A DNA stretch of 34,282 bases from a virus. Of this stretch, positions 1 through 34,282 are shown piece after piece (the stretch's first letter is position 1; each line of letters opens with the position of its first letter). The notes below the pieces were generated by a model. It had not been told where the DNA came from. It made no database searches and was given only the letters and a program-made list of their open reading frames with translations. The position numbers and the translations under genes were made by a program. The stretch lies in IMG/VR virus record IMGVR_UViG_3300025652_000249, positions 1 through 34,282 of that record, one strand, 5' to 3'.

Positions 1-111
1 TTTGCATGGTCGTTGATTCGGGTGTTGTTATTAGTACTATTATCTGTTATTGTTTAACTCTGTTATTCAATAAAGGGTAGCAGATAAACAAAGCAATTAA
101 GGAAGTTTAAT

Positions 112-333
112 ATGCAATATGGAAACAGTAAGGATATGTTCAAAGAGATCGGCATCGTAGATTCGCGACTATTCGCAGTTCGATCGTCGTTGGAAAAATT
201 GCACGAGACATTCTGCTACATGGATCTCGGACAACGCCGGATCTTAAAAGAATGGTTCGATTCTCACGAATCAATCACCGATGCAATCAACGCGTTTGCA
301 GAATGCGAGGAAGGCAATTTCGCCGATCTATAA
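112..333 (+). CDS. hypothetical small phage protein (73 aa)
   Basis: I do not recognise this protein. It is a 73-residue soluble polypeptide with no signal peptide or membrane segment, mostly helix-forming, with two cysteines (C35 in FCYMDLG and C65 near the end) and an acidic C-terminus (ECEEGNFADL). The ATG is preceded by a good ribosome binding site (AAGGAAG at 99-105). It is the first gene of the rightward block of short genes and is followed 7 bases after its stop by a UUCG-loop hairpin. The 111 bases before it hold no gene; they are AT-rich and I see no clear sigma70 promoter there. Small early-region phage proteins of this kind are often host-takeover factors, but nothing in the sequence shows this. 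Confidence 0.65.
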   Translation: MQYGNSKDMFKEIGIVDSRLFAVRSSLEKLHETFCYMDLGQRRILKEWFDSHESITDAINAFAECEEGNFADL

Positions 334-340
334 ACCTATC

Positions 341-358
341 AGGCGCCTTCGGGCGCCT
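341..358 (+). terminator. UUCG-loop intergenic hairpin, copy 1
   Basis: A perfect stem A-GGCGCC closes a TTCG loop (GGCGCC-TTCG-GGCGCC-T), giving the very stable C(UUCG)G tetraloop in RNA. It lies between the stop at 333 and the ribosome binding site of the gene at 379. There is no following U-run, so it may be a weak terminator, a processing or stability element, or a spacer. The same hairpin recurs at 599-614 and 962-979. Confidence 0.6.
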
Positions 359-378
359 TCATTTGGAAGGAGCAACAC

Positions 379-591
379 ATGTACAGAGAAGATGATGATT
401 TTTTTGCCGAGCCTGATCACCCAACACTGGCAGAGTTAGATGCCTATGAAGCAAGAGCGTTGGGTGCTGAGGATCCAGAAGCGCCATGGGTTTTAACGGG
501 TAGAGATACATGGTATCCAAATCCGTATTACACCGGCGAGCCAGTACGTCATCCGTTCGAGGTGATGGAGTCTGAGCTTTTAGAAGATTAA
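379..591 (+). CDS. hypothetical acidic phage protein (70 aa)
   Basis: Unrecognised 70-residue protein, strongly acidic at both ends (MYREDDDFFAEPD and ESELLED), with an aromatic/proline centre (DTWYPNPYYTGEPV). No membrane segment is seen. The start is supported by GGAAGGAG about 6 bases upstream of the ATG. A reverse-strand ORF covers the same bases (359-619), but it has no ribosome binding site and runs against the orientation of the block. The gene sits between two UUCG hairpins, in the same layout as its neighbours, which favours the rightward frame. Confidence 0.6.
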   Translation: MYREDDDFFAEPDHPTLAELDAYEARALGAEDPEAPWVLTGRDTWYPNPYYTGEPVRHPFEVMESELLED

Positions 592-598
592 AAAAACC

Positions 599-614
599 GG
601 CGCCTTCGGGCGCC
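599..614 (+). terminator. UUCG-loop intergenic hairpin, copy 2
   Basis: GGCGCC-TTCG-GGCGCC again, eight bases after the stop codon at 591 and followed by TTCATT as in copy 1. An A-run (591-596) precedes it, so on the reverse strand it would carry a U-run. On the forward strand no U-run follows. Confidence 0.6.
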
Positions 615-637
615 TTCATTCAATTAAGGGATTGAAT

Positions 638-955
638 ATGAACGTTAAAAGATTAGTAAAAGAGATTGCACGGCTAGAAAAGTCGGATGACGTGCTGGCG
701 CTTAAGGCACTCAAGAAAGAGCTGGACACCTTGAAAAAGGCACCCGCGAATGCCATTCGAAATTCGATCGGCGTCAATGAAAAAGGGTTTACCCGATTCA
801 ACCATAAGCCTGACAATATGATTGTGACGTCCCGCGATGCTGGCAAGATCATCGGGTCCATCAACTGGGAGGGCCAGCGATGGGACTGGGGTTTAACGGT
901 CCGAACACCGAGCCCAGCGATCCAGAAAGTTGTGACCATCAATCCATTCATCTAA
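638..955 (+). CDS. hypothetical phage protein (105 aa)
   Basis: Unrecognised protein. The first 40 residues are lysine/glutamate/leucine-rich and probably form a helix or short coiled coil (LVKEIARLEKSDD, LKALKKELDTLKK). The C-terminal half is more globular, with tryptophans in SINWEGQRWDWGL. I chose the ATG at 638 over an in-frame TTG at 632 because AAGGG at 626-630 is spaced correctly for the ATG. The gene lies between UUCG hairpin copies 2 and 3. A reverse-strand ORF over the same region (616-951) looks like a shadow. Function unknown. Confidence 0.65.
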   Translation: MNVKRLVKEIARLEKSDDVLALKALKKELDTLKKAPANAIRNSIGVNEKGFTRFNHKPDNMIVTSRDAGKIIGSINWEGQRWDWGLTVRTPSPAIQKVVTINPFI

Positions 956-961
956 TCAATC

Positions 962-979
962 GGGCGCCTTCGGGCGCCC
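962..979 (+). terminator. UUCG-loop intergenic hairpin, copy 3
   Basis: G-GGCGCC-TTCG-GGCGCC-C, the same element as at 341 and 599 with one extra G-C pair. It stands between the stop at 955 and the ribosome binding site (CGGAGAA) of the gene at 996. Confidence 0.6.
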
Positions 980-995
980 TTATCGGAGAATCCAA

Positions 996-1166
996 ATGAA
1001 GTATCAATTTCAAGGCAAGCAATACCCAACCATTCAAGCGATGGTGCTGGCAGTGAACCCGATCATCAATGCATGGTCAGATGAAATGATAGAGCAATTC
1101 TACGTCAACAATGTATTGCCATTCGACCGGCGATCAATCACGGAGATCATGAACGATGACAATTAA
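996..1166 (+). CDS. hypothetical small phage protein (56 aa)
   Basis: Short ORF of 56 residues beginning MKYQFQGKQYPTIQAM and ending ITEIMNDDN. The ATG follows CGGAGAA at a suitable distance and the gene comes directly after the third UUCG hairpin, matching the pattern of the three genes before it. Its last 11 bases overlap the start of the next ORF, suggesting translational coupling. No domain recognised; the N-terminus reads like a small beta-hairpin followed by helices. Confidence 0.55.
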   Translation: MKYQFQGKQYPTIQAMVLAVNPIINAWSDEMIEQFYVNNVLPFDRRSITEIMNDDN

Positions 1167-1335
1167 TCGAGCACAGAGAATCGCGCTCCATCGCAAATGG
1201 ATGCAGAACGACAACGGGATGTCCTACCGGAAGTTTAGGAGGACCATCGTTCCAGGTATCGCGGGAAATTTTTTCATGGTCCAGTGGTCGGGGATGTGGT
1301 TGGGCATTGAAGATGATGGATACACTCACAGTTAA
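1156..1335 (+). CDS. hypothetical small phage protein (59 aa)
   Basis: Short ORF of 59 residues (MTINRAQRIALHRKW at the start, GIEDDGYTHS at the end). It overlaps the previous gene by 11 bases in another frame and ends 5 bases before a classical intrinsic terminator, which closes this first set of genes. The basic N-terminal half (about residues 5-30, many R and K) could bind nucleic acid, but this is a guess. No separate strong ribosome binding site; translation is probably coupled to the upstream gene. Confidence 0.5.
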   Translation: MTINRAQRIALHRKWMQNDNGMSYRKFRRTIVPGIAGNFFMVQWSGMWLGIEDDGYTHS

Positions 1336-1339
1336 AGAC

Positions 1340-1363
1340 AAGGGCCTGAGGGCCCTTTTTTTA
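1340..1363 (+). terminator. intrinsic (rho-independent) terminator
   Basis: Stem GGGCC (1342-1346) and GGCCC (1351-1355), extended by A-T pairs, loop TGAG, followed by seven T residues (1356-1362). It lies just after the stop at 1335 and probably ends transcription of the first rightward gene set. Confidence 0.85.
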
Positions 1364-1429
1364 TGGGCGCTTACCTGGAACAAGTGCCTGCTGCCGGTCG
1401 CGCAATCTAATATATAAAAATAGAAAGGT

Positions 1430-1478
1430 CGCAAGCTCGCAAGCTCGCGCTATATATAAAAGCCTCGAGGTCGCAAGC
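1430..1478 (+). repeat. CGCAAGC motif cluster, left part
   Basis: Three copies of CGCAAGC at 1430-1436, 1438-1444 and 1472-1478 in the non-coding stretch between the terminator and the gene at 1575. The copies alternate with AT-rich tracts (TATATAAAAA at 1411, TATATATAAA at 1451). Two more copies lie inside the next gene (1657, 1765) and four beyond it (2355-2410). Role unknown; iteron-like or protein-binding sites are possible. Confidence 0.5.
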
Positions 1479-1489
1479 ACCTGTAACCC

Positions 1490-1542
1490 TTGACAATAGA
1501 AAAAAGGTAGGGCTTTTAATACCTGGCGCATTATGGTAGAAT
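1490..1542 (+). promoter_or_regulatory. candidate sigma70 promoter(s) for the Gp88-like gene
   Basis: A perfect -35 hexamer TTGACA lies at 1490-1495, with TTTAAT at 1515-1520 as a -10 candidate at a long 19-base spacing. A better -10 may be TAGAAT at 1537-1542, preceded by TG at 1534-1535 (extended -10). Either would serve the gene at 1575, which comes after a terminator and therefore needs its own promoter. A 15-mer (TCAACAACCAAGCAA, 1543-1557) right after it recurs at 2549-2563 before the next gene set. Confidence 0.4.
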
Positions 1543-1574
1543 TCAACAACCAAGCAATTATATAAGGTGAAACA

Positions 1575-2189
1575 ATGAAAGTATCAGAAGCAAGAGAAAA
1601 TGTCGGCGGGTTATCCAACCCGTCAAAAATGCCAAGCAAGTCGTACGGTCTACCCGCGCAAGCGTGCAAGGTGGGCGGACAATTGCGAGCGGTCAAAGGT
1701 TCGACTTGCGAGAATTGCTACGCTTACGATCGCGGAATGTATGGCTTCCCAGTAGTCAAGAAGGCGCAAGCGCGGCGCCTTGCGACAATCACGCGCGAGG
1801 ATTGGGCGCCAAGCATGGCGCGAGCAATCAATAAAGATAAGTATTTTCGCTGGCATGACTCCGGCGACATCCAAAACGTCGAGCACTTCGCCAAGATTGT
1901 AGAAGTCGCACGCGCGACGCCCGATTGCCTGCACTGGTTGCCAACACGCGAAGCACAAACGGTCGCGGCCTATACCGGCACGCTTCCTGATAACTTGATT
2001 GTGAGAGTATCGGCCGCGATGGTAGACGGTCCCAAACCCAAGCGATTCCGGAACACTTCCACCGTTCACGCTCGAACCATCCCCACCAATTCGCATATAT
2101 GCCCAGCGCCACAACAGGACAATGAATGCGGAGACTGTCGCGCATGCTGGGACAAAGACGTTCCCAACATTAGCTATCACCAGCACTAG
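1575..2189 (+). CDS. Gp88-like (mycobacteriophage gene product 88 family) cysteine-rich protein
   Basis: 204 residues. The pattern matches the phage Gp88 family as I know it: a proline/serine N-terminus (NPSKMPSKSYGLPAQAC, C31), then GSTCENCYA (C45, C48), RRL at 67-69, FRWHDSGDI at 91-99, HWLPTREA at 120-127, and a C-terminal cysteine cluster C176, C185, C188, C191 (C-x8-C-x2-C-x2-C). The cysteines suggest a bound metal or iron-sulfur cluster. The biochemical role of the family is not established; any enzymatic function would be inference. The ATG is preceded by a weak AAGGTG ribosome binding site. The gene follows a terminator and a candidate promoter and carries two CGCAAGC motifs in its coding sequence. 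A long antisense ORF (1650-2186) is a shadow. Confidence 0.75.
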   Translation: MKVSEARENVGGLSNPSKMPSKSYGLPAQACKVGGQLRAVKGSTCENCYAYDRGMYGFPVVKKAQARRLATITREDWAPSMARAINKDKYFRWHDSGDIQNVEHFAKIVEVARATPDCLHWLPTREAQTVAAYTGTLPDNLIVRVSAAMVDGPKPKRFRNTSTVHARTIPTNSHICPAPQQDNECGDCRACWDKDVPNISYHQH

Positions 2190-2197
2190 GAGAGCAA

Positions 2198-2344
2198 ATG
2201 TATCAAGTCAACCTAAGAGACCGAGCCGACCGCGAAAGCGGTTGGTTTGATTCAGAGATAACCGGCACGCACGACCACTGCTATTCGCAAGTCCGCACGC
2301 TGTCACTCGACCTGCACTTCGAAGTTCGGATCGTCAAGAAATGA
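2198..2344 (+). CDS. hypothetical small phage protein (48 aa)
   Basis: Short ORF 8 bases after the Gp88-like gene, with AGGAG at 2188-2192 placed well before its ATG. The 48-residue product begins MYQVNLRDRADRESGWF and ends with a beta-strand-like basic stretch (HFEVRIVKK). No domain recognised. It appears to be cotranscribed with the Gp88-like gene. After its stop comes the second CGCAAGC cluster. Confidence 0.5.
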   Translation: MYQVNLRDRADRESGWFDSEITGTHDHCYSQVRTLSLDLHFEVRIVKK

Positions 2345-2606
2345 GCCGCGAGGCCGCAAGCACGCAAGCGCCCCTAGGCCGCAAGCACAAGCCGCAGGAA
2401 GGCCGCAAGCAGACCCCCTGCCCATGCCCTTACCGACCCCTCAAACGCCCCTCACAGGGCTCTGTGGGAGGGGGAGGGCGCTATTCCCCACAACTTTTAC
2501 CCACAAAATGGGCGCATTCTCTTAGCACTCTTTACACAGGGTGTTGACTCAACAACCAAGCAAATGATAAGATCGAAAACCCAAAGCAAACTAAAGGAAA
2601 AAAGCA
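2345..2606 (+). repeat. non-coding stretch with four CGCAAGC motifs and a GC-rich hairpin
   Basis: CGCAAGC occurs at 2355-2361, 2363-2369, 2380-2386 and 2404-2410. A strong GC-rich hairpin follows at about 2448-2473 (CCCCT-CACAG, loop GGCT, CTGTG, two-base bulge, AGGGG) without a U-run. A TTGACT hexamer at 2544-2549 with TAAGAT at 2568-2573 (18-base spacing) is a candidate promoter for the gene at 2607; the 15-mer TCAACAACCAAGCAA lies between them. A 68-codon ORF starting at 2341 crosses this stretch, but its low-complexity sequence argues against coding. Confidence 0.45.
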
Positions 2607-2930
2607 ATGGTAAACACTAACCTAACCTGCCTTCAAGGCGAGATCCATATTGGATTCTATGACCTCGTTGATATCTTCGGTAATCCTGAAGATGTCTCCT
2701 CAACTGGAAAGTCCGATGTTCAATGGGCGATCGAAATCGACGGCGTGGTCGCAACCATTTACAACTGGAAAGACGGTCCCGCATACACGGGTGATGACAG
2801 TATCGAAGTCAAACGTATCCACGATTGGAAAATCGGCGGTCATACTCAATCGGCGGTATCCCTTGTGCTTCGCAAAGTTTCAAACTATGTATACGAAGGG
2901 ATCAAAGTTGTATCGGGAGGTGAGTCATGA
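2607..2930 (+). CDS. conserved-looking hypothetical phage protein (107 aa)
   Basis: 107 residues, soluble. The central part (WAIEIDGVVATIYNWKDG, about residues 40-57) resembles short phage proteins of unknown function that carry an aspartate-glycine / ATIYNW block, and the C-terminal half is strand-rich (AVSLVLRKVSNYVYEGIKVV). The ATG follows an AAAGGAAAA ribosome binding site and a candidate promoter at 2544-2573. It overlaps the next gene by the four bases ATGA, indicating coupled translation. The function cannot be told from the sequence. An overlapping ORF at 2650-3021 in another frame is a shadow. Confidence 0.7.
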   Translation: MVNTNLTCLQGEIHIGFYDLVDIFGNPEDVSSTGKSDVQWAIEIDGVVATIYNWKDGPAYTGDDSIEVKRIHDWKIGGHTQSAVSLVLRKVSNYVYEGIKVVSGGES

Positions 2931-3484
2931 GCGCACCTTCAAGAATCTCACTGAAGAACATCAAGCATGCGGCATTCGCATCACACGAAACGCATTGTTT
3001 CGAAGCGACTGTCTGCCTTGATGGCGACCGAGTATGCAAGGCAGAGAATGACGGTAGAGGTGGAGCCGATCACTACTACCCATACAGGGGCCAATCAAAC
3101 GAAAGCTTCGACATCATGATCGTCAAGCTTCGAGAGGCGTGCGCCGATCAGATCAAGATCGAAGATCCAGAAACCTACGAGCAATTCTGCCCAAGGTCAG
3201 AAAGCAATGAAGTGGACTACAGCCGTCTCGGTGATACATGCATTGAGATCGTTGTCTGCAACACCCTCAACACCTCGCTCATCAAGAAAGATATCAAGCG
3301 ATTGATGCGTGCGAAGGTCCAACTGATTGAAGTCTCAAGCGGCAAGATATACGAGATTAAGTCGAAGCCTTTAAAGGAAACCTTAGAGCGGGTGAAGAAG
3401 CAATACGAGCCCGAATATCTCGTCTTGAACACGCTGTCCGAAGAAGAACAGTTCTATCACTGGACCAAGACCACGGAGGCTTAA
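2927..3484 (+). CDS. hypothetical phage protein (185 aa)
   Basis: 185 residues, no signal peptide or membrane segment, no recognised domain. It starts at the ATG overlapping the preceding stop (ATGA) and ends 3 bases before the next start. Scattered cysteines and histidines (KHAAFASHETHC near the N-terminus, ADHYYPYRGQ around residue 46) do not form an obvious metal site. The C-terminal third is charged and helical (RLMRAKVQLIEVSSGKIYEI, LKETLERVKKQY). Position suggests an operon with 2607-5527. Confidence 0.65.
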   Translation: MSAPSRISLKNIKHAAFASHETHCFEATVCLDGDRVCKAENDGRGGADHYYPYRGQSNESFDIMIVKLREACADQIKIEDPETYEQFCPRSESNEVDYSRLGDTCIEIVVCNTLNTSLIKKDIKRLMRAKVQLIEVSSGKIYEIKSKPLKETLERVKKQYEPEYLVLNTLSEEEQFYHWTKTTEA

Positions 3485-3487
3485 GCA

Positions 3488-3778
3488 ATGGCAAATCTAA
3501 AGATCAATGATTTCATCCTAATGATTGACGATCTGGCTGAGGTTCTGCTTGAGCGTGACAGTGTCGAGCTGAGGTATGAGTACGATGCCAAGTTCGATAG
3601 CTGGCACTTGGACGCGGAAGGCCAGAGCGATTACGAGGACTACACCGAAGAGGCCGAGGCTATCCTTCGGAAGATTGGCATAGGTCGCGAAGATGACGAG
3701 CCCTTGTTCGGATCCGATGTTGACCTTGATCCCAACGTTGACCCCGCAGAAGGGACCATGGGTTGGGAGGGATCTTAA
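3488..3778 (+). CDS. hypothetical acidic phage protein (96 aa)
   Basis: 96 residues, very acidic, particularly in the second half (DYEDYTEEAEAILRK, DVDLDPNVDPAEG). No domain recognised. Its stop overlaps the ATG of the next gene (TAATG), so the two are probably translated together. Highly acidic small phage proteins are sometimes DNA mimics that block host nucleases, but there is no specific evidence here. Confidence 0.6.
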   Translation: MANLKINDFILMIDDLAEVLLERDSVELRYEYDAKFDSWHLDAEGQSDYEDYTEEAEAILRKIGIGREDDEPLFGSDVDLDPNVDPAEGTMGWEGS

Positions 3779-3969
3779 TGTTCGAGCAAGAAAGAAAAGC
3801 AATTGTGGGTCTCGCTATGGTTGTGATCATAGCGATCGCCTTCCTCTGGGTATCCAACGAAGACTACAAGCACGAAGTCGAGATGGAAAAGCAATACCGC
3901 GAGATGGTATGCGCGGGTCACTGGCCGGACTACTGGCAAACCAATCCAAACTGTAAGGGAGAATCATGA
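3778..3969 (+). CDS. small single-pass membrane protein
   Basis: 63 residues starting at the ATG that overlaps the preceding TAA; an upstream in-frame TTG is less likely. A short charged N-terminus (MFEQERK) is followed by one hydrophobic segment (residues about 8-25, AIVGLAMVVIIAIAFLWV), then a charged helix and a C-terminal part with two cysteines (VCAGHWPDYWQTNPNC). If the N-terminus stays in the cytoplasm, the tail would be periplasmic and could form a disulfide. It resembles small phage membrane proteins with a C-x-G-x-WPDY tail that I have seen without a known role. A spanin-like or superinfection-exclusion role is possible but unsupported. It overlaps the methyltransferase gene start by 4 bases. 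Confidence 0.6.
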   Translation: MFEQERKAIVGLAMVVIIAIAFLWVSNEDYKHEVEMEKQYREMVCAGHWPDYWQTNPNCKGES

Positions 3970-4811
3970 AAGTCCTTGACCTCTTCTCCGGCATCGGTGG
4001 TTTCTCTCTCGGCCTTGAGTGGGCTGGGATGGAGACCATCGCGATGTGCGAGAAGGATAAATTTTGCAGACAAGTTCTGGCCAAGCACTGGCCGGACATC
4101 ACCATTCACGAAGACATAAGGGATTTAGATGGGAAAGATTACGAAGGATCAATTGACGTTGTTTGCGGAGGATTCCCCTGCCAACCATTCTCAGTTGCAG
4201 GCAAGCAACTTGGAAAGGCAGATGACCGTCACCTCTGGCCTGAAATGTTACGAGTCATCAAAGAGTCAGCTCCCACTTGGGTCATTGGCGAAAACGTTTC
4301 TGGGTTCGTCCGGATGGCACTCGACGATGTGTGCTCTGACTTGGAAGGTGAAGGTTACCGAGTCCAATCGTTTGTTATTCCGGCTTGTGCCGTCGAAGCC
4401 CACCACCGCAGAGACAGATGCTGGGTTGTGGCCTACTCCGACGAGAATGACCGGCGGCGAAGAGATAGCACCATCTCACAGGAACGGCACACATGGATGG
4501 AACATCGGAGCGGCGGTCAAGGACAGTCTCTCGGCGGATCCGATTCGGATGTGGCCGACCCCGAGAGCGAGCGAGTACAAAGACTGCGGTCCTGTGGGCT
4601 CGAAGAGTCACACGCATATGGACCAGCGCTCGTACCTCTGTGCGAAGGCGAAGGATTCGGATCGACCTACTGGGAAACTGAGCCCGATGTGGACCGAGTG
4701 GTTGATGGGGTTCCCAATCGGGTGGACCGAATTAAATCCCTCGGAAACGCGGTAGTCCCTCAGCTTGTACAAAGAATAGGAGAAATGATCTATGCCGAGC
4801 ACCAAAGATGA
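3966..4811 (+). CDS. dcm: DNA (cytosine-5-)-methyltransferase
   Basis: 281 residues. Conserved C5-methyltransferase motifs are present in order: motif I DLFSGIGGFSLGLE (5-18, S-adenosylmethionine binding), motif IV GGFPCQPFS with catalytic C72, motif VI GEN (108-110), motif VIII-like HHRRDR (146-151), and motif X SLGNAVVPQLVQRIG (258 onward). The target-recognition part between about 155 and 245 is short, typical of compact phage enzymes. It should methylate cytosine within a short site, probably protecting phage DNA from host restriction; no cognate endonuclease gene is visible. The start is the ATG overlapping the previous stop. Almost all of the gene from base 4129 to 4755 is also open in a second frame that encodes a family-like protein (next entry). 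Confidence 0.92.
   Translation: MKVLDLFSGIGGFSLGLEWAGMETIAMCEKDKFCRQVLAKHWPDITIHEDIRDLDGKDYEGSIDVVCGGFPCQPFSVAGKQLGKADDRHLWPEMLRVIKESAPTWVIGENVSGFVRMALDDVCSDLEGEGYRVQSFVIPACAVEAHHRRDRCWVVAYSDENDRRRRDSTISQERHTWMEHRSGGQGQSLGGSDSDVADPESERVQRLRSCGLEESHAYGPALVPLCEGEGFGSTYWETEPDVDRVVDGVPNRVDRIKSLGNAVVPQLVQRIGEMIYAEHQR
4129..4755 (+). CDS. ORF nested out of frame inside the methyltransferase gene (208 aa)
   Basis: This ORF lies entirely within the methyltransferase gene in the +1 frame. Its product does not look like a random shadow: it has LTLFAEDSPA (9-18), two WPTP motifs (101-104 and 142-146, MWPTPRASEY) and a C-terminal WLMGFPIGWTEL (191-202). I recognise this combination from proteins found next to, or annotated with, phage and bacterial cytosine methyltransferases; their function is unknown to me. 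The bases for MWPTPRASEY encode VADPESER in the methyltransferase frame, a stretch also common in those enzymes. Its ATG has an AGGG-type ribosome binding site about 7 bases upstream. It could be a true overprinted gene or only an imprint of conserved methyltransferase codons. Confidence 0.5.
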   Translation: MGKITKDQLTLFAEDSPANHSQLQASNLERQMTVTSGLKCYESSKSQLPLGSLAKTFLGSSGWHSTMCALTWKVKVTESNRLLFRLVPSKPTTAETDAGLWPTPTRMTGGEEIAPSHRNGTHGWNIGAAVKDSLSADPIRMWPTPRASEYKDCGPVGSKSHTHMDQRSYLCAKAKDSDRPTGKLSPMWTEWLMGFPIGWTELNPSETR

Positions 4812-5145
4812 CACCATCCTTGACGCGGATGACCCCGCTGCGAGCCTGGAAATTGTTGAAAAAATCGAGAAGCGAGGTGGGTTTCGGCCCAACTCCTCCT
4901 TCATGCACAAGGAAAAGAAAGCTCGCAAGTACGATTGCGATTGGTGTGGCATTGAGTTCGCAAGCACACACGTTCGCAACACCAAAAGATTTTGCAGTGA
5001 TGCTCATCGGTGGAAGGAATACAACCTTGCCCGTAGTTTCGCCGCGAAGAAGCGTCTGACTGACAAAGCTCGCAAGAGTGGAAGCTTCAGACCACCATCA
5101 AGGGACGCAAGTGCCTTACTACTCAAAGCAAGAAAAGGAAAATAA
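4792..5145 (+). CDS. small zinc-finger-like protein (117 aa)
   Basis: 117 residues. A treble-clef or FCS-like zinc-binding pattern is visible: YDCDWCGIEF (C49 and C52) and RFCSDAHRWKEY (a cysteine about 17 residues later followed by a histidine at +4). The rest is basic, notably the last 40 residues (KKRLTDKARKSGSFR, LLLKARKGK), consistent with nucleic-acid binding. It overlaps the end of the methyltransferase gene by 20 bases. The exact family was not identified. It may act on DNA together with neighbours, but this is inference from charge and the zinc motif. Confidence 0.65.
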   Translation: MPSTKDDTILDADDPAASLEIVEKIEKRGGFRPNSSFMHKEKKARKYDCDWCGIEFASTHVRNTKRFCSDAHRWKEYNLARSFAAKKRLTDKARKSGSFRPPSRDASALLLKARKGK

Positions 5146-5146
5146 G

Positions 5147-5527
5147 ATGACAAAGAAATACAGAACGAAGCAAACCTTGATCGATGAGCAAGAACATCAG
5201 ATCAAAGATCTTGGATACAAGATAAGGCTTAAGGAACAAATGCTCGAGCACTCCTCTAACAAGATTAAAGAGGAAGCCAGAAAAGTTTCAGACATGGTGT
5301 CTCCTCAAGCAACGATCACGGTATGGGAAGATCACTACAGACCGGACACGCCAATAATGCTTCTAGCCACCATTCAACTTTGGGATGAGGTCATCGGCAC
5401 GGATGCTAGCGGCGAAAATAAGAAAGATCTCCTCAAGGAAATGGATAAGCTTTCCGAAGCTTTATCTGCATTCTACAGCGAATTTGATCAGGAGGTTCGC
5501 ATCAACATGAGCATCAATCGTTACTAA
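5147..5527 (+). CDS. hypothetical coiled-coil phage protein (126 aa)
   Basis: 126 residues from the ATG at 5147, preceded by AAAGGAAAATAAG. An in-frame non-ATG start at 5078 would add 23 residues inside the previous gene and is unlikely. The N-terminal 45 residues are charged and heptad-like (TLIDEQEHQIKDLGYKIRL, KEQMLEHSSNKIKEEARK), suggesting a coiled coil; a second helical region ends the protein. No domain recognised. This is the last gene of the rightward block; its stop is one base from the stop of the converging gene on the other strand, leaving no room for a separate terminator. Confidence 0.65.
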   Translation: MTKKYRTKQTLIDEQEHQIKDLGYKIRLKEQMLEHSSNKIKEEARKVSDMVSPQATITVWEDHYRPDTPIMLLATIQLWDEVIGTDASGENKKDLLKEMDKLSEALSAFYSEFDQEVRINMSINRY

Positions 5528-5528
5528 C

Positions 5529-5837
5529 CTAACCCTCCCCTTCGGTCTCATCTCGAGGCCGGAGGTGGAGAATGTTTGAATTCGCCATGCTTCCCATCCG
5601 CTCATTAATTAATATTAACTGTTCGTGATTGTCAGGTATTGCCCAAAAATCTTTATCAAGCAGGGGCTGCCACGTTCCCACGCTCTGGACCTTGGCCTCT
5701 ATGTTCGGAAACCTAACATTTCGAAAATGTTCAGCGACTTCTTCCGCAGATTCCTTGCATGTGTAATGCCCATCCTTGAACCCAGTACCTACAAGAATAA
5801 CGTCATAGTAGTCTTCGTGACTGTCATGCACCATCAT
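5529..5837 (-). CDS. hypothetical phage protein (102 aa)
   Basis: 102 residues, no domain recognised. It begins MMVHDSHEDYYDVILVGTGF and contains a central region (TCKESAEEVAEHFRNVRFPN) that reads like strand-helix-strand; the overall shape could be a small alpha/beta fold. The start is preceded on the reverse strand by GAGGAGATAG, a good ribosome binding site lying inside the end of the small terminase gene, with which it overlaps by 14 bases. It is the last gene of the leftward block and converges with the gene ending at 5527. Confidence 0.65.
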   Translation of the reverse strand: MMVHDSHEDYYDVILVGTGFKDGHYTCKESAEEVAEHFRNVRFPNIEAKVQSVGTWQPLLDKDFWAIPDNHEQLILINERMGSMANSNILHLRPRDETEGEG

Positions 5838-6543
5838 CTATCTCCTCATCCTCATCGTCATCTTCCCAGAACGAATCATCCTCATCCTCATCTTCAACCT
5901 CGTCCTCCTCAAGATCGTCATCACTTACGACATCGTCCTCGACATCTTCAACCTCGTCCTCGAGATCCTCCACCTCTGATGGATCAATCACCTTGGGCGC
6001 AAGTTCATTCTTCTCAATCAAAGCCATGAGTCTTGCCTCCACCTCTGAGCGGTCCATCTGATCGATCTTACCGGTCTTGATCTCCTTCTTATCAATCATC
6101 AACCCAGCAAGCTTTGCCCGTCCCAGCTCCGCCTGTACTGCCGCACCGTACACACCATCCTCCATCGCCGCATCCCGAATCTTTTGCAGGTCACGCGCAA
6201 CCTTCTCAAAAGTAATCTCATACTTCCTCTGCTCGAGATCCTTCATCTCCTGAATCTTTCCTTGGATATGGGTATACCTTGGATCGTTCAGCATCTTGGT
6301 CGCAGCGACTGCGGGGAATGAGTACCCTGCTCGATGAGCGCATTCGGTATTGGTCAGATCATGATAGACATACAACTGGATGAACCGTTCTTGCTTCGGC
6401 GTAAACTTCATCTGCTTACGTCTTGGCTTGTACTGTTCTGGGTTCCTGAGAATGTCCTTACCTGGAGGAATCTTAAAGTCACGCGCTTCGGCCTCACGCA
6501 TCACCTCTGCGACCTCATGCTTCATCTCACCTGCATCACTCAT
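5824..6543 (-). CDS. terminase small subunit (Terminase_2-like)
   Basis: 239 residues from the ATG at 6543, which has AGGAG 8 bases upstream; an in-frame TTG ten codons earlier is less likely. Residues 47-100 match the helix-turn-helix DNA-recognition part of Terminase_2-type small subunits: FTPKQERFIQLYVYHDLTNT, AHRAGYSFPAVAATKMLND, then RYTHIQGKI. A helical oligomerisation region follows (residues about 105-180). The last 50 residues are almost wholly acidic (runs of D and E from 187 to the end), an unusual tail. In the family this protein recognises the packaging site and recruits the large ATPase/nuclease subunit. The large subunit is not in the window; the gene is separated from the structural block and transcribed beside the primase-helicase block. 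Confidence 0.75.
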   Translation of the reverse strand: MSDAGEMKHEVAEVMREAEARDFKIPPGKDILRNPEQYKPRRKQMKFTPKQERFIQLYVYHDLTNTECAHRAGYSFPAVAATKMLNDPRYTHIQGKIQEMKDLEQRKYEITFEKVARDLQKIRDAAMEDGVYGAAVQAELGRAKLAGLMIDKKEIKTGKIDQMDRSEVEARLMALIEKNELAPKVIDPSEVEDLEDEVEDVEDDVVSDDDLEEDEVEDEDEDDSFWEDDDEDEEIDDGA

Positions 6544-6666
6544 TTTTAAATCTCCTGCTACAACCCGCCACAAAAATTTTTTATTTTCTCAAGCCCTCTA
6601 AGAATACAAGAGAGAGTACACCGATAGGGAGATATTTTTAATATATCTCTCCCTCTCTTTAGAGAG

Positions 6667-6849
6667 CATACCTACCATACCATCATACCACCCTTATAAA
6701 TCAATGACTTACGAGGTAGGTATAGTAGGCATGACGTAGGTATGACATATAGTGACCATACCTACCTACTTTCCCTATGTATTTCAAACACTTACCGACT
6801 TATCCACAGGGGGTAGGTATGATTTCAGATTTTTCATTTCATACCTACC
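6667..6849. repeat. six iterons with core CATACCTACC / GGTAGGTATG
   Basis: Forward copies: 6667-6676, 6757-6766 and 6840-6849 (all CATACCTACC). Reverse-orientation copies: 6715-6723 (GGTAGGTAT followed by A), 6735-6744 (CGTAGGTATG, one mismatch) and 6812-6821 (GGTAGGTATG). AGTGACCA flanks two of them (6751-6758 and 6852-6859). The order is plus, minus, minus, plus, minus, plus. Confidence 0.75.
6800..6808 (+). promoter_or_regulatory. perfect DnaA box (TTATCCACA)
   Basis: TTATCCACA matches the bacterial DnaA-box consensus TTATNCACA exactly and is three bases from the fifth iteron. A single copy was seen in this stretch. By itself a 9-mer can occur by chance; its place within the iteron array makes it more meaningful. 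Confidence 0.6.
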
Positions 6850-6890
6850 TAAGTGACCACTAACCTCACCTATTTTGCCTAGAAAATCCA

Positions 6891-7043
6891 TTAACTTTCA
6901 TCCCTAAGTGTTTTCCCATCACCTGGGATAAGGTCACCCATCTCATCCATCATCGCCACAAAACGCTCCTGCTTTTCTGACCGCAGGGTCGCCAATAGAT
7001 CCTGCAGCATCTCGGTTGTCACCTTCTTCTTCTCTTCACTCAT
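6891..7043 (-). CDS. hypothetical small phage protein (50 aa)
   Basis: 50 residues from the ATG at 7043, with AAGAAGG placed about 9 bases upstream on the reverse strand. A GTG at 7103 would add 20 basic residues (MSRLRDAATERIITERRR) with a poorer ribosome binding site, and remains possible. The product is charged and helical (TTEMLQDLLATLRSEKQERF, then MMDEMGDLIPGDGKTLRDES). No domain recognised. It lies just upstream of the candidate origin in the leftward block, so an accessory role in replication or packaging is conceivable but unsupported. Confidence 0.55.
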   Translation of the reverse strand: MSEEKKKVTTEMLQDLLATLRSEKQERFVAMMDEMGDLIPGDGKTLRDES

Positions 7044-7111
7044 TGTGTTGCGCCTTCTTTCTGTTATGATTCGTTCTGTCGCGGCATCCCTTAACCGTGA
7101 CACATACCTTA

Positions 7112-7173
7112 GTTGCTTTGGGTATAACTACATCGGGGCTCTTTCCGGCGCCTCGGTGTAGTTTCTAAGCAAC
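7112..7173 (-). ncRNA. long intergenic stem-loop of unknown type
   Basis: Nested perfect stems: GTTGCTT (7112-7118) with AAGCAAC (7167-7173), then AACTACA (7126-7132) with TGTAGTT (7157-7163), then a GC-rich inner stem (CGGGGC 7134-7139 with GCCTCG 7150-7155, one G-U pair). On the reverse strand it begins right after the TAG stop of the DUF3310 gene. No U-run follows, and the sequence lacks T-arm and anticodon features of a tRNA. It could be a factor-dependent terminator, a processing signal, or a leader of the gene starting at 7043. Confidence 0.5.
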
Positions 7174-7404
7174 CTAATCCGTCTTCCCCTTTCCTTCCCC
7201 ATCGAGCTCCTTCTCGATAAGTATCTGGGCATAGTGAATCACCTTCCGGAGATCATCGACCCCGCCCTTGCTTCGCCACCTACTAATGTACTTCACGATG
7301 TTCGCCTCACACCAATCCAAATTATTGGCGAGTATGTACTCGGTTGGTTGGATCATCATCAACTTATAATGATTTCCACCTATCTGATCGTCAAATGCGC
7401 TCAT
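7174..7404 (-). CDS. DUF3310 protein (T7 gp1.7-related family)
   Basis: 76 residues. The conserved DUF3310 pattern is clear: QIGGNHYKLMMIQPTEYILA, then NNLDWCEANIVKYISRWRSK and GGVDDLRKVIHYAQILIE. DUF3310 is common in phages and is related to the C-terminal part of T7 gp1.7, a nucleotide kinase; whether this short form has kinase activity is not known. Length is normal for a stand-alone domain. Its ATG overlaps the stop of the upstream small ORF (TAATG), with GAGAAGGAGGTG as ribosome binding site. A structured element follows immediately after its stop. Confidence 0.9.
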   Translation of the reverse strand: MSAFDDQIGGNHYKLMMIQPTEYILANNLDWCEANIVKYISRWRSKGGVDDLRKVIHYAQILIEKELDGEGKGKTD

Positions 7405-7538
7405 TACACCTCCTTCTCGATGTGATCGCTTATCCTCTGAAGCAACACCATCATCCTATCCACCTTCTCGACCATGTCATCGTACTTTTCCATGACCTCC
7501 TCCACCTCCCGCTCGTTTAAATCCAGACTAACCTTCAA
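7404..7538 (-). CDS. small coiled-coil ORF (44 aa, start uncertain)
   Basis: An ORF fills the gap between its neighbours exactly. With a TTG start at 7538 that overlaps the preceding stop (TTGA) it encodes 44 residues; with an ATG at 7493, which has the strong GGAGGTGGAGGAGG just upstream, it encodes 29. The product is charged and helical (NEREVEEVMEKYDDMVEKV, MMVLLQRISDHIEKEV), likely a short coiled coil. Its stop overlaps the DUF3310 start (TAATG), which supports translation. Function unknown. Confidence 0.5.
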   Translation of the reverse strand: MKVSLDLNEREVEEVMEKYDDMVEKVDRMMVLLQRISDHIEKEV

Positions 7539-7888
7539 CTTGACTCACCGTTCATTACCATGTACCCCGCTATTACTATGTACCCCTCTGTAAAAAATCT
7601 ATCTATAAGCTTTTGATCTACTTGAGGGCTAGAAACGCTTTCTTCAAATACAACCATTACCTCATTATCAATACGCGTCTTCTCGCTCATATACTTAGCC
7701 CCGCCTTCGACAACATCAGGCACACAATGCTGCAAAAGTGGATTTACGCCATCCTCAATAAGTTCAATCGGCGTTTTGTACAGTCTCCCCTCGTCATCCC
7801 CGCAGAAACGACAAAGAACAGAGTGCTTTAAACTGCGATCACCCCAAGCCTTAACAAAAAAAATTATCTCCTTTACTCTATATCCCAT
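7535..7888 (-). CDS. hypothetical phage protein with CxxC motif (117 aa)
   Basis: 117 residues, no recognised domain. A single C-x2-C (VLCRFCGDDEGRLY, about residues 24-37) could be half of a metal site or a redox pair. The middle and end are acidic and strand/helix mixed (DNEVMVVFEESVSS, FTEGYIVIAGYMVM). The ATG at 7888 follows AGGAGATAGGTT on the reverse strand, a good ribosome binding site. It lies 11 bases downstream of the primase-helicase gene and is probably cotranscribed with it. Confidence 0.65.
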   Translation of the reverse strand: MGYRVKEIIFFVKAWGDRSLKHSVLCRFCGDDEGRLYKTPIELIEDGVNPLLQHCVPDVVEGGAKYMSEKTRIDNEVMVVFEESVSSPQVDQKLIDRFFTEGYIVIAGYMVMNGESS

Positions 7889-7899
7889 AACCTATCTCC

Positions 7900-9960
7900 T
7901 TATTTTTGTGATTCATCTTCCGACTCGACTTCCCACGGTTTCGCTGCCGTGCTCGTACCGAGATAATGCCACATCGCCATGCCCGGTTCTGAATGGGTAT
8001 GCACGATATGACTTAAGTGTTTCTGAACGTGAGTGACTGCACGCTGACAGGCATTCACACCATTTGCTTTCTTGTGTCGCTTGAGGGCAGTCTTCGCTAA
8101 GAACTCCAGCTCTGCCCTCTTATAAAATTCGTTTTCTTTCATCGCCTTCATGACGATTCCCGCTATCTCTACCTCGTCCTCTGCTACCTCTTCATCACTC
8201 TTCTTGTTTGGTGTCCGAGTGAAGTCGCTGACCTCCCACAAGCCATCATCGAAGTTGAACAACGATATATGTTCCTGTGGATCTGCTGCGTTACGCGCCT
8301 CATAAAAGATATTGATGTTAGGTTTCTCGCCCATCAACTTGATCCCGCTGTCGAACCAACCCGCGAACACCGACCCACCTCGAGCTGACAGGAAGGACCG
8401 GTCATCCGCCCTCTCTTTACCCGTATGGTGTGCGATGATTGTCGCCACGTTGTTCATCTCCATGAGCATATCAACCCGATCCAAAAGCTTTCTGATCTCG
8501 GTGTTGCTGTTCTCCTCACCATCAAAGAAGTTAATGATCGGATCGATCATCACGATGTCTGGGTTGTGGAACGCTACCTCATCACTGAACGCTTGGATGT
8601 CGCTATCCTTCATGAGATTCTTTCTGAGCCGTCCACTGATAATGAGGTTATCAAACCCCATCTGCCGGACCTCATCGTTCGTTGAGAATCTTTGGTAGTA
8701 CATCTCGACGCGCTGCTTCAGGAACTCTGCAATGATCTCAGCCTGAAACCACATCACCTTGAGCGGTTTGTTGAACGGGACACCCATAAAATCTGTGCCG
8801 GTCGTTGCACCTGCCGCGAACGCGCCAAGCCAGTTGGACTTACCGATCTTAGGCTTACCCAACAAGAGCACCCGACTGTTCTCGAAGATAAACTTATCAC
8901 CCCAGTACTGCTCAATGGTATCGTCCTCCATGGACTGCCACTCAAAGCTACTGAAGGGTACTAAACCAAGGGGTCCTGAATCTGGTTTTTCAGGGGTATC
9001 AATAGGATCTTCTTGCTCCTGGATCTCCTTCAGATCTTCGGTCAATCCTGTGTGCCACGTTGATGTGTTCCACTGGTTGATGCCGCTCTCAGCTAGGTCT
9101 GGGTTCCGCTTGATATGCCCTTGACATATAGACATAACTGTTTTAGTTGCTTCGACCAAGTCCATCGGCGGTGAACAGCTTTGATTCCAGTCCTGCGCCT
9201 TGATGAGAACTTCCCGAAGACCCCATCCTTCTTTGATCCACTTGCCGACCAACCGTGCGAGGGTGTCGTTGCGACTACCTTCGACCTTCGGATCCTCGGT
9301 GAGCTTCTCTCTGATGCTTGGGACTTCCCCAGTGTTGGGATCGACAGAGTTAAAGCCATGGATGTGTTGCAGGTCTACACCCGACAGCAATGGCAGATCA
9401 TCAATTGATGTTACGCCATAGGATTGCTCACACTCTAAGCGATAACCTACGCTGGGCGCGATCATCACATACCCGCCATCACCACGGACATCGATCTTAT
9501 TCTTGCCGACACTGTTTCGAATGTCATCGGGTCCGAGTGCGTAGAAGTAATGGGTGCCACCTCGAGGCGTTATCTGTTTAAGCGGTGTGCGCGTAATGCC
9601 ACCAGACTCTATCCATGTAACGGCTTCGTCACTGTCTGCATCGACAACGGCAAATGCTATGCCGGTTATGACAGCCCAGTTTGCTTCAGGGTATTGTGAA
9701 TGCCACTGCTTTATTTCTTCTTCGCTCGGTTGAATGGTTTGATAGTGCGTCCATTTAACTCGAGGTGTCTTCGCCCATTTTGCTTTAAGCGCATCATCGG
9801 TATCGAAGGGATGCCGACTGCGAAAGTACTGCGGTACTGTTTCTTTTGGAGAACCACACGGTATGACATGGAAGCCAAGCTCCCACATTGCATGCAGCCA
9901 ATCAGCTTTATGATCAGGCTCTAGATTTTCTCCACAAAATTTCTGCTGGAAAAAATGCAT
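7900..9960 (-). CDS. bifunctional primase-polymerase / RecA-fold (RepA-like) helicase
   Basis: 686 residues. The N-terminal half is a Prim-Pol domain (PF09250-like): WAVITGIAFAVVDADSDEA contains the metal-binding D107-x-D109, followed by TPRGGTHYFYA (131-141) and IDVRGDGGYVMIAPS (156-170). The C-terminal half is a RecA-fold ATPase of the AAA_25/RepA type: Walker A GKPKIGKS (368-375), Walker B DIVMID (468-473), AHHTGK (510-515) and SARGGSVFAGW (525-535). In related replicons such fusions make primers and unwind DNA at the fork. The ATG at 9960 lies next to the upstream stop, with GGGTGG as ribosome binding site. No DNA polymerase is seen in the window; one may lie outside, or host polymerase may be used. 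Confidence 0.88.
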   Translation of the reverse strand: MHFFQQKFCGENLEPDHKADWLHAMWELGFHVIPCGSPKETVPQYFRSRHPFDTDDALKAKWAKTPRVKWTHYQTIQPSEEEIKQWHSQYPEANWAVITGIAFAVVDADSDEAVTWIESGGITRTPLKQITPRGGTHYFYALGPDDIRNSVGKNKIDVRGDGGYVMIAPSVGYRLECEQSYGVTSIDDLPLLSGVDLQHIHGFNSVDPNTGEVPSIREKLTEDPKVEGSRNDTLARLVGKWIKEGWGLREVLIKAQDWNQSCSPPMDLVEATKTVMSICQGHIKRNPDLAESGINQWNTSTWHTGLTEDLKEIQEQEDPIDTPEKPDSGPLGLVPFSSFEWQSMEDDTIEQYWGDKFIFENSRVLLLGKPKIGKSNWLGAFAAGATTGTDFMGVPFNKPLKVMWFQAEIIAEFLKQRVEMYYQRFSTNDEVRQMGFDNLIISGRLRKNLMKDSDIQAFSDEVAFHNPDIVMIDPIINFFDGEENSNTEIRKLLDRVDMLMEMNNVATIIAHHTGKERADDRSFLSARGGSVFAGWFDSGIKLMGEKPNINIFYEARNAADPQEHISLFNFDDGLWEVSDFTRTPNKKSDEEVAEDEVEIAGIVMKAMKENEFYKRAELEFLAKTALKRHKKANGVNACQRAVTHVQKHLSHIVHTHSEPGMAMWHYLGTSTAAKPWEVESEDESQK

Positions 9961-9961
9961 A

Positions 9962-10195
9962 TCAATCCACCCTTGCTATTCGCCTCTTTGATCCGTCTTC
10001 CCGCGCCGATTCAATCTTGTAATCAATCGACTTCGCTGCTTGCCTGATTGATCTCAACTGCTGTAGCTTAGGATCGTTCGACTCATCTATGGTAAAAGAA
10101 TCACCGACATCCAGCCGAAGCAGTATCTTCTGCCACCTACCTGGGCCACGGGTCTTGCGACCTACGCCCACACCTTTTTCAATTACGATATCCAC
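9962..10195 (-). CDS. small basic phage protein (77 aa, DUF7303-like motif)
   Basis: 77 residues with a GTG start at 10195; AAGGAG lies about 8 bases upstream on the reverse strand. The segment LLRLDVGDSFTI (about 26-37) recalls the short M-x-x-GDSF motif of small phage proteins (DUF7303-like) that I associate with replication regions; the match is weak. The rest is basic (GVGRKTRGPGRWQK at the start and REDGSKRRIARVD at the end), suggesting nucleic-acid binding. It is the first gene of the leftward block, directly behind a candidate promoter, and one base from the primase-helicase gene. Confidence 0.6.
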   Translation of the reverse strand: MDIVIEKGVGVGRKTRGPGRWQKILLRLDVGDSFTIDESNDPKLQQLRSIRQAAKSIDYKIESAREDGSKRRIARVD

Positions 10196-10224
10196 TGTGC
10201 CACTCCTTGTTGTTTGTTCACCCG

Positions 10225-10253
10225 ATCATACTCCAACACAAAAGAGATAACAA
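10225..10253 (-). promoter_or_regulatory. leftward sigma70-type promoter for the primase-helicase block
   Basis: Read on the reverse strand: TTGTTA (10253-10248), a 17-base spacer, and TATGAT (10230-10225). The -10 matches 5 of 6 consensus positions, the -35 matches 4 of 6, and the spacing is ideal. It lies about 30 bases upstream of the GTG at 10195 and within the divergent intergenic region. Confidence 0.6.
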
Positions 10254-10326
10254 CCTAGTAAAAAAGTGTTGCTTTTATCTTGTGGCTATGAGAAAGTTTG
10301 TTTCGAGAAGAGAGAAGGAGTGTGTA

Positions 10327-10737
10327 ATGCAGTACGAAGAAGTCGTAGGTCTGTTAGTCGCTGCCAGAAAGGTAAAGGTGGAGATCGATAGTAAGATAAA
10401 GCGTTTAGAAAGAGAAGTACTAGAAACAAAATTTGCGAATGACGCTGTTCAGCCGATACGCAATCAGGGAGGTGAGCGCACCGTAGAAGGTGTGACTTTT
10501 GAGATCAAACGTACCTACGTTTGGGATCAAGAACTCTTAGCAGAAGCGTTAAAGATGTACCCTTCTGTTGAGGATTGGCCCTCCTTTGTAACCCCCGTCA
10601 ACGAAGTTAAAGTCAACCTGACTAAGTTTAAGCAGTTTTGTCTGGACCATGCAGACCATCCGCTTTTACCTAAGATTCATGGTGCGATGTCAGCTAAGTT
10701 TGGCGACCCTAAAATCAAAGCAATAAAGGAGGTATGA
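10327..10737 (+). CDS. conserved-looking phage protein preceding the Sak4-like ATPase (136 aa)
   Basis: 136 residues from the ATG at 10327, which has AGAGAAGGAG ending 6 bases upstream; earlier in-frame starts lack a ribosome binding site. The N-terminus is helical (YEEVVGLLVAARKVKVEIDS), followed by a strand-rich core (GGERTVEGVTFEIKRTYVWD). Proteins of similar size and layout often sit directly upstream of Sak4-like ATPases and DUF669 proteins in phages, but their biochemical role is unknown to me. It ends one base before the next ATG, with its ribosome binding site (AAAGGAGGT) overlapping this gene's end. It opens the rightward replication block. Confidence 0.65.
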   Translation: MQYEEVVGLLVAARKVKVEIDSKIKRLEREVLETKFANDAVQPIRNQGGERTVEGVTFEIKRTYVWDQELLAEALKMYPSVEDWPSFVTPVNEVKVNLTKFKQFCLDHADHPLLPKIHGAMSAKFGDPKIKAIKEV

Positions 10738-10738
10738 C

Positions 10739-11500
10739 ATGTCGTTACTACAGCAAGTAACTACGGCACGGGAAGTGATTCCCGACGAACCATTGCCGCC
10801 GGTCAGGATTAATATCCAAGGCACGGACGGTATTGGTAAGAGCACGTTCGGAGCAGGAGCCCCCAACGTAATCTTTATACAGGCAGAGGATGGCCTGAAC
10901 TTCATCGAGGGTGTGGCAAGGTTTCCGCTTGCCAATGAGTGGAGCGATATCATTAGCCAGATCGCAACGTTGGCCAATGAAGATCACTCTTATAAGTCAT
11001 TGGTGCTCGACACCACGGATGCCGCAGCCCTTAAGACTGAGGCCCATGTGTGTGAAAAGAATGGCTGGGATAGCATTGACGCGCCTGGATTTGGCAAAGG
11101 TTTTACCGCTGTCCGAGAACAGTGGGTCAAACTGCTAGATGGTTTAAACTTTTTGCATCGGCACAAGGCAATGAACATCATTCTCTTGAGCCATGTTGCG
11201 ATCAAGCCATTTAACGATGCGGTTCATGAGTCTTATGACCGGTGGGAAATGAAGTGCAACAAGAATGTTAACGCACTCATTAAAGACTGGGTGGACTTTA
11301 ACCTTTTTGCAAACTATCAGACGGAAACGATCAAGGATGGTAGCAAAACACGCGGTGTTTCATACGGTAAGCGAGCCTTGCATACGCAATTCGCCGCCGC
11401 ATTCGATGCCAAATCAAGAGTAGCATTACCTCCTAAGATTGATCTTAGCTGGAATGCATTCGTCACTAGCTATGCAGATGCCCTGCAAGCTTCATCTTAA
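10739..11500 (+). CDS. RecA-like AAA_24 ATPase (Sak4-type recombination protein)
   Basis: 253 residues. Walker A GTDGIGKST (28-36), then FIQAEDGLNFI (46-56), Walker B SLVLDTTD (87-94), and a sensor-like stretch NIILLSHVAIKPF (about 145-157). This is the AAA_24 arrangement of phage Sak4-type single-strand annealing ATPases, which are short RecA/Rad51 relatives. Together with a DUF669 ssDNA-binding-like protein right after it, a helicase and a nuclease, it forms a complete-looking recombination set. The alternative, a general phage NTP-binding protein without annealing activity, cannot be excluded. Translation follows AAAGGAGGTATGAC closely. Confidence 0.82.
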   Translation: MSLLQQVTTAREVIPDEPLPPVRINIQGTDGIGKSTFGAGAPNVIFIQAEDGLNFIEGVARFPLANEWSDIISQIATLANEDHSYKSLVLDTTDAAALKTEAHVCEKNGWDSIDAPGFGKGFTAVREQWVKLLDGLNFLHRHKAMNIILLSHVAIKPFNDAVHESYDRWEMKCNKNVNALIKDWVDFNLFANYQTETIKDGSKTRGVSYGKRALHTQFAAAFDAKSRVALPPKIDLSWNAFVTSYADALQASS

Positions 11501-11516
11501 TAAGTAGGAGATTCCA

Positions 11517-12011
11517 ATGGGAATATTAGATCAAGGTATTGACTGGAGCGCAGTCGAAGTAGGCGGTGGGATGACGGACAACGGTCCTGTCCCACCAGGT
11601 GAGTACATCGTTGAGGCGGTCAAGTACGAGGAGAAGACCTCGAAGGCAGGTAATGTTTTTCTTGCGTTTGAGTTCAAGATCCTCGGGCCAAGCCATGCAA
11701 ACATGCGCTTGTGGGAGAACTTTGTCATCACCGGCAGTTCAAATGTCGGCAAGGCTCGGCTTAAAAGCTTCGTTTCCTCTGCCGGTGGCGATGTGAATCA
11801 GGTTCTCGGGTCCGCCCTTGTGAACTCTGTGATGAGCACGCCGGTCAATGTTGTGACTGACATTGAGCAGTCTAAGAATCCAGAGTATCCGGATCCCAAG
11901 GCTCGCATTAAGAGCTTCTTGCCACCCAGGGTACCACAGGCACAGCCTGCACAACCCGTAGCACAGCCTGTTGCACAACCAGCAGTCCAGACTTCGAACT
12001 GGTCAGCGTAA
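11517..12011 (+). CDS. DUF669 family ssDNA-binding-like protein
   Basis: 164 residues. The DUF669 pattern is present: VPPGEYIVEAVKYEEKTSKA (about 25-44), FLAFEFKILG (about 48-57), MRLWENFVITG (about 63-73) followed by GKARLKSFV. DUF669 proteins are widely found beside Sak4-like ATPases and are thought to act as phage single-stranded DNA-binding proteins. After residue 130 comes a low-complexity linker (PPRVPQAQPAQPVAQPVAQP) and a short tail ending in TSNWSA, comparable to the flexible tails of SSB proteins. The ATG follows TAGGAGATTCCA, a good ribosome binding site. Confidence 0.85.
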   Translation: MGILDQGIDWSAVEVGGGMTDNGPVPPGEYIVEAVKYEEKTSKAGNVFLAFEFKILGPSHANMRLWENFVITGSSNVGKARLKSFVSSAGGDVNQVLGSALVNSVMSTPVNVVTDIEQSKNPEYPDPKARIKSFLPPRVPQAQPAQPVAQPVAQPAVQTSNWSA

Positions 12012-12017
12012 GAAATG

Positions 12018-12129
12018 CACCCTGAAAAGGGTGAAAAGGGTGAAAAGTATTTAAGAAGGCTTGACCTGACGAAACTTTTCAAAAGACTTGGGGTATAAAA
12101 ACCTTCTTACACTGGCTTGATCCACCAGT
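12018..12129 (+). promoter_or_regulatory. structured intergenic leader before the helicase genes
   Basis: Three inverted repeats: CACCCT (12018-12023) with AGGGTG (12028-12033) closing a GAAA loop, with a second AGGGTG copy at 12037-12042 as alternative partner; TAAGAAGG (12052-12059) with CCTTCTTA (12102-12109); and ACTGG (12111-12115) with CCAGT (12125-12129). A TATAAA at 12094-12099 could be a -10 element, but no good -35 is found. It may be an attenuator or an mRNA-stabilising leader. Confidence 0.35.
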
Positions 12130-12164
12130 AGTCGCAACGGATCACCCCTTATTAGGAGAGATAC

Positions 12165-12428
12165 ATGGACGAGATAGACCAGATAGAAATAACCTTTAGC
12201 AATGAGGAGATGGAAGCTGTTTATGAGAATCTAAAGTATTGGCTTAGGGCCATGGTCGAAAAAGACTACACCTTAGAAGCTATATCAGAGGTCATGAGCA
12301 CTTACTCACTCATACACGCATACACATTCGCTGATCATGAGAGCGTTGATAAATCGATTCAAAGTATTAAAGAGAAGGTTTCAGTCAACTTGCTTAACGG
12401 CATAACAGGAGAAGGAATAGTTCACTAA
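12165..12428 (+). CDS. hypothetical acidic phage protein (87 aa)
   Basis: 87 residues, acidic and largely helical (FSNEEMEAVYENLKYWLRAM and LEAISEVMSTYSLIHAYTF). No domain recognised. The ATG follows TTAGGAGAGATAC, a strong ribosome binding site. Its stop codon overlaps the start of the helicase gene (TAATG), so the two are probably translated in a fixed ratio; it could be a helicase accessory factor, but this is only suggested by position. Confidence 0.65.
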   Translation: MDEIDQIEITFSNEEMEAVYENLKYWLRAMVEKDYTLEAISEVMSTYSLIHAYTFADHESVDKSIQSIKEKVSVNLLNGITGEGIVH

Positions 12429-14110
12429 TGGAACTCAGAAACTACCAGAAAAAAGCTTTAGACAAAGCTCTCTGTTGGTTAGATAAGAAGATTACAAACC
12501 CACTCATCGTGCTCCCTACCGGAGCTGGTAAGACCGTTGTATTCACTACGCTAATCCAAGAGCTTTACAATCGGAATCCCTCTAGCAGATTCTTAATCAT
12601 TGCTCACCGGCAAGAACTCATATCACAAGCGGAAGAAAAGCTTCTAGCAGTTTGGCCGAATGCACCCTGCGGTGTGCTCGCTGCAAGCTTAAAAAGATTT
12701 GATAACACCGCGCCAATCATAATCGCCAGCCGAGATACGCTGGCCTCTAGGACAAGGCTTGATAAATCATTGCCGGTTGACTACATCATCATCGATGAGG
12801 CCCACCATGTAGGCCCAGACTTGGATAGTAGATACCGGAAGATCATCAATCACTTCGAAGAGATCGGGTGTCCAAAGGTCTTGGGTGTAACCGCTACGCC
12901 ATACCGGATGGGGCAAGGCTACATCTATGGGAAAAAGGATCACTTCTTTGAGGGCATTGCCCACTCAGTAACCATCCCTGAGCTCATCAAGGATAAGTAC
13001 TTGTGCCGGTTGTCAGCGTTTGCTGTAGCCAAGGAAGCTGTCATTGATGCGAGCAAGGCTAGGCTTAAGTTTAAGGGCGGTGATTATCGTGAGTCAGATC
13101 TAGAAGAGCTGGCAATGGTCGATAAGACTATTTATAACATCATTCAAGACTGGCTTGAGAAGGCTTATCTCAAAGGCAGAACCAGCACTGTATTCTTTTG
13201 TGTGACCGTTCTTCATGCTCAAAAGATGTGCATGTTTCTAAGACGCTCTGGTATCAGGGCTGCGTTTGTGACAGGTGAAACGCCCAAGGCTGAAAGGCAA
13301 AGTATTCTTGACAGCTTTGAGCGGGGAGATATTAACGCGCTTTGTAATGTCGCGGTCTTGACGGAAGGTTGGGATGCGCCAAGGACTGATTGCATTGCGA
13401 TCCTACGTCCGACCAAGTCGCTCGGGCTCTATGTCCAGATATGTGGCAGGGGTATGCGTACCTGGCCTGACAAAGAAGATTGCTTGCTTCTAGACTACGG
13501 CGGCAACATGGACCGGCATGGTTGCATTGACACTGCAACACCAAAAAGATCAGCAACAATAGAAGGAAATGCGATTTGGATCTGCAATGAATGCTTTAGT
13601 GTCAATGACATTGAGTACAGCCATTGCATTGCGTGTGATGCGGCCAAGCCTGTCGCAGAAGAACTTCCCGAATTAGATTTAATGGTTGGGGCTAAACCAG
13701 GGCCAGGTGGTCCGCCAGACTTGGTTGAAACAGACGAATCTGTTGAAGGGTATGTCCTTTCAGATGAGATCCCTGAATCAGCAAAGTCTGTTTACAGAAC
13801 AGACACAGTGACTTCGGTCCTCGCCAAGAAGAAGATCTCAAAGAATGGTAATGCTTATCTTAGCGTTGACTTCTCATGTCAAGGTGCTTACTGGCCTCAG
13901 TCAACCGCGCTCATGGTGGGTATGTACGGTAAGGCCGGTGAGATGGCAGCTATGAAGTGGAAGATCATGTCGAACCAAAACATTTATGTCCCAAGAGATA
14001 TAGATGAAGCTGTTAGGCTAATCAATGAAGGGGGCGCCTTCGACGAAGTGCGCGAAATAAACTTAAAGAAAGAGGGGAAATACTGGAATGTTATCGGCAT
14101 CAATATTTAA
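12428..14110 (+). CDS. superfamily II DEAH-box DNA helicase with C-terminal zinc ribbon
   Basis: 560 residues. Helicase motifs: LPTGAGKT (29-36, Walker A), AHRQE (60-64, motif Ia), IDEAHH (123-128, Walker B), GVTATP (154-159, motif III), TEGWDAPRTD (314-323, motif V) and VQICGRGMR (338-346, motif VI). After the core there is a four-cysteine zinc ribbon (WICNEC, C388 and C391; HCIAC, C402 and C405) and a C-terminal domain of about 110 residues with a globular look (SVYRTDTVTSVLAKKKISK). It resembles phage UvsW/Rad25-like or SSL2-type helicases used in recombination and replication restart. It overlaps the upstream gene by one base and the nuclease gene by 23 bases. Confidence 0.88.
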   Translation: MELRNYQKKALDKALCWLDKKITNPLIVLPTGAGKTVVFTTLIQELYNRNPSSRFLIIAHRQELISQAEEKLLAVWPNAPCGVLAASLKRFDNTAPIIIASRDTLASRTRLDKSLPVDYIIIDEAHHVGPDLDSRYRKIINHFEEIGCPKVLGVTATPYRMGQGYIYGKKDHFFEGIAHSVTIPELIKDKYLCRLSAFAVAKEAVIDASKARLKFKGGDYRESDLEELAMVDKTIYNIIQDWLEKAYLKGRTSTVFFCVTVLHAQKMCMFLRRSGIRAAFVTGETPKAERQSILDSFERGDINALCNVAVLTEGWDAPRTDCIAILRPTKSLGLYVQICGRGMRTWPDKEDCLLLDYGGNMDRHGCIDTATPKRSATIEGNAIWICNECFSVNDIEYSHCIACDAAKPVAEELPELDLMVGAKPGPGGPPDLVETDESVEGYVLSDEIPESAKSVYRTDTVTSVLAKKKISKNGNAYLSVDFSCQGAYWPQSTALMVGMYGKAGEMAAMKWKIMSNQNIYVPRDIDEAVRLINEGGAFDEVREINLKKEGKYWNVIGINI

Positions 14111-15176
14111 CAGGATAGATGAAGTTATCTCAGAGCAGAACGACAGGAACCGTGGACACATGGGGTTCAGTGGTATTGGCGATGATGATGAGAGAAAGAT
14201 TTGGCTCAACTTTCATTGGTGCTTAAGCTCCAGCTTTGACGGCAGAATGCTTAGGCTCTTTGATCTGGGCAATCGGATCGAGGATCAAGTCGTTGACTAC
14301 ATCAAGAGCACCAATGTCATTGGCGTTTCTCCGGTTGACAAAGATGGCAAGCAGTATCGTGCAAGCGCCCTTGGCGGACACTTCTCTGGTTCCTGCGATG
14401 GGTTTGTCAGAAAGGTTCTGCCAGAAGCAATGGAAGAAGTTCTGCTGCTCGAGGTCAAGAGCGCCAACGACAAACGGTTTAAGGAACTGTGCAAGCTGGC
14501 CGACTATCAGGGATGGAGTAAGACATATCAGTGGCAGATCCACTCTTACATGGGGATCTTTGGTGTCAAGAAGACGCTTGCTGTGGTGGTCAACAAAAAC
14601 AACAGCGAGATCTACTCTGAGATCATTGACTACAACCCTGAGATCTGGGATCAGGCACAGGAGAAAGCCAAGCGGATCATCGCTAGTGACGCGCCAGGTG
14701 ATGGCATGAACGAAAAGGATTGGCGATTGAAGAATGAATCGTCGGTGTATCGAGATGTCTATCTTGGCAAGCGACTACCAGCGTCCGTTAACTGCCGGAA
14801 CTGTAAGAGTTCTAAGGCGATCACGGAGTCCAATGGAGCCGTCTGGCGATGCTTTAGGTTTGGCAAGAACCTTACACTCGATGATCAAAGGAACGGCTGT
14901 AAGGACCACCTATGGATGCCTGCTCTGGTTCCTGCGGATCATCTGCCAGAGAAGAGCACTGAGGATAAGATCGCTTATCAATCAGGAATAGTTGTGTTCT
15001 TTAATACGGTATCTAAAGGGCTTGACAAACAGTCATTTAGCAGTCCCGAATTGCGAGAACTGTCGAAGGCTAACTTCGATCCTGATTTAATGATGGGGCC
15101 TAATCACATTCGGGAGAACTTTGATGCTGAGTTCGTAGCTGTGCATGTGATGGATGAGGATCGGATACCGTTCTAG
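14088..15176 (+). CDS. PD-(D/E)XK (RecB/Cas4-like) exonuclease with C-terminal cysteine cluster
   Basis: 362 residues. Nuclease motifs in order: LGNRIEDQV (60-68), FSGSCDGFV with D104, LLLEVKSAN with E122 and K124, and QWQIHSYM with Q150; this is the RecB/lambda-exonuclease-like order. A C-terminal zinc-like cluster follows (NCRNC, C236 and C239; C255; CKDH, C271 and H274). It should degrade or resect DNA ends and supply single strands for the Sak4-like annealing ATPase. It overlaps the helicase gene by 23 bases. Its last 77 bases are antisense to the end of the DUF1064 gene. Confidence 0.82.
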   Translation: MLSASIFNRIDEVISEQNDRNRGHMGFSGIGDDDERKIWLNFHWCLSSSFDGRMLRLFDLGNRIEDQVVDYIKSTNVIGVSPVDKDGKQYRASALGGHFSGSCDGFVRKVLPEAMEEVLLLEVKSANDKRFKELCKLADYQGWSKTYQWQIHSYMGIFGVKKTLAVVVNKNNSEIYSEIIDYNPEIWDQAQEKAKRIIASDAPGDGMNEKDWRLKNESSVYRDVYLGKRLPASVNCRNCKSSKAITESNGAVWRCFRFGKNLTLDDQRNGCKDHLWMPALVPADHLPEKSTEDKIAYQSGIVVFFNTVSKGLDKQSFSSPELRELSKANFDPDLMMGPNHIRENFDAEFVAVHVMDEDRIPF

Positions 15177-15528
15177 CTGGCCATTCTCTTGGGTCTTTAA
15201 TGATGTGAACAATGACGCCGGGGTGGAGTGCTTCGACCAGTTTCTTTTTTAGGGAGAAGATCTGGGTCACGATGCCCTTGGTGTCTTCCACGACATACTG
15301 GTCCTTGCACCAGTACCTAAAGTCTGCGATGTACTTGCAGATCTTCTTGCCTTCGACCACGCAATGATAAGGAACCTGGACTTCGACCTGTTCGATCTCG
15401 CCATCTTCCTCTTTGCCTTTCAGGATCTTGTATCTTGCAGCTTCAAGCTTTGAGTCAAACTTGATGCCATCGTACTCTACCTTCTGAGCAAAGTATTTTC
15501 CGGTCTTCTTTTTACGTTGTGGTAACAA
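15100..15528 (-). CDS. DUF1064 (PD-(D/E)XK nuclease / resolvase-like) protein
   Basis: 142 residues. DUF1064 features: KVEYDGIKFDSKLEAARY (16-33, with E29), YIADFRYW (66-73, D69), and VVEDTKG (79-85, D82-x-K84) followed by FSLKKKLVEALHPG. The family is a small PD-(D/E)XK nuclease thought to include phage Holliday-junction-resolvase-like or endonuclease proteins. The start is a TTG at 15528, four bases after the stop of the 1372-aa gene, without a strong ribosome binding site; a later start is possible. The C-terminal 25 residues (ARTVSDPHPSHAQLRTQ...) have no family look and are encoded antisense to the neighbouring nuclease gene. It is the last gene of the leftward structural block. Confidence 0.8.
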   Translation of the reverse strand: MLPQRKKKTGKYFAQKVEYDGIKFDSKLEAARYKILKGKEEDGEIEQVEVQVPYHCVVEGKKICKYIADFRYWCKDQYVVEDTKGIVTQIFSLKKKLVEALHPGVIVHIIKDPREWPARTVSDPHPSHAQLRTQHQSSPECD

Positions 15529-15532
15529 TAGA

Positions 15533-18500
15533 TTAGGAACCCATTAGTTTATCTAATTCTATATCTCGCAGTGCTTCTATGCCACGGTTAAATAATGATT
15601 GAGGTGGCGGAGGTGAAGGCGGTGGTACAGCACCAGGAATAGGTGGCGGCATGATGGAGCCCGGAGGTTGTGCCATCTGTTGTTGTCTTTCTTCAACAGC
15701 TTTTGGCGTGTATCTCATCTTAGAAAAATCTGCAAGACTAGATCCTATAGCCGTCATGTCAAATGGGTTTGAAACTTTATTGCTATCGCTTCTAATAGCT
15801 TCTGAAATTGTCTGACTGCTTGGGAAGAATGGAACAAATTGTTTTGCAAACAGTTCAGGAATATGAGGCGTCTTGGCTTTAGATAAAGACTTGTAAATAC
15901 TAGGCTTATCAATGCCAAGTTTTTCTGCATCATCGATAGCAACGCTTAGGTCTCGCAATGCTTTAAACCTTTGTTCGTTAGCAAGAATATAAGCTTTAGT
16001 TACAGCCGAAGCTTCGACTTTTCCTCTAGACTTTGCGACCTGGTTAAAGATCCTAGAGGCTTCTCTTACCTGTCGAGCGGCTTCGTACCCTCTATACTGT
16101 AGGGTTTTTTCTATATCAAGCTTAATGGTTTTAACACCGCTTAAAGCTTCAACAAACTTACCCGCAGCATCAATCCTAACACCTCTTTTGTTAACACCGG
16201 ACATTGCGTCTGCGCCCAAAGCCTGACCTATGGCCCTTGGAAAATCCTTTACATCGTAACCAATATAAGCCGGACTAGACACATCTCCCTTAAGAGATAT
16301 TGGGCTTATGCCTGGAGTTAAACCTTCTGCAAAATGAGCGAATCCTTTTGAAACCTTTAACCCAAGTGGGTCCGCATCGTTATATATCTGACCGCCATAA
16401 GCGTTTTTGTTTCGTCCAAGATTTAATATTTTTTCAGTAATAATTGACTCACTGAAAAACGGAGAAAAGAACTCACCACTACTTTCCCAGGCTGCATCAA
16501 GAGCTATATTTGAAAGATCTTTTTCTGCTGTAATGCCATTATTAACAGCATTAAATGCAGCTCTTGCTGGCTTAGTAAGATAGTCGTATGGGTTTGTGTA
16601 AGAAAAATTGTAAACCTCCGTGACATTGCCGTCCTTGTCAGAAGCGATTGGTATAAGTGTTGCATTCTTTTCCCAATCTTGAGCAAAAGATCTTTTAAAA
16701 GCATCTACTTGTTCTTGTGAAGATCCAGTGAGCATCATTGCAGAAGCGGAAAGACCGCCAGCTATGCCGCCATCTACAGCTAGACTTCCCATTAAACGCC
16801 TCATGCCAATAGATCTAATCTCTGGAGATTCGCTTGCTAATTCTTTAATCGACCGACCAATTACGTTTCCGCTGGTTCTGATTATCTCAGCAGGAAACGC
16901 AATGAAGTTTCCTAAAGGAGCTTTTCTTAAAGTTTTAATGAACTCAGGAACCCTAGCGTAGTTAGGCACTGTATCCTTTACGATCTCGGCAGCTTCTCTT
17001 TGAAGAAAGTTTTCAAGTTGATCGCCCTTAAGCTGACTTGGCGTTAACCCAGACTGTTGCAAATCAATAATGTTTCGAGCATCGGTTACAGGTATGTTAG
17101 TCGGGCTCTTGCTAAAGGCATCTCTTAGTCTGCCAAGCTCCATCTCATAGCTATATATTTTCCAAACATCATCAGATCCTTGGTATAACTTTCCAGAAAA
17201 TCTGTTTTGAGTGTTCTCCGCTGCGCTAAGAACTTTTCTCATGATGTTACCACCAAGCACGCCACTCTTGGCCTGCAAAGCATCCTTGAAAAGACTTTCA
17301 AACTCACCCATTTTTGCGTTGGAATTAACAATTCCAAGCTCAATCATCTTTCTGTAATACTCATCAATGGCTTGTTTTGAACCGGCCTTGGCGTTACTTC
17401 TTGGAAGACTTAATCCTTTATCAATACTTCCTGGAAGACTTAGTCCTTCACCAACTTTTCTTTGGCCTATTTGACTTAAGACTGTTTGCATGGAGTTTAA
17501 TAACGTTTCGCCATTTCCAAAATTGCCATTCTTTAACGCGAAGAAAGCTGCAGTCGTAGCGTTTCTTATCTGGGTAATAGGACTGTAGACCGTCTTTGCA
17601 ACCTGGGACATACCTTTTATCCCGAGAAAGGTTGCATACAGTTTATTTAAAGGGCCATCTCCCAAGGTTGTTTTAGCATCCTCAAGGGCTCTTAAGTAAT
17701 CTTTCTTGACGTACTTTCCTGCAAGTGGGCCAAACCTCATCTTCATTGATTCTGTTATTTCTCCAGTTGGATCTGGCGAACTAAAGCCAATCCTAGAGTA
17801 AGCACCAAGGTCTTCTGGCCGAGTAATCTGAACGTTATCAAGTATGAACTTGCTTTCAGGAGGCAAAGAATCATTGTACTTAAGAAGATTTTTAAAATAA
17901 CTTGCTTGAGACAACTGCTTTGATATCACATCAACAGTTTCAACGGCTTTAGTTCTCAACCCAATCCTTTGTTCTTCTAAACTTCTTTGCCTAATGACGC
18001 CATCTTCGTAAGAAGTTCCGTCCTTTCGGACTCTTCCGATGACATCAGATCCGCCAGAGTATTCTCCCAAGAAGTCTCTAATAGCTGGAAGATTATCCAA
18101 CTTCTTGTTTTTCAAAACTCCTTGCTTTACACCCTTTAATGTTTCTTCTTCAAACATCATGTTAGGTTTCATCTTTGCATTTGAAAACTGAACGTTACTT
18201 CTCATAACGTTTAGTTGAGATAAAGCCTGATCCGGAGTTAGCTCATCACCCGCCTGCCTGCTTGCTTCAATTATCTCTTCTTGAGCTGCTTTTATTTGTT
18301 CCATGCTGGGAACATATTCTTGAGAAGACTTAATGGTTCTATAAAGCCTAGTGCCATAATATTTTTGGTTTGTTTCCCCAATAGCTTTTACCAAAGCCTT
18401 GTTAAGATCTGGATCAAGGAACTGATCTTCTTTTGAAAGAGATGTAGAAAGATTGTCTATATACCCTCTGAAATCTTCAGCTGATCTTAAAAGACTGTAA

Positions 18501-19651
18501 TCTTTTTTGCCGAACAAAGACTTCATATCAGATGAAGCTATCTCTTTATCAAGGCTTTCAAGAATGCTTCTTCCTTGCTGTCTGACAAGCTCTCGACTTA
18601 CAGTCTTACCGCCTATCGTTCTGGGTTCAGCAAACATAAAGTCATTGAGAGCGTTTAATGCATATCTTTCATCTTCAGCGTTAAGCTTGCCAGCCTTCTT
18701 TAACGACTTTAATCCATTGTCTATTTCTTCAAAGCTGTTTCTTGCAAACTGATTGTCAGAAGATACTTGCTGCAACTTTATAGCATCAAGCTGCTTTGCC
18801 ACTTCATTTGGCATTTCGCCCTGAAACGTAAAGTTATTCTTTAACTTAGAGTATGCCTTATCAATCATTCTCTTTCGAAGTTGAGGATTTTCTAATCCCG
18901 AATTAACTCCAGTTAATTTGTATAAGGTTTCCTTATCTTTGACTGCACTCAATGCGCTTTCAGCTTTTTGAGCAGCCTTCTGAGCCATTGAAGTTCTTGA
19001 AACTGCGTCAGCAGTAGCGCCAATTCCAGCGCCAGCTAAACCTAGAATTTTTGGAGCACCAAGAACTATAGCTGCACCTTCAGCAGCAACCTTTAGCCTG
19101 TTGGTTAGTTCTGCAGCAGCTCTTTCAGATCCTTCTAACTGATCCGTATCTATTCTTTTGGTAGGTCCTCCATCAAAAAAGTCACCTAGAGTCTCAACGT
19201 CAGGTGTTGTTGCCAGTACATCAGCAGCGCCAAACGCGCCAAGTTGTCCTGCTTTACCTAGCTTGTATGCTTTGGCAGCTTTTGCAGCTAGTCCGCCTGG
19301 AACGGCGAACTGAGTAAGAAACTTAACAGCTTCACCTAAGCCGGTTGATGTTGTTGGCTTGAACTGCGAATAAAACTCTCTAACCGTTTCTGCTTGGTTT
19401 GTTTCTCCATCAGAAACGAAATCAATTATCTCCGCAGGGAAGCTTGCAAGTCCTTCAACCCCGCCAACCAATCCAGCGCCTATGGCTCTAGCTATTTCTC
19501 CTGGAGCGGAAACATCTTCTTCACCAAATTCAACTGCTCTTTCCTGTATAGGATTGTTGTCGTAAAAATTTTGAGCAGATTTTAAAGCAAAAGCTTTATC
19601 ATCCGTATCGACATCAACTGATCTTCCGTCAGGCAAATCTACAGTAATCAT
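15533..19651 (-). CDS. very large virion-associated protein, possible DNA-ejection protein (1372 aa)
   Basis: I recognise no catalytic domain. The N-terminus (MITVDLPDGRSVDVDTDDKA) is a small strand-rich head common in phage internal proteins, followed by hydrophobic alanine/glycine-rich stretches (IARAIGAGLVGGVEGLASFP, around 55-75; LKVAAEGAAIVLGAPKILGL, around 185-210) and a long mostly helical body. Another small hydrophobic patch (GGIAGGLSASAMMLTG) lies near residue 970. The C-terminus has a proline-rich region (PPPIPGAVPPPSPPPPQS). Length and position at the end of a tail-gene block resemble internal virion or ejection proteins of podoviruses. It overlaps the preceding gene's stop by one base. 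Confidence 0.6.
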   Translation of the reverse strand: MITVDLPDGRSVDVDTDDKAFALKSAQNFYDNNPIQERAVEFGEEDVSAPGEIARAIGAGLVGGVEGLASFPAEIIDFVSDGETNQAETVREFYSQFKPTTSTGLGEAVKFLTQFAVPGGLAAKAAKAYKLGKAGQLGAFGAADVLATTPDVETLGDFFDGGPTKRIDTDQLEGSERAAAELTNRLKVAAEGAAIVLGAPKILGLAGAGIGATADAVSRTSMAQKAAQKAESALSAVKDKETLYKLTGVNSGLENPQLRKRMIDKAYSKLKNNFTFQGEMPNEVAKQLDAIKLQQVSSDNQFARNSFEEIDNGLKSLKKAGKLNAEDERYALNALNDFMFAEPRTIGGKTVSRELVRQQGRSILESLDKEIASSDMKSLFGKKDYSLLRSAEDFRGYIDNLSTSLSKEDQFLDPDLNKALVKAIGETNQKYYGTRLYRTIKSSQEYVPSMEQIKAAQEEIIEASRQAGDELTPDQALSQLNVMRSNVQFSNAKMKPNMMFEEETLKGVKQGVLKNKKLDNLPAIRDFLGEYSGGSDVIGRVRKDGTSYEDGVIRQRSLEEQRIGLRTKAVETVDVISKQLSQASYFKNLLKYNDSLPPESKFILDNVQITRPEDLGAYSRIGFSSPDPTGEITESMKMRFGPLAGKYVKKDYLRALEDAKTTLGDGPLNKLYATFLGIKGMSQVAKTVYSPITQIRNATTAAFFALKNGNFGNGETLLNSMQTVLSQIGQRKVGEGLSLPGSIDKGLSLPRSNAKAGSKQAIDEYYRKMIELGIVNSNAKMGEFESLFKDALQAKSGVLGGNIMRKVLSAAENTQNRFSGKLYQGSDDVWKIYSYEMELGRLRDAFSKSPTNIPVTDARNIIDLQQSGLTPSQLKGDQLENFLQREAAEIVKDTVPNYARVPEFIKTLRKAPLGNFIAFPAEIIRTSGNVIGRSIKELASESPEIRSIGMRRLMGSLAVDGGIAGGLSASAMMLTGSSQEQVDAFKRSFAQDWEKNATLIPIASDKDGNVTEVYNFSYTNPYDYLTKPARAAFNAVNNGITAEKDLSNIALDAAWESSGEFFSPFFSESIITEKILNLGRNKNAYGGQIYNDADPLGLKVSKGFAHFAEGLTPGISPISLKGDVSSPAYIGYDVKDFPRAIGQALGADAMSGVNKRGVRIDAAGKFVEALSGVKTIKLDIEKTLQYRGYEAARQVREASRIFNQVAKSRGKVEASAVTKAYILANEQRFKALRDLSVAIDDAEKLGIDKPSIYKSLSKAKTPHIPELFAKQFVPFFPSSQTISEAIRSDSNKVSNPFDMTAIGSSLADFSKMRYTPKAVEERQQQMAQPPGSIMPPPIPGAVPPPSPPPPQSLFNRGIEALRDIELDKLMGS

Positions 19652-21588
19652 TAGGTTGCGGAAGCTCCTGGCAATGTGACTCTAGTTTGAGATCCCACAC
19701 CAGATGTACTAGGATCTGCCTTTTTCTCTCCTCCATAAGCAGAATTTACAGTATCTTCTATTTGTTCAACGGTCCCAGGCTTAAGTTGACCATTTGCATC
19801 AACTAACAAAGGGTTTTTGTAAGCGGCTGTAAACAAGCTGGCCCTGAAGGCTTCTTTACCGTCTGAGGACTTCAGTAAAAGACTTAAAGCTTCTTCGTCT
19901 TTTATTCCTGGGTTTATAGATTTTATAAGCTCATAGTTCTTTTCCATAGCCGTCTTGCCAGCCTGCTCATAATTCTTAAGCTTGGCCTGCTCAATCTCAT
20001 AGTCTCGCCCGCCTTCGTATACATCAGCAGCAAAGCTTCTAGGCACAAAGCCTTCTGTCGGCTTAGAGGCTCTTATCAAGCCAGCTCGAAGCTTCTTATC
20101 GGCAAGAAGACCGCCAACAACATCACCAGCTTTAGAAAGAAAGCTGGGTTCTGGCGGCGTTGGTGGTGGTTCCGTTATCGAAGCTTCTGCAGCGGCTTGG
20201 GCATCTATTGTAGCTTGGGCAGCAGCAGCCGCTTGAGCATCTATTGCCGCTTGATCTACAACTTCTTCATCGTCGCCAAGAAAGTTTGCGGCAGTAAGTG
20301 CTATTCCCGCTCCTCCGCCAACTGTTCCGGCGGTTAATGCAGCTTTCTGTTTTGTTGTCAGTGGCGGCTTGGCTAATGCTTCTATGCCGCCTCTTGCTGC
20401 GCGTGTACCGCCTGCTGCTGCGGCAGCTCGCTCCGAAGAAGAGGCCATAGGGATTACATTTCCAGAACGATCAAGAGGTATGCCTGGGTCTTGCATCTCG
20501 ACATCGGGTCTATCTCCAGATCTAACTCTTGGTCTAGGAGCGCCAGGATCAAGCATCTCTATACCACGCCTAGCACTAGGATCCATCATCGGAATATCGG
20601 GAGGAATCAAGTCATCTGCGCTTCTCATAACATCATCTTGAACGTCAGGAATATTATCAAGAGGGCTCCTGCCTCCTGCACCAAGAGATTGTTCAGCACT
20701 TCTAATAACATCATCTTCAAACTCAGGAATATCATCACCAGCTCTTCTTACATTTGCCGGTGACAAAACCCCGCCCATATCATCTATTCCTCCCTTAAGA
20801 CCAACACTGCCTTGTATAAGGTCCTCGGGAAGATCAAGACTTCTTGCATCTTCAGCGTCAATCTCGCCCCGCTTCAACGCATCAAGCGTCTTTTCAATCC
20901 AAGGGCCACCTGATTTCTTAAGGAAGAGTATGCTATCGATTAAAACACCGCCAAGAGATCCTCCCGCAAACTTAGGAACGATTGATGCAATGCCACCATT
21001 CGCAAATCCTTGCGCGGCCATTACCTGGGCGGCAAAGTCATCGCCATATGATTCAGCGACTCTTGCTCTAATAGCATCAGGATCTGGCTTCTGTCGAAGG
21101 TTGCTAATAGCACTAGCAACCTCCATAACTTCATCTGAAAACTGCGGTTCTTCATCTTCAAATAACCTTGGAACTTCTCCGGCAAGCCTAACGCCTTCAA
21201 ACGCCCCAGCAGATTTAGCACCTGTACCGGCGGCGTCTTTTAAGGTGTCAAACTTTTCCATTTGATTTACAAGCTTGGATCCTTTGACGCCAGCCTTCAT
21301 TAGTTTTGCAGCAGCATAGGCTGGCGGAAACGAAAGAAGCCCCATGGTCATATAATCAAGAGGGTCTGACGGATCAAAGATAATGTTAGTCAAGTCTCGA
21401 AGGTTCATTCCAGAACCTTGCTCAGTCTGCTCCATAGAGAAGAAGTCTTCAGCAACAAGACCGCCATCTTCAAACCCTTGAACAGGCGCAACACCCGCCA
21501 TGATACCGCTACCTTGGCGGGTCTGCGGTGTCTGAAACATAGGACGGTCATAGATTTCTGGACGGTACATCATATCTTGTCGGTTCAT
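19651..21588 (-). CDS. virion-associated protein with repeated acidic/proline segments (645 aa)
   Basis: No known domain recognised. The N-terminus has VQGFEDGGLVAEDFF (about 36-50), a GF-x-x-GG-x-V type segment that recurs in structural proteins of marine phages, and a second one, GFANGGIASIVPKFAGG, near residue 195. Around 270-400 there are imperfect repeats (DIPEFEDDVIRSAEQ, NIPDVQDDVMRSADD, then MLDPGAPRPRVRSGDRP and MQDPGIPLDRSG). A hydrophobic helix (AALTAGTVGGGAGIALTAAN) and an alanine/glutamine-rich stretch follow. It is probably part of the tail or internal ejection apparatus with its neighbours. It ends at the start codon of the 1372-aa gene. Confidence 0.6.
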   Translation of the reverse strand: MNRQDMMYRPEIYDRPMFQTPQTRQGSGIMAGVAPVQGFEDGGLVAEDFFSMEQTEQGSGMNLRDLTNIIFDPSDPLDYMTMGLLSFPPAYAAAKLMKAGVKGSKLVNQMEKFDTLKDAAGTGAKSAGAFEGVRLAGEVPRLFEDEEPQFSDEVMEVASAISNLRQKPDPDAIRARVAESYGDDFAAQVMAAQGFANGGIASIVPKFAGGSLGGVLIDSILFLKKSGGPWIEKTLDALKRGEIDAEDARSLDLPEDLIQGSVGLKGGIDDMGGVLSPANVRRAGDDIPEFEDDVIRSAEQSLGAGGRSPLDNIPDVQDDVMRSADDLIPPDIPMMDPSARRGIEMLDPGAPRPRVRSGDRPDVEMQDPGIPLDRSGNVIPMASSSERAAAAAGGTRAARGGIEALAKPPLTTKQKAALTAGTVGGGAGIALTAANFLGDDEEVVDQAAIDAQAAAAAQATIDAQAAAEASITEPPPTPPEPSFLSKAGDVVGGLLADKKLRAGLIRASKPTEGFVPRSFAADVYEGGRDYEIEQAKLKNYEQAGKTAMEKNYELIKSINPGIKDEEALSLLLKSSDGKEAFRASLFTAAYKNPLLVDANGQLKPGTVEQIEDTVNSAYGGEKKADPSTSGVGSQTRVTLPGASAT

Positions 21589-21592
21589 GACT

Positions 21593-24500
21593 TTATCCTC
21601 CCTGGTTGTTGCGGTTTTGATATTGATTATAAAAATCTAAACCTTGGCCTGCTAATCCTAAGTAACCACCAATCTTAGCGGCTGTGCTTGGATCTTGATA
21701 AGCCCCAACTTGATTAGACTGAGTACCATACCCGCTTGAGTATGTTGGCAAGTATCCAGCCAATCCGCCAAGCATTTGCTGGCCACGCTGTAATCTCATG
21801 TACGGCTCATCAGCCATCTGTGTCGCAGCAGTATACTGATTGCCATAAGCGCGATCCTGAATGCCTCGACCAGTCTGTCCAAGCCCTGCCATGGTTCCGA
21901 TCTGACCTGTAAGCATGTTGTATCCTTGCTGACCAAGTCCGGCAATACCCGCAGCGCCTCCTCGTTGTGCAGATCCACTTGCGCCGTATGCATTAAGGGC
22001 GGTCCCATACTGTTGTTGCGTCTGACCAAACATACCACTTGCTGCGCCTTGCATCCTACGCATTTGGTCTTCATAACTGCCCATGCCCATCTGTTGAGCT
22101 TGGCCGTACTGAGAGGCCATGCCTTGACCAATGTCTGCACGTTGGCCAGCAGCGCCTATTTGAGCGCCAATACCTTGCATGCCAAGCTGACCACGTTGAG
22201 CAGCAGAGCTACCGATATCTCTACCAGCTTGCATCCCAGCCTGACCTTGAGATTGAGCCGTGCTAAATGCTTGTTGACCCAACCGCGCTTGAAGTTCCGC
22301 TGTAGAGATACCCAATTGAGCGGCTTGATTGGCAATGTTTGCTTGAGCTTGCTGGCCCTGCGTACCTGTTTGGGCTCTTTGGAATGCGCCTGTTTGGCTC
22401 ATCTGTCGGCCTTGCTGAGTAGCAGCTTGACCTTGACCCGCTAGTTGAGCGCGTAACTGATCAGTGCTGATTCCAAGATTAGCGGCACGTTCTGCTAACT
22501 GAGATTGAGTTTGTGAGCCTGATATACCTAACTGAGAACGATCTAATGCTCCTCTTTGAGCCATCTGCTGTGACGACATTTCTGCTTGTTGGCTTTGACC
22601 TGATAATTGAGATCTTAATTGATCGGTACTAATGCCTAAGTTAGCTGCTCTTTCAGCAAGTTGAGCTTGATTCATTTGCCCAGTCATTCCTAACTGAGAA
22701 CGATCTAATGCTCCTCTTTGCGCCATCTGCTGTGACGACATTTCTGCTTGTTGACTTTGACCTGATAATTGAGATCTTAATTGATCGGTACTTATGCCCA
22801 AGCTTGCTGCACGTTCTCCGAGTTGAGCTTCGTTCATTCGACCTGTCATGCCAAGCTGCGCTCTATCTAATGCTCCTCTTTGCGCCATCTGTTGAGAACT
22901 GGCTTCAGATGCTTGACCTTGTTGAGCCATCTGAGATCGTAATTGATCAGTACTAATTCCAAGGTTAGCTGCTCTTTCAGCTAACTGAGATTGAGTTTGT
23001 AAGCCTGATATACCTAACTGAGAGCGATCTAAAGCTCCTCGTTGAGCCATCTGTTGTCCAGCCATTTGTGCAGCTTGACCTTGACCTTCTAATTGAGATC
23101 TAAGCTGATCAGTGCTAATACCAAGGTTTGCCGCTCGTTCAGCAAGCTGACCTTCGTTCATCTTGCTTGTCATACCAAGTTGACCGCCCTGGAATGCGCC
23201 AGACTGAGCCAGCTCTTCCGCAGATAAGCCTAAGTTTCCTGCCGCTTGTGCTGCTTGTAATTGAGTTCCTGCGCCAGCTTGGCCAAGGGATGAGGTCAGT
23301 TGTCCAAGGTTTTGCTGACGGCCTTGAGCTTGCTCAAAGGATTGCTGCGCTTGTTGCGCCGCTTGCTGATAGCCTTGAGATCTTAATTGAGCACCAGTTT
23401 TAGCCTGCTGCTGCAAGATATTTCTACCGATCTCAGCTTGCTCAATGCCGCCTCTAGATCCACCAAAAGCACCAGATTGAATGGCTTGAGCTTTTGCCTG
23501 TTGCCTCTGCTTGTTACCAAGCCTTTCAATCTCTGCCTGTTCAGCATCAATTACGTTTTGAGTATACGGATCCATAAACCTATCAATAGTAGATGGATCA
23601 AATTGAGCGCCAGTTCCTTTTAATGCAGCTATGCCTTCTTGAGCGTATTTTCTAGATGATTCGCCAGCACTTTCTAACTGTCTTCCAGCTTGAGCTGTTT
23701 GAGCCCTTGCCCTTGTTGTCGCCTCTAAAGCTCTTTGTTGAGCCGTTCCAACTTGAGAACCTATACCTCTTGAAGCTGCAGCTATCGCTGCCTCTCCCTG
23801 TCGAGCGCCTGCACCGGCTTCTTTTCCTATTTGCCCCAGCCGAGAAGATAATGTGTTGGCAGAGCTTATAGCCGCTTGTTCTGCGGTAGTTGCTTGAGCT
23901 TGTCCTCTTAATACCTCGGGTCGAACATCTCTTAAGGCGCTTTGTATTTGAGCCTCTCCTTGTCGAGCGCCTGCTCCAGCTTCTCTACCTATGGTTCCAA
24001 GCTGTGAAGAAAGACTTTTGGCAGATTGAATGGCCGCTTGCTCTGCAGCAGTTGCCTGAACTTGACCGCTCAAAACTTCTGGCCTAATCCCTCTTGAAGC
24101 TGCAGCGATAGCTGCCTCTCCCTGTCGAGCACCTGCACCAGCTTCTCTACCTATGGTTCCAAGTTGTGAAGAAAGACTTTGAGCAGAGCTTATAGCCGCT
24201 TGCTCTGCGGCAGTTGCTTGAGCTTGTCCTTTTAAGACTTCAGGTCGAACACCTCTTAAGGCAGATTGAATTTGAGATTCACCCTGCCTAGCGCCTGCTC
24301 CAGCTTCTCTACCGATAGTTCCGAGCTGTGAAGAAAGACTTTGAGCAGATTGAATAGCTGCTTGTTCTGCCGCAGTTGCTTGAGCTTGTCCTCTTAATAC
24401 TTCTGGTCGAACATCTTTTAAGGCGCTTTGTATTTGAGCCTCTCCTTGCCGAGCACCTGCACCGGCTTGGTCACCAAATCCCTGTAACTGCTTTCTTAAA

Positions 24501-25210
24501 TTTTCAGCTTCAGACTGAGCTTGACCTTCTTGGTATCGAGACTCTGTCTTCGCTTGCGATACACCAGTACCTATATTAGAAGCAGCTCGATTCATTGCCA
24601 TTTGGCCAGTGTCAGCTTGACCTCCAACCCTACCAGAGGCCATTAAAGCCATTCTCTGAGCTATCGCAGCTTCATCGGCAGAGCTTGCAGCGCCTTGTCT
24701 AATTAAATCTTCGCCTTCTCGCATACCAGCTTGAGCAAGATTAATTTGCCCGGGTATTTTTCTAGAAAGATCACCTAACTCTTGAGATGCACCTCGCATC
24801 ATTGATCGCCCTTCGGCGTCGAGAAACTGTTGCCCCATGGTTGGATCATAAGCGCCAATGCTTTGCATATACAAAGCTCGAGCTTGAGGATCTCCATAGA
24901 TACCAGCCGTTCCGGGATCGAATCCTTGCCCAGACTGACGATACATTCTTTCCGCTTCAGCAAGTTGGCCACCAAATCCACCAAGTCCTTGCGCTGCATT
25001 TCTAGCTTGTATTTCAAGCGGAGAAAGACCAGCGACTTGCTGAATCGGAATGGGAATCTGCTGGTTTATTAAACCTGGTTGATCAGGCGTTCCGAAGTAA
25101 CTCGCCAAAAGGTTCCTTGAGGTAAGCTCTACCGCAGGATCATAATACTGCTGCGAAGCACTCGGAAGAACATATGGTTGTTCCTGATCAGTTAATACTG
25201 TTTCACTCAT
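21593..25210 (-). CDS. glutamine/alanine-rich repeat protein of the virion (1205 aa)
   Basis: The protein carries two different tandem arrays, both with a 54-residue period. Array 1 (residues about 250-465, four full units and one partial) has units beginning GAGARQGE and ending SLSSQLGTIGREA. Array 2 has six units, four close ones starting AQRGALDRSQLG with NLGISTDQLRSQL in the middle. The rest is also rich in Q, A and G, and overall helical, consistent with a long fibrous or coiled-coil protein. No catalytic motif is seen. Position and size suggest an internal virion, tail or ejection component. It overlaps the 674-aa gene by four bases (ATGA). Its 54-residue units could form stacked helical hairpins; this is inference. 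Confidence 0.65.
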   Translation of the reverse strand: MSETVLTDQEQPYVLPSASQQYYDPAVELTSRNLLASYFGTPDQPGLINQQIPIPIQQVAGLSPLEIQARNAAQGLGGFGGQLAEAERMYRQSGQGFDPGTAGIYGDPQARALYMQSIGAYDPTMGQQFLDAEGRSMMRGASQELGDLSRKIPGQINLAQAGMREGEDLIRQGAASSADEAAIAQRMALMASGRVGGQADTGQMAMNRAASNIGTGVSQAKTESRYQEGQAQSEAENLRKQLQGFGDQAGAGARQGEAQIQSALKDVRPEVLRGQAQATAAEQAAIQSAQSLSSQLGTIGREAGAGARQGESQIQSALRGVRPEVLKGQAQATAAEQAAISSAQSLSSQLGTIGREAGAGARQGEAAIAAASRGIRPEVLSGQVQATAAEQAAIQSAKSLSSQLGTIGREAGAGARQGEAQIQSALRDVRPEVLRGQAQATTAEQAAISSANTLSSRLGQIGKEAGAGARQGEAAIAAASRGIGSQVGTAQQRALEATTRARAQTAQAGRQLESAGESSRKYAQEGIAALKGTGAQFDPSTIDRFMDPYTQNVIDAEQAEIERLGNKQRQQAKAQAIQSGAFGGSRGGIEQAEIGRNILQQQAKTGAQLRSQGYQQAAQQAQQSFEQAQGRQQNLGQLTSSLGQAGAGTQLQAAQAAGNLGLSAEELAQSGAFQGGQLGMTSKMNEGQLAERAANLGISTDQLRSQLEGQGQAAQMAGQQMAQRGALDRSQLGISGLQTQSQLAERAANLGISTDQLRSQMAQQGQASEASSQQMAQRGALDRAQLGMTGRMNEAQLGERAASLGISTDQLRSQLSGQSQQAEMSSQQMAQRGALDRSQLGMTGQMNQAQLAERAANLGISTDQLRSQLSGQSQQAEMSSQQMAQRGALDRSQLGISGSQTQSQLAERAANLGISTDQLRAQLAGQGQAATQQGRQMSQTGAFQRAQTGTQGQQAQANIANQAAQLGISTAELQARLGQQAFSTAQSQGQAGMQAGRDIGSSAAQRGQLGMQGIGAQIGAAGQRADIGQGMASQYGQAQQMGMGSYEDQMRRMQGAASGMFGQTQQQYGTALNAYGASGSAQRGGAAGIAGLGQQGYNMLTGQIGTMAGLGQTGRGIQDRAYGNQYTAATQMADEPYMRLQRGQQMLGGLAGYLPTYSSGYGTQSNQVGAYQDPSTAAKIGGYLGLAGQGLDFYNQYQNRNNQGG
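22237..23208 (-). repeat. 162-bp tandem repeat array 2 (54-aa units)
   Basis: About six in-frame 162-base units; the four central ones share AQRGALDR and NLGISTDQLR. The copies around 22540-22640 and 22700-22800 are almost identical at DNA level, indicating recent duplication or gene conversion. The outer units (AQSGAFQGG and SQTGAFQRA types) have diverged. Confidence 0.8.
23816..24463 (-). repeat. 162-bp tandem repeat array 1 (54-aa units)
   Basis: Four full in-frame units of 162 bases within the 1205-aa gene; a partial fifth follows toward 23.7 kb. Units differ by scattered substitutions; two forms of the segment after GARQGE alternate (AQIQSAL and AAIAAAS types), suggesting exchange between units. 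Confidence 0.8.
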
Positions 25211-27231
25211 CGTGACATCCCCGCAGCTTTTTCGCCCATCTTCTGAAGCGCATACATAGCCCGTGCGCCTTCTCGTCTTTGATCGTGTTTGCCGCCATCA
25301 GCGCCCATCATATCGCCTATTCCTCGAACTGCTTTAGCGTTAACAACAAACTCACCATCGCTTAACATGGCCGGAATGTCATCAGATCTTTCAGTGCCAG
25401 GGCCGGATATTTGTCCGTTCTTTCTTGGGAAGTCAGTAGATCCACCTGCGCTAAATCCAGCAATACTACCTAAAGATCCGATACCGCCAATCCCTAACTC
25501 GCCAAGTCCTCCCCCGCTGATTTCTGAAATAGACCTATCAAAATCTTTTTTTCGCTGCTCCCATTCTTCTAAAGCGGTTTCGTATTCTTTTTGAGAAGCC
25601 ATCTGACCTCTTCCGCTAAAAGGCGGAAAGTCAGACCGGACAGGTTTAGGATAAATGGATTCATAGTAATCGTCTGTTTGAATCTCAACATCAGAATCGA
25701 TATCGTCTCTCGGTAAGCCCGTGTCCGTATCTCCAGGGGGCGTTGTTGTGCCACCACCTGTTGTGCCACCACCTGTCGAGGGTCTTTGATAAGTTGTTAA
25801 AGGACCAGAGCTTTGCAACGGTCTGCCACCGCCATAGTTTGCATACTGCATACCCTCAAGCCCTTGGTAGTTCATGCCGTAAGGCGTGATCTCACCGGAA
25901 GGTAGAAAGCTAGAGATGCCCCTGTATCGAGAATCCATTGTTTGCAAAGGACTTGGCGCAAACCGCTCAAAGTTTGCAGGATCGTTATAAACATTCATAG
26001 CCGCATTACGAGCAGCTAACTGCAAATCTTTGGGTTGAGTTTTATCTGTCGGCATAGTTGTGCCTCCTCCAGTTTGAGTTCCAGATCTATTCCCGCCGGA
26101 AGGCAAGTCTGGAAATTGAGGTATGTATACTGGCTCGTCATTAGGGCGTTGATCGTTAGGGCCATCCCTTCGATCTATTGGGTCATTAGGAGTCCCGCCA
26201 CCTGTACCACCACCTGTCCCGCCACCTGTACCACCACCTGTACCACCACCTGTGCCACCACCCGTGCCAGTGTCTATAGGACCGGTTGTGGTGCCTCCGC
26301 CTGTACCATTATCTATAGGGCCAGTGGTCGTACCACCACCCGTGCCAGTGTCTATAGGACCGGTTGTGGTGCCTCCGCCTGTACCATTATCTATAGGGCC
26401 AGTGGTCGTACCACCGCCAGTTCCATCGCCTACTGGGTCAGGATCAGGCGTGGGTGTCGGTGTAACGGGCGTAGTAGGCGGAGGATCAGGGTCAGGCGTA
26501 GGTGTCGGTGTGGGTGTCGGTGTAGGCGTGGGTGTGCCACCACCGCGAGGATTGCCGCTACCTGGTAATGGAAACGTTGGAAATCCACCACCTGGAAAGT
26601 TAGGGATCCCGCCTATCTGAATGTTACCTTCGCCTCCAAATAATCTTCTTGCCCAAGCGGCAAGTCTTTCTAGAAAATTTGCGTCATCTTCTCCAGGCTC
26701 TTTTACCGGTCTTTCTTCGTCCTTGGTAACTGGGCTGGAGAAGTTATCAGTAACAGCAGGGTCACTTGCCTGATTATTTTGTGCGATAAAGATGCTCATC
26801 GCTTTTTGAAATTCAGAACGCTCTTCGTCGCTTATTTCGCCATCCTCATTACGATCAAAGTCGCTAATCTGAGGGCCTTCGTCAAAGTTAATATGGCTAA
26901 ATGGCATATCAACGTTCAATGGAAGTTGTCCGCTACCAGAAAACTGTGATGCGGTGGGGACGCCTAGTGTACCGCCAATGTTTCCTAAGCTTGCACCTGG
27001 CAGTCCGCCAAAAAAATTTCCCCAGTCTGAAGATCCAGCGATATCAGAAAAACTCCCAATTCTTCCAATATCGCCAGTTCGTAAAGAGCCTCCGATGGAG
27101 CCACCCCCAATTATATCGCCACCGCCAAGGTTTGCCATCATTCGACCCGAACTTAAATTTGGCGTTCCGCCAAGGTGACTACCAATATGACCACCAGCCA
27201 TCATCTTTATAGGTAACTTACGAATACTCAT
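25207..27231 (-). CDS. low-complexity virion protein with TP and GGGT repeats (674 aa)
   Basis: The N-terminus is glycine-rich (MMAGGHIGSHLGGTPNLSSG). Residues about 118-145 contain an EF-hand-like calcium loop (DFDRNEDGEISDEERSEF). A central low-complexity part has (TP)n, DPDPPP, repeated GTGGGTTTGPID units and (GGGT)n. Near the C-terminus lies ISGPGTERSDDIPAMLSDGE followed by FVVNAKAVRGIGDMMGADGG, a segment I recognise from many phage structural proteins, where its role is not settled. The protein is probably an extended linker or adhesin-like virion part next to the ejection proteins. The start follows the stop of the 111-aa gene directly. Confidence 0.65.
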   Translation of the reverse strand: MSIRKLPIKMMAGGHIGSHLGGTPNLSSGRMMANLGGGDIIGGGSIGGSLRTGDIGRIGSFSDIAGSSDWGNFFGGLPGASLGNIGGTLGVPTASQFSGSGQLPLNVDMPFSHINFDEGPQISDFDRNEDGEISDEERSEFQKAMSIFIAQNNQASDPAVTDNFSSPVTKDEERPVKEPGEDDANFLERLAAWARRLFGGEGNIQIGGIPNFPGGGFPTFPLPGSGNPRGGGTPTPTPTPTPTPTPDPDPPPTTPVTPTPTPDPDPVGDGTGGGTTTGPIDNGTGGGTTTGPIDTGTGGGTTTGPIDNGTGGGTTTGPIDTGTGGGTGGGTGGGTGGGTGGGTGGGTPNDPIDRRDGPNDQRPNDEPVYIPQFPDLPSGGNRSGTQTGGGTTMPTDKTQPKDLQLAARNAAMNVYNDPANFERFAPSPLQTMDSRYRGISSFLPSGEITPYGMNYQGLEGMQYANYGGGRPLQSSGPLTTYQRPSTGGGTTGGGTTTPPGDTDTGLPRDDIDSDVEIQTDDYYESIYPKPVRSDFPPFSGRGQMASQKEYETALEEWEQRKKDFDRSISEISGGGLGELGIGGIGSLGSIAGFSAGGSTDFPRKNGQISGPGTERSDDIPAMLSDGEFVVNAKAVRGIGDMMGADGGKHDQRREGARAMYALQKMGEKAAGMSR
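26261..26416 (-). repeat. two 78-bp direct repeats (26-aa units)
   Basis: Two near-identical 78-base units starting at 26261 and 26339 encode GTGGGTTTGPID-type segments with alternating N and T. They are flanked by shorter (GGGT)n units (about 26190-26260) and by (TP)n codons (about 26440-26535). Slippage-prone DNA. Confidence 0.8.
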
Positions 27232-27567
27232 TTAACACTTCCATCGGCGTCTTGCTTGACGCAATCTAGAGTTTGGGTTTCTCGCTGCCTTTGGAAACTG
27301 CTTCATCTGTCCAGCGGACCTCGCGCAATATGATTTTCTTCTAGCTGCTCTCTTGCCTGTAGGCTTGCTCTCTGTAACAGCGGTCTGCAATTTACTACCA
27401 GGATTAGCGCGTTTATGCGCTCTAACCCCAGCCTCTGTCATGCCAGCGCCTTCTTCCGTCTGTCGGTAATTAGGCTTACTTCCAGAAGTAGTGCGCCTAA
27501 TCGGCCTGCCTCTATTCTTCTTAGCGGCACCACCTACCCTAAAGTTTTGCACATGACGCTTAAACAT
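27232..27567 (-). CDS. small basic DUF6321-like protein (111 aa)
   Basis: 111 residues, strongly basic. The core GMTEAGVRAHKRANPGSKLQ, then AVTESKPTGKRAARRKSYC and ARSAGQMKQFPKAARNPNSR ending RRRWKC matches the DUF6321-type small proteins that I know from marine phage genomes, where the pattern GKRA-x-RRKS[FY]CAR is nearly invariant. The role is unknown; a packaged DNA-binding or head-associated protein would fit the charge. It starts at 27567, sharing a base with the end of the upstream gene, and is followed at once by the 674-aa gene. Confidence 0.7.
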   Translation of the reverse strand: MFKRHVQNFRVGGAAKKNRGRPIRRTTSGSKPNYRQTEEGAGMTEAGVRAHKRANPGSKLQTAVTESKPTGKRAARRKSYCARSAGQMKQFPKAARNPNSRLRQARRRWKC

Positions 27568-28052
27568 TAAGAATACCTTGTCTTCTTTCTTCTACCTGGC
27601 ATAACAGCACCGCAGCCTCGATGGTTGCTCTTAGTAAAGAACCCGCCATCTTTTGCGGTCCTGTACTTCTTTGTCTTATCAGCAATCTTCTTAGGCTGTG
27701 ATGAGAACTGCTTGCCAGATTTTGTGTCCTCTCTCTTAGCCTTAGTCGTTGCCGCATACTCTTGGCTCGATAGCGCCTGTCTTGCTTTCTTGGGCAAGTA
27801 CCGCTCGCCGGTAGCTTTAGGTCCCTGCGTAGACGGCTTGCCAGACTTTGTTCCCCAATCCTGCTTGCTCCACTGAGAAAGTTTGTTACTACTTTTTTTC
27901 TTCGGGCCTGAGTAAGTACCACCAGAACCTTTGTAATACTTTACAGCAAGTTGCATTGCTCGAGCAGAGTGTTTGCCACCCATCTTAGCCTTGGCTCTGG
28001 ACTTAGCTGCCGCCCACTTTGCTGGATCTTTTTTGGTTGCTGTAGCTGTCAT
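27567..28052 (-). CDS. small basic DUF5872-like protein (161 aa)
   Basis: 161 residues, lysine-rich. DPAKWAAAKSRAKAKMGGKH (9-28) with ARAMQLAVKYY, and a second part LSQWSKQDWGTKSGKPSTQ followed by ATGERYLPKKAR, resembling DUF5872-type domains seen in phages and large viruses. The C-terminus repeats the basic character (GRRKKTRYS). Probable DNA- or RNA-binding virion component; no direct evidence. The start overlaps the stop of the 38-aa ORF (TAATG). A long ORF in another frame (27560-27922) is a shadow. Confidence 0.65.
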   Translation of the reverse strand: MTATATKKDPAKWAAAKSRAKAKMGGKHSARAMQLAVKYYKGSGGTYSGPKKKSSNKLSQWSKQDWGTKSGKPSTQGPKATGERYLPKKARQALSSQEYAATTKAKREDTKSGKQFSSQPKKIADKTKKYRTAKDGGFFTKSNHRGCGAVMPGRRKKTRYS

Positions 28053-28168
28053 TAGTTTATCTTAGTTACTGGTCTTTTGTTAGGCAACATGCTAGAGAAA
28101 CCTCTAGGTTTTACATACTGAGGTGGTGGTGCTTTAACGATAGAATCAACTCTCTTTATATCATTCAT
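28052..28168 (-). CDS. very small ORF in the structural operon (38 aa)
   Basis: A 38-residue ORF (MNDIKRVDSIVKAPPPQYV to the basic end NKRPVTKIN) fills the gap between two genes exactly: its ATG overlaps the upstream stop (TAATG at 28170-28166) and its stop overlaps the next start (TAATG at 28054-28050). This double overlap is the main support for translation. No ribosome binding site of its own is obvious. Proline-rich and basic, no domain recognised. Confidence 0.55.
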   Translation of the reverse strand: MNDIKRVDSIVKAPPPQYVKPRGFSSMLPNKRPVTKIN

Positions 28169-28497
28169 TAATCAATACCCACAGTTATAGAACCATTAGT
28201 TATAACCTGAACTTCTCCAACGCCGGTAGATCCCTGTAGGCCAGCGGTCGATGGCGTTGATATGTTTACAAACTCATTGCCAGTATAGACTTGTAGGGCA
28301 TTTATACTTAGATTCCAAATGACATCGCCTGCGTTAAACTGTAATTCCGATATGCTTTGATTTGTAAACTGAGGCGTTGCGCTTGGATCATACGCATTTA
28401 AATTAAGCTCTATAAGCCTGATCGCCTTGTTAAATACATCCCTGCCAACAGTCTCAGAGTTGGCAAACGGCAGTGCCGTATTAAGTATCTTAGCCAT
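28168..28497 (-). CDS. hypothetical structural protein (109 aa)
   Basis: 109 residues. The N-terminus is helical (ETVGRDVFNKAIRLIELNLN); the second half is strand-rich and resembles short fibre or decoration proteins (DVIWNLSINALQVYTGNEFV, GEVQVITNGSITVGID). The phrase LQVYTGNEF recalls wording common in phage virion proteins that ride on fibres. It directly follows the tail protein gene (one-base overlap), so a tail accessory role is likely by position. No specific family was identified. Confidence 0.55.
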   Translation of the reverse strand: MAKILNTALPFANSETVGRDVFNKAIRLIELNLNAYDPSATPQFTNQSISELQFNAGDVIWNLSINALQVYTGNEFVNISTPSTAGLQGSTGVGEVQVITNGSITVGID

Positions 28498-30377
28498 TAT
28501 CTGCGACCATTAGGTTGTATATCTAATCGCGTTCCCCCAATCCTAAAGCCAACATCTATCTTTTGAGTATTTGTGCCATCATCATCAGATTCAAATCGAA
28601 GAGCCGCCTGTCTTGCTCTAGCTCTCATATCTATCTTGTTAGTAGTGCTTGTGAATGACGATGTCTGATCTGTTGTAAAGCTCTGCCCAGGATAGTCTCT
28701 TGTCTTGATCTGAACGTTAATCGTTTGGTCAGAACCAGATCCTTGAAACTTAACATCAGGGATAAAACGTTTAATAAACTGAAAGTCTTCACCTTCGCCT
28801 ATGTCAAAATCAGCACTCTGAACAAAAACGTTATCCATTGGCTCGCCATCCGCGTTATAGCCAATCTCATGAGAGTATAAGTACGGCGTGTCGCCATACT
28901 TACCAGCAGCAGTTGGAAGATTAAAGATACCCTCGTCCAACCAAGCTGTTCTAGATAGCTGGCCAATAGACCAAGTGTTTTCTACATAGTTAAACGTCAC
29001 ATAAAGATCAACGGCAGTGGCGCCAAGGCTGCAATAAAACCAGCTAACCTCATCAAACTGCTTGTTCAACGTACCAACAACTTGAAAAGATTGTCCTTCG
29101 TCAAGGTTATCAAAAACGTAAGAATGTACAGTGCAAGGGACGGGCTCAACAGATCCGTTATACCTGTAGAATCCTTTCTTATCCATCCAGAATATTCCAG
29201 ATGGAGAGTTAACCATTGCATTTGGTCCAATCAAACTTACGCCTTCGTTTAAAAGATTAAGGCCAAAGGTTAACGGCGGTCCAATAAACTGTAGGCTATA
29301 AAGCGCAACGTCAGTCCAGATCAAAGTTTCTTGTCTAGCTCTTACAGCGCCAATAATCTCAGATCCAGCAGAACATCTTAAAGATCCTGCTGTGTTGTCG
29401 GACCTGGGCTCCCAGTCTGAAATGTTTTCTTGGTCAGAAAATGCTACAAGTAACGGATCAATATCACCGTTTCTTATTCCAGAAACAATAGGATCTGCGC
29501 CTAATACAATAGCGTGTCGATCAACGTCAGAGATAAGAACTTGAAGTCCTTTTGTCGGCGCAAGGTTAGAGCCAGCCAAAGAGTTTAACGCCACAGCCCT
29601 AGTATTAAGTCCGTTAGACTTATCCCAATAGTAAAGTCCTCCAGCTCTTGGGCAGGCAAACAGATCTTCACCAAAGTTATCCATAGACCACAGCCGAAGC
29701 TGGTTTGCATCTGTTAAAGAGCTAGTTGAACCCCAAGTTCCAGAGCCCCATCCGCCAACACCCCAACCTGTACCGTCAACAAAGACATCTAGACCAACTG
29801 TTATTTGATACGCAGCAACAGTAGAAGATCCGCCATTACCAGTATCACTGCCATTAGCCGTGACTGTAGCGCCATCTGTGTCTTTTGCCGTGATGGTATA
29901 GGTGTTTGTCGTTGGGACTGAAACAATCTGATATTCTTGGTTTAAAACGTCTGCAATAATGTTTCCGCCTAATGACGCTGCATCTGAAAAAGTAACAAAG
30001 TCGTTTATGTTTGCGCCATGGTTTGAATCAGTGATCGTTAAGGTTGAAGAACCATTGACAGCGGCAAAGGTCGCAGCGCCTGCAGCAGAAGTCTTTCTTA
30101 TAGGGGTGATATCGTTGTAACTAGAACCTTCCTGGATGTACAGCTTGTATCGAGTTCCTAGTCCAAGAAGCTTTGTGCCGTCTAAGTCAACCCAGGCGTG
30201 TAGCTTTCTGCCAGTTCCTTCATAAGAGACAGATATATATTTTTCCCAACCGCCTATCTTTTCAGCAAATCCTTTTCTAAACCTAACAAGATTGCCATCA
30301 AACCAGCCTCCTTCCGCAGTGTAGCTAGTTCCCTGCTTGTTTATACCTGGATTAAATATAAATTTTTGTAAAGGCAT
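28497..30377 (-). CDS. tail protein resembling P22 gp10-type DNA-stabilisation / hub protein (626 aa)
   Basis: 626 residues. The N-terminus (FNPGINKQGTSYTAEGGWFD, then NLVRFRKGFAEKIGGWEKY) is a hallmark of podovirus tail-tube or packaged-DNA-stabilisation proteins of the P22 gp10 type and their marine relatives, which describe the protein's start as GI-x-x-x-x-T and W-x-D-G-x-x-VRFR-x-G. A middle insertion looks immunoglobulin-like (ITDSNHGANINDFVTFSDAA, then TYTITAKDTDG, about 120-185). The rest is a strand-rich beta-propeller-like body with repeated tryptophans. In P22 the protein plugs the portal channel and links the tail. It starts two bases after the lysozyme stop. Confidence 0.65.
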   Translation of the reverse strand: MPLQKFIFNPGINKQGTSYTAEGGWFDGNLVRFRKGFAEKIGGWEKYISVSYEGTGRKLHAWVDLDGTKLLGLGTRYKLYIQEGSSYNDITPIRKTSAAGAATFAAVNGSSTLTITDSNHGANINDFVTFSDAASLGGNIIADVLNQEYQIVSVPTTNTYTITAKDTDGATVTANGSDTGNGGSSTVAAYQITVGLDVFVDGTGWGVGGWGSGTWGSTSSLTDANQLRLWSMDNFGEDLFACPRAGGLYYWDKSNGLNTRAVALNSLAGSNLAPTKGLQVLISDVDRHAIVLGADPIVSGIRNGDIDPLLVAFSDQENISDWEPRSDNTAGSLRCSAGSEIIGAVRARQETLIWTDVALYSLQFIGPPLTFGLNLLNEGVSLIGPNAMVNSPSGIFWMDKKGFYRYNGSVEPVPCTVHSYVFDNLDEGQSFQVVGTLNKQFDEVSWFYCSLGATAVDLYVTFNYVENTWSIGQLSRTAWLDEGIFNLPTAAGKYGDTPYLYSHEIGYNADGEPMDNVFVQSADFDIGEGEDFQFIKRFIPDVKFQGSGSDQTINVQIKTRDYPGQSFTTDQTSSFTSTTNKIDMRARARQAALRFESDDDGTNTQKIDVGFRIGGTRLDIQPNGRR

Positions 30378-30378
30378 T

Positions 30379-30804
30379 TTATCTAACCTGATATTCTCCA
30401 GAGCTAATCATCTGGCAAATTTCTAATGAGCGGTCGCCAACCTGTTCAGCCCAGCGACTACGGTAAAACTCTTGTCCAGCTTCCTCGTAATTACCAGTAG
30501 CCATATGGCCAAGAGCTTTGACGAATGTTCTAAGTTTGGTCTGTCCAAGATTGAATGACAAGTCGATTATGGCGTCTTGACGCACGCTGTCTAAACTTGA
30601 GAACCATTCATACTCTTGGGTTAGCTCTTTTCGGCAGCGTCTAATATCATTAACTAGCAAATATTCTATTTCGTCATCAGAAAGTCCAAGGCCAGATTCA
30701 CTGATATTCCTACCAACGCCAATGGTCTCGTACCCAGCAGAGCACATATAGACCTTATCTCTAACGCCTTCGTGCCGCTTTAGCATATTAACTAATCGCA
30801 TCAT
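30379..30804 (-). CDS. endolysin, T4-type lysozyme (GH24) with E-C-T triad
   Basis: 141 residues. The lysozyme active-site block is clear: MLKRHEGVRDKVYMCSAGYE then TIGVGRNI. The T4 triad E11-D20-T26 corresponds to E12, C21 and T27 here, i.e. cysteine replaces the aspartate, as in many phage GH24 enzymes. LSFNLGQTKLRTF (about 102-114) is the usual conserved C-terminal block. The enzyme cleaves the beta-1,4 bond of peptidoglycan. No signal peptide or anchor is seen, so release depends on a holin; the holin gene overlaps its start by four bases. Confidence 0.9.
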   Translation of the reverse strand: MMRLVNMLKRHEGVRDKVYMCSAGYETIGVGRNISESGLGLSDDEIEYLLVNDIRRCRKELTQEYEWFSSLDSVRQDAIIDLSFNLGQTKLRTFVKALGHMATGNYEEAGQEFYRSRWAEQVGDRSLEICQMISSGEYQVR

Positions 30805-31277
30805 TCGTCATGCTTGTGAGAAGCCCCGTAATAAAAACTTATGATAGATGAGACGATCCCACCCAAATAACCAAGCACAAGATTAACAATGCCATTGTCT
30901 GTAGCAACAGGGTCTTGTAGCGTGACCAGCGCGATGTAACCTCCGAAGAATAGAACGCAAGCAACCGCAATAAATTTTGGCGTCCAGTCACCTTTGAAAG
31001 CCATTCGCGCATTCTGGATATCATCTGTTTCAAGTTTGAAAACATCTACATCCAGCTCCTTCATTCTGGTCTTGAAACCGAGTTCAGCTTTCTTGATGTC
31101 TGCAAGCTGTTCAGGGGTTGCCGCTTGGATTGCGGTAGTGATTGATTTTTCGTCAGTCTTACAGCCAAGCACACTGGCGATTGTTTGTGCCGCAGCACCA
31201 CCTAAAGGCCCACCGAGCGCCTTCCCAATAGTAGGGGCTAACGTACCGATTAATCCTTTAATTGCGTCAAATTTCAT
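30801..31277 (-). CDS. GTA-type holin with three transmembrane segments (PF11351-like)
   Basis: 158 residues. The layout matches the 'holin of 3TMs, for gene-transfer release' family: a glycine/alanine-rich hydrophobic N-terminus (GLIGTLAPTIGKALGGPLGG, 8-27), a charged middle (QLADIKKAELGFKTRMKELD), then two hydrophobic segments (FIAVACVLFFGGYIALVTL, about 101-119; IVNLVLGYLGGIVSSIISFY, about 129-148), and a short charged end (ASHKHDE). It should form the membrane lesions that release the endolysin. It shares four bases with both neighbours, so lysis proteins are translated as a unit. Confidence 0.82.
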   Translation of the reverse strand: MKFDAIKGLIGTLAPTIGKALGGPLGGAAAQTIASVLGCKTDEKSITTAIQAATPEQLADIKKAELGFKTRMKELDVDVFKLETDDIQNARMAFKGDWTPKFIAVACVLFFGGYIALVTLQDPVATDNGIVNLVLGYLGGIVSSIISFYYGASHKHDE

Positions 31278-31474
31278 TGTGCTATTACCAAGCCAACGAT
31301 GGCTATTAAAGAAGCAATCATGACGGGGTAGATACCCCAGATCATTCGCTCTAACTTATCAAAGCGTTGTGACCCGGAGTCTAACCGCTCTTTAATTGAC
31401 TCGTACCGCAGGCTGCATTCAGCCTCATGAATCTCAATCTTCTTTAACGCTTTGCTGGCATGAGTCTCGGCCAT
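31274..31474 (-). CDS. XhlA-like small membrane protein of the lysis cassette (66 aa)
   Basis: 66 residues. A charged helical part (EAECSLRYESIKERLDSGSQ, then RFDKLERM) precedes one C-terminal membrane segment (IYPVMIASLIAIVGLVIA, about 48-65). This is the general build of haemolysin XhlA-like proteins that accompany holins. The role as holin partner or antiholin is inferred from position and topology. It overlaps the holin gene by four bases and starts at the stop of the upstream gene (one-base overlap). Confidence 0.65.
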   Translation of the reverse strand: MAETHASKALKKIEIHEAECSLRYESIKERLDSGSQRFDKLERMIWGIYPVMIASLIAIVGLVIAQ

Positions 31475-31734
31475 TAGTTCACCAATTCTGCTTCAGGTTC
31501 TTCAACCACTTGGATTGATTCACGCAGAGCGTTTTCACGGAAGCCTAATGCAACCTGTAAGTTAATACTTTGCTGCTGTGCTGCCGCAATTTGATTCTGC
31601 AAATCAGCAAGCTGTTTACGCAGGTTAACCACTTCGACGTAGTGCACTTTGGTGTCGTTACCAAGTTCATTTACGTCATACTCCTGATCGTCGATGGTCA
31701 GAATTACGGGTTGCTGCTCTTGCTGCTCACTCAT
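31474..31734 (-). CDS. small coiled-coil protein, DUF6447-like (86 aa)
   Basis: 86 residues from the ATG at 31734, preceded on the reverse strand by CTAGGAGTAGGT; an upstream in-frame start at 31830 would add cysteine/arginine-rich residues unlike the rest. The sequence ILTIDDQEYDVNELGNDTKV followed by LRKQLADLQNQIAAAQQQ resembles DUF6447-type small phage proteins, a short strand part followed by a coiled coil. Function unknown. It lies between membrane-protein genes of the lysis region. Confidence 0.65.
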   Translation of the reverse strand: MSEQQEQQPVILTIDDQEYDVNELGNDTKVHYVEVVNLRKQLADLQNQIAAAQQQSINLQVALGFRENALRESIQVVEEPEAELVN

Positions 31735-31747
31735 ACCTACTCCTAGT

Positions 31748-31900
31748 TTATTTATTTCGATTATTCCACAGCTCAAACAGTATTCGGATCTTCTCCTTAA
31801 TCTGCTCGATATCAGCGTGCATCTTGGCAAGCACGATAACCAAGGTTACAAATCCCAAGGCGATGGGCCATATTGCCCCAATAGCGTCTAGTACGTCCAT
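31748..31900 (-). CDS. small single-pass membrane protein (50 aa)
   Basis: 50 residues from the ATG at 31900, preceded by GTGAAGTAGGT; the longer reading from 31966 lies within the upstream gene and is unlikely. One hydrophobic segment (IGAIWPIALGFVTLVIVLAK, about 7-26) is followed by a charged amphipathic helix (MHADIEQIKEKIRILFELW). Size and topology suit a pinholin, antiholin or other lysis accessory. The position between other membrane proteins of the lysis cassette supports this weakly. Confidence 0.6.
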   Translation of the reverse strand: MDVLDAIGAIWPIALGFVTLVIVLAKMHADIEQIKEKIRILFELWNNRNK

Positions 31901-31902
31901 AC

Positions 31903-32337
31903 CTACTTCACAACCGCATATATTATTGTGAAGCAGGCGTATAGCCCGACAGCAACCAAGATACATCCAACTGCAAGACCTGCGTAGTGCATCCGCTGGT
32001 TTATCTTCTTTGCGTGTGCATTCTTAGCCTCTAATCGCGCCTTGCGAGCCTTAGCTTGAAACACAATAAAGTCGTCCCACAATCCAGCCCTACCATGATA
32101 TAGCATAAAATCTTGCAGCTCTTGCTCTGCCTTAGCTATTTGCTCAAGAGCCATAAACTCTTCAATGTCACTGCTAAATAAAGACTTCTTGTTCTTTTGT
32201 TGCCTAGCCTTTAGATCTTCTTTAGCATTGACCATCTGGCCTATCTGGCCGAAACAATCGTGCAAGTCCTTGCCGTTTCCAATGAGCTGCTTGACTACTC
32301 CAAAAGCAGCATTGAAAGCGACAAGCTCTGCAATCAT
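31903..32337 (-). CDS. phage protein with N-terminal helices and C-terminal membrane segment (144 aa)
   Basis: 144 residues from the ATG at 32337, with AAGGAAG about 8 bases upstream; a TTG two codons earlier is too close to that site. The pattern IAELVAFNAAFGVVKQLIGN, EEFMALEQIAKAEQEL, MLYHGRAGLWDDFIVFQAKA then RKARLEAKN is one I associate with small proteins in the lysis or tail region of marine phages, of unknown role. The last 35 residues carry one strong membrane segment (HYAGLAVGCILVAVGLYACF). A holin- or spanin-like role is possible. Confidence 0.65.
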   Translation of the reverse strand: MIAELVAFNAAFGVVKQLIGNGKDLHDCFGQIGQMVNAKEDLKARQQKNKKSLFSSDIEEFMALEQIAKAEQELQDFMLYHGRAGLWDDFIVFQAKARKARLEAKNAHAKKINQRMHYAGLAVGCILVAVGLYACFTIIYAVVK

Positions 32338-32352
32338 TACCAAGGCTTCCTT

Positions 32353-32598
32353 CTAAGACGCGGTGTAGCCATTACCTGAGCTGATAGCAGCATTAGCAGC
32401 GGTCATGTCTTCACTACCCCAATCTTCTTTAGCAACCATAAGCTCAAGGTGCTGAGTGTTGCGGTCAACACAGTCTTGACGGTCTTCGGCAGAATCTTCT
32501 GCCATAGAGTCGCCTGCGATAATCGCGTTGATAAGAGCTACACTGTCACCCATTGCTGAGTAGTCTTGTGCTAGTTGTTCTGCTGTTCGGTCTTCCAT
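32353..32598 (-). CDS. hypothetical small phage protein (81 aa)
   Basis: 81 residues, acidic and helical. The second half (NTQHLELMVAKEDWGSEDMT then AANAAISSGNGY) looks like a short conserved segment seen beside tail fibre genes of marine phages, without known function. The ATG follows AAAAGGAGATAAACA, a strong ribosome binding site. It follows the tail fibre gene by 13 bases and may be a fibre-assembly or host-range accessory, but this is inference from location. Confidence 0.6.
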   Translation of the reverse strand: MEDRTAEQLAQDYSAMGDSVALINAIIAGDSMAEDSAEDRQDCVDRNTQHLELMVAKEDWGSEDMTAANAAISSGNGYTAS

Positions 32599-32611
32599 TG
32601 TTTATCTCCTT

Positions 32612-34282
32612 TTAAGATTCTAGTGCCTCAATACGGGCGGTTAATGATTCAATCAGAGCTTGTTGCTCTTGGATAGCTTTGACAAGGATTGGTACAAACT
32701 TGCTGTACTGTAGACCCATCTGCTTACCGTCATCTGTGTGGCTAGAGACTAGGTTAGTTTTGTTTTCTTTTGTGTACCCTGCGGCAATTTCAAGGGCTTC
32801 AACTTCTTGCGCTTTAAAGCCAATGTCCAACCAATCTTCTTTGTGAGTTCCGTCTGGGGTCTGTGCGTTAAGATCGTAGTCTTCAGCAGACTTATCGCCA
32901 TACTTGCTACGCTTGTCCCACTTGTAGGTAACAGGTGCTAGAGCTTTTACAAAGTCTAAGCCAAGGTCTAGGGCTGTGAAGTCTGTTTTGTCTCGCGCAT
33001 CAGAGGATACTGTCCAATCTACCTGTATGTAAGCATTAGTAATATTTTCATCGCCTAAAACTATCCTATTGTCTTGCGAAGTCATGTTGCCGCCGGGGCT
33101 TCCAGTTTCTCCTGAGTCATGTCCTAACATCATATTGTTAGTACCACTGGTTATCCTATTTCCCGCAGTAGCTCCAAGAGCAGTATTATCTGCACCAGTA
33201 CACTCATTTAACGCACCAAAACCAATACCAGTATTGGCATCACCACAATTTGAAGATAATGCGGCCCATCCCATAGCCGTATTGTTATCACCATCATCAG
33301 TAGCATCACCTGCAAGACCACCCACGAATGTGTTGTTTACACCTGTGGTTACTGCTCCACCTGCTAAAGCACCAACAGCGGTGTTGTAAGTATTTGTTGC
33401 GCTTGTAAAGTTTTGATCGTTTAAAGCACCATAACCAATAGCTGTAGTATAACTACCTAAAGTATCTGAAGTTATTGCTTGTTGTCCTAGTGCAACATTG
33501 TAATCAGCGTCTGTTAGTGCATCCCCTGCAAGATCACCAATGAGGGTGTTACGAATGCCTGTGGTTACTGCGGTTCCTGCATTATTACCCACCGCAACAT
33601 TAGAAGCGCCTGTGGTGTTTGCGCTTAAAGTTCCAAAACCAAAGCCAGTGTTGTAAGACGCTGTGGTATTAGCGTCTAAAGATAGAGCACCCACGGCGGT
33701 GTTTTGAATGCCTGTAGTGTTAAGTTCTAACGCCTCACTTCCTAGCGCCGTGTTATTTGTGCCAGTAGTGTTTGACTTCAAAGTCTCAAAACCAACAGCA
33801 GTGTTGTTAGATGCTGTAGTGTTTGCTGCTAAAGCACCATGTCCAAGACCTACATTTTGGACACCTGTAGTAGTACCAGCTAAAGCATTACTACCCATAG
33901 CTACGTTATAGCCACCAGTTGTACAAGCAGCTAAAGCTAATGTACCAAAAGAATTATTATGTGCGCCTGTAGTGTTGGCACCTGAAGCTCCATAACCATA
34001 AGCGTTGTTATTAGAACCTGTAGTATTTGCATCTAGTGATGTTGAACCTACTGCAACATTAAAAGTACCTGTGGTGTTTGCGAATAAAGCGTTCATTCCC
34101 ACAGCAGTATTATCATTTGCTGTAGTGTTGTTTAATAATGCTTGTGTACCTACCGCTGTGTTTTGAGCACCTGTAGTTGTACCACTTAAAGCATAATTAC
34201 CCACTGCGACATTATTAGCGCCTGTAGTAATCGCATCACCCGCCAAGCCTCCAATTAAGGTTACGCCTGTTGCTGTGGTTAC
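32612..34282 (-). CDS. tail fibre with 17-residue repeats and C-terminal Peptidase_S74 chaperone (5' end outside window)
   Basis: The ORF is open to the right edge, so the N-terminus is missing; the methionine-like start at 34246 is an internal TTG. The visible part carries about 20 repeats of 17 residues (AVGTQALLNNTTANDNT and variants: A-x-G-x-x-AL-x-x-N-TTG-x-x-NT), like left-handed beta-roll head repeats of adhesins and phage fibres. The last 150 residues match Peptidase_S74: SSDARDKTDF (with the S...K pair of the self-cleaving site), LAPVTYKWDKRSKYG, then IGFKAQEVEALE, and a C-terminal coiled coil (LVKAIQEQQALIESLTARIE). In this family the domain trimerises the fibre and cuts itself off. 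It is probably the receptor-binding fibre. Confidence 0.88.
   Translation of the reverse strand, partial: VTTATGVTLIGGLAGDAITTGANNVAVGNYALSGTTTGAQNTAVGTQALLNNTTANDNTAVGMNALFANTTGTFNVAVGSTSLDANTTGSNNNAYGYGASGANTTGAHNNSFGTLALAACTTGGYNVAMGSNALAGTTTGVQNVGLGHGALAANTTASNNTAVGFETLKSNTTGTNNTALGSEALELNTTGIQNTAVGALSLDANTTASYNTGFGFGTLSANTTGASNVAVGNNAGTAVTTGIRNTLIGDLAGDALTDADYNVALGQQAITSDTLGSYTTAIGYGALNDQNFTSATNTYNTAVGALAGGAVTTGVNNTFVGGLAGDATDDGDNNTAMGWAALSSNCGDANTGIGFGALNECTGADNTALGATAGNRITSGTNNMMLGHDSGETGSPGGNMTSQDNRIVLGDENITNAYIQVDWTVSSDARDKTDFTALDLGLDFVKALAPVTYKWDKRSKYGDKSAEDYDLNAQTPDGTHKEDWLDIGFKAQEVEALEIAAGYTKENKTNLVSSHTDDGKQMGLQYSKFVPILVKAIQEQQALIESLTARIEALES

Follow-up and report, generated by a model that had tools for sequence, protein, structure and literature searches.

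An open reading frame nested within a phage cytosine methyltransferase gene as the probable second subunit of the same enzyme

The window analysed here is a stretch of 34,282 nucleotides of viral DNA in which a gene for a C5-cytosine methyltransferase (alpha) contains, wholly inside it and in the +1 frame, a second long open reading frame (beta). We conclude that this locus encodes one two-subunit C5-cytosine methyltransferase in overlapping frames, a reading to which we give a probability of a little under nine in ten. As judged by sequence comparison, we showed that both frames are selected, that the motifs of the enzyme are divided between them, that the inner frame has start signals, that the arrangement is conserved and that motif X has been interchanged between the frames. 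We infer separate translation of beta, a heterodimer, its activity, its target and an anti-restriction role. The original prediction had suggested an overprinted methyltransferase partner, and this idea is supported by the conservation of both frames across phages and bacteria and by synonymous constraint found only over beta. The features of the locus are the following.

3966-4811, + strand: alpha, C5-cytosine methyltransferase large subunit, 281 aa, motifs I-VIII and X (PF00145, PHROG 363, AlphaFold, Foldseek)
3978-4001, + strand: alpha motif I, DLFSGIGG
4118-4122, + strand: Shine-Dalgarno-like AAGGG, 6 nt before the beta ATG, within the alpha codons for DIRDL
4126-4131, + strand: TAG stop, then the beta ATG start (same or similar TAG/TAA-ATG in close relatives)
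4129-4755, + strand: beta, putative small subunit, nested +1-frame ORF, 208 aa, with N module, target-recognition region and motif IX (openness, PHROG 1008, synonymous constraint)
4147-4422, + strand: beta N module, overprinted on alpha motifs IV-VIII (synonymous ratio 1.60, CI 1.52-1.67; conserved in the beta alignment)
4173-4193, + strand: alpha motif IV, FPCQPFS with the catalytic C72 (P71, C72, Q73, P74 and S76 invariant in the alignment)
4407-4430, + strand: alpha motif VIII, RRDRCWVV
4423-4671, + strand: beta target-recognition region, two WPTP modules (beta-frame constraint; modules common to enzymes with divergent catalytic domains)
4434-4670, + strand: alpha linker at the position of the target-recognition domain, unconstrained in the alpha frame (substitution rates 0.327 vs 0.088, pLDDT below 50)
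4671-4763, + strand: alpha pre-X and motif X segment, WETEPDVDRVVDGVPNRVDRIKSLGNAVVPQ, its first two thirds dual-coded with beta motif IX
4672-4737, + strand: beta motif IX, GKLSPMWTEWLMGFPIGWTELN (alignment to the in-frame motif IX of L288; synonymous ratio 2.73)

Alpha matches PF00145 (E 4.9e-47) and PHROG 363 (E 5.6e-81), and it has the motifs that define a C5-cytosine DNA methyltransferase, i.e. I, IV (PCQ), VI (ENV) and VIII, as seen from PF00145, from invariant columns and from the Foldseek alignment to M.HhaI. The C72 in GGFPCQPFS and the terminal SLGNAVVPQ, which the original prediction had read in this frame, are indeed there. Motif IX is absent from alpha, and the enzyme has motifs IX and X both, X in alpha and IX in the beta frame only. 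In the AlphaFold model of alpha, residues 1-160 mostly have pLDDT above 90, residues 175-260 fall below 50 and a C-terminal helix follows at 264-280, and the Foldseek alignment to M.HhaI and M.HaeIII covers about 163 columns. On this model alpha would be the M.HhaI large domain plus a gap, with a linker that is apparently disordered. An upstream ORF (3763-3969) overlaps the start of alpha as ATGA, and a downstream one (4792-5145), with a weak zinc-finger/HNH-like match, begins within its last 20 nt. Since both neighbours overlap its ends, alpha is part of an operon of tightly overlapping genes.

Read in the +1 frame, positions 4129-4755 give an open run of 208 codons with, as first described, the peptides LTLFAEDSPA and WLMGFPIGWTEL and a pair of WPTP motifs; MWPTPRASE in one frame and VADPESER in the other come from the same bases. 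The second protein family that the original prediction recognised is real: beta residues 7-204 match PHROG 1008 (E 2.9e-29), a profile labelled 'DNA methyltransferase' that spans nearly all of beta. We found no Pfam or NCBIfam match for beta, no PDB match by sequence and no meaningful fold match. Its C-terminal LSPMWTEWLMGFPIGWTEL is motif IX: it can be matched position for position to LTPRECERLQGFPDDYTD, the motif IX that the single-chain enzyme L288 has in frame, and its WLMGFP fits the canonical motif. Between the N module and motif IX, beta has a variable region with the WPTP modules. Some enzymes share stretches of this region at 65-88% identity while the identity of their catalytic domains is below 55% (down to 32% among the listed pairs having such shared stretches), as expected of exchangeable recognition modules. 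Modelled alone, beta gives a low-confidence structure (pLDDT 60), a weak prediction that would fit, rather than prove, a chain folding on its partner.

The decisive evidence for beta is its synonymous constraint, its motif content and its topology, not its openness. We compared codon agreement at conserved alpha residues with the expectation from codon usage in 860 divergent pairs (30-60% identical), in which recombination could inflate codon identity, taking intervals by bootstrap over loci. The observed/expected ratio is 1.04 (1.00-1.09) before beta, at alpha codons 2-52, and 1.05 (0.97-1.11) after it, at codons 260-278. Inside beta it reaches 1.60 (1.52-1.67) over motifs IV-VIII (codons 56-153), where part of the signal may be baseline given a ratio of 1.21 over the same motifs in single-chain relatives, whose own +1 frame is also open. 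It is 1.81 (1.80-2.00) over the recognition region (codons 154-234) and 2.73 (2.52-2.89) over beta motif IX (codons 235-256). Synonymous-site conservation, which the original prediction proposed to look for, runs from alpha codon 55 to 258, the limits of beta. We then took a close clade of ten loci and compared, per opportunity, substitutions silent in alpha and changing beta with those changing alpha and silent in beta. The rates are 0.234 vs 0.019 before beta, 0.143 vs 0.083 over motifs IV-VIII, 0.088 vs 0.327 over the recognition region, 0.053 vs 0.154 over motif IX and 0.353 vs 0.066 over motif X. Hence, motifs IV-VIII are held in both frames, the recognition region in beta only and motif X in alpha only. 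Selection moves to the beta frame exactly where the recognition domain of alpha would be expected. When pairs were scored with BLOSUM against alpha-synonymous shuffles, beta gave a strongly positive result, yet the +2 control was positive too, by shared ancestry, and we therefore preferred the comparison of codon identity, which has its controls within the gene. It is, in our view, almost certain that beta is a protein under selection.

Signals for a start inside alpha recur among relatives. A Shine-Dalgarno core stands ahead of the first possible beta start in 36 of 44 nested relatives, and ahead of a start in the first 12 codons of beta in 39 of the 44, a figure that allows a choice of start; among 1639 control internal starts, 16% have such a core. 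Alternatively, ribosomes might leave alpha after motif VIII by programmed frameshifting and enter the beta frame, making a fusion of motifs I-VIII with the recognition region and motif IX while alpha is made in parallel. The recognition region and IX do come directly after VIII in beta, and three loci (L164, L172 and L175) have I-VIII and IX in one ORF. Yet, a simple fusion would be without motif X, and the N module, start codon and Shine-Dalgarno site of beta are conserved where a fusion would make no use of them. We regard frameshifting as very improbable.

Two subunits from two frames are also what the distribution of the motifs suggests. Topologies were called with separate profiles for the catalytic part, the beta N module, IX and X. 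The topology of the window, with the catalytic part and X in one ORF and the N module and IX in the +1 ORF (type A), is found in 229 loci, and one in which alpha is the catalytic part only and the N module, recognition region, IX and X are all in the +1 ORF (type B) in 34, counts that include some loci fetched twice from one contig. The gene pair had been supposed to be rare, which these 263 classifiable loci do not bear out. Every one of them has the beta N module lying across the catalytic core in the +1 frame, with 160 nt or more in common. Stand-alone homologues of beta, which the original prediction had suggested seeking, were not found among 80 bacterial loci retrieved with beta patterns, among 30 viral loci found with beta or in the type B scan. 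A tree was made from 97 catalytic domains, 82 A and 15 B, after dereplication at 80% identity; the label needs 9 changes on it, at least 5 of them forced by well supported branches. Such switching of motif X between ORFs is as expected if both chains form one enzyme. One might instead think of beta as a real but separate protein, e.g. an anti-restriction or regulatory factor, and no methyltransferase subunit, given that it is always nested and that its N module is without match to known folds. This is at odds with the movement of motif X between the two ORFs and with a motif IX and a recognition-like region that are present in beta and missing from alpha; we find it about as hard to credit as frameshifting.

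The nested arrangement is spread over hosts and sources from Bacillota, Pseudomonadota, Bacteroidota, Acidobacteriota, Chloroflexota, Actinomycetota and others. A tblastn search of GenBank phages with beta gave 85 records, 71 of them with at least 80% coverage and all below 60% identity, and in the records opened the match sits within a methyltransferase gene. There were four matches among 299 sampled species genomes from the phylum of a Virgibacillus genome. In the type B loci (L180:2793-4092, L207, L241, L225 and 30 others) alpha stops after VIII and X follows IX in the beta frame. Four loci (L164, L172, L175 and L177) are frame-swapped: IX shares an ORF with I-VIII, or X shares one with the beta N module, and what remains lies in a third frame; they may reflect decay, sequence errors or another topology.

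Openness of the second frame deserves separate treatment. The original prediction would have been abandoned had homologues often carried stops there, and the +1 frame is open in all 56 non-redundant relatives. Among 80 alpha relatives from IMG/VR, the +1 run has about 180-290 codons and starts at about one place, and the +2 frame is full of stops. In L042, which has a stop in its alpha frame, the +1 run is interrupted under strict reading. We permuted synonymous codons within each alpha gene (500 shuffles) and counted stops in the +1 region. The shuffles bring 4.4 stops on average to the window gene (P = 0.006) and 2.5 to 10 to the 56 non-redundant homologues, with P at most 0.046 each and usually 0/500, in a test that gives P<=0.01 in 4% of 192 unrelated neighbouring genes. 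Openness is nevertheless insufficient as sole proof, because long +1 ORFs occur in some single-chain relatives too. In the L289 group, where IX and X are in the frame of I-VIII, a long +1 run (median 165 codons) covers motifs III-VIII. Among L289 and its relatives L293-L366, which are canonical phage C5-methyltransferases, 42 of 44 genes are without a stop in the +1 region, with 21 stops in total vs 162 expected. The +1 ORF of this group ends in a conserved peptide, SLSDILEENVPEKYFLS, at which the codon ratio is 2.49, and there is no codon excess at IX and X (1.04 and 0.96). The split family thus shares its open frame, and some of its IV-VIII signal, with these enzymes, and what identifies beta as a subunit is the signal over the recognition region and motif IX, the start signals and the relocation of motifs.

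One might speculate that phage C5-methyltransferases have generally overprinted their catalytic motifs in the +1 frame since a time before the split arose. The +1 frame would then give split enzymes their recognition subunit, single-chain Firmicutes-phage enzymes would still encode an uncharacterised second protein there, and motif IX, motif X and recognition modules would move between frames. We hold this as a tentative and rather doubtful idea. A shared origin of the +1 ORF in the split and single-chain families was considered and found weak, with a codon ratio of 1.22 at alpha 60-90 only and about 1 elsewhere. The original prediction had also allowed that the second family might be an artefact, the +1 ORF arising from conserved methyltransferase codons and codon bias with its product under no selection; conserved alpha codons do force some similarity in the beta N module and long +1 runs do occur in single-chain relatives, but this reading is already contradicted by synonymous constraint limited to beta and acting on beta alone over the recognition region, by the Shine-Dalgarno enrichment and by the calibrated shuffles. 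We prefer a methyltransferase partner because both frames are conserved, the constraint is found only at beta, and the recognition region and motif IX are absent from alpha.

In C5-methyltransferases, the large domain holds most conserved motifs and the small domain the variable region and motif IX, and M.AquI and M.EcoHK31I are natural two-polypeptide enzymes (PMC3404938). Splitting between motif VIII and the recognition domain is well tolerated (PMC5944983). In M.EcoHK31I the large chain has I-VIII and X and the small chain IX, the recognition domain being predicted in alpha, and in M.AquI the large chain has I-VIII and the small chain the distal recognition region, IX and X (PMC3404938). 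Compared by description, the window resembles M.EcoHK31I (with M.EaeI) in having I-VIII and X in the large chain and IX in the small one. The beta gene of M.EcoHK31I is nested in its alpha gene in another frame, as is that of the window. They differ in that only IX is placed in the M.EcoHK31I beta, whereas selection in the window puts the recognition region in beta. The present family argues, by analogy, that the recognition domain of M.EcoHK31I may be in beta, and its placing in alpha is called into question. In the 34 type B loci, as in M.AquI, the ORF for the small chain has both IX and X. The two genes of AquI share only a short overlap, whereas beta is fully nested in the window, which also keeps X in alpha. 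Alpha corresponds to the large domain of M.HhaI and M.HaeIII and beta supplies equivalents of their small domain, but theirs is one chain in one frame and the window has two chains in two frames. The basic arrangement thus has one biochemical precedent, M.EcoHK31I; what appears to be new is how widely it occurs, the location of the recognition region in beta and the mobility of motif X.

In the literature on the nested family in phages we found only annotation. Paenibacillus larvae phages have nested methyltransferase gene pairs with a homologous beta (Lily gp62/gp63; Bloom BLOOM_56/57), but there the second ORF is annotated without function or as a second methyltransferase (Lily gp63 is the 'g62 internal gene'), and we found no treatment of it as a subunit. 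Some mycobacteriophage methylases contain an out-of-frame HNH endonuclease, the ShiLan domain (PMC11855218). This is likewise a second protein out of frame within a phage methylase, yet it is a mobile, inserted homing endonuclease, whereas beta would be a conserved part of the enzyme, with no insertion.

We propose that the alpha frame gives the large domain, which would bind AdoMet and carry out catalysis (I-VIII, Cys72), with a long disordered linker and a motif X that packs back against this domain. The beta frame, from its own Shine-Dalgarno site and ATG inside alpha, would give the small domain, i.e. the N module, a target-recognition region built of modules, and motif IX. Alpha and beta would pair around DNA, beta picking the sequence and alpha flipping and methylating the cytosine. 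We recognised no restriction enzyme among the neighbouring genes examined, and since this is a phage gene, the most likely role is to mark phage DNA against host restriction.

Long same-strand overprinted pairs whose products serve one enzyme are rarely documented. With frames that apparently encode halves of one enzyme and recur in hundreds of phage and bacterial loci from many phyla, this locus offers a rich natural system for the study of dual coding. If our reading is true, many genes annotated as complete methyltransferases, e.g. gp83 of mycobacteriophage Rhynn, encode the catalytic half only. Cloning such genes alone would lose beta and give an inactive enzyme, and target prediction would need the other frame. 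Rhynn gp83 (L118) and a gene of Salmonella phage S9-5 (L292) are annotated as single DNA methylases, and their +1 frames have WPT and WLMGFP/WFMGWP. In one chromosome assembly, the Roseovarius MAG OX638333.1, the alpha/beta pair occurs five times, and all copies have the same match scores (L145-L149). In the Paenibacillus polymyxa plasmid pAP1 (L115:1296-2786) the +1 frame has two LNPxWVECLMGFPL motif IX segments with stops between them, which suggests a tandem duplication of the end of beta.

Follow-up and report, generated by a model that had tools for sequence, protein, structure and literature searches.

What is the purpose of a cluster of short repeats that lies in a gene-free part of a viral genome, and which protein recognizes them? 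The stretch in question occupies positions 6544-6890 of a 34,282-base IMG/VR virus record, the whole of which is here called the window. Sequence comparison across relatives leads us to conclude that a tailed marine phage very probably uses it as its replication origin, where the C-terminal winged helix of the phage primase-helicase would bind the repeats as iterons, protein and repeats switching specificity as a unit. A first-pass annotation of the DNA had already proposed an iteron origin, which remains the best reading, with the repeats kept in about 80 relatives; its guess that a small unrecognised protein nearby is the initiator did not survive.

Repeat array and accessory sites

The record has no end repeats. 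Most of it is matched by a relative of 55,313 bases (G001, L012), at 85-97% DNA identity across the larger blocks; this comparison shows that the window is part of a longer genome, of ~55-58 kb. Structural gene blocks lie on the - strand, and a central replication block encodes a Sak4-like protein, an SSB-like protein, a helicase, a Cas4-like exonuclease and a resolvase; the primase-helicase, which the first-pass annotation placed in the same block, is encoded at 7900-9960 (-). The array itself sits between the primase-helicase gene and the small terminase gene. No close cultured relatives were found: the best match to the primase is in Roseobacter phage CRP-810 (22.6% identity) and the best match to the terminase is in Pelagibacter phage HTVC027P (34.9%), and a search of a genome-contig collection returned two close loci only, both metagenome-assembled.

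The gene-free stretch, 347 bases long as first described, lies between the ATG of the small terminase gene (6543, - strand) and the end of a small ORF (6891). It contains six repeats, three per strand, again in agreement with the initial description: five are exact copies of GGTAGGTAT, at 6668, 6758 and 6841 on the - strand and at 6715 and 6812 on the + strand, and the sixth, CGTAGGTAT at 6735 (+), has a single mismatch. The unit can be written GGTAGGTAT(G), with an optional tenth base G. These five exact copies are the only ones in the window and all fall within 6668-6849. When the 347 bases were shuffled 2000 times at constant mononucleotide composition, no shuffle contained any 9-mer at five copies, and 0.05% contained one at four copies. 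Degenerate copies beyond those listed initially raise the number of cores to about nine (Table 1).

Table 1. Features of the window in and around the repeat array
Feature	Position	Strand	Remark
Small terminase subunit (Terminase_2)	5824..6543	-	Directly downstream of array; present in 74/80 relatives
AT-rich hairpin, GGGAGAGATATATTAAAAATATCTCCC	6627..6653	.	Read on - strand
Small conserved hairpin, CTCTCTAAAGAGAG	6653..6666	.	Read on - strand
Iteron 1, GGTAGGTATG	6667..6676	-	Same column in relatives
Degenerate iteron, core GGTATG	6676..6681	-	Cognate core in that column in relatives
Degenerate iteron, core GGTATG	6684..6689	-	Cognate core in that column in relatives
Perfect IHF consensus site, AATCAATGACTTA (WATCAANNNNTTR)	6699..6711	+	Absent from first-pass annotation
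Iteron 2, GGTAGGTATA	6715..6724	+	
Degenerate iteron, GTAGGCATG	6725..6733	+	Reads GTAGGTATG in near relative L014
Iteron 3, CGTAGGTATG	6735..6744	+	Single-mismatch copy
Iteron 4, GGTAGGTATG	6757..6766	-	
Second IHF-like site, TTTCAAACACTTA	6782..6794	+	One mismatch; perfect in many relatives
DnaA box, TTATCCACA	6800..6808	+	Only one in window
Iteron 5, GGTAGGTATG	6812..6821	+	
Iteron 6, GGTAGGTATG	6840..6849	-	
Primase-helicase gene: Prim-Pol / PriCT_1 / RepA-like (AAA_25)	7900..9960	-	Proposed initiator
C-terminal winged-helix domain, residues 596-667	7960..8175	-	AlphaFold2 prediction
Predicted recognition helix (helix 3), residues 635-648	8017..8058	-	Residues 635, 636, 639 and 640 track repeats

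The elements that assist iteron origins, namely a DnaA box, an IHF site and an AT-rich element, are all present in the window. The exact DnaA box, likewise reported at the outset, appears by chance in 0.6% of the 2000 shuffles. Among relatives, 22 of 80 arrays contain the box TTATNCACA, a density of 1.02 per kb compared with 0.012 per kb elsewhere in the loci; for the perfect IHF site the figures are 62 of 80 arrays and 4.14 versus 0.089 per kb. Both enrichments are counted over related arrays and are uncorrected for relatedness. One clade carries the IHF site at a similar place but on the opposite strand. The perfect IHF site is missing from 18 of the 80 arrays and the DnaA box from most relatives.

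The AT-rich hairpin of the initial description also stands, and a small second hairpin adjoins it. Across 28 distinct relatives, 97% of the cells of the small hairpin are paired, and at three of its four pairs both sides have changed. The 52-base stretch that holds the hairpins folds with z = -3.4 relative to dinucleotide shuffles. The AT-rich hairpin is kept between clades with changed stem sequence and changed register; one fixed stem was rejected, given that just 75% of cells are paired and the register depends on the clade. This hairpin may serve as an unwinding or priming element. An RNA element was also considered and rejected: the array region has no Rfam match, and the last repeat cluster is direct in many relatives, so that hairpin pairing cannot keep all copies alike.

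Variation of the repeat and of the primase-helicase among relatives

With the terminase and several primase-helicases as queries, about 230 loci were retrieved, a good number of them overlapping; the comparison set comprised about 80 distinct loci. Where the contig is long enough, an array of similar size usually lies 0.4 to 3.8 kb past the stop codon of the primase-helicase gene, with 5 to 12 cognate cores. Aligned arrays keep positions, orientations and spacers, so the repeats are held in place in about 80 distinct relatives, a point on which the initial reading had been staked. The core itself differs by group while being near-uniform within any one array. Seven natural cores are found (GGTATG, GGTACA, GGGTCA, GGTGCA, GGGGCA, GGTACG and TGTGCA), and very close relatives can differ in theirs, as do L060 and L062; L024, L027 and L028; L074 and L075; and L043 and L044.

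The primase-helicase has a Prim-Pol domain (PF09250, E=5e-17). Of the solved structures, pRN1 ORF904 alone matches it in sequence, and ORF904 is also the best fold match. Its helicase part matches Pfam AAA_25 at residues 339-517, with no match to an SF3 or D5 family, and weakly resembles RSF1010 RepA, T7 gp4 and DnaB on fold comparison. AlphaFold2 modelling of the whole protein predicts a separate C-terminal domain with the order helix-helix-helix-strand-strand (helices 596-606, 615-628 and 635-648, strands 653-656 and 664-667) and a mean pLDDT per 10 residues of 81-91 over residues 601-670; the domain modelled alone gives the same elements at lower confidence. Its PDB fold matches are generic winged helices (cullin WHB, Cdt1 and the Fur family, Z up to 8.8) and thus show the fold only. 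In two contigs of the GGTATG type, L033 and L035, the reading frame of the primase-helicase is interrupted shortly ahead of the recognition helix, through either a sequencing error or a real truncation.

Residues of this domain vary with the repeat. A first scan, over primase-helicase columns in 39 distinct proteins, ranked residue 639 first, 635 second and 636 fifth. We then compared phylogenetically independent pairs from 80 distinct loci on a tree built from residues 14-570 only, which omits the C-terminal domain. On this tree the repeat type changes 17 times by inference, compared with 45.6 changes expected for shuffled labels. Residue 639 differs in 14 of 15 pairs with different repeats and in 2 of 25 pairs with the same repeat; the corresponding counts are 11/15 and 3/25 for residue 635, 8/15 and 1/25 for residue 640, and 7/15 and 2/25 for residue 636. 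In that order, these four residues take ranks 1-4 among the 655 columns of the primase-helicase. All four lie at the N-terminal end of predicted helix 3, the part through which winged-helix proteins usually touch bases. No column of the terminase, the Sak4-like protein, the SSB-like protein or a neighbouring protein is comparable to them.

These counts bear on a different reading, in which the adjoining small terminase would bind the array as a packaging site (pac or cos). The array lies directly upstream of the small terminase gene in the window, the gene is present in 74 of 80 relatives, and cosB of phage lambda likewise combines repeated terminase sites with an IHF site. Yet the best terminase column changes in 7/11 different-type and 2/13 same-type pairs, which falls short of the 14/15 and 2/25 of primase residue 639. 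Moreover, the close relatives L074 (GGGTCA) and L075 (GGGGCA) differ in their repeats while their terminases differ in the acidic tail alone, by S188P and an insertion of 4 residues. Since the identity of the site does not follow the small terminase in either comparison, the packaging site offered as an alternative in the first-pass annotation is highly improbable. The primase-helicases of the same two loci show 7 differences, all at residues 627-644.

As for the small protein once suggested as initiator, the most widespread ORF family between primase and array reaches 35 of the 80 loci and no more, and the commonest families there are unrelated inserted genes; this candidate was rejected. The reader of the repeat thus appears, from these patterns of covariation, to be the primase-helicase and neither a small protein nor the terminase. 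The interval between the reader gene and the array looks like an insertion hot spot in its own right: unrelated inserted genes are found there in relatives (for example L195, L090 and L079), including a protein starting ISFSGGRTSAFML in 35/80 loci, a methyltransferase-like protein in 18/80 loci and others, and in the window a DUF3310 / nucleotide-kinase-like small protein is encoded there at 7174-7404 (-).

An operator was the other alternative raised at the outset: the primase-helicase or another protein would bind the array and control transcription of the terminase. The array does lie in the 5' region of the terminase gene, and iterons of initiators often double as transcription control sites. 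However, the protein that apparently reads the repeats is not a repressor but a primase-helicase fusion, no further protein family is found in all loci between primase and array, and the IHF and DnaA sites, together with a hairpin whose pairing is kept, fit an origin better. Scans for promoters and terminators gave nothing above chance; the one promoter-like site found scores no higher than chance and points away from the direction needed for terminase control. We regard an operator as very unlikely.

The primase-helicase gene and the array are closely linked, and joint recombination could raise the association between them. Taken to its limit, this would make the concerted change an artefact of recombination or relatedness, with arrays swapped whole and the helix travelling along. 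The end of the gene and the array are indeed within 0.4 to 3.8 kb of each other, and DNA divergence between L074 and L075 peaks over the helix-coding part and over the array, being low over most of the gene and over the terminase. Despite the linkage, the four helix residues track the repeat more closely than the remainder of the gene does; hitch-hiking would neither single out four residues on one helix face among 655 columns nor make a given repeat recur with the same residues in widely separated clades. An artefact of this kind is scarcely credible. In two other comparisons, L024/L027 and L060/L062, two helix substitutions accompany a full switch of the array. Among the switch pairs the changes are clustered in the winged helix in some (7/7, 14/19 and 11/20) and lack such clustering in others (2/9, 4/17 and 5/27). 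Otherwise nearly identical, L074 and L075 also diverge strongly in a second stretch, immediately upstream of the primase-helicase gene, at about 1700-2100 of L074, and L050 and L056 differ in a divergent 71-residue ORF upstream of that gene.

Association of four helix residues with the repeat core

The repeat marks and the four reader residues change together, and one largely predicts the other. Written as residues 635-636-639-640, the associations are N-K-Q-K/R with GGGTCA, a core also found with M, Q or D at 635 combined with K and Q, and with N-R-K-K; E/Q-K/R-M-K with GGTGCA; E/Q-K-R-N/S/K with GGGGCA; V-Q-K-K with GGTACA; V-N-Q-R with GGTATG; V-G-K-A with GGTACG; and E-R-R-Y with TGTGCA. 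Several of these pairings recur in far-apart clades: M639 with GGTGCA, R639 and E/Q635 with GGGGCA, and VQ..KK with GGTACA, the last in the L015-L022 group and in L229 from a distant clade. All TGTGCA arrays have the E-R-R-Y helix and come from one clade, and this class may represent a single event.

The predictive value of these associations was measured with a nearest-neighbour code on the four residues, fixed from 47 arrays of the first loci and applied to 39 arrays from later scans whose repeats were called blind to the protein. Strictly scored, the repeat was predicted for 33 of the 39 arrays. One failure is the same repeat called one base off (L135), three trace to one miscalled training array (L217, L220 and L232) and one comes from a contig that is too short (L200). 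The sole real exception is L214, where the helix N-K-R-N, for which the earlier code gave GGGGCA, occurs with GGGTCA; the code therefore needs more than one residue. Residue 639 alone was rejected as a code, with 30 of 39 held-out arrays predicted, poorer than the four residues together. In L234, from a metagenome-assembled bacterial bin in another collection, the helix E-K-R-S predicted GGGGCA, and 8 copies are present.

Proposed mechanism and comparison with known systems

In the mechanism that we favour, the 6 to 10 short repeats would be iterons bound by the C-terminal winged-helix domain of the primase-helicase, which is encoded about 1 kb away and would gather on them. Host DnaA and IHF would assist assembly in the lineage of the window, the AT-rich hairpin region would open, and the primase-helicase would load itself as the helicase, with its Prim-Pol domain priming synthesis. 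A switch of specificity would involve the recognition helix and all iterons as one unit, and probably comes about when recombination exchanges the array along with the end of the primase-helicase gene. Such joint recombination is the simplest route, because the divergence between L074 and L075 peaks over both segments and changes are clustered in several switch pairs.

A related possibility is that the primase-helicase binds the repeats for copy control or recruitment and that synthesis starts elsewhere. Phage P4 offers a precedent, having two regions bound by alpha, ori and crr. GC skew, suggested initially as a check, leaves the array unmarked: cumulative skew in the 55-kb and 58-kb relatives has no extreme at that site. 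The skew follows gene orientation and is thus uninformative as an origin mark. Against a separate start site, the cognate repeat forms no other dense array in the 55-kb relative G001, where five of the eight exact GTAGGTATG copies are inside the array and the other three are scattered. We consider a role in copy control or recruitment alone unlikely, and prefer an origin at the array itself.

Several known initiators invite comparison with the putative origin. P4 alpha also combines primase, helicase and an origin-binding C-terminal domain in one chain that acts on short iterons; its helicase belongs to SF3. Lambda O, pSC101 and R6K share an initiator that acts on several iterons beside an AT-rich region. 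Lambda has its iterons within the O gene, and the O protein is no primase-helicase, whereas here the array occupies a gene-free stretch about 1 kb from the gene. The pSC101 and R6K origins combine iterons with DnaA and IHF, and a separate Rep recruits the host helicase (PMC5043065), where here the proposed initiator is the primase-helicase. The primase of P4 alpha is of the TOPRIM type, and the study of pRN1 draws the comparison between ORF904 and P4 alpha (PMC4234260). Like the present protein, ORF904 is a single chain that joins a Prim-Pol and a helicase to a C-terminal winged helix, and the origin follows its gene, but it has an SF3 helicase and a 100-bp stem-loop origin without iterons (PMC4234260). 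Thus, the AEP Prim-Pol and the predicted C-terminal winged helix of the ORF904 type are found here together with AAA_25 and an iteron array in place of the SF3 helicase and stem-loop origin. No specific binding by ORF904 was detected by gel shift or footprint, and no recognition motif was identified (PMC4234260).

SaPI Rep and SCC Cch2 are helicase initiators whose C-terminal domain reads short repeats located downstream of the initiator gene; those helicases belong to D5-like or DUF927 families (PMC7581432), compared with Prim-Pol and a RepA-like RecA-fold helicase here. The present locus further differs in belonging to a tailed phage, in its DnaA and IHF sites and in its traceable residue code. 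By analogy, the system would work like SaPI Rep, SCC Cch2 and P4 alpha, of which it is no member because the helicase family differs. Concerted variation has a parallel in geminivirus Rep and its iterons, whose position and pattern are kept while their 5-6-base sequence varies with Rep among close relatives, and for which the cause of diversification is open (PMC12548392); geminivirus Rep is a rolling-circle protein of ssDNA plant viruses and is unrelated to a Prim-Pol helicase with a winged helix. In open-licence papers we found no description of this phage origin or of such a code.

A new origin specificity requires that initiator and iterons change jointly, yet the array has about nine sites. 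The switch nevertheless appears to have occurred many times between closely related phages, with 17 changes inferred on the domain-free tree and, in some cases, two helix substitutions. Natural pairs are therefore ready for testing how specificity jumps, what drives the jumps and whether origin identity separates co-infecting phages. For a large group of marine phages known without cultivation, the analysis names a candidate initiator and its site. It also supplies a candidate recognition motif for the Prim-Pol/helicase/winged-helix layout, where the work on pRN1 identified none (PMC4234260). More speculatively, these phages might keep a small set of interchangeable origin alphabets, with reader helix and repeats swapped as a cassette under selection for difference, which might, for instance, help them evade origin decoys, satellites or co-infecting relatives competing for one initiator; the four residues might then approach a near-complete natural code of one winged-helix family for a 6-base site. 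Ectopic lambda origins arrest lambda (PMC4488673).

Two further features of the window were noted. The same block also encodes a DNA cytosine-5 methyltransferase at 3966-4811 (+), matched by NCBIfam dcm with E=9e-36. Inside the ORF at 21593-25210 (-), over 22522-23170, near-matches such as AGTTAGGTAT recur every 162 bases, at 22522, 22684, 22846, 23008 and 23170; they bear no relation to the origin array, and their period points to 54-residue repeats in a 1205-residue protein.
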